Shown here: positions 1 through 64,000 of the stretch, piece after piece | Numbering within the stretch: position 1 is the first letter of the stretch | Layout: each line of letters opens with the position of its first letter | Assembly: GCF_016900315.1 (NCBI RefSeq) | Contig: NZ_JACSNQ010000003.1 | Span: 1 to 64,000 of the forward strand | Direction of reading: 5' to 3' | DNA length: 64,000 nucleotides | Source: Olsenella profusa | GTDB taxonomy: Bacteria > Actinomycetota > Coriobacteriia > Coriobacteriales > Atopobiaceae | Notes under the pieces: generated by a model | Seen by the model: only the letters and a program-made list of their open reading frames with translations | Databases searched by the model: none | Told to the model about the DNA's origin: nothing | Made by a program: the position numbers and the translations under genes

Positions 1-2044
1 CCTCGTAGGGGGTGACGTCAGCGTCCGAGTAGGGGACGACGTCGTCGACGGGAGGCTCTGGCGCGGGGGTGGGCGCCGCAGGCTGCGGCGCGTCCCAGGG
101 CATCGGGTAGGCGGGGACGGGCTGAGGCGCCGGAGCCGGGACTGGTTCGGGAGCCGGGACGGGCTGCGGGGCTGGCGCGGCCTGCGGGGCCGGCTGCTGG
201 GTCGGTGCGGGTGCGGGCTGAGGCGCAGGTGCCGGCTGTGGCGCCGCAGCCGGGCGCGGCGCGGGCGCCGCGGCGGCGCGGTCGGCGTTGGAGATGGCCT
301 GGCTCGCAAGGCTGGACTCCACGTAGAGCACCTGGCGTGGGCCAAAGGTCATCGCCACGACCGGGTCCACGCTCGCCCGCACGTCCGCGCGCTCGAGCAT
401 GCGCGCCGCAAAGTGCGACCCCTTGGGCAGGGAGACGGTGACCTTCTCGCCATCGTCGGAGACCGCGGTCGACGAGAGGAGCAGCGAGCCCTTGGCGGGC
501 ACCTGCGCCACGAGCTGGTCGACCACGCGCTTCCAGGCGCGCTGGAGGTCGCCGCCGCTGAGACCGGCGCCAGGGGCGGCGGGAGCAGCCGGGGCAGGCA
601 CGAGCTTCTGCGGCGCGACGACCGGCCGCTCAACCGGCCTAGGGGCCGGGGCGGACACGGGGATAGGCTTGGGCGCCGCCGGCGCAACCTCGGAGACCGG
701 GGCGACGGGCGCCGGGGCAGGTTCCGGGGCTACAGCAGCGGGCGCTGGGACAGGCTCGGGCACCGGTGCAGGTGCCGGAGCCGGTTCCGCAGCAGGCGCC
801 GGCTCTGACTGGGCCGCAGCGGGCGCCTGCCCGAGGTCGAGGTTCTTCTCGCCAGAGGACGGGAGCGGGCTCGCCGTGGCACCGGGTGTGGAGAGAATCG
901 CCACCTGGCGCTCGAGGTCGGCCACGCGCTCGGCGAGCGACTCGAGGGTGAGGTCGCTTGCGGGGCGGGCCACGCGCGTGAGGGCGATCTCCAGAACGAG
1001 GCGCTGGTTGGTGGCCGTGCGCATCTCGCTCGAGGCGTCACCGAGGACGGTCAGCACGCGGGCAAGTCGGTCGGTTGAGCCAAAGGCGGCCGCCTCGGCG
1101 CGCAGGGCGTCGAGCTCGTCGCCACGGGCGGCCACCACGTCCTCGGCGCTTGGGGCGACCGAGACCACGTAGACGTCGCGCACGTGCGCCGCGAGCTCGC
1201 GGGTGAACTGCAGCAGGTCGCGGCCGGCATCCGCGAGGCGCGCCACCTCGGAGAAGAGGGTCGGCACGTCGCGGTGGGCCATCGCGCGGGAGACCGTGCC
1301 CAGCACGGAGCCGGAGACCTCGCCAAGGAAGTCCGTGGCGCTGGCCAGGTCGATGCTGCCGCCGCCAAAGACGGAGAGCTGTTCCAGCGAGGTCAGCGCG
1401 TCGCGCATGCCGCCGCGCGCGTGGCGCACCACGAGCTCGAGCGCGGCCTCGTCGTAGGTGAAGCCCTCCTGCGCGCAGACGTAGGCCAGGTGGGCCTGCA
1501 TCTCGTCGTTGCCGATGGCGTGGAAGTCGAAGCGCTGCACGCGGCTGAGGATCGTGGGCAGGATCTTCTGCGGGTCGGTGGTGCACATGATGAAGACTAC
1601 GTGCTCGGGCGGCTCCTCGAGCGTCTTGAGCAGCGCGTTGAACGCCGCCGTGGTGAGCATGTGGACCTCGTCGATGATGTAGACCTTGCAGCGGCCCAGC
1701 GTGGGCGCGTAGTTCACGCGCGAGATGATCTCCTCGCGCACGTTGTCCACGCCGGTGCGCGAGGCCGCGTCGAGCTCGATGACGTCCGGGTGCTCGCCGG
1801 CCGCGATGAGCCGGCACTGCTCGCAGGTGCCGTCCGGCAGCGCGGCGGGGCCGCGCTCGCACATGAGCGCCTTGGCCAGGATGCGCGCCATCGTGGTCTT
1901 GCCCGTGCCGCGCGGGCCGCAGAAGAGATACGCGTGGCTCGTACGGTTTTCCAGCACGGCGCGCTTGAGGGTCTCGACCACGTGGCTCTGGCCGACGACC
2001 TGCTCAAACGTCTGCGGGCGGTACTTGGTGTAGAGCGATTCCAT
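1..2044 (-). CDS. dnaX: DNA polymerase III subunit gamma/tau, C-terminus outside window
   Basis: This is the ATPase of the replicative clamp loader; it loads the beta clamp and tethers polymerase cores. The protein starts MESLYTKYRPQTF at an ATG at 2044. The Walker A motif GPRGTGKT lies at residues 43-50, the DEVHML Walker B near 120, and an SRVQRFDF stretch stands where SRC boxes occur. The zinc module keeps three cysteines (62, 74, 77), with Asp at the position of the usual second cysteine. From about residue 390 the protein turns into a long Pro/Ala-rich linker, then a tau-like domain, then more Pro/Ala repeats running off the left edge. The linker carries the GGCGAGAAGRAC word (842-853) read in frame as GEKN. 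The reading frame stays open to base 1, so the stop is not seen. An adjacent SRP RNA, as found here, is a common neighbour of dnaX. Confidence 0.97.
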   Translation of the reverse strand, partial: MESLYTKYRPQTFEQVVGQSHVVETLKRAVLENRTSHAYLFCGPRGTGKTTMARILAKALMCERGPAALPDGTCEQCRLIAAGEHPDVIELDAASRTGVDNVREEIISRVNYAPTLGRCKVYIIDEVHMLTTAAFNALLKTLEEPPEHVVFIMCTTDPQKILPTILSRVQRFDFHAIGNDEMQAHLAYVCAQEGFTYDEAALELVVRHARGGMRDALTSLEQLSVFGGGSIDLASATDFLGEVSGSVLGTVSRAMAHRDVPTLFSEVARLADAGRDLLQFTRELAAHVRDVYVVSVAPSAEDVVAARGDELDALRAEAAAFGSTDRLARVLTVLGDASSEMRTATNQRLVLEIALTRVARPASDLTLESLAERVADLERQVAILSTPGATASPLPSSGEKNLDLGQAPAAAQSEPAPAAEPAPAPAPVPEPVPAPAAVAPEPAPAPVAPVSEVAPAAPKPIPVSAPAPRPVERPVVAPQKLVPAPAAPAAPGAGLSGGDLQRAWKRVVDQLVAQVPAKGSLLLSSTAVSDDGEKVTVSLPKGSHFAARMLERADVRASVDPVVAMTFGPRQVLYVESSLASQAISNADRAAAAPAPRPAAAPQPAPAPQPAPAPTQQPAPQAAPAPQPVPAPEPVPAPAPQPVPAYPMPWDAPQPAAPTPAPEPPVDDVVPYSDADVTPYE

Positions 2045-2077
2045 GCGGCCTCCGGGCAACTAGGCTTACGGGCTATC

Positions 2078-2083
2078 AGTATA
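2078..2083 (-). promoter_or_regulatory. putative -10 box of dnaX
   Basis: TATACT on the minus strand, 34 bases upstream of the dnaX ATG. The same TATACT hexamer lies upstream of purC, the TSCPD gene and the gene starting at 39264. No convincing -35 is visible, so this rests on position and recurrence only. Confidence 0.4.
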
Positions 2084-2153
2084 CCCGCGCGGGCGGAGGC
2101 CGGGCGGCGGGCACGGGCCCTTCTCGCCGAGGCGGGCCACCCCCCCTCTCCTG

Positions 2154-2324
2154 GGGTACGTACACCCCCTCGTATGGTACGTGAGCCACCCTCTTAGGGT
2201 ACGTACACTATTGCTTGTTTGATGCTCTTCTCGCCAGCTGTCCTACCTGCGAAAACGTCAGACGATCCGGCGAGAAGGACATCGGGAAGTGTACGTACCC
2301 TAGATTGGGATGTACGTACCCTAA
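2154..2324. repeat. GTACGTAC repeat array with inverted halves (family E)
   Basis: The dnaX upstream gap (2045-2438) holds three copies of a GGGTACGTACAC-type element in one orientation (octamer centres near 2159, 2180 and 2202) and two in the opposite orientation (near 2294 and 2315). The copies in each half are 21-22 bp apart. TAGGGTACGTACACT at 2195-2209 is matched perfectly in reverse by 2288-2302. Between these arms sits an inverted pair of the TTCTCGCC / GGCGAGAA word (2228-2235, 2269-2276), so the whole is a nested inverted repeat. A further copy of the word is at 2362-2373. No gene or T-rich terminator is seen in the gap. Confidence 0.8.
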
Positions 2325-2438
2325 CGGACGGGCAGCGCGCGTGCCCCCGGAGACGGGCGCCGGCGAGAAGGACGGGCGGGTGCGGGCCGGCCTCGATGCC
2401 CAAAACGCCCTCGCCCCTTTTCGGGCCTGCCCCTGAGA

Positions 2439-3231
2439 CTAGCGGTGCGGGCGAAGCCAGGCGAGGAGCTCGTCGGCGGCGTCCGCGGGCAGGTCACGCA
2501 GGCTGAGGCCGTCGGTCGCGCTCGCCGCGGTGCGCGCCGACACGGTGGCCAGGTGAGCCCGACGCTGGAAGGGGCTCGCGGACGCCTGGAGGTGCTGGAT
2601 GCACCCGCGTGGCACAATGACGCCCTCCCGCGTGAGCCCACCGGAAACAAGCACCAGGTAGCGAGCGGTGTTTCCGTAGCGGGCCGCCCGGTAGGAGCGC
2701 AGCGCGTCCACCACAAGCGCCACGAGCAGCCCCGCCAGGAGCAGCGCGCCCAGAACCGACAGCGGCCGCGCCAGCCACGCGGCCCGCTCCGCCAGGCCCC
2801 CAGTGCAGGACGACCTCGCGCTCGGCGAGCTCCCAGGTACGGGCGCGCCAGACGGCGAGGCTCAGGGTCAGGCACGCAACGAAGATGATTGCGGCCGCGG
2901 CCAGCACCTGGAAAATGGCGGCAGCGTCCCCGGACAGAATGCGGCCCATCCGGGCCAGGACGAGCAGCGTGACCAGGCCGGAGGCCAGCTTGACGGCCTC
3001 CACCAGCACGGAGAGCGGGTTGGCGCGGTGGACGCCCCGAAGGGCCTCCGGGGTCACGTCCGCCGCGTCCTCGAAGAGCGAGCGCTCGGGCACGGCTAGG
3101 CGCTCGAGCTCGCGGCCGCAGGGCGTGGCGTCGGGGACCGAGGGTGCGGCCGAGGGGTGCACCGGGGCGGCGGGACGGGACTCCGCCTCAGGGGGAGCCG
3201 GGGGCCGCGGGTCCTTCTCGTCGGCGCTCAC
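2439..3231 (-). pseudogene. PH-domain membrane protein (YdbT-like), frameshifted and internally shortened
   Basis: The reading frame opens with GTG at 3231, overlapping the upstream PH gene by GTGA, and runs through two hydrophobic segments to WELAEREVVLHWG. It then leaves frame at a run of five C (2797-2801, G on the coding strand). Removing one base joins it to LAERAAWLARPLSVLGALL and a complete C-terminal PH-like segment (GGLTREGVIVPRGCIQHL) ending at 2439. YdbT-type proteins usually alternate membrane pairs with several PH domains and run to 400-500 residues. Only about 263 codons remain here, and the first PH domain is reduced to its opening strand. The similar sequences LAEREV and LAERAA flank the apparent deletion point. 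The gene is therefore probably decayed, though the one-base shift alone could be a sequencing error. Confidence 0.7.
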
Positions 3232-3707
3232 ACGTCCTCCTTGGCAAGGCGCGCGAGCTCGGCCACGCGGTCGCGCAGGGCCTCGGCATCTGCCTCCGCA
3301 AGGCCCGGAATCTCGAAGCTCTCGCCCGCCGTTGCGATGGTCACGCTGGCCAGGCCGTTCGCACGCAGGATGGGGCCCTGCTTGGTCTGCACGTGCTGGA
3401 CGCGCACCAGCGGCACGAGCACGCGCTTCTTAACAAAGATGCCGTGGTAGAGGTCCACGTCGGTGGGCGTGACGTCAAAGCGCCACGTCGCGTACTCAAC
3501 GCGGGGACTCACGAGCAGGTCGATAAGGCAGACGGCCTCCACGACGCCAGCCGCGAGGTAGACCCAGAGGACGTCGCCGCCCGCGTGGCGCACCGCGAGC
3601 CACGCCACGACGGCGATCGCCGCCACGACCACCATGCCGATGGCGTCGGACACGTACCAGACGCGCAGCATCCTGGGATCCAGGCGGCGTGTGGGAAGCG
3701 GGGTCAT
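3228..3707 (-). CDS. PH-domain membrane protein (YdbS-like)
   Basis: A 159-residue protein starting at ATG 3707. Two hydrophobic segments (about residues 17-65) are followed by a bacterial PH domain (old DUF304): WRFDVTPTDVDLYHGIFVKKRVLVP, split here only as a family hallmark, then VQHVQT and a SVTIATAG strand. YdbS and YdbT proteins are usually encoded as a pair, and this gene overlaps the broken YdbT-like gene by four bases (GTGA), so the two formed one transcript. The pair sits in the membrane, and its biochemical role is not firmly known in any species. An eleven-base C run lies at 3778-3788, about 70 bases upstream of the start. Confidence 0.85.
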   Translation of the reverse strand: MTPLPTRRLDPRMLRVWYVSDAIGMVVVAAIAVVAWLAVRHAGGDVLWVYLAAGVVEAVCLIDLLVSPRVEYATWRFDVTPTDVDLYHGIFVKKRVLVPLVRVQHVQTKQGPILRANGLASVTIATAGESFEIPGLAEADAEALRDRVAELARLAKEDV

Positions 3708-3882
3708 CGCGGTCCTCTCGTCGGGGGCTGCAGGCGCGGCCGGGCGCGGTCACCTCGCGCCATTGTCGCACAGAGCACCCCCCCCCCCGAGTCAAGCTTG
3801 CCGTGGGCGGCGGGGCCGAACGGGGAGCAGCGGCGGGCGGGCGGCGGCTTCGGGGGCAGGCGCGGCGGCAACGGGTGGCGGT

Positions 3883-4242
3883 GCTTACAAAAGCGCAGGC
3901 GTTGAGCCTTCGGCCCGTTTGGCTGCTTACAAAATGCGGGGTGTTGCGGCCCGACCCACTACATCGCTTAGAAAGTTGCGGTTGGTGCGGGCCCAGGGCT
4001 CTGACGTGCTTACAAAACCGCGGTTGATGCGGCGCGGAGGCCGCCTTTGGCCGCAACAACCGGCATATCGTAAGCATGCAGGCGTTGAGACAGTGCGACA
4101 GCTTCGTTTTCGTAAGCGTCGGGCGACCGGGCAGTACAACGACCTCGGTTTCGTAAGCGCACGGCAGCTGGAGCGGCGCAACAGCTTCGCTTTCGTAAGT
4201 GTGCGGACGTCGGGACGCCGCAACAGGCACGATTTTGCAAGC
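3883..4242. repeat. Nine-unit 26-bp repeat array, 41-42 bp period, inverted halves (family A, copy 1)
   Basis: Nine imperfect 26-27 bp units start at 3883, 3925, 3966, 4008, 4049, 4092, 4131, 4175 and 4216. The first four read GCTTACAAAA ... GTTGCGGC; the last five are the reverse complement (GCCGCAACA ... TCGTAAGC). Start-to-start distances are 39-44 bp, averaging about 41.6 bp, and the register is kept through the switch of orientation. The roughly 15-bp spacers are unrelated to one another. The rest of the gap between the PH gene and the SRP RNA (3708-4320) holds an eleven-base C run (3778-3788) and GC-rich sequence with no gene. Family A recurs at 6561-6837, so the two arrays flank the SRP RNA and adeC. 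Confidence 0.85.
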
Positions 4243-4247
4243 GAACC

Positions 4248-4282
4248 GTCCTTCTCGCCGCGCCGCAGCAGGCGAGAAGAAC
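4248..4282. repeat. Inverted pair of the GGCGAGAAGRAC word
   Basis: GTCCTTCTCGCC (4248-4259) and GGCGAGAAGAAC (4271-4282) face each other across 11 bases and can form a 12-bp stem with one mismatch. The pair lies downstream of the SRP RNA (minus strand), where it could help end transcription, but no T-run follows it. Confidence 0.7.
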
Positions 4283-4320
4283 CCGCGACAGGGCCCCGCA
4301 CACCATTGCGGCACAACAAA

Positions 4321-4430
4321 AGCGCGCTCGGTGGGAACGGGTGCCCGCCAGAGGCCCCTTATGGCTGCTGCCTCCCGGCCCTGACCAGGTTCGAGGTGTT
4401 GCGTCACCCGAACCCACCGAACGCGCTCGC
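4321..4430 (-). ncRNA. ffs: Signal recognition particle RNA (4S type)
   Basis: The minus strand carries the conserved SRP RNA helix 8 core: CCTGGTCAGGGCCGGGAGGC followed by AGCAGCC. The ends pair over about 20 bases (GCGCGTTCGGTGGG with CCCACCGAGCGCGC). The resulting single hairpin of about 110 nt is the short bacterial form without an Alu domain. A TTTTGTT stretch follows the 3' end. It binds Ffh to deliver membrane and secreted proteins. Exact ends are inferred from the pairing. Confidence 0.93.
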
Positions 4431-4512
4431 AGAACACTCTACCAAAGTCGCCCCCGCGCCGCCAGCGCCGCGCTACCCTAGTCCCAACCGTCGGCCCGAC
4501 CAAGGAGGCGCC

Positions 4513-6327
4513 ATGCTCAACCGCTTCTGCAAGACCCCGCTCTGGGAGTGCAACGAGGAGCTCGTGCGCGTGGCGCAGGGCGAGAAGAACGCGGACCTGG
4601 TAATCCGTCATGCCAACCTGGTCAGCGTGACCACCCACGAGATCCTGCCCGACGCCGACATAGCCGTGGCGTGCGGTCGCGTGGCCTACCTCGGCCTCGA
4701 CGGGCACACCGCCGAGCACTGCATCGGGCCAGACACGCAGGTCATAGACGCCGCCGGGCTCTACGCCGCGCCGGGCCTCATGGACAGCCACGTCCACGTG
4801 GAGAGCGCGATGGTCGGCGTGGCCGAGTACGCACGTGCCGTGGTCCCGCACGGCACCACGGCCATCTTCTGCGACCCGCACGAGTGCGCCAACGTTCGCG
4901 GCCTCGCCGGGGTGCGCGAGATGTACGCCGACGCCAGCCGGGTGCCGCTCAAGGCGATGGTCACCACGCCCTCGTGCGTTCCGGCCGTCACGGGCGTGGA
5001 GGACACCGGCGCCTCCATCGACGCCGCGCAGGTGGCCGAGAGCATGGACTGGGACGACGTGGTCGGGCTCGGCGAGATGATGAACTTCCCCGGCATCCTC
5101 TCCTGCGAGAGGAACGCCCTCGACGAGGTGCGCGCCACCCTGGCCGCGGACCACGTAGTGACCGGCCACTTCCCCTCGGCGGACCGCGACCGCGGCCTCA
5201 ACGCCTACGTGGCGGCGGGCGTCTCGTCCTGCCACGAGTCGGGCAGCTTCGACGAGGTGCTCGCCAAGCTGCGGCTGGGGATGTACGTGCAGCTGCGCTA
5301 CGGCTCGGCGTGGCTCAACCTGCCCGGGTACCTGCCGCAGCTCGTGGCCTCCGGCGTGGACACGCGCCTCTGCCTGCTCTGCACGGACGACTGCCACCCC
5401 GAGACGCTCGTCGGCGAGGGCCACATGGACCGCGTCCTGCGCGCGGCGGTGGAGCTGGGGCTCGACCCCGTCACCGCCCTCCAGATGGCGACCATCAACT
5501 GCGCGGAGTACTTCGGGCTCGCGCACGACCTGGGCTCCGTCACGCCGGGCAAGTGCGCCGACATCGTTCTTCTCGACGACCTCGAGAGCTTCCGGGCGCG
5601 CAAGGTGTTCGTGGACGGGGAGCTCGTGGCCGAGGACGGCCGGGCGCTCTTCGAGGCGCCGGCGCGCACCTGGCCGGACTGGATGACGCACACGATGAAC
5701 CTGGGGCTCACGCCCACGGCCGAGACGTTCCGCTTTGACGCCGACGGCCGCGCGGACGGCACCGCCTGCGTGCGCGCGATGGGCATCGAGCCCGGGGACA
5801 CCCTCACGCACGACATCGTGGTCGAGGTGCCCGTGCGGGACGGCGCGCTCCTGGCCGATCCGGCCCACGACGTGCTCAAGGTCTGCGTCTTCGACCGCCA
5901 CCACGGAGCCGCCGGCACGCACTCCCAGGGGTTCGTCACCGGCTTCGGCATCCACGGGGCGCTCGCGCAGACCGTCTCGCACGACGCACACAACCTGCTG
6001 GTCATGGGCGACAACGACGAGGACATGGCGCTGGCGGCCCGCACGCTCGCGGAGTGCGGCGGCGGCGAGGTGGCCGTGGCCGACGGTCGCGTGCTGGCGC
6101 TGGTGGAGCTGCCCGTGTGCGGTCTCATGAGCACAGAGCCCGTTGAGGTGGTGGCCGAGAAGGTCGCGGCGGCGAGAAGCGCCTGGGGGCAGATGGGCTG
6201 CACGATGCCCTCGCCGTTCATGACGATGGGCGTGATGTCGCTCGCGTGCGTGCCGGAGCTGCGGCTCACCAACCGCGGCTACGTGAACTGCCTCACCTTT
6301 GAGATGGAGCCGCTCGTCGTGGAGTGA
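4513..6327 (+). CDS. adeC: Adenine deaminase
   Basis: This enzyme hydrolyses adenine to hypoxanthine and ammonia in purine salvage, using a binuclear metal centre. The ATG at 4513 is preceded by AAGGAGGCGCC; the frame is open far upstream but without a better start. The 604-residue length fits AdeC (about 570-600). The amidohydrolase metal motif reads GLMDSHVHVES, later metal ligands lie in the VVTGHFP and SSCHES segments, and the AdeC C-terminal domain contains SHDAHNLLVMG and the MGCTMPSPFM ending. One GGCGAGAAGRAC word lies in frame near residue 23. Hypoxanthine made here can rejoin the nucleotide pool with the pathway genes purH, purB and purC in this window. The gene stands alone between two family A repeat arrays. 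Confidence 0.97.
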   Translation: MLNRFCKTPLWECNEELVRVAQGEKNADLVIRHANLVSVTTHEILPDADIAVACGRVAYLGLDGHTAEHCIGPDTQVIDAAGLYAAPGLMDSHVHVESAMVGVAEYARAVVPHGTTAIFCDPHECANVRGLAGVREMYADASRVPLKAMVTTPSCVPAVTGVEDTGASIDAAQVAESMDWDDVVGLGEMMNFPGILSCERNALDEVRATLAADHVVTGHFPSADRDRGLNAYVAAGVSSCHESGSFDEVLAKLRLGMYVQLRYGSAWLNLPGYLPQLVASGVDTRLCLLCTDDCHPETLVGEGHMDRVLRAAVELGLDPVTALQMATINCAEYFGLAHDLGSVTPGKCADIVLLDDLESFRARKVFVDGELVAEDGRALFEAPARTWPDWMTHTMNLGLTPTAETFRFDADGRADGTACVRAMGIEPGDTLTHDIVVEVPVRDGALLADPAHDVLKVCVFDRHHGAAGTHSQGFVTGFGIHGALAQTVSHDAHNLLVMGDNDEDMALAARTLAECGGGEVAVADGRVLALVELPVCGLMSTEPVEVVAEKVAAARSAWGQMGCTMPSPFMTMGVMSLACVPELRLTNRGYVNCLTFEMEPLVVE

Positions 6328-6372
6328 GCGGCGGCGGGCATCCGGCTCGGCCGCGCGGCCGGCTCCGCGCAT

Positions 6373-6414
6373 CCGGCCCCGCGCCCGGCCCCGCGCCCGG
6401 CCCCGCGCCCGGCT
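6373..6414. repeat. 12-bp tandem repeat, about 3.5 copies
   Basis: CCGGCCCCGCGC repeats with a 12-bp period directly after adeC and runs into the first family B palindrome. It is a simple GC-rich tandem repeat with no sign of function. Confidence 0.8.
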
Positions 6415-6416
6415 CC

Positions 6417-6526
6417 GCACCGTTTCAGGACGTTCTGGCTGGAAAAATCGTCCACAAACAGTGTGCCCCCTCAGCCCCGCACCGTTTCAGGACGTTCCAA
6501 GCGAGAAGAACGTCCACAAACGGTGC
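6417..6526. repeat. Two palindromic units, 62-bp period (family B, copy 1)
   Basis: Units start at 6417 and 6479. Each is a 48-50 bp imperfect palindrome: GCACCGTTTCAGGACG on the left and CGTCCACAAACGGTGC or a variant on the right. The loop and right arm of the second unit contain the GCGAGAAGAAC word (6501-6511). The same family occurs as four units at 41104-41336. The gap between adeC and the next gene (6328-7121) holds only this array, a 12-bp tandem repeat and a family A array. Confidence 0.85.
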
Positions 6527-6560
6527 GCAACACGTCTCTGCCGGCCGCGCACCGCAGGGC

Positions 6561-6837
6561 GCTTACGGATTGGCGGTAATTGCAGGTCCGCGGCGCGCGG
6601 ACGCTTACGGAACGGGGACCGGTGCAGCCTAGAACACGGCCCCGCTTTGGAAACGCGGACCGTTGCGGCTTGGCCGGACGGACCTGCTTTAAAAATCGAG
6701 CCTGTTGCGCCCTCGAAGCCAGAAACGAGCCACAAGACAACGTTCTTCTCGCCAGATTGGACGGAGCAGGGCGCACTACCCCGCAGTCTCAAAGCAGCAA
6801 CCCACCCCGAAGGCGCAACGGCTGTCAATCCGTAAGC
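6561..6837. repeat. Six-unit 26-bp repeat array, 41-42 bp period (family A, copy 2)
   Basis: Forward units start at 6561, 6603, 6644 and 6686 (GCTTACGGA- or GCTTTGGAA-type openings, TTGCGGC-type ends). Inverted units lie at 6770-6795 and 6812-6837, the latter ending TCCGTAAGC. The step from the last forward to the first inverted unit is 84 bp, exactly two periods, and the missing position overlaps a GTTCTTCTCGCC word (6742-6753). From 6838 to the next gene I see no further repeat. Confidence 0.8.
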
Positions 6838-7121
6838 AGCCACAAAGCGCACCACCGCCCGCAACATAGACGAGGGCCCGTCGACGCCGTGGCGTCCGGG
6901 CCCCCACTTTGGCAGCTGCCAAGCACTTAAGCTCTACAGTGCGAGCGCCCGCGACCAAATCTCGTCGTGCGCTCGCCCCCTGCGCATAGGTATCATTCCC
7001 CATCGAAGCCGCCGCAGCCGGCACGCTCCGGCGAACGGCGTTTTTCACCGTCGAAGCACATCTCGAAGACAAGTCCTCCACAGGGCGCTAGGATTTGTCA
7101 GAGCCAATCGAAGGAGGCCCC

Positions 7122-7712
7122 ATGGCAAAGAAGACCGCAGCGCGCCGCAAGGCGGCAAACAAGGCGGCCAAGGCAAAGACCGACGCATCGGCCAAGTTCA
7201 GTGACGAGAAGTACCAGGACGTGCGCTTCTCCGCGACCTTTGACTACGACGAGATGTGCTTCGTGCGCGCCGCCGAGCAGCTTGGCCCCCGCGCCAAGAC
7301 GGCGATGACCGCGGCGAACTTCGGGTCGCTGATCCTGCTGGTGCTGGTGGCGCTGTTTGCGGGCGACCAGACGGTCCTGCTCATCATCCTGTTCTTCGTG
7401 GCGGTGGCGCTCATCTACGGCGCCCGCAACTGGCAGGGCCTCCAGCAGCGCTACGCCCGCGGCACCATGCTCGCCCCCGACCCCGAGGCCGCGCGCACGC
7501 ACGTGGCCGTCTGCGAGGACGCCATCCACGTTGAGAACGCGAAGGGCCCCGTGCTCGACTGCAGCTACTCCGACCTGCGCTTTGTTCACAGCACTGCCGA
7601 GTCGCTCGTGGCGGTGTTCACCGGGCGCCGCTACGTGTTCGTGCCGCGCAGCGCCCTCAGCGAGAGCCGCTTCCACGAGCTCGTGAAGTTCCTGCGCGGG
7701 AAGCTCCGCTAG
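7122..7712 (+). CDS. YcxB-like membrane protein
   Basis: A 196-residue protein. ATG 7122 follows AAGGAGGCCCC, which sets the start. The N-terminus is Lys/Ala-rich (about 20 residues). Two hydrophobic segments lie near residues 65-105 (LILLVLVALFAG and IILFFVAVALI), and a soluble C-terminal domain contains VFTGRRYVFVPRSALSE and ends FHELVKFLRGKLR. This layout, with a membrane pair and a beta-rich tail ending in a phrase on function-through-threshold residues, matches the YcxB-like C-terminal domain family, whose role is unknown. It stands alone in its transcription unit. Confidence 0.7.
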   Translation: MAKKTAARRKAANKAAKAKTDASAKFSDEKYQDVRFSATFDYDEMCFVRAAEQLGPRAKTAMTAANFGSLILLVLVALFAGDQTVLLIILFFVAVALIYGARNWQGLQQRYARGTMLAPDPEAARTHVAVCEDAIHVENAKGPVLDCSYSDLRFVHSTAESLVAVFTGRRYVFVPRSALSESRFHELVKFLRGKLR

Positions 7713-7852
7713 CGGCGGCGCAGCAGGAGGGGTGGGGCCAGCCTGCGTGCCCCGCAGCACGGGCGGGACGGCGAGACGAGCTCGAAACGTCGCCGACTTC
7801 ACGCACACGCTATACTGTGCGTCGTTCTTCTCCCCCGACCCAAGGAGCCACC

Positions 7853-8710
7853 ATGGCACTCATCAGCGTCGACTACTTCTCCTCCTCCCTCATGCGCACC
7901 ACCACGCTCGAGGTCATCCTCCCCTTTGACGACCAGGGCGCGGCCTACGCCACCGACTCGGCCCTGCGCCACACCGACGGCTCGCTCGAGGGCGAGCTCA
8001 AGGCCTGGGAGGGCCAGCCCTACCCGCCGCGCAAGGCACCCTTCAAGACGCTCTTTCTGCTGCATGGCATCTCGGGCAACCACGCGGACTGGATCTCCGA
8101 GACCCGCATCCGCAACTGGGCGGAGACCCACGGGATCGCCGTGGTCATGCCGTCCGGCTACAACGCCTTCTACCTGGACCAGCCCGAGGTGCACAACTAC
8201 TTCGGCCGCTTCGTGGGCCAGGAGCTCGTGGAGGTGGCGCGCCGGATGTTCCCGCTGTCCGACCGCCGCGAGGACACCTTCATCGGCGGCATCTCGATGG
8301 GCGGCTACGGCGCGCTGCGCAACGGCCTCAAGTACTGCGAGACGTTCGGCGCCATCGTGTCGCTCTCCTCGGCCATGATCATCGACAGCTTCGATCAGCT
8401 CATCTCCTCGGACGGCCTGTTCTTCCTCTCCCGCCCGTTCCTCGAGCACACCTTCGGCAACCTGAACGAGGTGCGCGGCTCCGACAAGGACCCGGCGCGC
8501 CTGGCGGCGGACCTCGTCTACTGCGACCGCCCGCGCCCGCGTATCTTCATGACCTGTGGCAACCAGGACCCGCTTGCCGAGCCCAACCGGGTTTTGGCCC
8601 AACGCATGCGCGACACGGGGCTCGACGTCACGTATCATGAGATGAGCGGCGGCCACGACTGGGACTTCTGGAACGCCGCGCTCCCGCAGGCGCTCGACTG
8701 GCTCCTGTAG
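7853..8710 (+). CDS. Alpha/beta-hydrolase esterase (esterase D / tributyrin esterase type), first of tandem pair
   Basis: 285 residues with start ATG 7853 after CAAGGAGCCACC. The nucleophile elbow GISMGGYGAL holds the catalytic Ser, a LLHGISGNHADW strand forms the oxyanion region, and GGHDWDFW near the end supplies the catalytic His. The family (PF00756) hydrolyses short-chain acyl or acetyl esters; no signal peptide is seen, so it is cytoplasmic. It lies 63 bases upstream of a second, clearly related esterase, suggesting tandem duplication. Substrate cannot be told from sequence. Confidence 0.88.
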   Translation: MALISVDYFSSSLMRTTTLEVILPFDDQGAAYATDSALRHTDGSLEGELKAWEGQPYPPRKAPFKTLFLLHGISGNHADWISETRIRNWAETHGIAVVMPSGYNAFYLDQPEVHNYFGRFVGQELVEVARRMFPLSDRREDTFIGGISMGGYGALRNGLKYCETFGAIVSLSSAMIIDSFDQLISSDGLFFLSRPFLEHTFGNLNEVRGSDKDPARLAADLVYCDRPRPRIFMTCGNQDPLAEPNRVLAQRMRDTGLDVTYHEMSGGHDWDFWNAALPQALDWLL

Positions 8711-8773
8711 CCCCCGGCGCCGCGGCGGATCGGCAAACGGGCCGCAGCTCGGCCTAGGGGAAGGGATGCGAGA

Positions 8774-9640
8774 ATGGCACTGCTTCGCGTTGACTTCTAC
8801 TCCCACTACCTCCAGCGCAACGTCGTGCTCACGGCAGTCCTGCCCGTGGACAAGATGGACGGCGACAAGCTCGCGAAGAAGCGCCGGGGGCCCTACCGCA
8901 CGGTCTACCTGCTCCATGGGCTCTTCGGACAGGACGTGGACTGGATCGACCGCACCCACGTGGTGGAGACGGCGGAGGCGCGCGACATCGCCCTCATCAT
9001 GCCCTCGGGCGAGGACGGGCTCTACCTCAACAAGCCCGAGATCAACGAGTGGCATGGCAAGTTCATCAGCGAGGAGCTCGTGGACTTCACGCGCCGCCTG
9101 TTCCCGCTGTCGGCCAAGCGCGAGGACACGGCGCTTGCGGGCATCTCCATCGGCGCCTACACCGCCCTCATCAACGGCCTGCTGCGGCCGGACCGCTTCG
9201 GCAGCATCATCATCCTCTCCGGCGCCTTCATGCGCGACCGCGTGCTCGACGCGGTCCAGTCGCACTCGCCGCGCAAGCGCAAGTACTATGAGCGCTTCTT
9301 CGGGGACATCGACACGGTGATTGGCTCCGACAAGGACTACGTGACCCTCATCAACAAGTTCCGCGAGAACCCTGACCTGCCCAAGCCCAAGTTCTACTCC
9401 GCGTGCGGACTGCACGACAACCTGTGCCAGAACAACCGCGACCTCGTGAAGCTCCTGCGCGACGCGGACTTCGACGTCACCTACTGGGAGCCGGACATCG
9501 GCGCGCACGAGTGGCCGTTCTGGAACGCCTGGATCGACTGCGCGCTCGACTGGTACGCGCCGGGCCCAATGCAGCCGTCCTCCGCGGACGTGGACTACAC
9601 GGCCCTCACCCAGCTGCGGCCGCCCAAGAACAACCAGTAG
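8774..9640 (+). CDS. Alpha/beta-hydrolase esterase, second of tandem pair
   Basis: 288 residues from ATG 8774. It opens MALLRVDFYSHYLQR, parallel to MALISVDYFSSSLMR of its neighbour. The nucleophile elbow is GISIGAYTAL and the C-terminal His is in GAHEWPFWNAW. Relative to the first copy it lacks a short insertion near residue 45 and has an extra basic loop (SPRKRKYYER). Both copies keep the catalytic residues, so both are probably active with different substrates. It is likely co-transcribed with the first copy and converges on the ribokinase gene, with six bases between stop codons. Confidence 0.88.
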   Translation: MALLRVDFYSHYLQRNVVLTAVLPVDKMDGDKLAKKRRGPYRTVYLLHGLFGQDVDWIDRTHVVETAEARDIALIMPSGEDGLYLNKPEINEWHGKFISEELVDFTRRLFPLSAKREDTALAGISIGAYTALINGLLRPDRFGSIIILSGAFMRDRVLDAVQSHSPRKRKYYERFFGDIDTVIGSDKDYVTLINKFRENPDLPKPKFYSACGLHDNLCQNNRDLVKLLRDADFDVTYWEPDIGAHEWPFWNAWIDCALDWYAPGPMQPSSADVDYTALTQLRPPKNNQ

Positions 9641-9646
9641 ACCCGC

Positions 9647-10558
9647 CTAGCGAACGGCCGCGACCTCGGCGGCGGTGGGGATGGCCTGCTGCGCGCCCAG
9701 ACGGCTCACCGTGACGGCCGACGCGGCGGCACCCCACCGCATGGCCTCCTCGAGCGAGAGCCCGCGCACGTAGCCCGCGGCAAGCGCCCCGATGAAGGTG
9801 TCGCCCGCTCCCGTGGTGTCGACGACCTGCGTCCTGACGGCGGGCACGCTCACGGCGTCGCCCCCGCACGCAAGCCCGAAGGACCCCTCCGAGCCCAACG
9901 TGATGACCACGGCCCCGACGCCAAGCCCCCGGAGCCTCCGCGCGGCCGAAAGGCGGGTCTCGCCGTCTGCGGGCAGCACGCCGCACATGATCTCGCACTC
10001 GGTCTCGTTCAGGCAGACGAGGTCCACGGAGGACCAGGCGTCGTCGGGCACCGGGCGCGCGGGCGCCGGGTTGTAGATGGTGTAGAGGCCAAGCTCGTGG
10101 GCCGCACGGAGCGCCGCGAGCGTGGCGTCCGGGTCGCACTCGCCCTGCGTGAGGAAGACGTCGCCTCTCTGGCCAATGCGTCGCAGGTCAGAGATTACGT
10201 CCTCCGCGCCGAGCGCGTGGTTAGCGCCCGCGGAGAGAACGATGCGGTTGTCCCCCGCCACGCGCACGATCACCGCCACGCCCGTCGGCACCTCGGAAAG
10301 CCGCCGCACGTCGGCGCAGTCCACGCCTGACGCCTCCATGCCGGCCACGAGCTCGTCGCCAAACGAGTCCGCCCCCACAGCCGCGACCATCCGCACGTCC
10401 GCCCCCAGCCGCGCGGCGGCCACGGCCTGGTTGGCGCCCTTGCCGCCGGCGTTGGTGATGAAGCCGGACCCGTTGATCGTCTCACCGGCCGCCGGCATGC
10501 GCGGAGCCTCCACGGATAGGTCCATGTTGACGCTTCCAAAGACGATGACCCTCGGCAT
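9647..10558 (-). CDS. rbsK: Ribokinase (PfkB family)
   Basis: This enzyme phosphorylates ribose to ribose-5-phosphate, feeding the pentose phosphate pool and PRPP. The 303-residue protein starts at ATG 10558 after GAGGAGGAGCC. The N-terminal PfkB signature GSVNMDLSVEAPRMP and GGKGANQAVAAARLGA are typical of ribokinases, and the C-terminal signature DTTGAGDTFIGAL includes the catalytic Asp. No ribose transporter or LacI regulator is adjacent, so the source could be nucleoside breakdown, in line with deoC elsewhere in the window. A run of phased A-tracts lies just upstream. Confidence 0.93.
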   Translation of the reverse strand: MPRVIVFGSVNMDLSVEAPRMPAAGETINGSGFITNAGGKGANQAVAAARLGADVRMVAAVGADSFGDELVAGMEASGVDCADVRRLSEVPTGVAVIVRVAGDNRIVLSAGANHALGAEDVISDLRRIGQRGDVFLTQGECDPDATLAALRAAHELGLYTIYNPAPARPVPDDAWSSVDLVCLNETECEIMCGVLPADGETRLSAARRLRGLGVGAVVITLGSEGSFGLACGGDAVSVPAVRTQVVDTTGAGDTFIGALAAGYVRGLSLEEAMRWGAAASAVTVSRLGAQQAIPTAAEVAAVR

Positions 10559-10595
10559 GGCTCCTCCTCGCGTAGCTGCGGAAATCCCTGAACAG

Positions 10596-10670
10596 ACTAT
10601 ACAGCGCCCGAGTTTTTCTACTCTTTTACACTCTTTTCTACTCTTTTACACTCTTTTCTACTGTTTGGCA
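10596..10670 (-). promoter_or_regulatory. rbsK promoter region with phased A-tracts
   Basis: Between rbsK and the HTH gene the sequence drops sharply in GC. On the minus strand AAAAGAGTGT and AAAAGAGTAG decamers alternate about five times (10612-10670), placing A4 tracts one helical turn apart, a layout known to bend DNA. A TATAGT -10 candidate (10596-10601) follows immediately downstream, with the tracts occupying the -35 and upstream region. This is consistent with a curved upstream element driving rbsK, which is inference. The rest of the gap carries a GTTCTTCTCGCC word at 10769-10780. Confidence 0.5.
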
Positions 10671-10782
10671 CTCTCTGCTCCCGCCCGTGGCGGCCACCCC
10701 GTGGCGAGAAGGGCCTCAGGCAGAAAGCCATCCCCGCGTCATGCACGGAGGCGGCCAACGATCCCCAGGTTCTTCTCGCCGT

Positions 10783-11475
10783 TTAGTCGGCTCTGCCGGA
10801 GAAGGCCTTCATGAGCAGCGTCACCACGCCGCAGAGCATGGCGCCCACGGGCCAGGCCACCCAGAACCACATGGCCGAGGTGCCGGCAGGGTCGAACTCC
10901 GACGGGTCCGGAGCGGAGAGCGCCGGGGCAAACAGCAGCACCAGGCCCACGATGGTCGCCAGGATCATGATGACCCCGCAGACGGCGCTGACCTGCTGGC
11001 TCGAGCGCCTCTGGGTGAGCAGGGCGTCCCTGACCTCGTCGGACACCCGGGCGCCCAGGATGTCCTCGACCTCGAGGTCCTCTGCCGTGCTGCGGTTGTA
11101 CTCGGCCACGTTGGTGCGGCCGAGCAGCATGCCGCAGTGCACGATGGGCCACGCGCCCGCGGCGATGAACGGCAGGAGCAGGCAGAGGCCCTCGCGCTCC
11201 GTGGCGCGACTCTCGCCGAGCACCATGAGGCAGACCACGCCCACGAAGATGAGGGCGATGCCCGCCACGGTGCCGCGGGACATGCTCCGGCGCGCGGCGG
11301 CGCGGTCCTCCTCGGTGTAGAAGTCCTTGACGAAGGGGTGCGCCCGCACGAAGGCGGAGTGCTCCGCCTCCCATTTGGTCACCGACTGCCGGGAGACGCC
11401 CAGCAGCATGGCAAGCTGCTCCTGGGTCATGTTGCGCGTGGCGCGCAGGTGCTGGAGGTTGTCGCGAAAGCTCAT
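10783..11475 (-). CDS. XRE-type HTH regulator fused to membrane segments
   Basis: 230 residues from ATG 11475. An N-terminal XRE helix-turn-helix (MTQEQLAMLLGVSRQSVTKW) spans residues 5-40 and is followed by four hydrophobic segments (near 80-100, 105-125, 170-190 and 200-222), so the DNA-binding head is tethered to the membrane. In the usual members of this class the helix-turn-helix continues with a conserved stretch about choosing and defining a state after WEAE. Here WEAE is followed at once by HSAFVRAHPF, so roughly 30-40 residues appear missing from the end of the HTH domain. The reading frame is intact. Target genes are unknown. Confidence 0.8.
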   Translation of the reverse strand: MSFRDNLQHLRATRNMTQEQLAMLLGVSRQSVTKWEAEHSAFVRAHPFVKDFYTEEDRAAARRSMSRGTVAGIALIFVGVVCLMVLGESRATEREGLCLLLPFIAAGAWPIVHCGMLLGRTNVAEYNRSTAEDLEVEDILGARVSDEVRDALLTQRRSSQQVSAVCGVIMILATIVGLVLLFAPALSAPDPSEFDPAGTSAMWFWVAWPVGAMLCGVVTLLMKAFSGRAD

Positions 11476-11707
11476 GGCGGGCCTTTCGTCGTGGCGTGTC
11501 CGTCTGCCGGCAGCGCTCACGATACGGTACCAGACGGTCGCCCGCCACCAACCCTGGGCTGCATTTTGGCCCTGCGCGCGGCAACCGGCAGGCGCCCAGC
11601 GGTTGCGAGCCGCAGGTGAGAGGCCCTGTCCTCCGCGCGTCCGCCACATGGCGAGAAGAACGTGCGGCCTCGCGCGTCCCCGCGCGTCGCTCGCACCCGC
11701 GTGCGCC

Positions 11708-12589
11708 CTACCCGGCAAGCCTCCTCAGCTGACGCGCGAGCTCGTCGCGGCGACGGCGCGCCCGCGGGGTCATCGGGGCCAGGCGCCCCTCGCCAAGGAG
11801 CTGGGCCGCGGCCACGGCGTCGCCGTGCAGGAGGTGGTACTCGGCCAGGTGGAGCTCCCAGCTGACGCACTCACGGTGGGACGCCGCCTTTGCAAGATGG
11901 GCCTCGATCAGCGCGAGGTCCTTCTCGCCCCATGAGTCTCGGGGCCTGAAGATGAGCTCAAGCGACTCCACCTGGTCGCGCGCGATGGCCCGGGCCGCGG
12001 GAAGGCCGCGCGAGCAGAGCTCGCGCAGCGCCGCCAGCTCCGCGTCCCGCGTGGCCGTGTCACCAAGCTCGTTGGCGTTGACGGCGCGCCCCTGGTGCAG
12101 AGACACGGCCTGCGGGTTCCACGCGGAGATCCGAAGGCCCGCCATGCGCGCAAGGGCGTCCGCGGGGCGGCACTCCTCGAAGTCCGCGACCGCCAGGTAG
12201 AGCTTACAGGTGCGTAGGGACCGTTTGCGGCGCAGGTGGGTCCGCAGGAGATTGATGACGGAGCGCCACTTCTGAACGTCGCAGTCCGTGTCGAGGATCG
12301 CGACAAGGCGCACGAACCGCCGGTTGATCTTGGTCTGCAGCACCAGGGCTAGCGCAACGATCGCCGCCAGCCCGACGGCATAGAGCAGCACGGAGCCCAG
12401 GACGAAGCTCACGATGGCGGCAAGGCCAATCAGCGCGGAGAGCGCCAGGTACAGGGCGCGGATGCGCCGATACCAGCCCCAGTAGCGCCGGAAGACCTCG
12501 TCCGCGCTCATGTCGTAGTACTCGGAGCGTCGCGGCCGCAGCCCAGCGTTGGGCTCGACGTGCGCGCCATCGCCAGGACGTGCGGTCAT
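11708..12589 (-). CDS. Unknown membrane protein with helical C-terminal domain
   Basis: 293 residues from ATG 12589 (preceded by GGGGAGGCTTTC); the frame is open upstream but without a ribosome site. I do not recognise the family. A hydrophilic N-terminus with YYDMSADEVFRRYWGWYRR is followed by two adjacent membrane segments (about residues 48-95). A long alpha-helical, Ala/Leu/Arg-rich C-terminal domain contains helix pairs resembling tetratricopeptide repeats (AVADFEECRPADALARM, LAEYHLLHGDAVAAAQLL). The segment DSWGEKDLALIEAHL carries a GGCGAGAAGRAC word in frame. It may form a transcript with pgi upstream. Confidence 0.6.
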   Translation of the reverse strand: MTARPGDGAHVEPNAGLRPRRSEYYDMSADEVFRRYWGWYRRIRALYLALSALIGLAAIVSFVLGSVLLYAVGLAAIVALALVLQTKINRRFVRLVAILDTDCDVQKWRSVINLLRTHLRRKRSLRTCKLYLAVADFEECRPADALARMAGLRISAWNPQAVSLHQGRAVNANELGDTATRDAELAALRELCSRGLPAARAIARDQVESLELIFRPRDSWGEKDLALIEAHLAKAASHRECVSWELHLAEYHLLHGDAVAAAQLLGEGRLAPMTPRARRRRDELARQLRRLAG

Positions 12590-12621
12590 GAAAGCCTCCC
12601 CTCGTCTGAGGCCGGCACATG

Positions 12622-12646
12622 ATACGAAGGGACTGTCCCTTCGTAT
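12622..12646. repeat. 25-bp perfect palindrome containing GGGACTGTCCC
   Basis: ATACGAAGGGAC, one T, then GTCCCTTCGTAT: a perfect 12-bp inverted repeat with a single-base loop, between pgi and the downstream gene, 33 bases before that gene's ATG. The GGGACTGTCCC core resembles dispersed REP-like palindromes reported with IS200-like REP transposases, but no transposase is in the window. An operator is an alternative. Confidence 0.7.
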
Positions 12647-12714
12647 TACAGACGCTCGCGCCCGGGGCGAGGCCCGGACGCGAGCGCTGCGGTTAACGGC
12701 TCCTGTCTTCCGCG

Positions 12715-14409
<1,695 letters not shown>

Positions 14410-14573
14410 GGCTGCTCCTTCCCCGAGCTGCAACAGACACCCTAAGCATAGCGCGCCCGAGGCCCCCTGAGGGGCGAGAAGAACCAGACGGCAGCGCCGC
14501 AGGCCGAATGCCCGGCCCCCGGCCGGCCGGGTGCGCCGGCGGCCCGGGCGGCTTCCCTCGCGCCCCGAGGACG

Positions 14574-15128
14574 CTAGTACGGCTCGCCCAGCGGCGGGAT
14601 CAGCTTGAGCCGCGCCCACATGACCTGCTTCTCGTGCGCGTCGGCGAGCGCTGCCTCGAAGCCTCCCAGGTTGAGCACGCGCATGCCGAACACGTGGGCC
14701 ACCACACCAGGGGCGAGCATGGCCTCCTCGAGCGACTCCAGCACCGAGAGCTCGTCCGCGTAGGCCTCGCGCGCCACGTCGGCGGCGGCCTCGTCGCAGA
14801 GCACGAGCGTGGCGGGGTCGAGCGCGCAGACCGCCTCACGGAAGAGGGCTGCGTCCAGCGGCGCGCCGCCCGCATCCACCGTCAGCAGCCACTCCCAGTC
14901 CTCCGGCGCGTAGCCCAGACGCTCCAGGGACGCCCTGAGCGCCGTCCCGTCCGCGCCGGAGAGCGGGGCGTCACCGTTCTTCTCGCCGTCGGAGAGCTCG
15001 CCCTTGCAGAGGAGCACCGCCGAAAACGCGTTGCCGCCCGCCCGGACGCCACGCGCCGCCAGCGCGTCCGTCTCCGCCGCGGCCTTGTCCAGGTACGCGC
15101 GCCGCCGCGCGTCTCTCTCAGATGCCAT
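14574..15128 (-). CDS. Unknown soluble protein
   Basis: 184 residues from ATG 15128, with GGAAGGGGG upstream; divergent from trxA. No signal peptide or membrane segment. The N-terminal 30 residues are Ala/Arg-rich and helical; the centre has [22 protein letters not shown], where the GEKN part is a GGCGAGAAGRAC word in frame; the end reads [16 protein letters not shown]. Alternating hydrophobic strands and helices ([31 protein letters not shown]) suggest a small alpha/beta fold. Short blocks loosely resemble the end of uracil-DNA-glycosylase-fold proteins, not enough to assign. Function unknown. Confidence 0.6.
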
Positions 15129-15236
15129 GCGACCCCCTTCCGAACCACCGCGCGCCGTCGACGGCGCCGCTGATTCAGACCAGTGTAAATCGGGCATAAG
15201 ACCCATCAAGTAGAGAAACCGACCAGGGAGGTTCCC

Positions 15237-15554
15237 ATGGCCCAAGCAATCACCACCGCCGAGTTCCCGTCCGTCATCTCCGGCGCGGACAAGCCCGTCC
15301 TCGTTGACTTCTGGGCGTCCTGGTGCGGCCCGTGCCGCGCGCTCGGCCCCGTCGTCGACCAGGTGGCCACCGAGATGGCCGACCGCCTCACGGTCTACAA
15401 GTGCAACGTGGACGAGGAGCCCGAGCTCGCCACGCAGTTCCGCATCGTCTCCATCCCCACGCTGATCCTGTTCAAGGACGGCAAGCCGGCGCACACGATG
15501 GTCGGCAACATGCCCAAGCCCGCGCTCGTCTCCGAGCTCGAGTCCAACCTCTAG
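15237..15554 (+). CDS. trxA: Thioredoxin
   Basis: A 105-residue classical thioredoxin with the redox motif WCGPC at about residues 30-34, VDFWASW before it and the cis-proline SIPTLILFKDG later. It keeps cytoplasmic thiols reduced and supplies electrons to reductases. ATG 15237 follows CAGGGAGGTTCCC. The PAP2 gene starts one base after its stop codon, so they share a transcript. No thioredoxin reductase is adjacent. Confidence 0.96.
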   Translation: MAQAITTAEFPSVISGADKPVLVDFWASWCGPCRALGPVVDQVATEMADRLTVYKCNVDEEPELATQFRIVSIPTLILFKDGKPAHTMVGNMPKPALVSELESNL

Positions 15555-15555
15555 G

Positions 15556-16272
15556 ATGGCCGCCGGCAGCTCCGGCAGATGGCACGACCTCGCCCAGGGC
15601 GCCCGGGACGTCACCCGCGGCGCCCTGGCGCTTGCTCGCGCCAACCTGCGCACCATCGTGCTGCTGGTGGCGGCGCTCGTGTTCGTGGTGCTGCTCGAGG
15701 AGGTCGCCGCGGGGCAGATCATGCGCCTCGACACGACCGCCTACCAGCTCTTTGTTGAGCGCCTGCGCTCGGATGCGCTCACCCCGGTGATGGAGGCGTT
15801 CACCTCGCTTGCCTCGGTGGTGGTACTTGCCGTCCTGGCGGCGGTCATCGCCGCGCTGGCGCCGGGCAAGGCGCCGGGGTGGTGCGTGGCCATCAACCTC
15901 GTCTGCGTGGTGGTGCTCAACACCGTGCTCAAGGAGCTCGTGCAGCGCCCGCGCCCAGACGGGTTCCGCCTCATCTCCGAGACCGGCTACAGCTTCCCGT
16001 CCGGTCACTCGATGGTGTCCATGGCGTTCTTCGGCCTGCTCATCTGGATGGTCTGGCGCTTCCACCGGCGCGACGTCATGCGCGTGGTGTGGTGCGTGGT
16101 GTTTGGCCTCGTCATCGTCATGGTCGGCGTGAGCCGCATCTACCTGGGCGTCCACTACGCATCGGACGTGATCGCCGGCTTCTGCGTGTCGCTGGTGTGG
16201 CTCGTGTTCTACACCAGGGTCGTGGCGCCGCTCCTCGTCCGCGTCGACCAGCCGCACGCACCCGACGCGTGA
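15556..16272 (+). CDS. PAP2-family membrane phosphatase
   Basis: 238 residues with about six membrane helices. All three PAP2 motifs are present: KELVQRPRP, PSGHSMVSM and SRIYLGVHYASD, which holds the catalytic His. Enzymes of this type dephosphorylate lipid pyrophosphates such as undecaprenyl-PP, recycling the peptidoglycan lipid carrier, or phosphatidylglycerophosphate; I cannot choose between them. It follows trxA with a one-base gap and no separate promoter. Confidence 0.88.
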   Translation: MAAGSSGRWHDLAQGARDVTRGALALARANLRTIVLLVAALVFVVLLEEVAAGQIMRLDTTAYQLFVERLRSDALTPVMEAFTSLASVVVLAVLAAVIAALAPGKAPGWCVAINLVCVVVLNTVLKELVQRPRPDGFRLISETGYSFPSGHSMVSMAFFGLLIWMVWRFHRRDVMRVVWCVVFGLVIVMVGVSRIYLGVHYASDVIAGFCVSLVWLVFYTRVVAPLLVRVDQPHAPDA

Positions 16273-16305
16273 GGGGTCGGCTGGTAGTCTGCCGGGCCGG
16301 CACCC

Positions 16306-16708
16306 GTTAGACTGGCTCCCGGTCCGGGCCTGTTAGGCTGGCGCCCGTTCCGGGCCTGTTAGGCTGGCGCCCGTTCCGGGCCTGTTAGAAATCTAGGGAA
16401 GTTTTGCCCGTAGCGCACTAACGTGCCGCAATTCCTAACCAAGAGAGGTCGTTTCGCACTAAGATGCCGGGATCTCTAACGGCAAGAAGGCGGCGGGGAG
16501 ATGATGGCGGTGAATCTTGCGCGGTGGCCCCCGCATGCCAGTTGCGAGTCGCTTCGCGCACCCGTTGCATGCCGTCCCACGCACCCTCCACATCACCCCT
16601 CAAGCGGGGCCGTTAGAAATCTAGGGAAGTTTTGCCCGTAGCGCACTAACGTGCGGCGATTCCTAACCAAATGGCACCATCTCGCACTAAGATGCCGGGA
16701 TTCCTAAC
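16306..16708. repeat. GTTAG repeat array: 26-bp tandem units plus two 97-bp copies (family D)
   Basis: The convergent gap between the PAP2 and YfcE genes (16273-16936) opens with 26-bp tandem units starting GTTAG at 16306, 16332 and 16358, each holding a GCCCGTTCCGGGC mini-hairpin. A 97-bp block follows at 16384-16482 and again, about 85-90 percent identical, at 16612-16710, an offset of 228 bp. Each block has GTTAGAAATC on the left and two inverted CGCACTAA ... CCTAAC units exactly 41 bp apart (16414/16455 and 16642/16683). The DNA between the blocks shows nothing recognisable. Confidence 0.85.
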
Positions 16709-16836
16709 GGCGACAGGGTGGTGGCAGTGGTAAGTAGCGGTGGTGGGCGGCGGAGGTGGCAGGATGGCGGAGGCGGCAGCGCGCAACGAGAGATGCGACA
16801 GCAGGGCGCAGCAAGAGCGTCGCCGAGAGGCCGGCC

Positions 16837-16932
16837 GGCGAGAAGAACGTCAGTCCCGCCAGAAACCCCGGCGAGAAGGACGTTCTTCTCGCCGGTTCTT
16901 CTCGCCGGTTCTTCTCGCCGGCTCTTCTCGCC
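16837..16932. repeat. Cluster of GGCGAGAAGRAC words
   Basis: Two forward words (16837-16848, 16870-16881) are followed by three reverse words (16882-16893, 16895-16906, 16908-16919) and a near match at 16921. The last four form a 13-bp tandem repeat of GGTTCTTCTCGCC. The second forward word abuts the first reverse word, giving a continuous 24-bp near-perfect palindrome. The cluster ends four bases before the stop codon of the YfcE-like gene. Confidence 0.85.
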
Positions 16933-16936
16933 CTCC

Positions 16937-17401
16937 CTAGGAGCTCAGCGTGATGATCGTCGCGGAGACGACGCGGCCCTCCTCGCAGATGATCCGCCCC
17001 ATGGACGGCCGGGAGCGACGGGGGTAGGTGGGGCTGCCCGGGTTCATCACGAGGGTGCCCGTCCACTCGTCGCGCTCCACGAAGGGCGTGTGGGTGTGCC
17101 CGCAGACGGCGATGTCGCTCATCTGGAGGTTGAGGCGCCTACGATAGTGGGTGACCTGCCACTTGAGGCCGCTGCCGTAGAAGATCTTGCGGTCCTTGAC
17201 GGCCGGGCCGTAGTCATAGGACCAGTCGTTGTTGCCCAGGCACATCTGCACCCGCGCGATCCCGCAGAGGGTGCGGTAGTCGGCCGGGGAGCAGATGTCG
17301 CCCGCGTGGACGATCACGTCGGCGCCCTGAAGCTGCTCCAGGAGCTCCGGCGAGAGATAGCCGTGCGTGTCCGAGATGATGTCGTAACGCGTAGTTGCCA
17401 C
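16937..17401 (-). CDS. YfcE/MJ0936-type phosphodiesterase
   Basis: 154 residues with a GTG start at 17401 after GGGGGCGAC. Calcineurin-like metal motifs are complete: SDTHG (10-14), HAGD, GNND and GHTHTP, with NPGS near the end. YfcE proteins are small cytoplasmic manganese phosphodiesterases whose natural substrate is poorly known. The gene lies eight bases downstream of the LytTR regulator and likely shares its transcript. Confidence 0.85.
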   Translation of the reverse strand: MATTRYDIISDTHGYLSPELLEQLQGADVIVHAGDICSPADYRTLCGIARVQMCLGNNDWSYDYGPAVKDRKIFYGSGLKWQVTHYRRRLNLQMSDIAVCGHTHTPFVERDEWTGTLVMNPGSPTYPRRSRPSMGRIICEEGRVVSATIITLSS

Positions 17402-17409
17402 GTCGCCCC

Positions 17410-18126
17410 CTAAAGACCGAGCGCGCGCTTGAGCGCGACGACGCGGCGACGGGAGACGGAGATCTTCTTGCCCTCGATGCCGTTGACGCCGAGCTGCAGG
17501 ATGCCCGAGGAGATGACCTCCACGTCCTCCACGTACTCGAGGTTGACGATGTAGCCGCGGTGCACGCGGAAGAACCCGTGCGGGGCGAGCTTCTGCTCCA
17601 GCTTGGCGAGGGAGATCGTGGAGAGGTAGCGGTCGTCGGCCGTGTAGATGCAGGAGTAGTCGTCCTTGGCCTCGATGTAGCGAATCTGGTCGATGGGCAC
17701 CAGGACCTTGCGGCCGCTCTTGACCACGGGGATGCGCTCCACGGAGGAGTGGCTCTGGGGCTGGGGCTTCATGCGGGACTGCACCTTGTCGAGGGCCTGG
17801 TTGAGGCGCTCGGGCTCCACCGGCTTCATCAGGTAGTCGATGGCGTCCACCTCGAAGGCCTCCAGCGCGTACTCGCTGTAGGCTGTCACAAAGACGACCG
17901 CGGGCGGGTTCTTGAGGCGGTGCAGGGCCTCGGCGAGCTGCATGCCGGAGGTCTTGGGCATCTGGATGTCGAGAAACATGACGTCGGCCTTGCCCTCCAT
18001 GAGCTTCTCCACCGCCTCGCGGGCGCTGGACGCCTCGATGATGGAGTCCACGCGGCCCGTCTCCTCAAGCAGGTACCTGAGCTCGGAGCGAGCTGGCGCC
18101 TCGTCGTCTACGATCATCGCACGCAT
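17410..18126 (-). CDS. LytTR-family response regulator
   Basis: 238 residues from ATG 18126. A receiver domain (residues 1-120) has the acidic pocket DDE near 7-9, phospho-acceptor Asp near 53 in VMFLDIQMP, and the conserved Lys in YLMKP. A C-terminal LytTR DNA-binding domain (about 140-238) contains IRYIEAKDDYSCIYT and FFRVHRGYIVNL. Such regulators bind paired direct repeats and often control cell-wall, autolysis or metabolite-transport genes. Its partner kinase is the next gene upstream. Confidence 0.93.
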   Translation of the reverse strand: MRAMIVDDEAPARSELRYLLEETGRVDSIIEASSAREAVEKLMEGKADVMFLDIQMPKTSGMQLAEALHRLKNPPAVVFVTAYSEYALEAFEVDAIDYLMKPVEPERLNQALDKVQSRMKPQPQSHSSVERIPVVKSGRKVLVPIDQIRYIEAKDDYSCIYTADDRYLSTISLAKLEQKLAPHGFFRVHRGYIVNLEYVEDVEVISSGILQLGVNGIEGKKISVSRRRVVALKRALGL

Positions 18127-18173
18127 TTCTTAACCCCTTCACGTTCCTCTCCGGAGCCCGTGGCCCCGGCGTA

Positions 18174-19538
18174 CTACTCGTCCTTCGCCCGCGCCTCCGC
18201 AAGCCGCCTGCAGGCGTCGGCCAGGCGCAGCGTGACGCAGGTGCCCTCGCCCGGCTTGGAGACGATCTCCACCCCGGAGCCCACGCCGAAGAAGCGCTCG
18301 ATGCGCTCCGCGACGTTGCGGAGGGCCATGCCCGTGCCCGAGCCTCGGGCGGCCTTGGGCCTGCCGGCCTCGGTGGCGTCGGCCAGAAGCCGATCGGCCA
18401 CCTCCTTGTCCATGCCCAGCCCGTCGTCGGCGACAGCAATAAGGATATCATCACCGTCGGTCGCAACCTGAACGTCAACGTGAAGCGGCCCCTCGTCGCG
18501 CATCGCGTGGCGGACGGCGTTCTCCACGATGGGCTGTATCAGGAAGGACGGCACCGGCAGCTCCCCGCAGCCCTCCTCCACGTGCTCGCTCTCCACGATG
18601 CGGTCCTCGCCGAAGCGCGCCTTCTCGATCTTGAGGTAACGGCGCGTCTGGTCCAGCTCCTGCGAGAGGGGGATGAGCGTCTTCTCGGAGCTCTCCAGCG
18701 TCCGGCGGTAGAAGAGCGAGAACTCGCGCAGCAGGTCGCGCGCCTTGGTCGGGTTGGTGCGGGTGAACGCCGCGATGGTGTTGAGCGTGTTGAACAGGAA
18801 GTGGGGGTTGATCTGGGCCTGCAGCGCCTTGACCTCGGCGCGGGCGGTGAGCTCGGCCTGGCGGTCCAGCTCGTAGGAGGAGAGCTGCGTGGAGATGAGC
18901 GAGCCCAGCCCCTCGGCAATGGAGAGCTGCGTACGGTCTATGTCCAGGTCACGCCGGTAGTAGAGCTTGATCGTGCCCACCGCGCGGTCCTGCACCAGCA
19001 GCGGCACGATGATGCCGAAGGCGTGCCCCGCCCGGCGGCTCCCTATCGAGAAGGGCCTGAAGTCCTGGCTCTCGTCGTCCACCGAGACGAAGGTCTCCAT
19101 GCGCTTGCTCTCGAGCACCTCCTGGGTGGGGCGGGCGTTCCGGGAGCCCGGCAGGACGGACGTGTGGATGGTGCCCTCGTAGGCGAGGACGGTGTCCTCG
19201 TCGGTGATCGCGATGCCCTCGGCGTTGGTCTCCGGCAGCAGCAGGGCGCAGATGGCGCGGGCGTTCTCCGCCGTGAGACCGCCGTGGAGGTGCTGCAGCG
19301 TGTTGGTGGCCACGCGGAGGGTGCGCTCGGTCGCCTCGGCGCGCGTGTCCTCGGGCGCCAGGTTGACCGCGCCCCCTGCCACGATGACGGCTGCCATGCC
19401 GCAGCCCACGAGCATGGCCACCAGGGCCAGCCCGTCGCTCACGCTCCAGACCAGGGCTATCATCAGGGCGACGGCAACGAGGACCAGCATGACGTCGACG
19501 GCGCCGGTCGTCAGGCGGCGCACGCCGGGGCGGGTCAC
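18174..19538 (-). CDS. LytS/YehU-type sensor histidine kinase
   Basis: 454 residues; the GTG start at 19538 overlaps the stop of the glycosyltransferase gene by GTGA. The N-terminus has two hydrophobic segments (about 15-55). A GAF-like sensing region follows (about 70-210, with DEDTVLAYEGTIHTS), then the His_kinase domain with phospho-acceptor His in QINPHFLFNTLNTI (about residue 244), and an HATPase domain with DDGLGMD and GSGTGMALRNV. It pairs with the LytTR regulator 47 bases downstream. The short N-terminus lacks the 5TM-LYT domain of LytS, so a different signal is likely. Confidence 0.9.
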   Translation of the reverse strand: MTRPGVRRLTTGAVDVMLVLVAVALMIALVWSVSDGLALVAMLVGCGMAAVIVAGGAVNLAPEDTRAEATERTLRVATNTLQHLHGGLTAENARAICALLLPETNAEGIAITDEDTVLAYEGTIHTSVLPGSRNARPTQEVLESKRMETFVSVDDESQDFRPFSIGSRRAGHAFGIIVPLLVQDRAVGTIKLYYRRDLDIDRTQLSIAEGLGSLISTQLSSYELDRQAELTARAEVKALQAQINPHFLFNTLNTIAAFTRTNPTKARDLLREFSLFYRRTLESSEKTLIPLSQELDQTRRYLKIEKARFGEDRIVESEHVEEGCGELPVPSFLIQPIVENAVRHAMRDEGPLHVDVQVATDGDDILIAVADDGLGMDKEVADRLLADATEAGRPKAARGSGTGMALRNVAERIERFFGVGSGVEIVSKPGEGTCVTLRLADACRRLAEARAKDE

Positions 19539-20929
19539 CGCTCGCCTCCCAGGGGCGGCAGCTCGCCGGTGTCCCCGAGGAGGTCAGCGTCATCGGGCTG
19601 GGACTCCGACTCGGCGACCGCCTCGCTCGGGGCGGTGTCGTCGATGTCTATGTCGGCAAGCGCCAGGTCAAGCCCCTCGGCCACGCCAAGCGGTCGCTGT
19701 GGGGCCGTGCTTGACGGCGAGACGTGCGCCACCTCGCCGGTGCGCAGGATGGCACCCTGAATGAGGCGGTCCTCCCAGAGCCCGGAGGCTATGGTGGGCC
19801 ACACCATGGCGAACGAGAGGTAGCGCGAGCTCGCCGACATGGCAAAGCGGTCCGCCTCAAAGCGGCCGCGCGTCAGGATCCCCAGGTAGGACAGGCGATA
19901 GGGACCAGTGACAAGACGCCTCAGCGCCGTCTGGAAGACCCTGCGACGCACCTGGGCGGAAAGCCAGGGGGCCGGGTAGGGCATGAGCGACTCGGGCGTG
20001 ATGGTGTGCAGGTCTCGCCGCGCGTTCATGGCGTCGAGCTTGCGGTACTCGTAGAGCCAGCGGTAGACGTCCTGCATGAAGGTGGCCGGCTCCGGCGCCG
20101 TCTCCTCGGGCGGCTGCGCCCGGACGAACCACTCGTTGTCAAACCAGGCGTCCAGCCCGAAGGCACGCAGGTTGAGAACGTAGTCGAGGTCCTCGCCGCG
20201 CGTGATGTAGGGGTCGAAGGGCACCTTGGTGAAGGCGGCCGCGTGCAGCGCGCAGCAGCCGCCGCAGAGGTGGTTGGAGCGCGTGATGCGCGAGAGGCTC
20301 GTCTGGGCGCGCTCCATCACGCGGTTGAACTCCGCGGCCTTGGACCAGTACCTCTCGCTCCAGAGCTCGGTCGGGCTGGCATAGGGGCTGTCCGCCTCGT
20401 CGATGAAGAAGCCGCTCTTGACGAGCACCTGAAGGTTCTGGCGCGTGAGCGAGCCGAGGCCCCACACGGCGTTGATGAGGAAGTTCTCGTCCAGGGCCAC
20501 CTCGTCGTCGTCGAGAAACACCACCACGTCGTGGCCGAGCACGGCCGCCACGGCCAGCCCCATGTTCCGGATGGCGCCGTAGCCGCGCAGGGAGACGGTC
20601 TCCCCCGCCACGTGGTGCGCCATCCTCGCCACGGCCCGCTCCACGTGGGCCGCCTCCTGCTGGCCTATGACCAGCGGGTTCAGGCCTGCGTGCGCGCGGC
20701 AGATGCTGTTGACGCGAGCACGGGCGGCCTCGGCGCAGCTCCGCGGTGCCACCACCAGGACGATGACCCGCAGGACGCCGCGCACCTGCTCGAGGGAGGC
20801 CAGGCAGGTCTCCAGCTCGGGCAGGGGCTTGTCGATGCGCGTGGTGTAGTCGTAGACGCCTCGCTCACCCAGCGAGCCGGGCTTCTCGCCCTGACCCCAG
20901 TACGACGGGATGACGACGACGGGATTCAA
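19535..20929 (-). CDS. GT-A type glycosyltransferase
   Basis: 464 residues, TTG start at 20929 after GGGGGAGCG. A family 2-like fold is indicated by the opening VVVIPSYWGQGE, the nucleotide and metal-binding DVVVFLDDDEVAL (near 130-142) and GEDLDYVLNLRAFG, where an ED pair often supports catalysis. There is no membrane segment. The C-terminal 80 residues are acidic and low in complexity (DIDIDDTAPSEAVAESE). It is translationally coupled to the sensor kinase gene, an unusual pairing suggesting that the system monitors or controls synthesis of a surface glycan. Acceptor and sugar cannot be told. Confidence 0.75.
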   Translation of the reverse strand: MNPVVVIPSYWGQGEKPGSLGERGVYDYTTRIDKPLPELETCLASLEQVRGVLRVIVLVVAPRSCAEAARARVNSICRAHAGLNPLVIGQQEAAHVERAVARMAHHVAGETVSLRGYGAIRNMGLAVAAVLGHDVVVFLDDDEVALDENFLINAVWGLGSLTRQNLQVLVKSGFFIDEADSPYASPTELWSERYWSKAAEFNRVMERAQTSLSRITRSNHLCGGCCALHAAAFTKVPFDPYITRGEDLDYVLNLRAFGLDAWFDNEWFVRAQPPEETAPEPATFMQDVYRWLYEYRKLDAMNARRDLHTITPESLMPYPAPWLSAQVRRRVFQTALRRLVTGPYRLSYLGILTRGRFEADRFAMSASSRYLSFAMVWPTIASGLWEDRLIQGAILRTGEVAHVSPSSTAPQRPLGVAEGLDLALADIDIDDTAPSEAVAESESQPDDADLLGDTGELPPLGGER

Positions 20930-20938
20930 CGCTCCCCC

Positions 20939-21586
20939 TTACTCCCGGGAGCCCGTCCCCTGGGCCGCGCCGTCGGCGTCGGCCCCGAGCATGCGGGGAA
21001 GCGACGTGCGACGGAGCGCCCGGGAGAGCGGCAGCCCGAGGACGTACATCACCACGGCCTCGCCGGCGCCGGTGGTCAGCAGGCCAAAGAGGTACATGGC
21101 CGGGTAGGCGCCGTCCAGGGCGATGTTGGTGAACGGGATGGTGTAGAAGCCGATGCCCTGCAGCATGAGCGGCAGGTACGCCGGGACGATGAGCGCGTTG
21201 GCAACCACCGGGCCGAGCAGCGCGAGCGCGGGGCGACGGCGGTTCTTCCAGGTGAACCAGGCGCCGAGGGCCGTGGCCAGCGTACCGAAGGCCACGTCCA
21301 GCATGCCGAGCATGCCGGTGCCGGAGAGCACGATGTTGGCGACGTTTGCGATGGCGCAGCCCAGGGCGAGGCCGGGGATGGCCTCGGGCGTGAACAGCGC
21401 GAGGACGCAGAGCGCCTCGGAGACGCGGAACTGGACGGGACCCCACGCGAGACTGCCCAAAAACAGCAGCGCGATGAGCGTGAGCGCGGCGTAGGCGGCC
21501 GCGATCACCGCAACGTGCGCGATGCGCTGCGTGCGGGCCTCGGAAGAGGACAGGGAGATGTCAGGGGCGTGGTGCTGTGTAGTCAT
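20939..21586 (-). CDS. queT: QueT-family queuosine precursor transporter
   Basis: 215 residues from ATG 21586 with GAGAAGGAAGC upstream; six hydrophobic segments. The QueT family (COG4708, an S component of ECF-type vitamin transporters) is recognised by FGSLAWGPVQFRVSEAL-type motifs; here LGSLAWGPVQFRVSEAL, GLALGCAIANV and DVAFGTLATALGAWFTW match. It probably imports preQ1 or a related base for tRNA queuosine. The ECF energising module is not nearby. The glutamyl-Q ligase gene at 36.7 kb supports a queuosine-using cell. The downstream glycosyltransferase begins 9 bases after its stop. Confidence 0.85.
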   Translation of the reverse strand: MTTQHHAPDISLSSSEARTQRIAHVAVIAAAYAALTLIALLFLGSLAWGPVQFRVSEALCVLALFTPEAIPGLALGCAIANVANIVLSGTGMLGMLDVAFGTLATALGAWFTWKNRRRPALALLGPVVANALIVPAYLPLMLQGIGFYTIPFTNIALDGAYPAMYLFGLLTTGAGEAVVMYVLGLPLSRALRRTSLPRMLGADADGAAQGTGSRE

Positions 21587-21617
21587 GGTGCTTCCTTCTC
21601 TCGGAGGGCTTTGCTGA

Positions 21618-21640
21618 ATGCCCGCACGTACGGCGGGCAT
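21618..21640 (-). promoter_or_regulatory. Hairpin in the queT leader
   Basis: ATGCCCGC and GCGGGCAT form an 8-bp perfect stem with a 7-base CGTACGT loop, 32 bases before the queT start. QueT genes often have preQ1 riboswitches, but I could not match any preQ1 class here, so it is only a candidate leader structure. Confidence 0.3.
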
Positions 21641-21807
21641 GCCGGCCCACGACCATCGGGATCCCGGTGGAAAGCACTCCAAAAGAAGCATCCCCGTGGG
21701 CGCGACGGCTTAGATACTAGCAGAGTTGTGAGACTTCCCGCAGGTGGGTGGGGCCCCGTGGCGCCGTGCTAGTATGGCTGCGTTGGGAACCGACCGAAGG
21801 AGCCCCC

Positions 21808-24039
21808 ATGAAGGCCCGCGCAACCCTTGCATGCCTGGCGGCGGACGCCGCACGCTGGAGCACCGTCCACCTCCTGCATCGCGGCGGCGGGAACGCCCCC
21901 GGCGCCGTGGCGCTGCGCCTGGACCCCGGCGTCATCTCCGAGCTGGGCCGGGGGCTCGCGGGCTCGGTCATGGTCACGGGCACCAACGGCAAGACCACCA
22001 CCACGGGGCTTCTCGCCAACGCGCTCGGCGCGGAGGGGGCGCGCGTGGTGTGCAACCGGGCGGGCAACAACATGGAGTCCGGCATCGCCGCGGCGCTGGT
22101 GGAGGCCCGCGGCCAGCGTCCCGAGCTGGGCTGCTTTGAGTGCGACGAGCTCTACACCGTGCGCGTGACGCCGCGCCTGCGGCCGCGCGCGCTCGTGCTG
22201 CTCAACCTGTTCCGCGACCAGCTGGACCGCTACGGCGAGATCGACCACACCCAGGACGTGATCGCGGAGGCGCTGCGGCGCTCGCCGGAGACGACGCTCG
22301 TCTACAACGCGGACGACCCGCTGTGCGCCTCCATCGCGGCGCGCGTGGGCAACCCCGCCCTGCCGTTCGGCATCGACGAGCCCACCGGGCTGGAGGCGGA
22401 CCGCATCTCCGACAGCCGCTTCTGCGCCAAGTGCAACGCGCCGCTTGCCTACGAATACGTCCACTACGGCCAGCTGGGCAAGTACCGCTGCCCCGCGTGC
22501 GGCTGGGAGCGTCCCGAGCTGGCCTTTGCGGCCGTCAACGTGGAGCTGACCTGCGGCGGGTTTGAGTTTGACGTGGAGGACCGCCGCGGCTCGGGCAACG
22601 GCGAGCCGCCGGCGCGCCACCACGTGTGCACGCGCTACAACGGCCTCTACATGGTCTACAACGTCATGGCCGCGCTGGCCGGCTGCCTGGCCACGGGCGG
22701 GAGCGTCGAGCACTTCCAGGAGGTGCTCGACGCCTACGAGCCGGCCGGGGACCGCGGCAAGACCTTTGCGCTGGACGGCGGACTCGAGGTCGTAAGCATG
22801 CTCGCGAAGAACCCCACCGGCTTCAACCGCATGGTGCAGCAGGTTCGCACCGAGGGCGGCAGCGCGCTCGCCCTCTTCCTGAACGACAACGACGCGGACG
22901 GCCACGATGTCTCCTGGATCTGGGACATCGACCTCGAGCGCCTGCGGGACACGAGCCCGCGCGTGGTCTTTGTGAGCGGCACGCGGCGCGAGGACATGGC
23001 CGTGCGCGCGAAGTACGCCGAGCTCGGCTGCCCGGTGCGCCTCATCAGGGACGTCGAGGACGCGCTGCGCGTCATGTCCGAGGAGCCGGGCCGACCCTAC
23101 GGCACGAGGCTGCACGTGGTGGCCAACTACACGGCGTTCCCGCCCGTGGTGGCCGAGCTCGAGCGGCTGGCCGGCTCGTGGAAGGCACCCGCGGACGAGA
23201 AGGACATCACGGCCACCACGGCGGGCTCCTCTCTCATACGCCACGACGAGGAGACCGACGACCAGATGTGGGCGCGCGTCTCCGGCCAGGGGAATCTGGG
23301 GCTCGACCGCCCGCTGCGCATCGTGCACCTCTACCCTGACGCCCTCAACCTCTACGGCGACGGCGGCAACATCGCCTCGCTCTCCAAGCGCTGCGCGTGG
23401 CGCGGCATTCCCTGCCGCGTTGACCAGGTCCTGATGGGCCAGGAGCTCGACCTCTCCGACGCCGACGTGGTGCTTCTGGGCGGCGGAGCGGACCGCGACC
23501 AGCTGGCCGTGTGCCGCGAGCTCCAGGGCCAGCGCACCAAGATCGCCGACTACGTGGCCGACGGCGGCGTCCTTCTCGCCATCTGCGGCGGCTACCAGCT
23601 TCTGGGCCACTACTACATGATGGGTGACGAGAAGGTCGAGGGACTGCACGTTCTGGACGTCGAGACCACGGCAGGGGCAACGCGCCTCATCGGCAACGTG
23701 GCCGTTGACTCCCCCGTCTGCGACGTGCCGGTCGTGGGCTTTGAGAACCACGCGGGCCGCACGCTCCTGGGCCCCGGCGAGAGGCCCCTGGGGCGCGCGC
23801 TCGTCCACGGCTCAGGCAACAACGGCGAGGACGGCGGCGAGGGCGTGCTGCACGACGGCGTCATCGGCACCTACCTGCACGGGCCGGTCCTACCCAAGAA
23901 CCCCGGCGTCACCGACTGGCTCATCACGCGGGCGCTCCGGCGGCGCGGCGTGGACGCGGAGCTCGTGGCGCTGCGTGACGACGAGGAGAACCTCGCCCAC
24001 GACGTGGCCCTGAAGATCGCGGAGCGCGAGCGCCGCTAG
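21808..24039 (+). CDS. Single-chain MurT-GatD: lipid II isoglutaminyl synthase
   Basis: 743 residues from ATG 21808 after AAGGAGCCCCC. The N-terminal half is a MurT ligase: P-loop GTNGKTTTT (58-66), a four-cysteine zinc ribbon (C206, C209, C228, C231) and the MurT C-terminal domain to about 450. A polar linker (about 460-500, DEKDITATTAGSS) leads to a GatD-type glutamine amidotransferase opening LRIVHLYPDALNLYGDGGN, with nucleophile C593 in AICGGYQLLG and catalytic H691 in GTYLHGP. Together they amidate the D-glutamate of lipid II stem peptides. In staphylococci, streptococci and mycobacteria the two halves are separate proteins in a complex; here there is one open frame with no stop or restart signal. 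Confidence 0.93.
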   Translation: MKARATLACLAADAARWSTVHLLHRGGGNAPGAVALRLDPGVISELGRGLAGSVMVTGTNGKTTTTGLLANALGAEGARVVCNRAGNNMESGIAAALVEARGQRPELGCFECDELYTVRVTPRLRPRALVLLNLFRDQLDRYGEIDHTQDVIAEALRRSPETTLVYNADDPLCASIAARVGNPALPFGIDEPTGLEADRISDSRFCAKCNAPLAYEYVHYGQLGKYRCPACGWERPELAFAAVNVELTCGGFEFDVEDRRGSGNGEPPARHHVCTRYNGLYMVYNVMAALAGCLATGGSVEHFQEVLDAYEPAGDRGKTFALDGGLEVVSMLAKNPTGFNRMVQQVRTEGGSALALFLNDNDADGHDVSWIWDIDLERLRDTSPRVVFVSGTRREDMAVRAKYAELGCPVRLIRDVEDALRVMSEEPGRPYGTRLHVVANYTAFPPVVAELERLAGSWKAPADEKDITATTAGSSLIRHDEETDDQMWARVSGQGNLGLDRPLRIVHLYPDALNLYGDGGNIASLSKRCAWRGIPCRVDQVLMGQELDLSDADVVLLGGGADRDQLAVCRELQGQRTKIADYVADGGVLLAICGGYQLLGHYYMMGDEKVEGLHVLDVETTAGATRLIGNVAVDSPVCDVPVVGFENHAGRTLLGPGERPLGRALVHGSGNNGEDGGEGVLHDGVIGTYLHGPVLPKNPGVTDWLITRALRRRGVDAELVALRDDEENLAHDVALKIAERERR

Positions 24040-24121
24040 GCACGGGCGTCATCACGGGCTGCGCACGCAGCTGTCTCACGAGTCGCAAGTCGCGGCGCGA
24101 GGATCTTCTCGCCAACTTGTG

Positions 24122-25291
24122 CTAACGACTCTGGGGCTCGCGCCTCCCCTGGGAGGGAGCGCCGAGCGCCCAGGCCGAGAACGCGGAGGCAAGCGGCACG
24201 GCAAGGATGACGGCAAGGCTGCCCACGAGGCTCTGGAACACCTCGAGCGTGAGGTAGTCGGAGTTGAGCAGCTGGTGGATCTGCGTGCCGTAGGTGAGCA
24301 GCGAGAGCAGGGTCGTCACCGCAGAGCCAACAAACGCCAGGATGAGCGTGGTGCTCATGGTGCCCGTCATGTCCTGGCCCATCTCCATGCCCGCGCGGAA
24401 GAGCTCGCGCGGCGTGATCGCGGGATGGACCTGGCGCATCTCGAAGAGCGCCGTTGTGACCGACATGGTCATGTCGAGCACCGCGCCCAGAGACGAGATG
24501 AGCACGCAGGTGAACAGCACGTCGGTCACGGAGAAGCCCACGCGCTGGCGCAGGAAGATGAGGTCGTCTGCCGCGTCCATGTTGTAGCCGCTCACATGGA
24601 GCACGGCGGAGAAGATCACGTAGAACACGGCGGCGACCAGGATGCCGCAGACGGTTGCCAGGATGGAGACGCGCGTCTTTGCGCTCCATCCGTTGAGCAG
24701 CGTCATGGAGCTCACCGTGATGGCGAGCGCCACCGCTACCGTCACGGGGATGACGGGATAGCCGTGGTAGAAGGCCGGGAGCATGAAACAGGCTATCAGG
24801 AAGATGGCAAACGCCAACCCTATGAGGCTGCGCAGCCCCTTCATGCGCCCGACCCCCACCATGAACACCGCAAACACGGCGACGAGCCCCAGCAGGCCGA
24901 GGCCGCGGTTGTAGTTGTAGATGCTGTAGTAGGGCTCGAGCCCCTCCTGCGCCTCAAGCCGGACGACGACGCGCGTGCCCTGCTCGCAGCGGATGTTGTG
25001 CGTGTCGTTCATCTCGTTGTGGATGTCGACCTCCTGCCCGGCAAGCGGGCCGTCGTCGATGCGCACGCGCAGCTCCTGGGAGCCCCACAGCCTGCTTGAA
25101 TCGTACGGGGTCGGTTCGAGGTCCTCGGAGACGACCTCTGTCACCGTGCCGCTGGGATAGCTGATGCCATCCGTGTCGAGCGACGCGAAGTCGATCGGGT
25201 TCGCTCGCCCCCACAGGGCGACGAGCGCGACGACCACGGCAATGGCAACGAGAACGACGACGTCCGACGATTCAAGCAGGCGCTTTCTCAT
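24122..25291 (-). CDS. YibE/F-family membrane protein
   Basis: 389 residues from ATG 25291, three bases after the stop of the phosphatase gene. One N-terminal membrane helix is followed by an extracytoplasmic beta-rich domain (about 40-125: SGTVTEVVSEDLEP, ELRVRIDDGPLAGQEV) and seven to eight further helices with the family marks RMKGLRSLIGLAFAIF and MDMTMSVTTALFEM-type sequence (here LDMTMSVTTALFEM). The family is widespread in Gram-positives with no established function. Its coupling to a secreted phosphatase gene hints at a linked role, but this is inference. Confidence 0.85.
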   Translation of the reverse strand: MRKRLLESSDVVVLVAIAVVVALVALWGRANPIDFASLDTDGISYPSGTVTEVVSEDLEPTPYDSSRLWGSQELRVRIDDGPLAGQEVDIHNEMNDTHNIRCEQGTRVVVRLEAQEGLEPYYSIYNYNRGLGLLGLVAVFAVFMVGVGRMKGLRSLIGLAFAIFLIACFMLPAFYHGYPVIPVTVAVALAITVSSMTLLNGWSAKTRVSILATVCGILVAAVFYVIFSAVLHVSGYNMDAADDLIFLRQRVGFSVTDVLFTCVLISSLGAVLDMTMSVTTALFEMRQVHPAITPRELFRAGMEMGQDMTGTMSTTLILAFVGSAVTTLLSLLTYGTQIHQLLNSDYLTLEVFQSLVGSLAVILAVPLASAFSAWALGAPSQGRREPQSR

Positions 25292-25294
25292 GGG

Positions 25295-28200
25295 CTAGCA
25301 GCCCCTCCTCTTGAGGACGACCGCGCGGGCGACAAGAACGGCGACGCCGGCAGCCGCCACGAGGGCGAGCGTGACGGGGGCGGCGAGGGAGTCGCCGGTC
25401 GTCGGCAGCCCGGAGCCGGAGGTCGTGCTGGTCCCGGCGGGCTTGGTGGTCGACTGGCCGGCCTGGCCAGCCTGGCCGGCCTGCTGGCCACCGTCGGCGG
25501 TGCGCCGGATGGTCACAGTGTCGAGCAGGTCGTCGCTCGTGACCTGGTCGTCGTCGGTGTAGTAGGTGGAGACGACGAGGGCGTCGTCGCTTACCTCGAC
25601 GCGGGTCATGTTCTCGCGGTGGGACTGGTCCTGGACCGCCGAGAAGGTGTTCTGGGCGAGGTTCTGGATCTCGTAGTACTTGGAGCCGGACGCGGAGTTG
25701 GCGGTCACGTAGAGGACCTCGTTGCTCTGCGGGTTGGTCAGCACGGAGGGCACCGAGCCGTCCGCCGGGATCTCGGGAGTGGTCCCGTCCATCAGGTACG
25801 TACGGGTGTAGACGTGGTCGTGGCCCATGAGCACCAGGTCAACGCCAAGGTCGGAGAAGACCACGGGGAGCTCGGAACGACGCTGCAGGATGTCGGAGTC
25901 CTGCGTGTGGTCTGCCACCGAATAGACGGAGTGGTGGAAGGTCACGATCTTCCAGTTGGCGTCCGGGTTCTTGGCGATGGCGTCCTCCATGAAGGCCTTG
26001 TGCTCGGAGGTGCTCATGTTGTTGGAGTTCAGGGACATGAACAGCACGCCGTTGTAGGTGAACCAGTAGTCGCCGGAGGCGTCGCCGGTGCTGTCAACCT
26101 TGCCGAGCTCGGACTCGTTCGGCATGTTGAAGTTGTAGCTGTAGTGCTGGTTGCCCGCGTAGGTCTCGTGGTTGCCCACGTTGGTGGCGAGCGTCATGCC
26201 ATGGAGCGCCTCGGGCGCGAAGTAGCCCTCGTACTCGCTCTCGACCGTGGAGGGGTCGCCCGAGTTGATCTGGTCGCCCGCGGAGATGAGGAAGTCGGTC
26301 CCCGGGAAGGCGGCGTTCATCGTGTCGAGCGTGTTGATCCAGCCTTCGGTGTCGGACGCGTTGTCGCCGCTCGCGCCGATCTGCGGGTCGCCGGCGAACA
26401 TGAAGCTGAACGAGGCTCCGTCACCGAAGTCGCCGGTCGTGAACTGGTAGGTGTCGGACCAGCAGCCGTCGTTGCCCACGCGATAGAGATAGGTGGTGTT
26501 GGCGGCGAGACCGTCGACCGTAGCCTTGAAGGAGTTCCAGCCCGCGCGCTCAGTGCCACCCATCTCGGCGGTCACCGTGACGGCGGAGTCAGCCGGGAAG
26601 GCGCTGCCCTCCCGCCAGCCCTCGGGCATGGCGGCAACCTGGACCATGGAGTCGCGGGTCGTGGTGCCCTGCCAGTTGAAGTTGCGGGAGCTCTCGGTGG
26701 CGCCGATCTCCAGGGAGACGCGCTCGACCTCAGGGTTGGCGGGCTCGACGGGCTCGGCGTCCGGGTTGGCGCGCTTGATCGTGAAGCTGTCAAGCAGCTC
26801 GGGGGTCGCCTTGTCGGTGTAGTAGGTGTTGAAGGTGAGAGAGTCCTCGCTGACCTCGACGCGGGTCATGTTCTCGCGGTGGGACTGGTCGACCTTCGCG
26901 GCCCAGGTGTTCTGCGGGAGGTTCTGAATCTCGTAGTACTTGGAGCCGGACGCGGAGTTGGCCGTGATGTAGAGCACCTGGCCCGCGGCGGGATCGGTGA
27001 CCTCGCCCTGGACCTCGTCGGTGATGACCGGCGTGGTCCCCTCCATCATGTAGGTGCGGGTGTAGACGTGGTCGTGGCCCATGAGGACGGCATCGATGCC
27101 CAGCTCGCTGAAGACGGGTGGCAGGTCGGAGCGACGCTGCAGGATGTCGGAGTCCTGGGTGTGGTTGGCCACGGAGTACACCGAGTGGTGGAAGGTCACA
27201 ATCTTCCAGTTGGCGTCCGGGTTCTGGGCGATGGCGTCCTCCATGAAGGCCTTGTGCTCTGACACGCTCAGGTCGTTCGAGTTGAGCGACATGAACAGCA
27301 CGCCGTTGTAGGTGAACCAGTAGTCACCGGACATGCTGCCCGTCGAGTCGACGGCGCCAAGGGCCGACTCGTTCGGCATGTTGAAGTTGTAGCTGTAGTG
27401 CTGGTTGCCGGCACCCGTCTCATGGTTGCCCACGTTGGTGGCGAGCGTCATGGAGTGCAGGACGTCGGGGGCGAAGTAGCCCTCGTACTCGTTCTCGACC
27501 GTGGAGGGGTCGGACGCGTTGATCTGGTCGCCCGCGGAGATGAGGAAGTCGGTCCCCGGGAAGGCGGCGTTCATGTAGTTCAGGGTGTCCGTCCAACCCA
27601 CGGTGTCGCTGTCGGCATTGCCGCTCGCGCCGATCTGCGGGTCACCGGCGAACATGAAGCTGAACGAGGCGCCGTCGCCGAAGTCGCCGGTCGTGAAGGC
27701 ATAGGTGTCGGACCAGCCGCCCTGCTCGCTGCCCACACGATAAAGATAGGTGGTGTTGGCGGAGAGGCCGTCAGCCGTTGCGCGGAAGGTGTACCAGCCC
27801 GCGCGGTCCGCGTTCGCCTCGTTGGTGACGGGGTCGGCCGCGTCAACGGTCGTGACGCCCTCGGCCGGGAACTCGGCACCCTTCTGCCAGCCGGCCGGCA
27901 TGGCAACGACCTGCAGCTGCTCTGCGGCATCGGAGTTTGCCTGCCAGTTGAAGTTGCGGGAGCTCTCGGTGGCGCCGATCTCCAGCGAGACGCGCTCGAA
28001 CGTCACGGCGTCGGCCGTGCGGTCGGCGTCGACGGCCTCCTCGGCCGGGGCGGCCTGTTCGTCCGCGACCCCCTGCTCAGAAGCCTCAGCCTGATTGCCG
28101 GCGCCGTCGGCCTCGGCCGGATCGGTCGGGGTCGTCTCCGGCTCGGAGGCATCCCCCGAGCCCGTCTCTGCCACGACCTCGACGGGGCTTGTGGGGGCCT

Positions 28201-28303
28201 CGTCGGCGGCCTTGGCGCTCCAGCCCGGCGCGACCACTGCGACGCTGAGCACCACCAGCACCGCACAGAGCACGCCGAGCCATCGCTTCCAGCTCTTCTT
28301 CAT
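25295..28303 (-). CDS. Cell-wall-anchored purple-acid-phosphatase-like protein with two tandem catalytic halves
   Basis: 1002 residues from ATG 28303. A signal peptide (1-32) precedes a Glu/Ala/Pro-rich spacer (35-100). Two long repeats follow (about 105-525 and 529-950), each with an N-terminal Fn3-like domain opening VSLEIGATESSRNFNW and a calcineurin-like phosphoesterase. Both keep the metal motifs: AGDPQIG, SAGDQIN, VGNHET, VTFHHSVYS and GHDHVYTRT. The tail has GLPTTGDS, a hydrophobic helix and KRRGC, which is an LPxTG-type sortase signal. It probably releases phosphate from organic phosphoesters at the surface. The halves are very similar at DNA level too, pointing to recent duplication or gene conversion. 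Confidence 0.92.
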   Translation of the reverse strand: MKKSWKRWLGVLCAVLVVLSVAVVAPGWSAKAADEAPTSPVEVVAETGSGDASEPETTPTDPAEADGAGNQAEASEQGVADEQAAPAEEAVDADRTADAVTFERVSLEIGATESSRNFNWQANSDAAEQLQVVAMPAGWQKGAEFPAEGVTTVDAADPVTNEANADRAGWYTFRATADGLSANTTYLYRVGSEQGGWSDTYAFTTGDFGDGASFSFMFAGDPQIGASGNADSDTVGWTDTLNYMNAAFPGTDFLISAGDQINASDPSTVENEYEGYFAPDVLHSMTLATNVGNHETGAGNQHYSYNFNMPNESALGAVDSTGSMSGDYWFTYNGVLFMSLNSNDLSVSEHKAFMEDAIAQNPDANWKIVTFHHSVYSVANHTQDSDILQRRSDLPPVFSELGIDAVLMGHDHVYTRTYMMEGTTPVITDEVQGEVTDPAAGQVLYITANSASGSKYYEIQNLPQNTWAAKVDQSHRENMTRVEVSEDSLTFNTYYTDKATPELLDSFTIKRANPDAEPVEPANPEVERVSLEIGATESSRNFNWQGTTTRDSMVQVAAMPEGWREGSAFPADSAVTVTAEMGGTERAGWNSFKATVDGLAANTTYLYRVGNDGCWSDTYQFTTGDFGDGASFSFMFAGDPQIGASGDNASDTEGWINTLDTMNAAFPGTDFLISAGDQINSGDPSTVESEYEGYFAPEALHGMTLATNVGNHETYAGNQHYSYNFNMPNESELGKVDSTGDASGDYWFTYNGVLFMSLNSNNMSTSEHKAFMEDAIAKNPDANWKIVTFHHSVYSVADHTQDSDILQRRSELPVVFSDLGVDLVLMGHDHVYTRTYLMDGTTPEIPADGSVPSVLTNPQSNEVLYVTANSASGSKYYEIQNLAQNTFSAVQDQSHRENMTRVEVSDDALVVSTYYTDDDQVTSDDLLDTVTIRRTADGGQQAGQAGQAGQSTTKPAGTSTTSGSGLPTTGDSLAAPVTLALVAAAGVAVLVARAVVLKRRGC

Positions 28304-28484
28304 GCTTCTCCCCTCTACGGATACGAGACTCGTGGACCACCCACAGAGTCATGCTTCTCCGTTATAGGGAGCGGGACCGCTCGTTTTGGTAACGCCACTG
28401 CAAGCTACGAGAAACCTTCCGTAAGCTCACGGTCAGCACCATGAGAGACGCCTGAACGGCCCCGGCATCAGGTCCTTCTCGTCC

Positions 28485-28725
28485 AAAGTCACGCTTCTGA
28501 GACGGCAAGCGTGACTTTGAGCGAGACGTCGGCAGTCGGCTCGTTGATTGTCACGCTTTCACAGCACGAAGCGTGACTTTGGGCGAGTCGTCGTCAGCCA
28601 GCTCGTTGCTAGTCACGCTTCTGAGGCGGTAAACGTGACTTTGGGCGAGCCGGCGCTCACTAGCTCGCTGTTAGTCACGTTTCAAGGGCGGAAAGCGTGA
28701 CTTCGAACGAGTCGGGAGCTCCTCC
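28485..28725. repeat. Four-unit palindromic array with exact 62-bp period (family C)
   Basis: GTCACGCTT ... AAGCGTGAC palindromes start at 28488, 28550, 28612 and 28674, exactly 62 bp apart. Each is followed by a second, weaker palindrome (GGCGAG ... CTCGTTG), so dyads occur about every 31 bp. It lies between the nifJ terminator and the phosphatase gene. The rest of that gap (28304-28484) contains a GTCCTTCTCGTCC near match to the GGCGAGAAGRAC word and no gene. Confidence 0.9.
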
Positions 28726-28727
28726 GC

Positions 28728-28760
28728 AAGAAAAAAAGCCCCCGGCACGAAGCCGGGGGC
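28728..28760 (-). terminator. Rho-independent terminator of nifJ
   Basis: On the minus strand GCCCCCGGCTTCGTGCCGGG extends to a GC-rich 8-bp stem with a CTTCGTG-type loop followed by a run of seven T, 24 bases after the nifJ stop. Confidence 0.93.
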
Positions 28761-28784
28761 CTGGCACTCACGCTATCTCAGGCC

Positions 28785-32321
<3,537 letters not shown>

Positions 32322-32576
32322 TTCCTCTCCTTTTTCAGACGCATGGCTACACATGGGCGACGCCCACATATTGGAGAGTCTACTCCGCTAACGAGCGTTT
32401 TATGCACGACTTCGACGCCCATTTCGCCGAGCGCGCGATATTTTCTCCCGACGGGCAGGCGCGGCGCCCGGCGCCACCGGTAGCGCCGGGCGCCGCCTTT
32501 GTGACGGGTCGGGCACAAGGGGGCTCCCCCGGCACGTCCGGTGATAGAATCGGCGGATACGTCAATGGGAGGTGGC

Positions 32577-33404
32577 TTGAGCAGGCAGGCTAACAGGATG
32601 GACCCCCCGCGGGCGGGGTCGGGCCCGCTTCTCGCCGGCCGGACCGCGCTGGCGGTCGGCGGCGTCGCCGTCGCGCTGCTTCTCGTGCTGGCCGTGGTGG
32701 TCCTGCCCGCGGCATGCGCACCAGCCGAGAAGGACGGCGGGACCGTGCCCGTCACGCAAAACGGCGTGGCGGTCTCTCCCGACGAGGGGGACGCCGACGC
32801 CGCGGCCGCGCCTGACGCCACCGACGACTCCGAGGCCGCCGACTCCGCGAGCCTCTATGACTCCGCCGCCAACACAACCGCCGTCAGCAGCCCGCGCAGC
32901 CTCTGGGGCAAGGGCTCGATGCCCTATCTCTACCAGATCGACCCCGAGTGGGCGCAGACCAGCTACTCCGGTGGCACCCTCGCCGAGCAGGGATGCGGTC
33001 CCACCGCCCTTGACATGGTCTACATCTATCTCACCGGGGACACGAGCATCGACCCCGCAGGCATGGCGGACTTCAGCACCCAGAACGGCTACGCCACCGA
33101 GGGCAACGGGAGCGCGTGGGCGCTCATGACCGATGGCGCGGCGCAGCTGGGAATCTACGGGCAGTCAATCACCGCCTCCGCAGACGTCATCCGCTCCGAG
33201 CTCGAGGCCGGCCGCCCGGTGATCTGCATCATGAACCCGGGAACGTTCACGCAGGTAGGCCACTACATCGTCCTCGAGCGCGTGGCCGAGGACGGAAACA
33301 TCGTCGTGCACGACTCCAACAGCGTCGGACGCAGCATGCGCACCTGGGACCTCGGCCTCATCTGCTCTGAGGCAGCGGGCGCCTGGAGCTTCTCGGCCGC
33401 GTAG
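32577..33404 (+). CDS. Membrane-anchored or secreted C39-like cysteine peptidase
   Basis: About 275 residues. I prefer the TTG at 32577 because GGGAGG lies five bases before it; an in-frame ATG at 32565 is possible. A hydrophobic segment (about 20-47, ending LPAACAP) is a signal anchor or an imperfect lipobox. An acidic Ala/Asp linker follows, then a Peptidase_C39_2 domain: Cys in EQGCGPTALDMVY, His in GHYIVLERV and Asp/Asn in VVHDSNS. It probably acts outside the membrane on peptide or peptidoglycan cross-bridges; the substrate is unknown. Confidence 0.8.
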   Translation: MSRQANRMDPPRAGSGPLLAGRTALAVGGVAVALLLVLAVVVLPAACAPAEKDGGTVPVTQNGVAVSPDEGDADAAAAPDATDDSEAADSASLYDSAANTTAVSSPRSLWGKGSMPYLYQIDPEWAQTSYSGGTLAEQGCGPTALDMVYIYLTGDTSIDPAGMADFSTQNGYATEGNGSAWALMTDGAAQLGIYGQSITASADVIRSELEAGRPVICIMNPGTFTQVGHYIVLERVAEDGNIVVHDSNSVGRSMRTWDLGLICSEAAGAWSFSAA

Positions 33405-33434
33405 CGGCGCGGCGCGGCGGCCGGAGGCCCCGGC

Positions 33435-34103
33435 CTACCGTCTCCCGGAGGCGTCGAACAGCTTCCCGTAGCCCTCCACGAATCGGCGCGAGCGCGGTCC
33501 CGGCGCCGTCGAGGAGACCGCCACCCCATGCTCGTCCGAGGTGAGAAACACCTCGTCATAGGCCCTCTCCCCCGCCATGGCACGTTCCGCGAGAGCCGCG
33601 TCGTACGTCACTGGGATGCCGATGGTGCGGGCCAGGTCGCCAACGAGGGACGCCGCGCCAGACGCCGCGGCGGGAGAGTCGCCCCCGCAGAGCAGACGCC
33701 CCCCGTCAAAGGCCCAGAGCGTCTCCGGCGCCACGCCCGTCTCGTCCGCCTCGCGCGCGGACCTCAGTGCCCGCTCTGCCAGAGCGGAGGTCGTCTGAAC
33801 GGAAAGCGGCTCATAGGGGCCGACCGTCATGGCGGCCCGGCCCTCCTCGTCCACGATGATCATGAGCACGCCGTCCGGATAGCGCGCCGCACCGTCCGCG
33901 AGCGTCCACTCGATGTGCTGCTTGGCCCAGGCCACAAGCTGCGTGGACACGACCGAGCCGTTGACCATGCGTCGGCTGAGCGCCCGAAGGTGGCGGTTCT
34001 CCAGCGGCAGCGCCCGGTTGGCCAGGCGCCAGCGGCAGACCAGGGCCGGGCGCCCCAGCGTAAAGTCCCTCATCTGGGCGTCATCGCCCCTGCTGTCCGC
34101 CAT
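33435..34103 (-). CDS. Aminotransferase class IV-like protein, weak assignment
   Basis: 222 residues from ATG 34103, with GAGGAG upstream. The C-terminal part, AYDEVFLTSDEHGVAVSS followed by a Gly-Pro-Arg segment and VEGYGKLF, resembles the end of class IV (branched-chain or D-amino acid) aminotransferases, where EVFLT and a Gly-Pro-x-T motif bind the PLP phosphate. The N-terminal domain is short, and I do not see a convincing Lys in the place of the PLP lysine, so it may be a non-catalytic relative. It lies downstream of purH on the same strand. Function unknown. Confidence 0.45.
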   Translation of the reverse strand: MADSRGDDAQMRDFTLGRPALVCRWRLANRALPLENRHLRALSRRMVNGSVVSTQLVAWAKQHIEWTLADGAARYPDGVLMIIVDEEGRAAMTVGPYEPLSVQTTSALAERALRSAREADETGVAPETLWAFDGGRLLCGGDSPAAASGAASLVGDLARTIGIPVTYDAALAERAMAGERAYDEVFLTSDEHGVAVSSTAPGPRSRRFVEGYGKLFDASGRR

Positions 34104-34287
34104 CTGCGTCTCCTCTCGTCGACAGGCCTCACATTCTACCCCGCCCGGCAGCGCGGCGAGCCGGCCCTCAGCCCCCCGGCCGGACGATGGCACGGAAGCG
34201 CCCCGGGCGGCGGGGCCGTCCGGGGCGCTGGCTGCGGGCTCGGGTTCTTCTCGCCAGGTGAGGGGCCGCGGCCGAGAAGGACCGGGG

Positions 34288-35913
34288 CTAGTGGCGGAAG
34301 TGGCGGGCGCCGGTGAAGACCATCGCGATGCCGTGCTCGTCGCAGGCCTGGATGGACTCGTCGTCACGCTTGGAGCCGCCAGGCTGGATAATGCAGGTCA
34401 CGCCGTGCGCGGCGAGCGTGTCCACGTTGTCACGGAACGGGAAGAAAGCGTCGGAGGCGCAGGCGTAGCCGCCCTTCTCCACGCCCATGCGCTCGCACGC
34501 CTCGTCGGCGCGCTCGCAGGCCAGAAGCGCCGAGTCCACGCGGTTGGGCTGGCCGGGGCCCATGCCGATGCCGGCCTTGCCCTTGGAGATGAGGATCGCG
34601 TTGGACTTGACGCCCTTGCAGACGCGCCAGGCGAACATGAGCTCGTCCATCTCGGCGTCGGTGGGCTTGCGCCTGGTGGGGCAGGTGAAGGTGGCCGGGT
34701 CCTCGGAGACGGAGTCGACGTTCTGCAGCAGCACGCCGCCGTCGATGGAGCGCAGCTCGTAGCGCGCGTGGCCGCCCGTGCCGCCCGTGGCAAGGACGCG
34801 CAGGTTGGGGCGCTTGGCCATGCGCTCGAGGGCCTCCGGCGAGAAGGACGGCGCAATGATGACCTCCACGAACTGCCCGTTCTCGTCGAAGGCGTGCTCC
34901 ACGAGCTCGTAGGGGATCTCGCGGTTGCAGGCGATGATGCCGCCGAAGGCGCTCTTGGGGTCGCACGCGAAGGCGCGGTCGTAGGCGCAGGTGACGTCAT
35001 CGGCCACCGCGGAGCCGCAGGGGTTCTGGTGCTTGAGGATCACGCAGGCCGGGTCGTCGAACTCGCGCACGAGGTTCCAGGCGGCGTCGGCGTCCAGGAA
35101 GTTGTTGTAGGAGAGCGGCTTGCCCTGGACCTGCTCGGCGCCCACGAGCGGGTGCTCGGAGGAGCCCAGCTCGGCGAACTCGTCCGCAAAGCGGTAGACC
35201 GCGGCGGTCTGCTGGGGGTTCTCGCCGTAGCGCAGGTCCTGGGCCTTCTCGAGGTAGATGCCGAGCTCCTCCGGGGTGGCGCCCTCCTCCTCCGGCTCGC
35301 CGAACTCGGCGTCGTAGCGACCGGCCAGCCAGCTGGCGATGGCCGCGTCGTAGCAGGCCGTGGTCTCGTAGACCTTGAGCTGCAGGTAGCGGCGGAGCTC
35401 CAGGGTGGTGCAGCCGTCGTTGGCGCGCATCTCGTCAAGGACCTCGTCGTAGTCCGCGGGGTCGGAGACCACGGTCACGGCGTCGGCGTTCTTGGCGGCG
35501 GAGCGCAGCATGGAGGGGCCGCCGATGTCGATGTGCTCGATCGCGTCCGCGAAGGTGACGTCGGGGTTGGCCACGGTCTTCTCGAACTCGTAGAGGTTGA
35601 CGCAGACCAGGTCGATCATGCCGATGCCGTGCGCAGCCGCCTCGGCCATGTGCTCCGGGTTGTCGCGGCGCGCCAGCAGGCCACCGTGCACCTTGGGGTG
35701 GAGCGTCTTGACGCGGCCGTCCATCATCTCCGGGAAGCCGGTGTACTGCTCGATGGGAATCACGTGGACCCCCGCCTCCTCGAGCACGTGGGCGGTGCCG
35801 CCGGTGGAGATCACCTCCACGCCGAACTCGTCCTCAAGCGCCTTGACGAAGTCGACCACACCCGTCTTGTCCGTAACCGAGACGAGCGCGCGTTTAATCG
35901 GGGTGTTTGGCAT
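34288..35913 (-). CDS. purH: Bifunctional AICAR transformylase / IMP cyclohydrolase
   Basis: Performs the last two steps of purine synthesis, AICAR to FAICAR to IMP. 541 residues from ATG 35913 after GGAGGGCCCC. The N-terminal MGS-like cyclohydrolase domain has [21 protein letters not shown] and [14 protein letters not shown]; the transformylase domain has [32 protein letters not shown] and [13 protein letters not shown]. The length is slightly above the usual 510-525 because of an acidic insertion near residue 215 ([14 protein letters not shown]). It is divergent from the acetyltransferase gene. Confidence 0.97.
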
Positions 35914-35984
35914 GGGGGCCCTCCTTGGAAATAGCGACAGCTTGCTGTACCGTCATCACTACCATACAGCAGCTAGGAGAAAAC

Positions 35985-36638
35985 ATGTCAGAAAACGCCG
36001 CCGGACTCGCTCTGCGCCCCTTCGAAGAGGGCGACTTCCGCCCCCTGGTCAACATCCTCGCGCAGACGTGGCTGGCCGATTACCCGGGCCTTCCCGGTGA
36101 GCTCGCCAGCACCGTCGAGCTGTGCGACTACCTCTCGCAGGCCACGTGGTCCCGCGTCGCCGAGCGAGGGGGCAGGCTGCTTGGCGCCGTCCTCCTGCGC
36201 GAGCCCGACCGCGTGCCCGAGGACGCCGACAGGTGGCGAGAGCGCGGGGCTGCGGCGGAGCGCGAGGCGGCCAAGGCACCCGAGTGCGCCCGCGTCATGG
36301 ACCTGGAGATGGCCGGCGTCATCGAGGAGGCAGGGCTTGAGCGCGACTACGAGATGACCGGCACGGCGGAGGCCTCCTTTGCCGTAAAGCTGCTCATCGT
36401 CTCGCCCGAGGCGCGCGGCCTGGGCGTGGGCGGCAGGCTCTTCTGCGCCGCACGCTCCTACCTACGCGAGCGCGGCGCGGCGGGCTACCACCTCCTCACC
36501 GACGACAGCTGCGACATCTCCTTCTACGATCACATGGGCCTTAGGCAGGAGATGAGTCGCGTGTCCCAGGTTGCGTGGCCCGGTTCCGACCCCGCCGGGG
36601 ACAGCTTCCACATCTACGTCTACTCAGAGCGCCTCTAG
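35985..36638 (+). CDS. GNAT-family acetyltransferase
   Basis: 217 residues from ATG 35985 after TAGGAGAAAAC. Acetyl-CoA-binding motif A is VKLLIVSPEARGLGVGGRLF (near 130-150); the later strand FYDHMGLRQ is typical of motif B. It opens LALRPFEEGDFRPLVNIL, like many RimI-type N-termini. Substrate unknown. The gluQ gene starts about 15 bases downstream on the same strand. An inverted GCTGTA ... TACAGC pair (about 35944-35970) lies between this gene and purH and might be an operator. Confidence 0.8.
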   Translation: MSENAAGLALRPFEEGDFRPLVNILAQTWLADYPGLPGELASTVELCDYLSQATWSRVAERGGRLLGAVLLREPDRVPEDADRWRERGAAAEREAAKAPECARVMDLEMAGVIEEAGLERDYEMTGTAEASFAVKLLIVSPEARGLGVGGRLFCAARSYLRERGAAGYHLLTDDSCDISFYDHMGLRQEMSRVSQVAWPGSDPAGDSFHIYVYSERL

Positions 36639-36653
36639 GGAGGGGCGGGCTCG

Positions 36654-37631
36654 TTGGGCGAGAAGGACGCGCGAGTGCGCGGGCGATTTGCACCCACGCC
36701 CTCGGGGCGGATGCACCTTGGCAACGTCTTCTCCGCGCTCATGGCCTGGCTCTCCGCACACTCCGCAGGAGGAGAGGTGGTCCTGCGCATCGAGGACCTC
36801 GATCCGCGTGCGCGCAGCCGCGAGCGGGCGGACACGCTCATGGCCGACCTCGAGTGGCTCGGCCTCACCTGGGACGAGGGCCCCTACTACCAGAGCGAGC
36901 GCGAGGCCGTGTACAACGAGGCCATCGAGCGCCTTTCCAGGGCCGGGCTCACCTACCCTTGCTTCTGCACGCGCGCCGAGCTTCATGCGGCAAGCGCTCC
37001 GCACGCCTCCGACGGCACGCCCATCTATCCGGGCACGTGCCGCAGACTCACGCCCGAGGAGGCGAGGTGCCGCGCACAGGTACGTCCGCCGGCGACGAGG
37101 CTGCGCGTCCCGGACGCCGACGACCCCGCCGGCACCATCGAGTTCTGCGACCTCGCCTACGGCCCTCACCGCGAGGTGCTCGCCCACGAGTGCGGCGACT
37201 TTCTCGTGCGACGTAGCGACGGCGTGGTTGCCTATCAGCTCGCCGTGGTGGTGGATGACGCCCTCATGGGCGTGACCCAGGTAGTTCGGGGGCGCGACCT
37301 GCTAAGCTCCTGCGCTCGCCAGACCTACCTGGCGAGGCTGCTCGGCTGGCACGCCCCCGAGTACGCCCACGTTCCGCTGCTCGTGGCCCCCGACGGGCGG
37401 CGGCTCTCAAAGCGCGAGAAGGACCTCGACCTCGGAGCGCTGCGCGGGCTCGGCGTGGCGCCGGAGCGCGTGATCGGGACGCTCGCCGCTGCCGTGGGCC
37501 TCACGGAGCCGGGCGTCGCCGCACGCCCCGACGAGCTCGTCGGCTCGTTCTCGTGGGAGAAGGTTGCCGCGCACCCGCAGGATATCGTCGTTGACGAGGT
37601 TTTTCTCGGCGAACTTGGTAAGAAGTTGTGA
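36654..37631 (+). CDS. gluQ: Glutamyl-Q tRNA(Asp) synthetase
   Basis: Attaches glutamate to queuosine 34 of tRNA-Asp. A 318-325 residue truncated GluRS without the anticodon-binding half: RFAPTPSGRMHLGNVFSALMAW (HIGH-like HLGN), a CFC zinc pair, YPGTC, and the KLSKR-like RLSKREKD. Two starts are possible: TTG 36654 or GTG 36675. The GTG is preceded by GAGAAGGA at good spacing, and that sequence is part of a GGCGAGAAGRAC word (36657-36668), so here the word may double as the ribosome site. With queT in the window, this marks queuosine use. Confidence 0.92.
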   Translation: MGEKDARVRGRFAPTPSGRMHLGNVFSALMAWLSAHSAGGEVVLRIEDLDPRARSRERADTLMADLEWLGLTWDEGPYYQSEREAVYNEAIERLSRAGLTYPCFCTRAELHAASAPHASDGTPIYPGTCRRLTPEEARCRAQVRPPATRLRVPDADDPAGTIEFCDLAYGPHREVLAHECGDFLVRRSDGVVAYQLAVVVDDALMGVTQVVRGRDLLSSCARQTYLARLLGWHAPEYAHVPLLVAPDGRRLSKREKDLDLGALRGLGVAPERVIGTLAAAVGLTEPGVAARPDELVGSFSWEKVAAHPQDIVVDEVFLGELGKKL

Positions 37632-37669
37632 GTCCGTCCTTTGTGGGGTATTATTCTTGGGCACCGATT

Positions 37670-37761
37670 GGAGAGCTGACCGAGAGGCCGAAGGTGCTCG
37701 CCTGCTAAGCGAGTATAGGATGCAAATCCTATCTGGGGTTCGAATCCCCAGCTCTCCGCCA
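37670..37761 (+). tRNA. tRNA-Ser (GCT)
   Basis: Acceptor GGAGAGC pairs with GCTCTCC, followed by discriminator G and an encoded CCA. The anticodon loop is CCTGCTAAG with anticodon GCT. The long variable arm and the TTCGAATCC loop are typical of tRNA-Ser. Confidence 0.97.
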
Positions 37762-37772
37762 GAACTTTCGAG

Positions 37773-37800
37773 GCTCGTCCCTGTGGGGACGGGCCTTTTT
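37773..37800 (+). terminator. Terminator after tRNA-Ser
   Basis: CTCGTCCC TGTG GGGACGGG hairpin followed by CCTTTTT, 12 bases after the tRNA. Confidence 0.92.
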
Positions 37801-37933
37801 GCTTGCTTAGCCTGTCAGCACGTCAGCGCCCGGCCTGTCAGCCGTCCGAAAGCCTCCCTTCGCCACATCTTCGACATTTTTCGCATTCTCTCTTGACGGA
37901 CGGGCACACCCGTGGCATTATTCTCAACTGCAC

Positions 37934-38010
37934 GCGGCGTTACCTCAGCTGGATAGAGGACCTGACTACGAATCAGGGCGTCATAGGTTCGAATCCTATA
38001 CGCCGCACCA
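37934..38010 (+). tRNA. tRNA-Arg (ACG)
   Basis: Acceptor GCGGCGT pairs with ACGCCGC, with A discriminator and encoded CCA. The anticodon stem-loop CCTGACTACGAATCAGG has anticodon ACG, read as ICG after deamination. Confidence 0.96.
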
Positions 38011-38018
38011 CGCAGACT

Positions 38019-38045
38019 AAGGGGCTCCTTCGGGAGCCCCTTTTC
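38019..38045 (+). terminator. Terminator after tRNA-Arg
   Basis: AGGGGCTCC TTC GGGAGCCCC hairpin followed by TTTT, nine bases after the tRNA CCA. Confidence 0.92.
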
Positions 38046-38117
38046 GTTACGACGGCTCGACGCCATGGCGAGCCTCGGCCGGGGCGGATGGGACAGCTCC
38101 ACCCCGGCCCGATGCTC

Positions 38118-38828
38118 CTAGATGTCGTAGTGATCCACGCCCTCGGCTTCCATTCGCGTTCTGAGCCCCTCCATCACCGGAATGCTTCGCGTGCAGCCGA
38201 TGCGTTCCGCCCCGGCAGACACCATTGCCAGGAACGTCTCGGCGTCCCGGATGCGACCGGCAGCCTTGACCTTTACCCGCTTGTCGGCGTGCTCGCGCAT
38301 GAGACGCACGTCCTCTACCGTGGCGCCACCCGTGGAGAAGCCGGTGGACGTCTTGATGAAGTCCGGAAGGACCCTGCTGGCCACCTCGCAGAGCGCAATC
38401 TTCTCCTCCTGGGCAAGCAGGCAGTTCTCAAAGATGACCTTTGAGGTGGCGCCGGCCTCACGACAGACGGCAACAATCTGCGCCATCTCGTCCTCGACAT
38501 ATGACCAGTTGCCAGCCTTCACCTCGGTAAGGTTGACCACGTAGTCAATCTCGTTGGCACCGGACGAGAGCGCGTCTTTGGTCTCAAAGACCTTGGACGC
38601 CACGGAGATCTGCCCCAGCGGGAATCCAATGGCGGCCCCAACGTGAACGTCCGTCCCGGCAAGCAGCCGCGCACAGAGCGCGGACTGCACCGGGTTTATC
38701 GCCACCATGCGGAAGTGGTAGCGGACCGCCTCGTCACAGAGACGCTCCATGTCTGCGCGGGTAGCGTCTGGCTGCAGATTGGTGTGGTCAATCATGTGGG
38801 CAAAGTCGTCGAGCGTGTAACTTCTCAT
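38118..38828 (-). CDS. deoC: Deoxyribose-phosphate aldolase
   Basis: Cleaves 2-deoxyribose-5-phosphate to glyceraldehyde-3-phosphate and acetaldehyde in deoxynucleoside catabolism. 236 residues from ATG 38828. Family hallmarks: IDHTNLQPDAT, VGAAIGFPLGQ, EIDYVVNLTEVKAGNW, Schiff-base Lys in DFIKTSTGF (about residue 157) and a VKAAGRIRD segment. The usual form of the last is VKAAGGIR, so Arg replaces the second Gly. No other deo gene is adjacent. A long GC-rich inverted repeat (38083-38115) follows the stop without a T-run. Confidence 0.95.
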   Translation of the reverse strand: MRSYTLDDFAHMIDHTNLQPDATRADMERLCDEAVRYHFRMVAINPVQSALCARLLAGTDVHVGAAIGFPLGQISVASKVFETKDALSSGANEIDYVVNLTEVKAGNWSYVEDEMAQIVAVCREAGATSKVIFENCLLAQEEKIALCEVASRVLPDFIKTSTGFSTGGATVEDVRLMREHADKRVKVKAAGRIRDAETFLAMVSAGAERIGCTRSIPVMEGLRTRMEAEGVDHYDI

Positions 38829-38913
38829 GACAATCCTCCAAACATGCCTGGCTTACGCAGCATGCTAGCCGAGGCCGGGGGGCATCAGGTGCGCGCCCCG
38901 GCCATAGGCCGGA

Positions 38914-39264
38914 CTACCTCGCCGGACGGAACTGGATGCCGCTCTCAGAGCCCATGCCCGTGAAGGCGTACGGGACGCCCCGGGCGTCGCAAAGGTCCAT
39001 CAGGTCCACGATGTCGTGGCGCTCATCCGCAAGGTACTCCCGCAGAGACCCTTCGGCACCCGCCGAGGCAACCGCGTCAAGAAGCGACTCAACCGCTGCG
39101 GCATCAAACGAGGCCCGGAGGCTGCGGCTCTCGTCACCATATGCCACGAGCACCGAGGGGCCCGAAAGGTCTTCTCTCACCACGAGCCCGCTCTCGTCCT
39201 GCGTAACGAACACCCTCCGCACATCCCCCACGTGTTCGAAGCGTGCCACCTCATACGTCTCCAT
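38914..39264 (-). CDS. Small unknown protein behind a LexA-like operator
   Basis: 116 residues from ATG 39264, with GAAAGGGGAGAAG upstream. No membrane segment; mixed charged and beta-rich N-terminus (VARFEHVGDVRRVFVTQDESGLVVRED), then an Ala-rich helix and DIVDLMDLCDARGVPYAFTGMG, ending IQFRPAR. I do not recognise the family. Its promoter region holds two tandem GAAC-N4-GTTT elements, suggesting induction by DNA damage. It could be a small SOS effector such as a division inhibitor or repair accessory, but nothing in the protein shows this. Confidence 0.6.
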   Translation of the reverse strand: METYEVARFEHVGDVRRVFVTQDESGLVVREDLSGPSVLVAYGDESRSLRASFDAAAVESLLDAVASAGAEGSLREYLADERHDIVDLMDLCDARGVPYAFTGMGSESGIQFRPAR

Positions 39265-39292
39265 CTTCTCCCCTTTCTCTCTCCCTAACCGT

Positions 39293-39328
39293 AGTATACC
39301 AAACATTTGTTCTTAGAAACACATGTTC
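39293..39328 (-). promoter_or_regulatory. Promoter with two LexA-like boxes
   Basis: On the minus strand GAACATGTGTTT (39317-39328) and GAACAAATGTTT (39301-39312) lie 16 bp apart, followed by TATACT (39293-39298), a -10 candidate 29 bases from the start codon. Both boxes fit the GAAC-N4-GTTC/T pattern of Gram-positive and actinobacterial LexA sites and cover the -35/spacer region, where a repressor would block polymerase. Confidence 0.55.
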
Positions 39329-39367
39329 TAGAAATTAGGGGCGACGGGGCCGGAATATAAACAGAGA

Positions 39368-39392
39368 GGGCCGCCCGCAAAGCGGACGGCCC
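39368..39392 (-). terminator. Terminator of serS
   Basis: GGGCCGTCCGC TTT GCGGGCGGCCC hairpin on the minus strand, 24 bases after the serS stop, followed by a mixed pyrimidine stretch (TCTCTGTTTAT) rather than a pure T-run. Confidence 0.75.
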
Positions 39393-39415
39393 CAGAAGCT
39401 CCCTCTAGGCTTTCC

Positions 39416-40708
39416 CTACTCGGGCTTGATGACCTCGACGCCGCCCATGTAGGGGCGCAGGGCCTCGGGCACCGTGATGGAGCCGTCGGGGTTCTGGAAG
39501 TTCTCCATGATGGCGGCCATCGTTCGGCCCACCGCCAGACCGGAGCCGTTGAGCGTGTGGACGAAGCGCGTGCCCTTGAACTCCGCGGGGTCCCTGTAGC
39601 GGATGTTGGCGCGACGGGCCTGGAAGTCCCAGCAGTTGGAGCAGGAGGAGATCTCCTTGTAGTTGTTGTAGCTGGGCAGCCAGACCTCGAGGTCGTAGCA
39701 CTTGCACGCGGAGAAGCCGATGTCGCCGGTGCAGAGGGTGACCACGTGGTAGGGCAGCTCGAGCGCCTGGAGCACCGCCTCGGCCTCGGCGACCATGCTC
39801 TCGAGCTGGTTCATCGAGTCCTCGGGCTTGGCAAACTTGACCATCTCCACCTTGTCGAACTGGTGGACGCGGATGATGCCGCGCGTGTCGCGCCCGGCCG
39901 AGCCCGCCTCCTCGCGGAAGCACGGCGTGAAGGCGGTGTACCACAGCGGCAGCTGCGAGCCGTCGAGCACCTCGCCACGGTGGAGGTTGGTGAGCATGAC
40001 CTCGGCGGTGGGGATGAGGTACAGGTCCGGCTGCACGTGGTAGAGGTCGTCCTCGAACTTGGGCAGTTGGCCGGTGCCAAAGAGGGTCTCGCGGTTGGTG
40101 ATGACCGGCATCCACCACTCCTTGAAGCCGGCCTTGACGTGCATGTCCACCATGAAGCTGATGAGCGCGCGCTCCATGCGGGCGCCCATGCCGCCGAGCA
40201 CGTAGAAGCGCGTGCCGGCGAGCTTCACGCCGCGGTCGAAGTCGATCATGCCCGTGGCGGGGCCAAGGTCCCAGTGGGCCTTCGGCTCGAAGCCCTCGGC
40301 CGCGAAGTCGCGCGGGGTGCCCCAGCGGCGCACCTCGGGGTTGTCGGAGTCGTCCACGCCGTAGGGCACGCTCTCGTGCGGGATGTTGGGGATGCGGGAG
40401 ACCAGGTCAAAGAGCTCGTCCTCCACCTGGGTACGACGGTCGTCCAGGGAGGCGATGCGGTCCTTGTTGGCCGCGACCTGCGCCTTGGCGGCCTCGGCCT
40501 CCTCGCGCTTGCCCTCGCGCATGAGCTGGCCGATCTGCTTGGAGACGGAGTTGCGCTCCGCCTGGAGCTTCTCGACCTCGGAGATGACGGAGCGGCGCTC
40601 CTCGTCAAGCTCGAAGAAGCGTTCCCGGTCCCAGTGCGCGTTCTGGCGCGACTCGCACGCCTTGTCCACGACGTCGGGGTTCTCGCGGACGAACTTGATG
40701 TCGAGCAT
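39416..40708 (-). CDS. serS: Seryl-tRNA synthetase
   Basis: Charges tRNA-Ser (and tRNA-Sec). 430 residues from ATG 40708 after CAAGGAGCC. The N-terminal coiled-coil arm (about 30-105) binds the tRNA variable arm. Class II motif 2 is [23 protein letters not shown] and motif 3 [14 protein letters not shown], which is followed by the usual C-terminal GS-rich strand. The leader is too short for a T-box. It diverges from the 63-aa membrane gene over a shared palindromic -10. Confidence 0.97.
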
Positions 40709-40766
40709 TTTGGCTCCTTGCTTCTGTCTTGTGCCCACGTCGCCGGCCTCTCGCGCGGCGGCTCCC

Positions 40767-40780
40767 CAAGTATATACTTG
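40767..40780. promoter_or_regulatory. Palindromic -10 serving two divergent genes
   Basis: CAAGTATATACTTG is a perfect 14-bp palindrome holding TATACT on both strands, 36 bases from the downstream ATG at 40816 and 59 bases from the serS ATG. It could act as a shared bidirectional -10 or as an operator. Confidence 0.45.
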
Positions 40781-40815
40781 TGCGCGTGAAACTACCGACG
40801 TGCGCAGGAGGCGGC

Positions 40816-41007
40816 ATGCAGGCGATCGTGGACTTCTTTACGTGGCTCTTCAGCGACCCGACGGGCGTCATCTGCCTGGTCCTTGGCGGCATCGTGCTCT
40901 GCCTCGTCATCGCGCTGCTCATGGAGCGCGGCACCAAGCGGCGCTACTTCAATCACGAGAAGACCGACGACGACTGGGACCTCTTCGACGACGATGACGA
41001 GGAGTAG
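40816..41007 (+). CDS. Small single-pass membrane protein, 63 aa
   Basis: ATG 40816 follows GCAGGAGGCGGC. A 20-residue hydrophobic helix (about 18-40, [20 protein letters not shown]) is followed by a basic stretch ([13 protein letters not shown]) and a very acidic tail ([13 protein letters not shown]). The topology suggests the acidic tail is cytoplasmic. Family not recognised; the strong ribosome site and clear architecture support a real gene. Confidence 0.7.
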
Positions 41008-41103
41008 CCTCGCCGGAATCCTGGCCTGAGGCGGGTTCTTCTCGCCTTCCGAACCCCCGCTCTCATGCAGGACCGGAACACGTCCGCCATATCCACAGAC
41101 CCC

Positions 41104-41336
41104 GCACCGTTTTAGGACGCTCTCACCTGCAAAAACGTCCACGAACGGTGCACCGTCACCATGCCGCACCGTTTTAGGACGTTCTCAGCCGCGGAAACGT
41201 CCGATAGCAGTGCGCACCACCCGGCCGCACCGTTTCCGGACGGACTAGCGAGAAGGACCGTCCAGGGACAGTACGCGCCGCCCATCCGCACCGCCTCCGG
41301 ACGGTCCTGCGCCCCGATACGTCCGGAGGCAGTACG
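41104..41336. repeat. Four palindromic units, 61-62 bp period (family B, copy 2)
   Basis: Units start at 41104, 41166, 41227 and 41288. Each 49-bp unit has a GCACCGTTTTAGGACG-like left arm and a CGTCC ... CGGTGC-like right arm. Units 3 and 4 have drifted in a compensating way: both arms changed to CCGGACGG and CCGTCC or CGTCCGG. Unit 3 carries GCGAGAAGGAC in its loop. The array fills the convergent gap between the 63-aa gene and tRNA-Leu (41008-41452), which also holds a GTTCTTCTCGCC word at 41035-41046. Confidence 0.9.
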
Positions 41337-41413
41337 GGGCCGGAGCCGGCATGGGACTGGGGCCGGCGCGGACTGTGGACGGGACGAGCACGGTGCGGGG
41401 CCGCCTCAACACG

Positions 41414-41443
41414 AAAAAGGCCCCCGACCGAAGCCAGGGGCCC
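41414..41443 (-). terminator. Terminator after tRNA-Leu
   Basis: On the minus strand GGGCCCCTGGC TTC GGTCGGGGGCC forms an imperfect GC-rich hairpin followed by TTTTT, ten bases past the tRNA. Confidence 0.88.
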
Positions 41444-41452
41444 TTGCGTTCA

Positions 41453-41539
41453 TGGTGCGGGCGAAAGGACTTGAACCTTCATGGGGTTGCCCCCATACGG
41501 ACCTGAACCGTACGCGTCTGCCAATTCCGCCACGCCCGC
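41453..41539 (-). tRNA. tRNA-Leu (CAG)
   Basis: Acceptor GCGGGCG pairs with CGCCCGC, discriminator A and encoded CCA. The anticodon loop TTCAGGT in a TACGG/CCGTA stem gives CAG. The long variable arm (TGGGGGCAACCCCA) is typical of tRNA-Leu. Confidence 0.96.
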
Positions 41540-41870
41540 GTGCTGAGCTATCTTACCCCAACCTCAGCGAGCTGCCAAGAGATTTTTCCGGAACCTCGCA
41601 GGCGATGTCGAGAACCGCCGAGGACAGGGCCCGGCGGTGCGGCCAGGGGCCGTGGCTCGCTGGAAAGCCGGGACCCACCGGCAGCCCACCGGGGATGCCG
41701 ACGAAGGGCCCGGACCAGCTGCGGCCCGTCGGGTCCACCCGGGCCGGGCCCCGCCCCCCGCGCCCCTCCGCGGCGCCGCACGCGTTAGAATGTCCGCACG
41801 GCACACGCACACGAAGGCCGCGCGGCCCGCATGCCGCGCGGCCATACGCAGCACAAACGAGGGAGGGCCC
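41540..41870. other. Gene-free stretch upstream of the kinase operon
   Basis: GC-rich and without repeats or a copy of the GGCGAGAAGRAC word. A TAGAAT at 41786-41791 is the best -10 candidate for the operon, giving a leader of about 75 bases; no -35 is evident. In-frame upstream codons of the kinase frame have no ribosome site. Confidence 0.4.
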
Positions 41871-43622
41871 GTGGGCGAGACGCCGACCAGGGTGCGCACG
41901 CAGGCCCCCCGGGGGCCGGAGCCACCGCGCGAGGAGATGCTGCTCGGCCGCTACCGCGTGCTCGAACGACGGGGCACGGGCGGCTTCGGCACGGTCTGCA
42001 CCTGCTGGGACACGCGCCTGCAGCGCCGCGTGGCCATCAAGCGCATGCCGCTTGCCTCCACGGCCGAGACCGGCACCACCCCCGAGGAGGCCCTCCGCGA
42101 GGCGCGGACGGCCTGCATGCTCCCCCACCCCAACATCGTCGCCGTCCACGACTTCGAGGCGCAGGGCGCCTACGCCTACCTGGTGATGGAGTACGTGGAC
42201 GGCCTCAACCTCGCCGAGCTCCTCGCCCGCGTGGAGGGAGGGCGGCTCACCCCCGACGAGTGCGCCCACGTGCTGGCCTCGCTGGCGAAGGCGCTATCCT
42301 TCGCGCACGAGAACCGAGCCCTCCACCTGGACATCAAGCCCTCCAACATCATGATCGACCGCCAGGGCACCGTGAAGCTGGCGGACTTCGGCATGTCCAC
42401 GCTCGCCTCGGCGGCCGGCTACGGAGGCGCGCGCGGAGGCACCGTTGGCTACATGCCGCCCGAGCAGATAGAGAGCATGCTCGTGGACGAGCGCGCGGAC
42501 GTCTTCTCCCTGGCCGTGGTGGTCTGGCAGGCACTCACGGGCCGCGACCCCTTCCTGGCGAGGAGCGACCAGGAGTCCCTGGCGCTCATCCGGCGCGGAC
42601 CCGCCCGAAGGCTTGCCAAGGACTGCCCGGAGGCGGGCCCCGAGGTAGAAGAGGTGCTGCTGGCCGCCCTGGAGCCCGCCGCCGCAGACCGCACGAGCTC
42701 CGTCGCGGAGCTTGCCGACGAGCTCTGTCCGCTGCTCGGGGACGCCGCCGAGGGCGCCGCGTCCCTTCGTGACCTGGTTGAGCAGGCAGAGCAGGACGAT
42801 GGCTCGGACAGCCGGGCGCGCCGCGCGGTTCCGCTCGCCGTAGGCCTGCCGCCGCTGGGTGCCGTGCTCGCGCGCGCCCTCACCGCGCTCGCGGTCTTCG
42901 CCGCCCTTCGCCTGGCGCTTCCCCTGACCCCGGGAGCAGACGAGCGCACGGCCGCCGCGGCCGCCCTCGTCAGCTGCCTGGCCAGTGCCGCATGGACACC
43001 GCTCGGCGCCCCGCTCGTGGTGCTCGCCATCGCCTGGGCCATCGCGTCAGGGGCCGTCGCCGCGGCCACGCTCGCCGCGATGGCACTCGTGGCCGTCACG
43101 GCCCTCTGGTGGGCGCGCGTGGGCCGCTCGGAGCGGCTCTCCTCGCTCACGCTGCTGCTCCCGTGCTGCCTGCCGTCGCCGGTCGCCGGGGCGGCACTCG
43201 CGGGGTTTGCGATGGACCCCGGCCCCGCGGCGGCGAGCGGCGCGCTCGGCTGCGCCCTCGGGACCGTCTTCCGTCTGGGGGTGTCCACGTCCTTCTCACC
43301 AGACGCGCTGCTTCCCGGCCTGCTTGCGGCCGCCTCCTCGCCGGAGACGTGGGTCCTGCTTGTCGCATGCGCCGCCTGCGGGGCCGTCTCCGCCGCCGTC
43401 GCCCTGCACGGGTCGGTGGCGGCAGGCGTGATAGGGCAGGCGCTCGGGCTTGCGTGCCTGGTCGCTGGCGCTGTCTTCGCCGCTCGGATGGAGAATGGCG
43501 GTATATGGGAGGCCCTCGACGGGGCCACCGTCGTAGTTGCGGTACTCTTGTTTGTGTTTTTGTGCATTGCGACTGTCCTGAGAGGCCCGCTCTACGAGGG
43601 CCCGGAAGGCGGGGGTAGATGA
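41871..43622 (+). CDS. Ser/Thr protein kinase with multi-spanning membrane domain, non-RD type
   Basis: 583 residues from GTG 41871 (GGGAGGGCCC before it). Kinase domain about 23-290: glycine loop GTGGFG, Lys57 in VAIK, catalytic loop HLDIKPSNIM (H152-L153-D154, Leu in place of the usual Arg), DFG, and GYMPPEQ. From about residue 320 there are around eight hydrophobic helices and no PASTA or other sensor domain. It heads an operon joined by ATGA overlaps to fhaA, fhaB and the PP2C gene. In the actinobacterial cluster pknA occupies a similar role, so this may be its divergent counterpart. The missing Arg suggests activity does not depend on activation-loop phosphorylation. Confidence 0.88.
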   Translation: MGETPTRVRTQAPRGPEPPREEMLLGRYRVLERRGTGGFGTVCTCWDTRLQRRVAIKRMPLASTAETGTTPEEALREARTACMLPHPNIVAVHDFEAQGAYAYLVMEYVDGLNLAELLARVEGGRLTPDECAHVLASLAKALSFAHENRALHLDIKPSNIMIDRQGTVKLADFGMSTLASAAGYGGARGGTVGYMPPEQIESMLVDERADVFSLAVVVWQALTGRDPFLARSDQESLALIRRGPARRLAKDCPEAGPEVEEVLLAALEPAAADRTSSVAELADELCPLLGDAAEGAASLRDLVEQAEQDDGSDSRARRAVPLAVGLPPLGAVLARALTALAVFAALRLALPLTPGADERTAAAAALVSCLASAAWTPLGAPLVVLAIAWAIASGAVAAATLAAMALVAVTALWWARVGRSERLSSLTLLLPCCLPSPVAGAALAGFAMDPGPAAASGALGCALGTVFRLGVSTSFSPDALLPGLLAAASSPETWVLLVACAACGAVSAAVALHGSVAAGVIGQALGLACLVAGAVFAARMENGGIWEALDGATVVVAVLLFVFLCIATVLRGPLYEGPEGGGR

Positions 43623-44674
43623 GTTTCCTCAGTGATTTCGAAGCGCGCATAGGCTCTGTGTTCGGCGCCGCTCCCCAGGGCTACACGGAGCCCTTCTCCT
43701 TCAAGAAGCTCGCCAAGCGCGCCGCGCGCGAGATGGAGAACGAGACGTACGAGATCGACGGCGTGGACACCGCGCCGGCGCTCTACACGGTGCTCGTCTC
43801 CGCCTCCGACGACTCCCTCATGCGCCCTCTCTACGAGCAGATCACCTACGAGACGGCGGCCTTCGTGACCGCCCAGGCCCAGAAGAAGGGCTACGCCTTC
43901 GTCGGCAACCCGCTCGTCCGCTTCATGGTCGACCCGTCGCTCAAGTCCGGGAAGTTCGCCGTCTTTGCGGAGAACGTCGACCCGGGCACCCTCGGGCGCC
44001 TGCGTGAGGAGGAGCGCGCCTTCCTGGCCGGCAACTCCAGCACCGGCGGCGCCGCCGCGCAGATTCACGCCCAGGGCGGCCGACGCCCGGCCCCGACCCC
44101 GCACGTCGCCCCCGTGGCCGTTCCGTCCGCCGGGGCGCAGCCGGACGACTCCCCCGCGGCGGACGGCCTCGACGTGATGCCGGAGGACTTCCCCGAGCCC
44201 ACCCCGGTGGCGTCGGCCTCCGCCTCCACGCCCATGCCCGTCCCCGTGATGCAGCCGGCGCCCGTGGTGAGCGCGCCGGAGACGCCGGGCTCCGTGCCCG
44301 TGCCGCAGACCCAGCTCCGCAACGTGCCCCTCGTGGACGCGCGCCGCGGCGTGGGCGTGGGCGGTGCGGCCCAGGCGCCGCACGCGTCTTGCCTGCTCAT
44401 CGACAGGCAGACCGGCCGAACCTTCACGGCGAAGGCGCCCTCCACGGTCATCGGGCGCGAGCGCTCCCAGGCCGGCGTGGTCCTGCGCGACCCCAACGTC
44501 TCCCGCCGTCACGCCGAGCTCGTCTTCGACGGGCGCGACTGGATTATCCGGGACCTCAACTCCACCAACGGGACCCTCGTCAACGACGTGGACGTCAACG
44601 AGTGCGTCCTGCGTGACGGCGACCTCATCACCGTGGGGCTGATGAACCTCGAGTTCAGGGAGAACCCCAGATGA
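43619..44674 (+). CDS. fhaA: FhaA-like protein (DUF3662 plus FHA domain)
   Basis: 351 residues; ATG overlaps the kinase stop (ATGA). An N-terminal DUF3662 domain (about 1-120) starts with FLSDFEARIGSVFGAAPQG. A Pro/Ala-rich linker (140-255) is followed by a C-terminal FHA domain (about 262-350) with GRERSQAGVVL, SRRHAEL and NSTNGTLVND, which bind phosphothreonine. In mycobacteria FhaA binds phosphorylated MviN/MurJ and PknB and tunes peptidoglycan synthesis. The operon context supports the same role here. Confidence 0.93.
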   Translation: MSFLSDFEARIGSVFGAAPQGYTEPFSFKKLAKRAAREMENETYEIDGVDTAPALYTVLVSASDDSLMRPLYEQITYETAAFVTAQAQKKGYAFVGNPLVRFMVDPSLKSGKFAVFAENVDPGTLGRLREEERAFLAGNSSTGGAAAQIHAQGGRRPAPTPHVAPVAVPSAGAQPDDSPAADGLDVMPEDFPEPTPVASASASTPMPVPVMQPAPVVSAPETPGSVPVPQTQLRNVPLVDARRGVGVGGAAQAPHASCLLIDRQTGRTFTAKAPSTVIGRERSQAGVVLRDPNVSRRHAELVFDGRDWIIRDLNSTNGTLVNDVDVNECVLRDGDLITVGLMNLEFRENPR

Positions 44675-45084
44675 TTGACCTCGTCCTCTTCATAGGGCGC
44701 GTGCTCCTGATCATCGTGCTCTACCTCTTTCTCTTTGCGGTCATGCGCACCGGCATCGGGCTGGTGAAGGGTCAGCGCCGCGACGCGGCCATCTGGTCCG
44801 TCGACGTGGAGAAGGGCTCCCGTGCGCTGCGCGGCCTGCACGTGGACATCCTCGGCCCCGTGGTGATAGGGCGCTCCCCCTCCTCCGACATCGTGATCGA
44901 CGAGCCGTACGTCTCGGCCACGCACGCACGCCTCACCCTGCAGGGCCCTGCCCTCGTGCTGGAGGACCTTGGCTCCACCAACGGGACCATGGTCAACGGG
45001 CACCTCATCGACCAGCCTGTGACGCTACGCGAGACGGACGAGGTGCAGATTGGCGACACGATCATGCGAGTGAGCCGCGGATGA
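44671..45084 (+). CDS. fhaB: FhaB-like membrane-tethered FHA protein
   Basis: 137 residues; ATGA overlap with fhaA. One N-terminal membrane helix (about 3-26, LLIIVLYLFLFAVM) and an FHA domain (about 55-137) with VIGRSPSSDIVI, SATHARL and GSTNGTMVNG. It matches FhaB/FipA, a phosphothreonine reader located at division or growth sites and a known kinase substrate in related operons. Confidence 0.92.
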   Translation: MIDLVLFIGRVLLIIVLYLFLFAVMRTGIGLVKGQRRDAAIWSVDVEKGSRALRGLHVDILGPVVIGRSPSSDIVIDEPYVSATHARLTLQGPALVLEDLGSTNGTMVNGHLIDQPVTLRETDEVQIGDTIMRVSRG

Positions 45085-46349
45085 CGCAGGAGGAGACCCT
45101 CATACCCGCACCTCAGGAGCCGTCAAACGCCCCAGGCCGCGCCGAGATGCCCGTAGAGGGGCGTGCCGGCGCGGACGCCGTATCTGGCGCCAACGAGTTC
45201 ATCTCGTGGGGGGCACGCAGCGACGTCGGCCTGGTCCGCGGCCACAACGAGGACTCCTTCCTGCTGAGGGCGCCCCTGTTCGTGGTCTCTGACGGAATGG
45301 GCGGTCATGCCGCCGGCGAGGTGGCGAGCTCCATCGCCGTCGAGACCATCGGCGGGAGGGCCCCCGCCTCCGCGGACGACGTCCTTCTCGGCGCCGCCGT
45401 GGAGGCCGCCAACACGAGCGTCATCGAGGCGGCCGAGCAGGGCATCGGCAAGCCCGGGATGGGCTGCACCGCAACCGCCGTCCTCATAGAGAGAAACCGC
45501 ATGGCCGTGGCGCACGTGGGGGACTCACGTGCCTACCTGCTGCACCACGGCACGCTCGTCCGCATCACCCACGACCACTCCTACGTTGAGGAGCTCGTGG
45601 ACTCCGGCCAGATCACGGCCGACGAGGCGCGCACGCACCCCTCGCGCTCCATCATCACCCGCGCCCTGGGCTCCGACCCGGACATGTACGCCGACCACTT
45701 CACGCTCGAGGTCAACGACGGCGACCGGGTCATCCTGTGCTCGGACGGCCTCTCGTCCATGATTCCGGACAGTGAGATAGAGTCCCTCGCCGTCTCGAGC
45801 GCCACCCCGCAGCAGGCGGCCGACAACCTTGTTTCCGCTGCGCTCACCGCGGGCGGGGCCGACAACGTGACGGTCGTCGTCGTCGACGTGCTCAACGACG
45901 GCCTGGCCGAGGCAGCGCGAAAGAAGCTCGTCCGCCGCATAGCCGCGTTCTCCGGGGCCTTCGCGGCCGTGATCGTGGCGGCGGCGCTCATCACCTTCGC
46001 CTTCCTCCAGACCGAGTGGTACCTCGGGGTCAACGGGACCACGGTCGGGCTCTACCGCGGCGTCCAGGGGGACCTCTTCGGCGTGAGCCTCTCGGAGCTC
46101 GTGGGGACGAGCGCCGTGGAGGTGTCCGACCTTCCAGTGGCCCTGCAGAACCAGCTCGAGGACGGCATCCGCGTGAACAACGAGGCCGAGGGCCGCGCCG
46201 CCATCGACTCCTACCACGAGCAGATAGACTCCGAGCGCGACCGGGCGGCAAAGATAGCCGAGACGGCACGCTCGGAGAGCGGGGCCGGCGAGAACGGCGA
46301 GGCGGCCCCAGACGGCACGCAGGACACGACGACGGACGGGGGCGAGTAA
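45081..46349 (+). CDS. pstP: PP2C-family Ser/Thr phosphatase
   Basis: 422 residues; ATGA overlap with fhaB. A catalytic PPM domain (about 35-275) has [42 protein letters not shown] and [13 protein letters not shown], including the metal-binding Asp residues. One membrane helix (about 290-310) is followed by an extracytoplasmic tail of about 105 residues that is Glu/Asp-rich. It reverses the phosphorylation set by the operon kinases, as PstP does in mycobacteria. Confidence 0.95.
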
Positions 46350-46350
46350 C

Positions 46351-49338
46351 GTGAGGAGAAGACGGTTCGCGGCGTCTGCCACGCGCGCCGAGGTTGAGGC
46401 CATGACGGCCGCCGCGGCGGTCCCGGCGCCCGCGGCCCCCCGCAGCGCCGACCGGGGACACGGCCGCAGGAACACCGAGCTGCTGCTCCTGTGCCTCGCG
46501 GCCGTCCCCGTCATCCTGCTCTACGCCATGTACGTGGTCAACTCCAACGCCGCGCTGAGCCTGTCCACGCTCGGCGTGCCGCTGGGGCTCTTCGCCGCGT
46601 TCGCCGCGGCCCACGTGGCCATCCGCTTCCTCGCGCCGGCGGCGGACCCCGCCATCCTGCCCATCGTGTTCGCGCTCTCGGGCACGGGCATCACGTTCCT
46701 CACCCGCCTTGCGCCGGACCTGGCCGTCAACCAGGTGATGTGGCTCTTCCTGTCCGTCGCCGCCATGGTCGGCGTCCTCGTGGTTGTTCGCGACCTTGAC
46801 GCCCTCGCGGACTACAAGTACACCCTGGGGATCGCCGGCGTGGTCCTTCTCATCCTGCCGATGATCGTCGGCACCGAGCAGAACGGCTCCAAACTCTGGA
46901 TCTACATCGGCTCGTTCAGCTTCCAGCCGGGCGAGTTCGCCAAGATCCTCATTACGCTCTTCCTGGCGTTCTACCTCGCCACCAACCGCGAGGCGCTCTC
47001 GGCCTCAATGCGCAGCATAGGGCCGCTGCGCCTGCCGCGCCTGAGGATGCTGCTCCCGATGTTCGTCATGTGGGGCATCAGCCTGCTCGTGGTGGTCTTC
47101 GAGCGCGACCTCGGCAGCGCCCTTCTCTTCTTCGCCTTCTTCGTCATCATGCTCTACGTGGCCACCGGCCGCGTGAGCTACGTCGTGGTGAGCCTGCTTC
47201 TGCTCGCCGTCGCCGGCGTGGCCTGCTACCACCTCTTCGGCCACGTCCAGAACCGCGTGGACATCTGGCTCGACCCGTGGTCGGCGGCCTCGAGCGGCGG
47301 CTACCAGATCGTCCAGGCGCTCTACTCGCTGGCCGACGGCGGGCTCGTGGGCGCGGGCATCGGCAACGGCCTGGCCACCACCATCCCCTTCGTGGAGAGC
47401 GACTTCATCTTTGCGGCAATCGCCGAGGAGGCCGGCCTTCTGGGCGCCTCCGCCGTGCTCCTGCTGTTCCTGCTCTTCTGCGTGCGCGGCCTCGCCACGG
47501 CGGCGCGCGCCAAGTCCGACTGCTCCGCCTTCGCGGCCGTGGGCCTCACGGCGGCCATCTCGTTCCAGGCCTTCCTCATCGTGGGCGGCGTCACCAAGCT
47601 CCTGCCGCTCACAGGCGTCACGCTGCCCTTCATGAGCCAGGGCGGCACGTCGCTGCTCGCGAGCTTCGTCATCGTGGGCCTGCTGCTGCGCGCCGGCGAC
47701 GAGGGCACCGGCCGCGAGGCGGAGATGCGCTCCGGCGTCGAGCGCAGCAGCGCCCGGCGAGACCCGGTGCTCACCCTCGCGGGCCAGGCCGCGGCACAGG
47801 CCCAGGAGCGCGGCGCTCACGTCCCCTCGGTGGTTCACGGCAGCCACGCCCGCGGACGCTTCGGCCTCAACACGGCCGAGTCGGGCGTCCTCGGGCGCGT
47901 GGCGCTGGGCAAGCGCCTCACCAACCTCATCGCGGTCTTCTCGCTGCTGTTCGCCGCGCTTGTGGCAAACCTCACCTACGTCCAGCAGATCGACGCGGAG
48001 CGCATCCAGAACCTTCCCACCAACAGCCACACCATTGCCCGCAGCGCCTCCGTCCAGCGCGGCGCCATCATCACCTCCGACGGCGTCACCCTGGCGGAGA
48101 GCGTCCTGCAGGACGACGGGACCTACGCGCGCAGCTACCCGCAGGGCACGCTCGCGCGCCACGTCGTCGGCTACGTCTCCACGCAGTTCGGCAGCGCCGG
48201 CGTCGAATCCTCGATGAACGAGGTGCTCACCGGGCACGAGGACTACTCCAACTGGCGGAGCGCCCTCTACTCGCTGGCCGGCGTAGAGCAGCCCGGCTCC
48301 ACCGTGGCACTCACCATCAACTCGCAGATCCAGCGAGCCGCCGAGCAGGCGCTCCAGGGCTATACCGGCGCCATCGTGGTACTTGACCCCAAGACCGGCG
48401 CCGTCCTGGCGCGCGCCTCCTCGCCCACCTACTCGCCGGACGACCTCGAGGCAGCCATGCAGGGCACCGACGGCGAGCTCGTCGACCGCACCACCCAGGC
48501 GCTCTACTCGCCCGGGTCCACCTTCAAGGCCGTCACGCTCTCCGCCGCGCTGGACTCCGGGGCCGTCACGCTGGACGACGTCTACTACGCCGGCCCCTCG
48601 CTTGAGGTCGGCGGGGCCGAGGTCACCAACTACGGGGGCAACGACTATGGCAGCCCCACCCTGCGGGAGGCCTTCGCGCTCTCGTCCAACACCGCGTTCG
48701 CCCAGGTGGGCGTCGACCTGGGGGCCAACACCCTCGTGAGCTACGCGCGCGCCTACGGCTACGGGCAGGAGATTGGCCAGGACTTTGACTGCCTCGCCTC
48801 CCTCATGCCCGAGCCGGCCGAGATGACGGAGTGGGAGACGGCGTGGGCGGCGTGCGGACAGCCCGTCGGGCAGCACGCGAGCCCCGCGGGCCCGCAGGTC
48901 ACCGTCATGCAGAACGCCGTGGTGGCCCAGACCATCGCCAACGGCGGCGTTGCCATGGACCCCTTCGTCGTCGACCACGTGCTCTCGCCGGAGGGCATCG
49001 TCACCTCCGAGACCGCCCCGCGCTCCCTTGGCCAGGTCATCTCCTCGACCACGGCCGACCAGATGAAGGAGGCCATGCGCGGCGTCGTCGACCACGGCAC
49101 CGGCCGTCGCGCCCAGGTGCCCGGGACCGTGGTGGCGGGCAAGACCGGCACGGCCGAGGTCGAGAACGGCAACATCAACTCGTTCTTCATCGGCTTCGCC
49201 CCCTATGACAGCCCCACCCTGGTCATCTCGGTCTGCGTCGAGGGCCACGGCGAGGACGTCGAGGGCTTCGCCGCCGGCCTGGCCGGCCAGGTGCTGTCCC
49301 AAGCGCTTCAGATCCAGGCATCGGGGGCGGGGAACTAG
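46351..49338 (+). CDS. Natural fusion of a RodA/FtsW SEDS glycosyltransferase and a class B penicillin-binding protein
   Basis: 995 residues in one uninterrupted frame. It starts at GTG 46351 one base after the PP2C stop; an ATG at 46402 is an alternative. SEDS part (about 40-460): ten or so helices, the catalytic-region [10 protein letters not shown], the [18 protein letters not shown] segment and [13 protein letters not shown] polar linker (about 460-520) leads to a single helix (about 523-545) and a transpeptidase domain with active-site S723-T-F-K726, S778-S-N780 and K931-T-G933. The SEDS half polymerises glycan and the PBP half crosslinks it. In most actinobacteria rodA and pbpA are separate adjacent genes at this operon position, so this is a fusion of the two. 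Confidence 0.96.
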
Positions 49339-49360
49339 CATGATGGGAGACGGGGGGACC

Positions 49361-49397
49361 GTCCTTCTCGCCAGCCTCGGGGCGGGGCGAGAAGGAC
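49361..49397. terminator. Inverted pair of the GGCGAGAAGRAC word, possible terminator or attenuator
   Basis: GTCCTTCTCGCC (49361-49372) and GGCGAGAAGGAC (49386-49397) are exact reverse complements with a 13-base loop, between the RodA-PBP gene and pknB. A 12-bp GC-rich stem could reduce read-through into pknB, but there is no T-run. Confidence 0.5.
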
Positions 49398-49495
49398 CTG
49401 CGATTTCAAGACACGCCCGGCGCAGACGCGCGGGGAGGCCATCCTGTACGACGTACGACACGCGGCCGCAGGCGCCGCGGAGAAAATAGGGAGAG

Positions 49496-51502
49496 ATGAT
49501 GTCAGCTACGGTTCTCGGAGGACGCTACCAGGTCCAGGACAAGATAGGTGCGGGCGGCATGGCCACGGTCTACCGCGGCCTCGACGAGGTGCTCGGGCGC
49601 ACGGTGGCCATCAAGACGATGCTGCCCCAGTACGCCAACGACCCCTCCTTTGCGGCCCGCTTCAAGCAGGAGGCTCAGGCCGCCGCGGCCCTGCAGAGCC
49701 CCTACATCGTGAGCGTCTACGACTGGGGCAAGGACGCGGACACCTACTACATCGTCATGGAGTACCTGCGGGGCACCGACCTCAAGAGCGGCATCCGCAA
49801 GCACGGCGCGCTGGACTGCAAGAAGGTCGCGCAGATCGGCTCGCAGATTGCACAGGCGCTCTCCGTGGCGCACAAGCACGACATCATCCACCGCGACATC
49901 AAGCCGCAGAACATCATGGTGCAGCCCGACGGCAACATCAAGGTGATGGACTTCGGCATCGCGCGCGCCAAGAACAGCCACCTCACGCAGGACAACTCCG
50001 TGCTGGGAACCGCCCACTACGTCTCCCCCGAGCAGACGCAGGGCAAGGAGCTCGGCCCCACCACGGACATCTACTCGCTGGGCATCGTGATGTACGAGGC
50101 CGCCACCGGGCAGGTCCCCTTCCAGGGGGACGACGCCATCACCGTGGCCCTCAAGCAGGTCAACGAGCAGCCCAAGCCGCCCAGCCAGCTCAACCCCAAC
50201 GTTGACCCGAGCCTGGAGTCCATCATCCTCAAGTGCATGCAGAAGAACCCGGCCGACCGTTTCCAGACGGCCGACGAGCTCTATCGCACGCTGCGAGACT
50301 ACCTGGCCGGCCGCATGCAGGCCGTGAACAGCGCCACCGCCATGCTGCCCGCTCAGCCCACCAACAAGCTGGACCGCGGAGGCGCAAAGGCAGGCGGGAC
50401 CGCAGCCATGCCGCGCGTGGACCGCGCCGGCCACTACCGAGGCCAGAGCGCAACGGAGCAGGCGGCCGAGCAGGAGGCCGAGCGCGCTCGCAAGCGCAAG
50501 CGCAACATCGCCATCGGCGTGATCGCGGGCGTGGCGGTCCTGGCCATCGCAATCTTCGCGATTGCGAACCTTCTTGGCACCGCGGCTGCCCAGCGGACGG
50601 TCCCGTCCATCATCGGCATGACGCAGGAGCAGGCCGAGGCCGCCATCGAGAGCGCGGGCTTCGAGGTCGGTGACGTCAGCCAGGGCTACAGCAACGACCA
50701 GGACGAGGGTGACGTCTACGAGCAGAGCCCCGACGCCTACAGCCAGGCCGCAGAGGGCACCAAGATCAGCTTCCGCGTCTCCCAGGGACCGCAGCCTGCC
50801 GAGCAGGTCGAGGTGCCCGACCTCAGCAACCTCACGGAGGAGCAGGCCCAGGACGAGCTCGAGAGCCGCAACCTCCGCTGGCGCGCGGGCGCCGAGCAGG
50901 AGAGCGACGAGGTTGAGGCCGGCCGCGTCTGCGACCAGGACACCGAGCCGGGCACCATGGTCGACGTGAACACCACGATCACCTACTACCTGTCCTCGGG
51001 CTCGTCGCAGGAGGTCGTCCCCAACGTGACCGGCGACCCCGAGGAGACCGCTGAGGCCCGCCTCATCGAGGCCGGCTTCACCGTGTCCAAGCAGTACGTC
51101 AACGACGACACCGTGCCCGAGGGCTGCGTCATCTACACGACCCCCGACGAAGGCGAGACCGCCGACAAGGGCTCCCAGGTCACGATCTACATCTCCCTCG
51201 GGCCGGCAGCTCCGGAGGAGTTTGACGTCATAAACGTCGTGGGATGGACCTACTCGGAGGCCTACTCCGCGCTCAAGAACAGCGGCTTCAACCCCATCCT
51301 CGCCACGGGCAACTCCCCGGACGGCATCGTCTCCAGCCAGTCGGTGACGGGCACGGCCCCCCAGGGCGCCGACATCGTCCTCACCACGAGGAACCCCACC
51401 TCGACAGGCGGGTCGACGGGCGGCGAGGGGTCCGGTGGCGAGAACCCCACCGGAGGCACCGGAACCACGGACCCCTCCACCGGCGGAGGGTCGTCCAACT
51501 AG
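49496..51502 (+). CDS. pknB: Ser/Thr kinase PknB with four PASTA domains
   Basis: 668 residues (or 667 from the second ATG at 49499, after AGGGAGAG). Kinase domain about 8-275: GAGGMATVY, K40 in VAIK, H132-R-D134 in HRDIKPQNIM, DFG, SPEQTQGKELGPTTDIYSLG-type activation segment end. Membrane helix about 338-363. Four PASTA repeats follow (about 366-650: VPSIIGMTQEQAEAAIES, VPDLSNLTEEQAQDELES, VPNVTGDPEETAEARLIE and NVVGWTYSEAYSALKNS). The tail is Gly/Ser/Thr-rich. PASTA domains sense muropeptides or lipid II, tying wall state to the operon's phospho-signalling. Unlike the first kinase, it is a classical RD kinase. Confidence 0.97.
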   Translation: MMSATVLGGRYQVQDKIGAGGMATVYRGLDEVLGRTVAIKTMLPQYANDPSFAARFKQEAQAAAALQSPYIVSVYDWGKDADTYYIVMEYLRGTDLKSGIRKHGALDCKKVAQIGSQIAQALSVAHKHDIIHRDIKPQNIMVQPDGNIKVMDFGIARAKNSHLTQDNSVLGTAHYVSPEQTQGKELGPTTDIYSLGIVMYEAATGQVPFQGDDAITVALKQVNEQPKPPSQLNPNVDPSLESIILKCMQKNPADRFQTADELYRTLRDYLAGRMQAVNSATAMLPAQPTNKLDRGGAKAGGTAAMPRVDRAGHYRGQSATEQAAEQEAERARKRKRNIAIGVIAGVAVLAIAIFAIANLLGTAAAQRTVPSIIGMTQEQAEAAIESAGFEVGDVSQGYSNDQDEGDVYEQSPDAYSQAAEGTKISFRVSQGPQPAEQVEVPDLSNLTEEQAQDELESRNLRWRAGAEQESDEVEAGRVCDQDTEPGTMVDVNTTITYYLSSGSSQEVVPNVTGDPEETAEARLIEAGFTVSKQYVNDDTVPEGCVIYTTPDEGETADKGSQVTIYISLGPAAPEEFDVINVVGWTYSEAYSALKNSGFNPILATGNSPDGIVSSQSVTGTAPQGADIVLTTRNPTSTGGSTGGEGSGGENPTGGTGTTDPSTGGGSSN

Positions 51503-51589
51503 CCAGGGGCCGGGCTCGGGGCCCTAACACCGTGGTGACGAGGCCAGGGCGTCTCCTGGCAACGGCGAGAACGGGAAGGCGGCAGACAT

Positions 51590-51631
51590 GAGGCGGCCTC
51601 CGGGGAAGGCTTCCCGGAGGCCGCCTCTCTT
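51590..51631 (+). terminator. Terminator of the kinase/cell-wall operon
   Basis: GAGGCGGCCTCCGGGGAAG and its mirror (CTTCCCGGAGGCCGCCTC) form a stem of about 17 bp, followed by TCTT, 87 bases after pknB. Confidence 0.8.
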
Positions 51632-51681
51632 GGCTCCGCGGCCAACGTGGCGAGGGCTGTGGCAAGCTCAACGCGTCACAC

Positions 51682-51722
51682 AAAAGCAGGCCAGTCAGGG
51701 AACTGACTGGCCTGCGTCTTTT
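51682..51722. terminator. Bidirectional terminator next to tRNA-Arg (CCT)
   Basis: GCAGGCCAGTCAG and CTGACTGGCCTGC form a 13-bp stem with TTTT runs on both sides, so it can end the tRNA-Arg transcript (minus) and back up the operon terminator (plus). Confidence 0.88.
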
Positions 51723-51723
51723 C

Positions 51724-51799
51724 TGGTGCCCCCGGGCCGATTCGAACGGCCGACACCCGCTTTAGGAGAGCGGTGCTCTATCCCCTGAGCTACGAAGGC
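51724..51799 (-). tRNA. tRNA-Arg (CCT)
   Basis: Acceptor GCCTTCG pairs with CGGGGGC (with G-T pairs), discriminator A, encoded CCA. Anticodon stem CCGCT/AGCGG with loop CTCCTAA gives CCT. The TTCGAATC loop is standard. Confidence 0.95.
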
Positions 51800-51869
51800 A
51801 TTGGAAGGCTATTCTATCACCCGCGCGCGACGGCGAGAAGGACGACGGCGCGCAGCGCGGGCGAGGTAC

Positions 51870-52535
51870 CTACTTGCCGTTCTTCTCGGCCTTCTTGGCA
51901 GCCTTTTTCTCGGCCTTCTTCGCCTGGCGCTCGAGCGCGGCTCGGCTCTCCTGCTCGAAGAGCTCGGCGATGCGCTTGTCCGTCATGCCACGGACCTGCG
52001 CCTCGGCGCGCTTGCGGTACGGACGGCGCTTCACGAAGTCATAGATGAGGCCCCCGATGATGAGCACGTAGGCCAGCACCAGCGTGACCACGGAGAAGAT
52101 GCCCTGCCAGGTGCTCATGTCGGGCTGGCTGCCAAAGGCGTACGCGGCTATCAGCGAGACCACCGCCAGCGCAAAGCCGACGCCCACGATGATCCAGAAG
52201 CGCTTCTCGATCTGGCGGTACTCCGGAATCGAGCGCAACACGATGTCGTAGGCGCGGGTGCGCATGTCGTTGCGCTCGCGCTCGCGGCGCCTGCGCTCGC
52301 GCTTCTCCTCCTTGGTCTCGCTGGAGGTGCCGAGGATGCCCTGGTCCTTGGGCTTGGACGCGGTGCGGACCGAGGCAGCGGCCTCGCGGGCCGGACGGGC
52401 CTTGGCGGCCGAGCTGCGCACGAAGCCCTTCTTGTCGCCCTCGTCCGCGCCGGACTCGTCGGCCTTCTTGGGCATGCCCGCGGCAATACCCTCGGCCTCC
52501 TTGCGGGCGCCCTCGATGGTGTCTCGCAGTGACAT
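51870..52535 (-). CDS. Unknown membrane protein with charged coiled-coil ends
   Basis: 221 residues from ATG 52535, eight bases after the purC stop, so probably in the purC transcript. The hydrophilic N-terminal half (1-105) has a basic, helical stretch TKEEKRERRRRERERND. Two membrane helices (about 113-135 and 145-165) are followed by KRRPYRKRAEAQVRGMTDKR and a Lys/Ala/Glu-rich coiled-coil tail (EKKAAKKAEKNGK). Family not recognised. Confidence 0.7.
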   Translation of the reverse strand: MSLRDTIEGARKEAEGIAAGMPKKADESGADEGDKKGFVRSSAAKARPAREAAASVRTASKPKDQGILGTSSETKEEKRERRRRERERNDMRTRAYDIVLRSIPEYRQIEKRFWIIVGVGFALAVVSLIAAYAFGSQPDMSTWQGIFSVVTLVLAYVLIIGGLIYDFVKRRPYRKRAEAQVRGMTDKRIAELFEQESRAALERQAKKAEKKAAKKAEKNGK

Positions 52536-52543
52536 GGGTCTCC

Positions 52544-53425
52544 TTACGCCCTCACGGGCTTGAACTCGGTACCGGTAATGATCTGGAAGGCCTCGGCGTA
52601 GCGCTTGGAGGTGCCCTCAATGACCTCGGCGGGGATGCGCGGCGGCTCGCCGGTCATGTCCCAGTTGGCACGCAGCCAGTCGCGCACGTACTGCTTGTCG
52701 TAGCTCGGCTGGACGTGGCCCTCGGCGTAGCCCTCGGCCGGCCAGAAGCGGCTGGAGTCCGGGGTGAGGCACTCGTCGATGAGCGTGAGCCTGCCGTCGA
52801 TGAAGCCGAACTCGAACTTGGTGTCGGCGATGATGATGCCCTGGCCGGCGGCGTAGTCAGCGGCGGCCTTGTAGATGGCCAGCGAGGCGTCGCGCAGCTG
52901 CTCGGCCACGTCGGTGCCCACGATCTCGCAGCAGCGCTCGAAGGAGATGTTCTCGTCATGGTCGCCGAGCTCGGCCTTGGTGGACGGGGTGAAGATCGGC
53001 TCGGGCAGCTTGGAGGCCTCGGTCAGGCCCTCGGGCAGCTTGATGCCGCAGACGGTGCCGTTCTCGTCATAGGTCTTCTTGCCGGAGCCGGTGAGGTAGC
53101 CGCGCACGATGCACTCGATGGGCACGGTCTGGGCCTTCTTCACCAGCATCGAGCGGCCGGCCAGGTAGTCGGCGTAGGGCTTGAACTCCTCCGGGAGGTC
53201 GGCCACGTCGCAGGAGATCATGTGGTTGGGGATGAGGTCGGCAAAGCGCTCGAACCAGAACGCGGAGATGCGCGTGAGGATCTCACCCTTGTGGGGGATC
53301 TCGTCGGGGAGGATGAAGTCGTAGGCGCTGATGCGGTCGGACGCCACCATGAGCAGTGTGTCCCCGCAGTCGTAGATGTCGCGCACCTTGCCGTGCGAGT
53401 CCGGACGAAGCTCCATCTCAGCCAT
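52544..53425 (-). CDS. purC: Phosphoribosylaminoimidazole-succinocarboxamide synthase
   Basis: Joins CAIR and aspartate using ATP to give SAICAR in purine synthesis; purB in this window acts next and purH after that. 293 residues from ATG 53425. Signatures: GKVRDIYDCGDTLLMVASDRISAYD, IECIVRGYLTGSG, IIIADTKFEFGF and LIDECLTPDSSRFW. The length fits the Ade1-type class of about 300 residues rather than the 240-residue form. Confidence 0.97.
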   Translation of the reverse strand: MAEMELRPDSHGKVRDIYDCGDTLLMVASDRISAYDFILPDEIPHKGEILTRISAFWFERFADLIPNHMISCDVADLPEEFKPYADYLAGRSMLVKKAQTVPIECIVRGYLTGSGKKTYDENGTVCGIKLPEGLTEASKLPEPIFTPSTKAELGDHDENISFERCCEIVGTDVAEQLRDASLAIYKAAADYAAGQGIIIADTKFEFGFIDGRLTLIDECLTPDSSRFWPAEGYAEGHVQPSYDKQYVRDWLRANWDMTGEPPRIPAEVIEGTSKRYAEAFQIITGTEFKPVRA

Positions 53426-53467
53426 AAGCAGGCCTTCCCTTCTGTGATGGCGAATACTCAAACCATC

Positions 53468-53473
53468 AGTATA
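53468..53473 (-). promoter_or_regulatory. putative -10 box of purC
   Basis: TATACT on the minus strand, 42 bases before the purC ATG, in the same GTTATACTGATGG context type as dnaX (TATACTGAT). No clear -35. Confidence 0.4.
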
Positions 53474-53651
53474 ACGCCCCTCACCCCAAAGAAAGGAGGT
53501 AAGCATCGAACCCTGACGCGGCCGCCGCAGGACAAGCGGCGGAGCGGAGGCCGCGTTCTTCTCGCCGCGCGCAGTTCTGCAGCGCACGCCCTTTGTGCGC
53601 GAAGCTGTTTGAGCACGGAGAGAAGAACGTGGGGCCTGCCGTGCGCGTAGC

Positions 53652-55175
53652 CTACTTGTCCTGCGGCTTGCGCGGCCGCTTCAGGGGGATGCGCAGCGTG
53701 AAGGTGGTGCCCTTGCCGAGCTCGGACTCAACGAGGATCGTGCCGTTGTGCCGGTCCACGATCTCCTTGGTGATGGCAAGGCCCACGCCGAGGCCGCCGG
53801 AGACGCGCTCACGGCTCACGTCGGAGCGCCAGAAGCGCGAGAACGTCTGCGGGATGTCCTCCTTGGCGATGCCGATGCCGGTGTCCTGCACGGAGATGAG
53901 CGCGTCGGAGCGGTCCTGCCGCAGGGAGACCTTCACCCAGCCGTCCGCGTTGGTGTAGCGCATCGCGTTGCTCATGAGGTTGACCACGGCCTCGCGCAGC
54001 AGGTCCGGGTCAACGTCGGCATAGAGCTCGCCGTGGGCGGTCTCGTCAACGAAGCGCAGGTGGAGGCCGCGCTCGTGGAAGAGCTGGTGCTGGGCGGAGA
54101 CGAGCCCCTTGACCAGGTAGACCAGGTCGGTGCGCTCCACCTTCATGGCGGTGGTGCCGTTCTCGAGGCGGGAGAGCCTCAGCATCGCGTCAATCAGGCG
54201 AGAGAGTCGGCGGACCTCGGAGGCCACGGTCTCGAAGTGCTCGTCGTCGGCAGGCAGTACGCCGTCCTGCATGGCCTCGATCGTGGCCTGCAGGGCCATG
54301 AGCGGGGTGCGCAGCTCGTGGGCCACGTCTCCGGTGAGACGGTGCTCGAGCTTGAGGTCGCGCTCGATGGTGCTCGCCATGTCGTCGAACGTCTCGCCGA
54401 GCTGACCAACCTCGTCGGGCCCGGTGACGCCTGAGCGGGCGGTGAGGTCGCCGTTCCTGATCTGCTTGGCCGTGGAGGTGATGCGCTGGATGGGCCGCGC
54501 GATGGAGCGCGAGACGAAGTAGCCGATCACGCACGCGATGATCGCGGCAATGGCGGCCGCGGTGGCGATGGCGCCGTAGGAGTTGGTGCGGAAGGCCGAG
54601 TCGCTGCGGGTGAGCAGGGCGTCCGAGCCAAGGGCCCACAGCTGCACCGTTCCCACGGTCTCGCCGTCTGGGGCTGTGATGGGAGCGCTGACCACGGCGC
54701 TTCTCGAGGTGGGGACCGCCGCGGGAGTGCGGGAGCCGTCGAGCCTGCCGGCCGAGGTGACTCCGGAGACGGTCCAGGTATCGTCATAGAGCACGTCACC
54801 GTCGGCGCTCGTGACCTGCACCACGATGTCCGAGGAGAGCGACGAGGCGGAGGAGGCCACGGAGATGGCGTCGGCGTCGAGCCTGCCATTCTCCGCGTAC
54901 GCCTCGGAGATGGCGTCGGCGGTGGAGTCGGCTATGGCCTGCATGTTGGATCGGGTGTAGGCCATGAACTGGCCCTCCCACACGATGGCGAGAACCCCCA
55001 CCAGCACCACCGCGGTCATGATGGCGGTGAGCGCAAAGGCGAAGGTCAGGCTCGTCGCGTAGGGACGGCCGCGCTTGGGCGAGGGCTTGATGGTGTTCCA
55101 CGAGTTGCGCGAGGACGTCTTCTCGGAAGTGTCGTCCTCGTGGGCGTCGCGGCCGGTCACAAAGCGCGCCGACAT
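53652..55175 (-). CDS. OmpR-type sensor histidine kinase
   Basis: 507 residues from ATG 55175. A basic N-terminus leads to a membrane helix (about 43-67), an extracytoplasmic sensor domain (about 70-195), a second helix (about 197-220), a HAMP linker (RPIQRITSTAKQIRNGDL) and HisKA with GDVAHELRTPLMAL (His near 285). HATPase motifs are NLMSNAMRYTN, VQDTGIGI, FSRFWRSD and GGLGVGLAI. It pairs with the response regulator 12 bases upstream. The signal is unknown; the sensor domain is Ser/Thr/Asp-rich with no known fold visible to me. Confidence 0.93.
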   Translation of the reverse strand: MSARFVTGRDAHEDDTSEKTSSRNSWNTIKPSPKRGRPYATSLTFAFALTAIMTAVVLVGVLAIVWEGQFMAYTRSNMQAIADSTADAISEAYAENGRLDADAISVASSASSLSSDIVVQVTSADGDVLYDDTWTVSGVTSAGRLDGSRTPAAVPTSRSAVVSAPITAPDGETVGTVQLWALGSDALLTRSDSAFRTNSYGAIATAAAIAAIIACVIGYFVSRSIARPIQRITSTAKQIRNGDLTARSGVTGPDEVGQLGETFDDMASTIERDLKLEHRLTGDVAHELRTPLMALQATIEAMQDGVLPADDEHFETVASEVRRLSRLIDAMLRLSRLENGTTAMKVERTDLVYLVKGLVSAQHQLFHERGLHLRFVDETAHGELYADVDPDLLREAVVNLMSNAMRYTNADGWVKVSLRQDRSDALISVQDTGIGIAKEDIPQTFSRFWRSDVSRERVSGGLGVGLAITKEIVDRHNGTILVESELGKGTTFTLRIPLKRPRKPQDK

Positions 55176-55187
55176 GCCCGCCCCCGG

Positions 55188-55907
55188 CTACTTGACGTTC
55201 TCGGCGGGCTTCTCCGGCGCCTCGAAGCGGTAGCCCACGCCGTGGACGGTGTAGAGCCAGCGCGGGTTGCGCGGGTCGTCGCCGAGCTTGGCGCGCAGGT
55301 TCTTGACGTGGGAGTCGATGGTGCGCTCGTAGCCCTCGAAGTCGTAGCCGAGGACCTTCTCCACGAGCTCCATGCGCGTGTAGACGCGCCCCGGGTAGCG
55401 CGCGAGCGTGGTGAGCAGCTTGAACTCGGAGGCCGTGAGGTCGACCTCCTTGCCCTCCACGAGCACCTTGTGGCCGGAGATGTCGATCACGAGGTCGCCG
55501 AAGTCGAGCACCTCGAGCTGCGGCTCGGCCTCGGTGTGGGCGCGACGCAGCAGGGCGCGCACGCGGGCCACGAGCTCGCGCGGCGAGAAGGGCTTGATGA
55601 GGTAGTCGTCCGCGCCGAGCTCGAGGCCGATGATGCGGTCCTCGACCTCTCCCTTGGCGGTGAGCATGATGATCGGCACGTTGGAGGTCTCGCGGATGGC
55701 GCGGCAGACGCGCTCGCCGGAGAGCTTGGGGAGCATGAGGTCAAGGATCACGAGGTCGAAGGTGTGCTTCTCGAACTCCTCGACCGCGCTCTGGCCGTCA
55801 CCGACACCGCGCACGATGTAGTTCTCGCGCTCGAGGTAGGCCGCAACGGCGTCACGGATGGCCTTCTCGTCCTCGACCAGCAGAATCTTCTTCTCATCTG
55901 AAGCCAT
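55188..55907 (-). CDS. OmpR/PhoB-family response regulator
   Basis: 239 residues from ATG 55907. Receiver domain with DE pair near 12-13, phospho-acceptor Asp in LVILDLMLP (about 54) and YLIKPFSPREL. A winged-helix DNA-binding domain (about 135-228) has LTASEFKLLTTLARYPGRVYTR and VDSHVKNLRAKLGDD-type motif (IDSHVKNLRAKLGDD). It heads a two-gene operon with the kinase. The regulon is unknown. Confidence 0.93.
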   Translation of the reverse strand: MASDEKKILLVEDEKAIRDAVAAYLERENYIVRGVGDGQSAVEEFEKHTFDLVILDLMLPKLSGERVCRAIRETSNVPIIMLTAKGEVEDRIIGLELGADDYLIKPFSPRELVARVRALLRRAHTEAEPQLEVLDFGDLVIDISGHKVLVEGKEVDLTASEFKLLTTLARYPGRVYTRMELVEKVLGYDFEGYERTIDSHVKNLRAKLGDDPRNPRWLYTVHGVGYRFEAPEKPAENVK

Positions 55908-56001
55908 CTTCGGCCTCCCTGTGTCTGCAAGCTTCGACGTGCCACGTGAGGTGGCCCATAGCATCTCTAGTGTACCCCACGGAACCGCGGGGGATGCAAG
56001 G

Positions 56002-57216
56002 CTATAGGCGGAAGGTGCGTACCGTTACGGAAGCGGGGTAGCCGGTGTCGGCGTCCTTGACCGTCGAGAAGGTCACGAAGAGGTCACAGCCGTCGCCCAC
56101 GCGGGCGGGAAACTCTCCGTAGTCGACCACGCGGTCGGCCGACGGAATGCCCGAGTAGGTGCGGTTTGCCAGGTCAAGGACCACGTAAGCGGAGTTGCTC
56201 TGCAAAATCTTGATCACGATCACGTCGCCTGCGCCGCAGCCGCACTCCGAGGGCTCGCGATTGAGACGAAAGAAGCCGCCCGAGGACGTGCCCATGTAGG
56301 TGCCCATCTGACCAAGCAGGCCCCCCGCGCTGTAGCTCGCCTCCACGGACACGAGAAACCGCTCCCCCACGCGGGTGGCACGGAACGGCCGGACGCTCTG
56401 GGGCATCACGAGCTGGTCGACTCGCGTGGCGAGGTCGTCGGAGAGCGCGTACGCCGTCACGCCGTAGTAGACCCCCTCGTCCGCGCGGACGCGCGGGGTG
56501 AGCACCACGTTGTCCCCGGCAAGGGTGGGCGCCGTGGCAAAGCGGCCCGGGGACTCCACCACGGCCTGAGCCTCGCTGCCGCCGGCGTGCCAGACGTAGC
56601 AGTGCGAGCTCTCCGTGGTCCTGGACCCGTTTGCCGAGGGCTGCACCTGCCAGATGACCTTGTCTCCGGAAACGGCGAACGGGGCGGGGTCGTAGTCGGA
56701 GCCTCCCTCCCAGAGCGTGCTGGTGTCACCGGTGAGCGCGCCGCCCGAGAAGGACGAGGCATAGAGCACCCACGCTCGCGTGGAGAGGTTGAGCTCGACC
56801 CAGGCGTAGACGGAGTCCGAGCAGCGGACGTCGTAGATGACGGTGGTCGTGGACTGGCCCATGGGCGCGGCGACCACCTCGACGAGCTCGCCCGAGGCCA
56901 GGGAGAGCGCCGACCCCTTCACCATGGGCGTGGCGGAGGAGCCCGCCGTGGTCACGGGAATCCAGGTGCCCTCGGCGGGGTGCAGCACGTTGCCCAGCGG
57001 CAGGGTCCAGGTTGACTCCGCCGTCAGGGACTCGCCGGTCGCCTCGAAGGTGTCGAGGATGTCCTCGGCGGAGTCCTCGTCGACGACCACCGGGTCAGAG
57101 GCGTCCTCGTCCGATGCGTGCGTGCAACCGGCAAGCACCCCGACGGCCGCCGCCACGGCAGTCCCCGCGGCGGCGGTCTTGAAGAACGAGCGCCTGGTCA
57201 GCCTCGGCCTGCGCAT
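56002..57216 (-). CDS. Tat-exported lipoprotein with beta-propeller-like body
   Basis: 404 residues from ATG 57216, eight bases past the TSCPD stop. The twin-arginine signal LTRRSFFKTAAAG is followed by a hydrophobic run and lipobox VLAGC, so the mature protein is lipid-anchored outside the membrane. The body has repeated strand motifs (VSGDKVIWQVQPSA, LAGDNVVLTPRVRADEGVYYGVTAYAL), which suggest a propeller of WD40-like or TolB-like type; no catalytic motif is seen. A CGCGAGDVIVI segment contains two close cysteines. Function unknown; the Tat route implies folding, perhaps with a cofactor, before export. Confidence 0.7.
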   Translation of the reverse strand: MRRPRLTRRSFFKTAAAGTAVAAAVGVLAGCTHASDEDASDPVVVDEDSAEDILDTFEATGESLTAESTWTLPLGNVLHPAEGTWIPVTTAGSSATPMVKGSALSLASGELVEVVAAPMGQSTTTVIYDVRCSDSVYAWVELNLSTRAWVLYASSFSGGALTGDTSTLWEGGSDYDPAPFAVSGDKVIWQVQPSANGSRTTESSHCYVWHAGGSEAQAVVESPGRFATAPTLAGDNVVLTPRVRADEGVYYGVTAYALSDDLATRVDQLVMPQSVRPFRATRVGERFLVSVEASYSAGGLLGQMGTYMGTSSGGFFRLNREPSECGCGAGDVIVIKILQSNSAYVVLDLANRTYSGIPSADRVVDYGEFPARVGDGCDLFVTFSTVKDADTGYPASVTVRTFRL

Positions 57217-57224
57217 GGAGGTGC

Positions 57225-57491
57225 CTAGGCCTGGAGCGCCGCCGTGGCCTCGGTGAGCGCGCGGGAGAGCTGGTCCGCGCACGAGGTCTGACGCGGCCCG
57301 CAGGTGTTGCCCGCAAGGATGCCGGCGACCTCCTCGGGCGAGTGGCCCTTGACGAGCTTGCCGATGGCCTTGAGGTTGCCGTTACAGCCCCCGTCAAAGG
57401 AGACCGACTCGATGACCTTGCCATCGTCGGACAGGTCGATGTGGATCGCGCGCGAGCAGACGCCGCGCGGGGTGTAGTCGAAGTGCTTCAC
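57225..57491 (-). CDS. TSCPD-domain protein (TIGR03905 type)
   Basis: 88 residues from ATG 57491. It matches the stand-alone TSCPD family by TPRGVCSRAIHIDL, GGCNGNLKAIGKLVKG and GNTCGPRQTSCADQL, with four conserved cysteines probably binding zinc. The domain is also found at the C-terminus of adenosylcobalamin-dependent ribonucleotide reductases; the stand-alone form has no proven role. It is upstream of, and possibly co-transcribed with, the Tat lipoprotein gene. Confidence 0.88.
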   Translation of the reverse strand: MKHFDYTPRGVCSRAIHIDLSDDGKVIESVSFDGGCNGNLKAIGKLVKGHSPEEVAGILAGNTCGPRQTSCADQLSRALTEATAALQA

Positions 57492-57522
57492 AGGTTCTTC
57501 TCCCCTCGTTGCTGACCTCAGC

Positions 57523-57528
57523 AGTATA
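57523..57528 (-). promoter_or_regulatory. putative -10 box of the TSCPD gene
   Basis: TATACT on the minus strand, 32 bases before the ATG, in the same sequence context (GGTATACTG) as at dnaX. Confidence 0.4.
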
Positions 57529-57588
57529 CCCGTGCCTCGCCGTAGCCAGGCTTGGGACGCCGGGCGCCCTCTGGCCCCTCGATGGAAC

Positions 57589-58935
57589 CTACTCGAAGCT
57601 CAGCTGCTCCAGGCGGTCAAAGACCACGTCCACGCGAGTGAGGAAGGCACGCGGGTCGAAGATGCGGTCGAGCTCCTCGGCAGGGAGGGTGCAGCGCGGG
57701 TCCGCCTCGAGCTTCTCGCGGAACGTGGAGCCCTGCTCGCACTGCTGGACCTCGTGCCAGGTGGCCATGGCGTTGTCCTGCACGATGGCGTAGGCCTGCT
57801 CGCGGGTAATGCCGGTCTCCACTAGGGCCAGAAGCACCTTGGAGGAGTAGATGAGGCCGCGGGTCTTGTTGAGGTTGGCCATCATGCGCGCCGGGTAGAG
57901 GATGAGCCCGTCCACGATGCGGATGAGGCACTGGAACATGTGGTCAAGCGCGATGAAGGAGTCGGCCTGCGCCACGCGCTCGGCGGAGCTGTGGGAGATG
58001 TCGCGCTCGTGCCAGAGGGCCACGTTGTCAAAGGCAACCTGCGCGTTGGCCTTCACCACGCGGGAGAGGCCGCAGACCTTCTCCACGGTGATGGGGTTGC
58101 GCTTGTGCGGCATGGCGGAGCTGCCCTTCTGGCCCTTCTTGAACGGCTCCTCCGCCTCCAGGGTGTCGGTGCGCTGGAGGTTGCGGATCTCCGTGGCGAT
58201 GCGCTCGCAGGTAGCCGCCGTGGTGGCGAGGACGCCGGCGAGATAGGCGTGGTGGTCGCGGGAGATGACCTGCGTGGAGAGCGGGTCGTGCACGAGGCCG
58301 AGGTGCTCGCAGACGTACTCCTCGACGAACGGGTCGATGCTGGAGTAGGTGCCCACCGCGCCCGAGATGGCGCCGAAGGCCACGTTCTTGCGGGCGTCCT
58401 TGAGGCGGTCGAGGTCGCGCTTGAGCTCCCAGGCCCAGCTGCCGAACTTCATGCCGAAGGTCATCGGCTCGGCGTGAATGCCGTGCGTGCGGCCCACGCA
58501 GAGGGTGTCACGCTCCTCGAAGGCGCGGCGCTTGCAGATCTCGCCGAGCCTGCGCACGTCCTCGATCAGGATGTCGGTGGCCTGGACGAGCTGGTAGCAC
58601 AGGGCGGTGTCGCCCAGGTCGGACGAGGTCATGCCAAAGTGCACCCAGCGGGAGGGCTTGGGCTCGCCCTCGGGCACGTCGCGGTCGATGTACTCGCCCA
58701 TGTTGGTGAGGAAGGCGATGACGTCGTGGTTGGTCACGGCCTCGATGGCGTCGACCTCGTCCTTGTTGAAGTCCGCGTGCTCGCGGATCCAGGCGGCCTC
58801 CTCGCGCGTGATGCCGATCTTGCCCATCTCGGCGTGCGCCTCGCAGGCCAGGACCTCGATCTCCTGCCAGATGCGGTACTTGTTCTCCAGCGAGAAGATG
58901 TGGCCCATCTCGGGGCGGGTGTAGCGATCAATCAT
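57589..58935 (-). CDS. purB: Adenylosuccinate lyase
   Basis: Cleaves SAICAR to AICAR and adenylosuccinate to AMP, both releasing fumarate. 448 residues from ATG 58935 after GAAGGAGCCCC. Fumarase/aspartase superfamily signature GSSAMPHKRNPI, the catalytic His regions VGRTHGIHAEPMTFG and TSSDLGDTAL, and the adenylosuccinate lyase C-terminal domain. It lies downstream of argH, a paralogue in the same superfamily, on the same strand. Confidence 0.97.
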   Translation of the reverse strand: MIDRYTRPEMGHIFSLENKYRIWQEIEVLACEAHAEMGKIGITREEAAWIREHADFNKDEVDAIEAVTNHDVIAFLTNMGEYIDRDVPEGEPKPSRWVHFGMTSSDLGDTALCYQLVQATDILIEDVRRLGEICKRRAFEERDTLCVGRTHGIHAEPMTFGMKFGSWAWELKRDLDRLKDARKNVAFGAISGAVGTYSSIDPFVEEYVCEHLGLVHDPLSTQVISRDHHAYLAGVLATTAATCERIATEIRNLQRTDTLEAEEPFKKGQKGSSAMPHKRNPITVEKVCGLSRVVKANAQVAFDNVALWHERDISHSSAERVAQADSFIALDHMFQCLIRIVDGLILYPARMMANLNKTRGLIYSSKVLLALVETGITREQAYAIVQDNAMATWHEVQQCEQGSTFREKLEADPRCTLPAEELDRIFDPRAFLTRVDVVFDRLEQLSFE

Positions 58936-58972
58936 GTGGGGCTCCTTCGGCGTCGCGCTGCATACCAGCCTG

Positions 58973-58978
58973 ATTCTA
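58973..58978 (-). promoter_or_regulatory. putative -10 box of purB
   Basis: TAGAAT on the minus strand, 38 bases before the purB ATG. A GGCGAGAAGAAC word (58986-58997) lies immediately upstream, in the spacer region and close to the argH stop. Confidence 0.35.
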
Positions 58979-58999
58979 CCGCAGGGGCGAGAAGAACCT

Positions 59000-60391
59000 C
59001 TACGCCACGCGGCCCTCGTCCGCGGCCAGCGCCGCGCGGGCCTCCCCGAGCTGAACCACCACGGCGTCGTGGCCGGTTCCGCCGTAGGTCACGCGGGCGT
59101 TGGCAATGCCGGCCGGGTCGAGGTCGCGGGCGACGTCCTCCTCGAACAGCGGGCTCGCGGCGGCAAACTCCTCGGCCGTGAGGTCCTCGAGGCCCTTGCC
59201 ATGCTTCTCGCAGTAGAGCACGAGCTCGCCCACCACGCGGTGCGCCTCGCGGAAGGGCATGCCCTTCTTGGCCAGGTAGTCGGCCACGTCCGTGGCGGCC
59301 GAGAAGCCCGTGCCCGCCTGCGCGAGCATGGCGTCGGCGTTCACGGTCATGGTCTCGACCATGCCCGCGGCGATCTCCATGCAGTCGCTGAGCGTGCGAG
59401 CGGCGTCGAGCGGGCCCTCCTTGCACTCCTGGAGGTCTTTGTTGTAGGCGAGCGGCAGGGACTTCATCGTGGTAAGCAGCGCCATGAGGTCGCCGTAGAC
59501 TCGGCCGGTCTTGCCGCGCGTGAGCTCGGCGAAGTCGGGGTTCTTCTTCTGCGGCATGATCGAGGAGCCCGTGGAGTAGCTGTCCGAGAGCGTGATGAAG
59601 CCGAACTCGGTGGAGCTCCACAGCACGATCTCCTCGCACAGGCGCGAGAGGTGCATCATGGAGACGGCGCAGGCGTACTCGAGGTCGAGCAGGTAGTCGC
59701 GGTCGGAGACGGCGTCGAGCGAGTTGGGGATGGTGCGGCCAAAGCCCAGGAGCTCGGTAGTGCGCTGGCGGTTCAGCGGGTAGGTGGTGCCGGCGAGCGC
59801 CGCCGCGCCGAGCGGGTTGGCGTCCGCGGCGTCGCGCGCGGCGACGAGGCGGACGTGGTCGCGCGTGAACATCCAGAAGTAGGCGAGCAGGTGGTGGGAG
59901 AGCAGCACCGGCTGGGCGTGCTGCAGGTGGGTGTAGCCGGGCATCACCACGTCGAGGTTCTTCTCGGCAACGTCGAGAAGGACGCGGCGCAGGGCGCGGT
60001 TGCCGGAGAGCAGCTGGTCGCAGAGGTCCTTGGCGAGCAGGCGGATGTCGGTGGCCACCTGGTCGTTGCGCGAGCGGCCGGTGTGCAGGCGGCCGCCGGG
60101 CGTGCCGATGTTGCGGGTGAGCGCGCCCTCCACGGCCATGTGGACGTCCTCGTCGTTGACGTCCCAGGCGAAGGTGCCCCCCTCGATCTGGGCGGCGATG
60201 TCGGCGAGGCCCTCGTCGATGGCGGCCTGGTCCTCGGCCGAGATGATGCCCTGCTCGGCGAGCATCTTGGCGTGCGCGCGGCTGCCGGCTATGTCCTGGG
60301 CCGCCATGCTCTTGTCGACCTCGAGGCTTGCGCCAAACTCCTGCGTGAACTGGTCAACGCCCTTCTCGAACCTGCCGCCCCACAGCGCCAT
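59000..60391 (-). CDS. argH: Argininosuccinate lyase
   Basis: Last step of arginine synthesis: argininosuccinate to arginine and fumarate. 463 residues from ATG 60391 after GCAAGGAGGGCTC. Signature GSSIMPQKKNPDFAEL, YTHLQHAQPVLLSHH, RSRNDQVATD and the ArgH C-terminal domain. No argG or other arg gene is adjacent. Confidence 0.97.
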   Translation of the reverse strand: MALWGGRFEKGVDQFTQEFGASLEVDKSMAAQDIAGSRAHAKMLAEQGIISAEDQAAIDEGLADIAAQIEGGTFAWDVNDEDVHMAVEGALTRNIGTPGGRLHTGRSRNDQVATDIRLLAKDLCDQLLSGNRALRRVLLDVAEKNLDVVMPGYTHLQHAQPVLLSHHLLAYFWMFTRDHVRLVAARDAADANPLGAAALAGTTYPLNRQRTTELLGFGRTIPNSLDAVSDRDYLLDLEYACAVSMMHLSRLCEEIVLWSSTEFGFITLSDSYSTGSSIMPQKKNPDFAELTRGKTGRVYGDLMALLTTMKSLPLAYNKDLQECKEGPLDAARTLSDCMEIAAGMVETMTVNADAMLAQAGTGFSAATDVADYLAKKGMPFREAHRVVGELVLYCEKHGKGLEDLTAEEFAAASPLFEEDVARDLDPAGIANARVTYGGTGHDAVVVQLGEARAALAADEGRVA

Positions 60392-60597
60392 GAGCCCTCC
60401 TTGCTTGCGTTTTGTCCCAACAAGCTTACCAAAGCGGGAGCGGGTCCTTGCGCGAGCGCCCGTCGCGTAGCATGGGTTTTACGGACCGCCCGGCGAACGC
60501 TTGCCGCCGTCCGCAGCTGCCCCGCGCCCGGGCGGCAAGGGGTGTGATACCCTACCGGCCACCGCGCGGCCCCCATCGCACAACGAAAGGGGTCGCC

Positions 60598-61695
60598 ATG
60601 CTGATTTGCGTCAACAAGACGTCTGCGCTCGCACTTCTGCGACACGTCCGGGCAACCGGGGAGCTCGCGCACGCCCAGATCTGCGGCCTGCCCGAGCCGG
60701 ACCCCCTCCCGCAGCGCAGGTGGACTGCGCGGCTCATCCCCCACGAGCTACTCGGCCTGCGCGACGCGCCCAGTCCCGAGCGGCGCGTGTGCGTGGCCGT
60801 CCCCTCGCAGGAGACGCGGCCGCTCGCCTCCTTCTTCTCAAGCACGGTGTATTCCACGGGATTGCCCCCAGGATCGTTCTTACAGCTGAGCGATGATCTG
60901 GTCATTCCCTGTCCCGAGCTGCTCTTTATCGAGCTCGCCAGAGTCATGCACCCGGCCGTGCACGAGCTCCTCGGCTATGAGCTCTGCGGGACGTTTGCCC
61001 GCAGCCCAATTGACCCCCGCACGGGCGGCGTGACTCATGGCCTCGCCCCCGTTACGGATGTTCTGCGCATCGGTGACTATATCGACCGGTGTCAGGGGAT
61101 TGCCGGAATGCCCGCGGCGAGGCGTCACCTGAAGAACGTGCGGGACAACGCGTGGTCGGCAATCGAGGCTGTGATGGCGTTGATGGTCGTGCGGCCCGTC
61201 AGGGATTTGGGGTATGGAATCGAAAAGATCACCCTCAACAAGCGGCAGGGCAATCCACGCGCACTCGTCCAGCGCGGGTGCATGAGCAGCAGGGTTCCCG
61301 ACATTGTGCTCGACGACCTCCCTGTCGGCTTCAACTACGACGGCCACGATCATCTCAACCTCTCGTCAATCATCAAATCCATTAGCAACTCCACGGAGCT
61401 GAGGGCATCGCTTGCCCAGCTGAGGAATAAGTACGTAGACGACCGCAAGCGCGACAGGGAGCTCGCCGCACAGGGACGGGTGGTCATGCCGGTTGTTGCC
61501 GAGGACGTTTTTGCGTGTGGCGGCCTTGATACGGTGGTCCTTGAGGCCCTGATGGCATCAGAGCGGCTCGGCGGACCCGCGGCGGCCAGCGTCGTCGAAG
61601 ACGGGGCGTGGGATCACCAGGTGGAGCAGGCAAGACAGCAGCTCGTCTGGTCCCTTCTGCCCTGGGAGGGAGGAAAATCTCTGGGGGCCTTCTGA
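60598..61695 (+). CDS. Unknown protein with DUF559/AbiEi-like C-terminal fold
   Basis: 365 residues from ATG 60598 (AAAGGGGTCGCC before it). It opens LICVNKTSALALLRHVRATG; PCPELLFIELARVM lies near 105-118. Near residues 235-292 the pattern PDIVLDDLPVGFNYDGHDHLN ... YVDDRKRDRELAAQG follows the Asp, YDG-H, D-x2-R-x2-L-x3-G order of Vsr/DUF559-type nuclease folds and of C-terminal domains in AbiEi-like proteins. Asn replaces the usual Glu before YDG, and about 30 residues are inserted between the blocks, so it may be inactive as a nuclease. Codon use in the second half is noticeably less GC-rich than the neighbours, suggesting transfer. A perfect 20-bp inverted repeat follows the gene. Confidence 0.5.
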   Translation: MLICVNKTSALALLRHVRATGELAHAQICGLPEPDPLPQRRWTARLIPHELLGLRDAPSPERRVCVAVPSQETRPLASFFSSTVYSTGLPPGSFLQLSDDLVIPCPELLFIELARVMHPAVHELLGYELCGTFARSPIDPRTGGVTHGLAPVTDVLRIGDYIDRCQGIAGMPAARRHLKNVRDNAWSAIEAVMALMVVRPVRDLGYGIEKITLNKRQGNPRALVQRGCMSSRVPDIVLDDLPVGFNYDGHDHLNLSSIIKSISNSTELRASLAQLRNKYVDDRKRDRELAAQGRVVMPVVAEDVFACGGLDTVVLEALMASERLGGPAAASVVEDGAWDHQVEQARQQLVWSLLPWEGGKSLGAF

Positions 61696-61719
61696 TTGGG
61701 GCCGCATTAGAGGGACCCG

Positions 61720-61809
61720 CGGGAAATTAATCCACATTTCAGGGCGCTCCGAAAACAGCCAACTGGCCTTTTGCTCGATTCACAAAACCAAATGTGGATT
61801 AATTTCCCG
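61720..61809. repeat. Perfect 20-bp AT-rich inverted repeat, 50-bp loop (family F)
   Basis: CGGGAAATTAATCCACATTT (61720-61739) and its exact reverse complement (61790-61809) flank 50 bases that include a smaller dyad around CCAACTGG. The arms are far more AT-rich than the surroundings. It lies between the stops of convergent genes and lacks a T-run, so it is not a classical terminator. Confidence 0.9.
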
Positions 61810-61831
61810 TCACCGGGCGGCGCGCCTCCGC

Positions 61832-63160
61832 TCAGCGTCGCGGAATCCGCACGGTGAAGCGCGTGCCCACGCCCTCGCGCGAGACGAGGTCGATCGTGCC
61901 GCCGTGCTCCTCCACGATCCAGCGCGCTATGGCCAGCCCCAGGCCCGTCCCCTCCTTGGACGCGTCGCGCGCGGCGTCGGCGCGCCAGAAGCGCTCGAAG
62001 ACGTGGGTGGCCTCCTCGGGTGACATGCCCATCCCCTCGTCGCGCACGGAGTAGGAGACGGCGTCGGCGTCTGCCGCCACGTCCAGCAAGATCCTCGTGC
62101 CCGTCGCCGAGTAGCGCGCCGCGTTCTGCACGATCACGCGCGCGGACTGCTTGACCATCGACGCGTCACAGGTCACGACGAAGCGCTCGTCGCTCGCGGC
62201 GTTGGTCGAGAAGCCCAGCTCGTAGGCGTGGTCGGCGTCGATCATGGCCGACTCGCCCGCCACCTCGCTCACCAGCGCGGCGAGGTTCACGGGCGCGAGC
62301 TCGAGCGTGTTGCGCCCCGAGTCCCCGCGCGCGAGGAACAGCAGCTGCTCCACCAGCTCCTGCATGTGCGCGCCCTCGGCCTTGAGCGCGGTGATGGACT
62401 CCTCCAGGACCGCTCGGTCGTCCTTGCCCCAGCGGTCGAGCATGTTCACGTAGCCCTGGATGACCGCGATCGGCGTGCGCAGCTCGTGGCTCGCGTCGGA
62501 GACGAAGCGAATCTGCTGGAGCTTGGCCTCCTGCATCTGGCGCAGCAGCCCGTTGAGCGCCACCTCGATGCTCGCCAGGTCGTCGACGCCGGTCTTTACC
62601 TGCGGCGAGTCGACCGACGCCCGCTCGATGGCCTGCTCGAGGCTCTCGATCTTGCTCGCGTCCATGATGTCCTTGGACCCGAGCGCCTCCGCGCTCAGGG
62701 CGAGCGCGTTCAGGGGCTGCAGCCTGCGCCGGATTCGTCGGACGTCCGAGAAGATGCCCAGCAGGCTCAGCAGCTCGACGGCAAGAAGGGCGGCGCCCGC
62801 GGGCCACAGGGAGATGAGGTCGGAGCCGGGCTCGAAGAAGAACCAGTCGCCCGCCGGGGTCGGACCCGTCTTGACGGCGAGCGTCAGCGCATCGAGCCCG
62901 CTGCGACCCGTGCTGAAGAAGAGCTCGCAGGTCACGTGGTCTGCCGGGATGATGCCGTAGGCGAGCGCGTCGGCCGGGAGGTCCCGGGCGTACCCCACCC
63001 AGAGCGCGGCAAGCACGGCGAGAAGAGCGATCAGGTCCACGAGGACCCACCGCACCAGCCGCCTCCACCAGAAGCCGAGCGCGATTCTCCACGCAATCGA
63101 GGAGGAGCGCTTCTCGCCCGCCGCGAGCTGGGTGCTGGGAGGCTCAGCCTTCTCTGACAA
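61832..63160 (-). CDS. Sensor histidine kinase of an OmpR-type pair
   Basis: About 442 residues. I choose TTG 63160, overlapping the regulator stop by 17 bases, with GAGGGG eight bases before it. Two membrane helices (about 40-62 and 120-142) flank an extracytoplasmic loop. A HAMP-like linker is followed by HisKA with SDASHELRTPIAVIQGYVNML (His near 224), and HATPase motifs NAARYSA, DEGMGMS, FERFWRAD and GTGLGLAIARW. The signal is unknown. Confidence 0.92.
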   Translation of the reverse strand: MSEKAEPPSTQLAAGEKRSSSIAWRIALGFWWRRLVRWVLVDLIALLAVLAALWVGYARDLPADALAYGIIPADHVTCELFFSTGRSGLDALTLAVKTGPTPAGDWFFFEPGSDLISLWPAGAALLAVELLSLLGIFSDVRRIRRRLQPLNALALSAEALGSKDIMDASKIESLEQAIERASVDSPQVKTGVDDLASIEVALNGLLRQMQEAKLQQIRFVSDASHELRTPIAVIQGYVNMLDRWGKDDRAVLEESITALKAEGAHMQELVEQLLFLARGDSGRNTLELAPVNLAALVSEVAGESAMIDADHAYELGFSTNAASDERFVVTCDASMVKQSARVIVQNAARYSATGTRILLDVAADADAVSYSVRDEGMGMSPEEATHVFERFWRADAARDASKEGTGLGLAIARWIVEEHGGTIDLVSREGVGTRFTVRIPRR

Positions 63161-63833
63161 CGTAACCAACCCCTCGGACGGTGGTGATGAGCTTGACGCC
63201 AAAGCGGTCGTCGAGCTTGGCGCGCAGGTGGGCTATGTGCACGTCAACCACGTTGGTCTCCCCCACGTAGTCGTAGCCGAGGGCCTCCCGCGCGAGCTGG
63301 ACCCGCGTGAGCACGCGCCCCGGGTGCTCCATGAGGGCGCGCAGGACCTCGAACTCGCGGTTGGTGAGCTCCACGGGCTCGTCGCGCACGGAGACCACGT
63401 GGCGCTCGGGGTCGAGCGTCACCCCGCAGGCGGCGAGAACGCCCGCGGCGTCGGGCTCGGACAGGGCGGCGGGGGCGTGCCTCTTGAGCGCCACCCGCAC
63501 GCGGGCGAGAAGCTCCTCGATGGCAAAGGGCTTGGTCACGTAGTCGTCCGCGCCGGCGTCGAGGCCGGCGACCTTGTCCATCACCGCGTCGCGCGCCGTG
63601 AGCATGATGACGGGGACGTCCTTCTCGCGCCGGATGCGCCGCAGGACCTCCATGCCGTTGAGCTGGGGCAGCAGGATGTCCAGGAGGACGAGGTCGAAGT
63701 CCACGTCCAGCGCCCGGTCCACGGCCGAGCGCCCGTCCGCGACCCACGTGACCTCGTAGCCCTCGTGCGCGAGCTCGAGCTCGACGAAGCGCGCAAGCTT
63801 CTCCTCGTCCTCGACGAGCAGGACCCTAGTCAT
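63144..63833 (-). CDS. OmpR/PhoB-family response regulator
   Basis: 229 residues from ATG 63833, overlapping the end of the upstream gene (ATGACTAG). Receiver domain: EDE near 8-10, phospho-acceptor Asp in LVLLDILLPQ (about 51), YVTKPFAIEEL. Winged-helix domain (about 125-229) with LTNREFEVLRALMEHPGRVLTR and VDVHIAHLRAKLDD. Translationally coupled to the kinase downstream. Confidence 0.93.
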   Translation of the reverse strand: MTRVLLVEDEEKLARFVELELAHEGYEVTWVADGRSAVDRALDVDFDLVLLDILLPQLNGMEVLRRIRREKDVPVIMLTARDAVMDKVAGLDAGADDYVTKPFAIEELLARVRVALKRHAPAALSEPDAAGVLAACGVTLDPERHVVSVRDEPVELTNREFEVLRALMEHPGRVLTRVQLAREALGYDYVGETNVVDVHIAHLRAKLDDRFGVKLITTVRGVGYVVREG

Positions 63834-64000
63834 GGCTCGGCTCCTCGGCGCCGCGCGCCTCGGGCTCGGGCTCCGGCGTCGCCGCCTCGTCGTTCGGCGA
63901 GAAGGACGCGGGCTCGTCGGCGGGCTCGGAGTCCGCACGCTCCTCCGCACGCGGCGCGGGCGCCGGGGTCGCCGGCCGCGGGGCGTAGGCCGGTGCGGGC
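63826..64000 (-). CDS. C-terminal tail of an unknown gene, start outside window
   Basis: An open minus-strand frame enters from the right edge and stops at TAG 63826-63828, overlapping the start of the regulator gene. The 57 visible codons give a Pro/Ala/Glu-rich, disordered tail (EERADSEPADEPASFSPNDE, ending GAEEPSHD). The tight overlap and acidic composition suggest a real upstream operon member. A GGCGAGAAGRAC word (63896-63907) lies in it. Confidence 0.45.
   Translation of the reverse strand, partial: PAPAYAPRPATPAPAPRAEERADSEPADEPASFSPNDEAATPEPEPEARGAEEPSHD

Follow-up and report, generated by a model that had tools for sequence, protein, structure and literature searches.

The nine-unit repeat array at 3882-4243 of the 64-kb window (the whole stretch of DNA analysed here) is one of a family of intergenic arrays, here called family A, whose units run first forward and then inverted at steps of whole helical turns. 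We consider it likely that it is a dyad-symmetric array of candidate binding sites for a sequence-specific DNA-binding protein, placed at gene ends. The anatomy, the helical quantisation, the orientation rule, the location, the conservation of units over spacers and the restriction to a single genus were all observed directly. A search of the literature for such arrays in Atopobiaceae found nothing.

Results

Anatomy of the arrays in the window

The array consists of four forward and five inverted units (Table 1), as the original prediction had stated, at steps of 42, 41, 42, 42, 42, 41, 42 and 42 bp (mean 41.75 bp). The fourth of these steps spans the switch of orientation, and the claim that the register is held across the switch was likewise borne out. 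Units in the window were scored with a matrix trained on 243 units, all from other arrays. Its top 15 places, scoring 19.8-34.7, were the nine units together with six that make up a second array at 6560-6838, whereas the 16th-best place scored 8.0 and the maximum over 30 dinucleotide shuffles of the window was 14.0. The family-A consensus (YGCTTACRAAATCGCGGYTGTTGCGG, 260 units) is asymmetric and non-palindromic, with two conserved blocks per 26-bp unit, GCTTAnRAAA and TGTTGCRG. While the array is as first described, its register begins one base earlier and the informative part of the unit is 26-28 bp. In the second array the forward units begin at 6560, 6602, 6643 and 6685 and the inverted units lie at 6769-6796 and 6811-6838, an empty fifth slot being bridged by an 84-bp (8-turn) step. 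The nine-unit array itself lies between ffs and the bPH_2 gene, both on the minus strand.

Table 1. Family-A units and associated features. Coordinates refer to the window unless a locus handle (L) is given; scores are from the matrix trained on other arrays only.
Feature	Coordinates	Strand	Remarks
Unit 1	3882-3909	+	forward; score 25.1
Unit 2	3924-3951	+	forward; score 34.4
Unit 3	3965-3992	+	forward; score 27.4
Unit 4	4007-4034	+	forward, last ahead of switch; score 34.7
Unit 5	4049-4076	-	inverted, first past switch, 42-bp step retained; score 31.2
Unit 6	4091-4118	-	inverted; score 26.9
Unit 7	4132-4159	-	inverted; score 28.2
Unit 8	4174-4201	-	inverted; score 26.2
Unit 9	4216-4243	-	inverted; score 29.3
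Second family-A array	6560-6838		six units, from the same matrix
Inverted pair of intergenic motif CTTCTCGCC / GGCGAGAAG	4248-4282		immediately adjoins nine-unit array
Small SRP RNA gene (ffs)	4325-4420	-	Rfam RF00169, 51.8 bits; 3' end toward array
Bacterial PH-domain protein (bPH_2)	3228-3707	-	Pfam PF03703, E 5e-19; array upstream of start
Adenine deaminase	4513-6327	+	Pfam PF13382, E 7e-58; between the two arrays
Outward-facing 80-bp palindromic element	L032:11432-11539; L032:16666-16773; L033:1195-1302; L158		sister species too

The regular repeats and differing spacers recall a CRISPR array. Family-A units, however, are degenerate (about 60-65% alike) and of two orientations, not near-identical direct repeats of one orientation; they are separated by 14-bp spacers, occur at many loci and have spacers that are common to orthologues, in keeping with the earlier statement that the array is not CRISPR-like.

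A separate intergenic motif, GGCGAGAAGAAC, is strongly enriched between genes throughout the window's own genome (for example at 4248-4282, 6501-6513 and 6740-6752 of the window), often near stop codons and sometimes as inverted pairs, and recalls DNA uptake sequences or terminator elements. The density of GGCGAGAAG is about 1.9 per kb in intergenic DNA vs 0.4 in genes, and the 12-mer occurs 194 times in 774 kb of the genome. As the enrichment extends to all intergenic DNA and is not specific to the arrays, GGCGAGAAG was rejected as a part of them.

Number, orientation and location in the genome

Across the 2.07-Mb genome, a draft assembly in 56 contigs, a sequence-only model with a loose threshold marked 188 places; in the 774 kb around them a refined matrix gave at least 33 arrays of at least three units, with 258 units. 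The units run forward and then inverted in all 33 arrays, the reverse order occurring in none (0/33). By a simple codon-usage gene caller made for this analysis, all 33 are intergenic, with a median distance of 112 bp to a stop codon vs 204 bp to a start codon (p 0.0008), and convergent gene gaps are enriched (11/32 vs 19/120 other long gaps, p 0.026); these p-values are optimistic, since arrays share ancestry. The 32 complete contexts in two sister species comprise 13 convergent, 17 tandem and two divergent gene pairs, and the elements of these two species often lie 6-44 bp from a stop codon. Placement at gene ends could simply reflect avoidance of promoters.

Steps are quantised in helical turns

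Within runs of one orientation the pitch is 41.66 bp, that is, four turns of 10.4-bp B-DNA, and the same-orientation steps that fall within 40-43 bp have a mean of 41.70 bp. The 25 steps that are not of four turns take the values 31/32, 51-53, 62/63, 83/84, 105, 115, 125/126 and 136 bp, with one outlier of 35 bp. Their phases are concentrated at 10.4 bp (Rayleigh R 0.89, p ~3e-9), and none of 20 000 random-gap sets equalled this R, whatever period of 7-15 bp was tried; the steps are incompletely independent, since arrays may partly descend from common ancestors. Barring the 35-bp step, the spacing is that expected of a helically phased protein-binding array, in which steps are whole turns. Most of the non-four-turn steps fall at the switch of orientation, so that the register survives the switch even across a gap. 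Changes in the copy number of a 42-bp unit explain 84 or 126 bp but not 31/32, 52, 62, 105, 115 or 136 bp; steps of 31, 52, 62, 105, 115 and 136 bp are accounted for if selection keeps the units on one face of the DNA. Phasing is not universal among the array families: the units of GGTTATGCGC, at 19-bp pitch, are out of phase with the helix, and in the GTACGTAC family the core step of 92 bp does not come to whole turns.

Family A in relatives

When 84 980 species, each represented by one genome, were scanned for the pattern, 26 stretches matched, every one of them in an Atopobiaceae record; the carriers include the cultured Thermophilibacter gallinarum DSM 107455, 'Olsenella uli' An733, Candidatus Olsenella pullistercoris and S24M_St_33. 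Viral contigs scanned with the same pattern gave no match, and a viral origin was rejected. A two-unit model matched 22 of the 31 genomes of the window's own genus and gave two lone weak matches elsewhere in the family and none in the other genera of the order that were sampled. Family-A arrays are thus confined to one Atopobiaceae genus.

In T. gallinarum and S24M_St_33 the element regularly has a core that is preceded by a pair of forward units at a 42-bp step and followed by a pair of inverted ones. Its central step takes only the values 96, 106, 115-117 and 125-127 bp, that is, increments of one turn, and the sister-species cores carry GGCGAGAAG motifs together with AAACCCCAGTTG or AAACCGCAGGT. 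For 10 of 14 T. gallinarum loci an element is present at the orthologous place in S24M_St_33; at one such locus (L155/L173) the cores are 88 and 78 bp, and another orthologous pair (L154/L106) differs in length by 85 bp, about eight turns. Five arrays of the window's own genome occupy loci where sister species have 2+2 elements, so that here the core has given way to additional units. That drift is restrained more at the units than at the spacers, as had been proposed, was upheld by orthologues, units being 77.8% identical vs 66.7% for spacers in the more distant sister-species pairs (Fisher p 0.0035) and 89.0% vs 83.5% in the close pair T. gallinarum and S24M_St_33 (p 0.03). Spacer identity is about 50% in the most distant pairs, and spacer length is constant at 14 bp (13 in one).

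Other array families

Several further families were seen beside family A in the window's own genome. Palindromic GTACGTAC units, 21, 31 or 42 bp apart (also 92), occur at 2154-2320 of the window, L031:15021-15167, L058:190-400 and L065:8590-8800, around a core that contains CTTCTCGCC...CCGCAGGTAGA...GGCGAGAAG; the copies at L058 and L065 are nearly identical, which points to recent copying. Units of AAGTCACGCTT / AAGCGTGACTT lie 62, 124 and 188 bp apart (6, 12 and 18 turns) at 28486-28703 of the window, L067:18345-18603 and L051:9064-9326, and a similar array lies behind ffs in one sister genome (G002). Units of AAGTGCACC alternate at 30/32 bp (L062:4709-4826, L067:14840-14982, L045:11195-11583), some of these arrays carrying the core motif ACCTGCGGTTTT that is common to other families. 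Another element, itself palindromic, encloses CATCTACCTGC...GCAGGTAGATG between two family-A-like units that face outward and stand exactly 80 bp from each other (Table 1). Two slots, guaB-leuS and ffs-bPH (L179-L238), were compared across about 30 genomes of the genus, and the inverted arrays or repeats that occupy them differ between many of its species; the variants include GGTTATGCGC at 19-bp pitch, GGTTTGGGTTC, AATAACGG...CCGTTATT and others, often around a common core (CCAACTGGGCTTTTGT or GCAGGTA), and some slots are empty.

Discussion

A probable row of protein-binding sites

Inward-facing units have been held on one face of the helix through gain and loss of units and through changes of the core; cooperative binding by one protein that bridges the dyad would be the simplest account. 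The two conserved blocks in each unit suggest that one protein probably contacts two successive faces of the DNA, or that a dimer spans the unit. With whole-turn steps, usually of four turns, the bound proteins would be aligned on one side of the DNA and able to touch, and the inward-facing dyad would let the two arms meet, as a continuous filament in this species and as a short loop over the core of about 78-99 bp in its sisters. The intergenic position near stop codons, often between converging genes, suggests that the assembly may have a local role at gene ends, as an insulator or barrier that affects transcription or supercoiling. The binding protein, its oligomer and the role at gene ends are what we infer from the arrays. 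The genes beside the arrays had no candidate binder in common, giving only scattered similarities among members of ordinary gene families; an XRE-type gene beside one element was rejected as the binder because it does not follow the arrays.

Repeated sites for a single protein, helical phasing and cooperative assembly or looping are known from iteron arrays, plasmid centromeres (sopC, parC) and looping operators (LacI, GalR, AraC). Family A is like them in its repeated and phased sites, and by analogy cooperative assembly or looping would be expected. It differs in scale and context: each of those systems serves a replicon or regulon from one locus or a few, whereas family A is found at 33 or more places on the chromosome, its neighbours there are unrelated, and half of each array is inverted.

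BIME/REP elements, built of Y and Z2 palindromic units, have been reported as binding sites of gyrase, Pol I and IHF, and they prefer gene ends. Family A shares with them short units, many extragenic copies (the 258 units of the 33 intergenic arrays), several units per locus, both orientations, a species-specific sequence and the preference for gene ends. The units of BIMEs are imperfect palindromes in alternating orientation, and RAYT genes have REPs of their own on either side (PMC2817692). Family-A units, by contrast, are not palindromic and lie all forward and then all inverted at whole-turn steps; the arrays thus resemble REP/BIME elements but lack the traits that define them, namely alternating orientation, a palindromic unit and linkage to a Y1 transposase. 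REPIN-RAYT systems are similar in having inverted units around a spacer, tens of copies, vertical retention and sequences that differ between sister species, but family-A units are not hairpins themselves. Y1 genes are present in 28 of the genus's 31 genomes. None of 20 Y1 loci in the genus has a family-A unit beside the gene, one pair being found about 3 kb off in L254. A RAYT/REPIN link was rejected because the palindromes on either side of the Y1 genes that were read are different ones, such as GGGGACTGTCCCC. In their own right these genes (L239:4246-5118, L240:4372-5226 and 18 sister loci) are single-copy and encode divergent Y1 transposases of about 250-290 aa; most have inverted palindromes of that kind at their ends, which makes them a RAYT-REP-like system in Coriobacteriia.

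Alternative explanations

The main rival, which we regard as unlikely, is that the arrays are non-autonomous mobile elements (MITE- or REPIN-like) whose units are the inverted terminal sites of a transposase or recombinase, with helical phasing helping two ends to pair when the DNA that joins them is very short. The 2+2 inverted units around a core do recall transposon ends with several binding sites, but neither an autonomous copy nor a target duplication was seen, and the Y1 (RAYT-like) genes bear palindromes of a different kind. Paralogous elements in one genome are 70-73% alike over their full length, core included, and another array family of the window's own genome (that of GTACGTAC) has the two near-identical copies described above; within family A, however, no copies are similar enough for recent transposition, the best in the own genome being 70%. 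Elements have been gained or lost between sister species, against which stands the retention of orthologous loci between T. gallinarum and S24M_St_33. An origin as a mobile element is compatible with cooperative protein binding.

The original prediction also held that a transcript of the nine-unit array could fold into one long, evenly bulged hairpin, unit 4 pairing with unit 5, unit 3 with unit 6 and so on, and this we now think improbable. The predicted fold does beat every shuffle (z -3.1 and -3.3 for the two strands), as is expected of any inverted repeat, and the lowest-energy fold departs from the full mirror register. Selection for such a hairpin would make units change together with their partners; over 27 arrays mirror partners are 60.8% identical vs 59.4% for opposite-arm units that are not partners, a negligible effect (permutation P 0.024), and units of the same arm are more alike (65.2%) than either. 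The long folded transcript is thus not supported, and, as paired positions do not covary, the structured-RNA hairpin was rejected. At the ffs locus of several sister species a shared core does lie between single, nearly perfect inverted repeats, as a hairpin would have it, but the 10.4-bp quantisation, which includes the loop-like core, is a property of double-stranded B-DNA and not of RNA. The array matches no Rfam family at gathering thresholds. A known RNA family was rejected since Rfam gave only the SRP RNA (and tRNAs elsewhere); matches below threshold were chance ones, including two miRNA precursors that matched a plain inverted repeat.

That phased A/T-rich blocks simply bend the DNA, with no need of a specific protein, is very hard to credit. 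Every unit does have an A-rich block in a genome of 69% G+C, and the steps do amount to whole turns, but a single short block of this kind every four turns would bend the DNA little overall. Bending would require neither the conserved TGTTGC block nor the high information content of the unit, and an A-tract is missing from other families of the same genome (GTACGTAC, AAGTGCACC).

Implications

Returning to the proposed row of protein-binding sites, the arrays may, as a tentative and rather doubtful extension, represent a new class of chromosomal nucleoprotein element: dozens per genome of dyad-symmetric, helix-phased arrays at gene ends, bound by a fast-evolving family of DNA-binding proteins. 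On this view several array families of differing unit sequence coexist within a genome and take over one another's intergenic slots between sister species, around a shared core, so that site and protein would evolve in step under a constant geometry. If this is true, family A would be a dispersed element whose geometry is selected to a single helical turn, both genome-wide and between species, and would offer a natural experiment in DNA phasing, which is usually studied at one operator. The family of sites and its protein would seem to turn over fast while the layout stays fixed, and the arrays would provide a route to a candidate chromosome-organising or insulating protein in Coriobacteriia.
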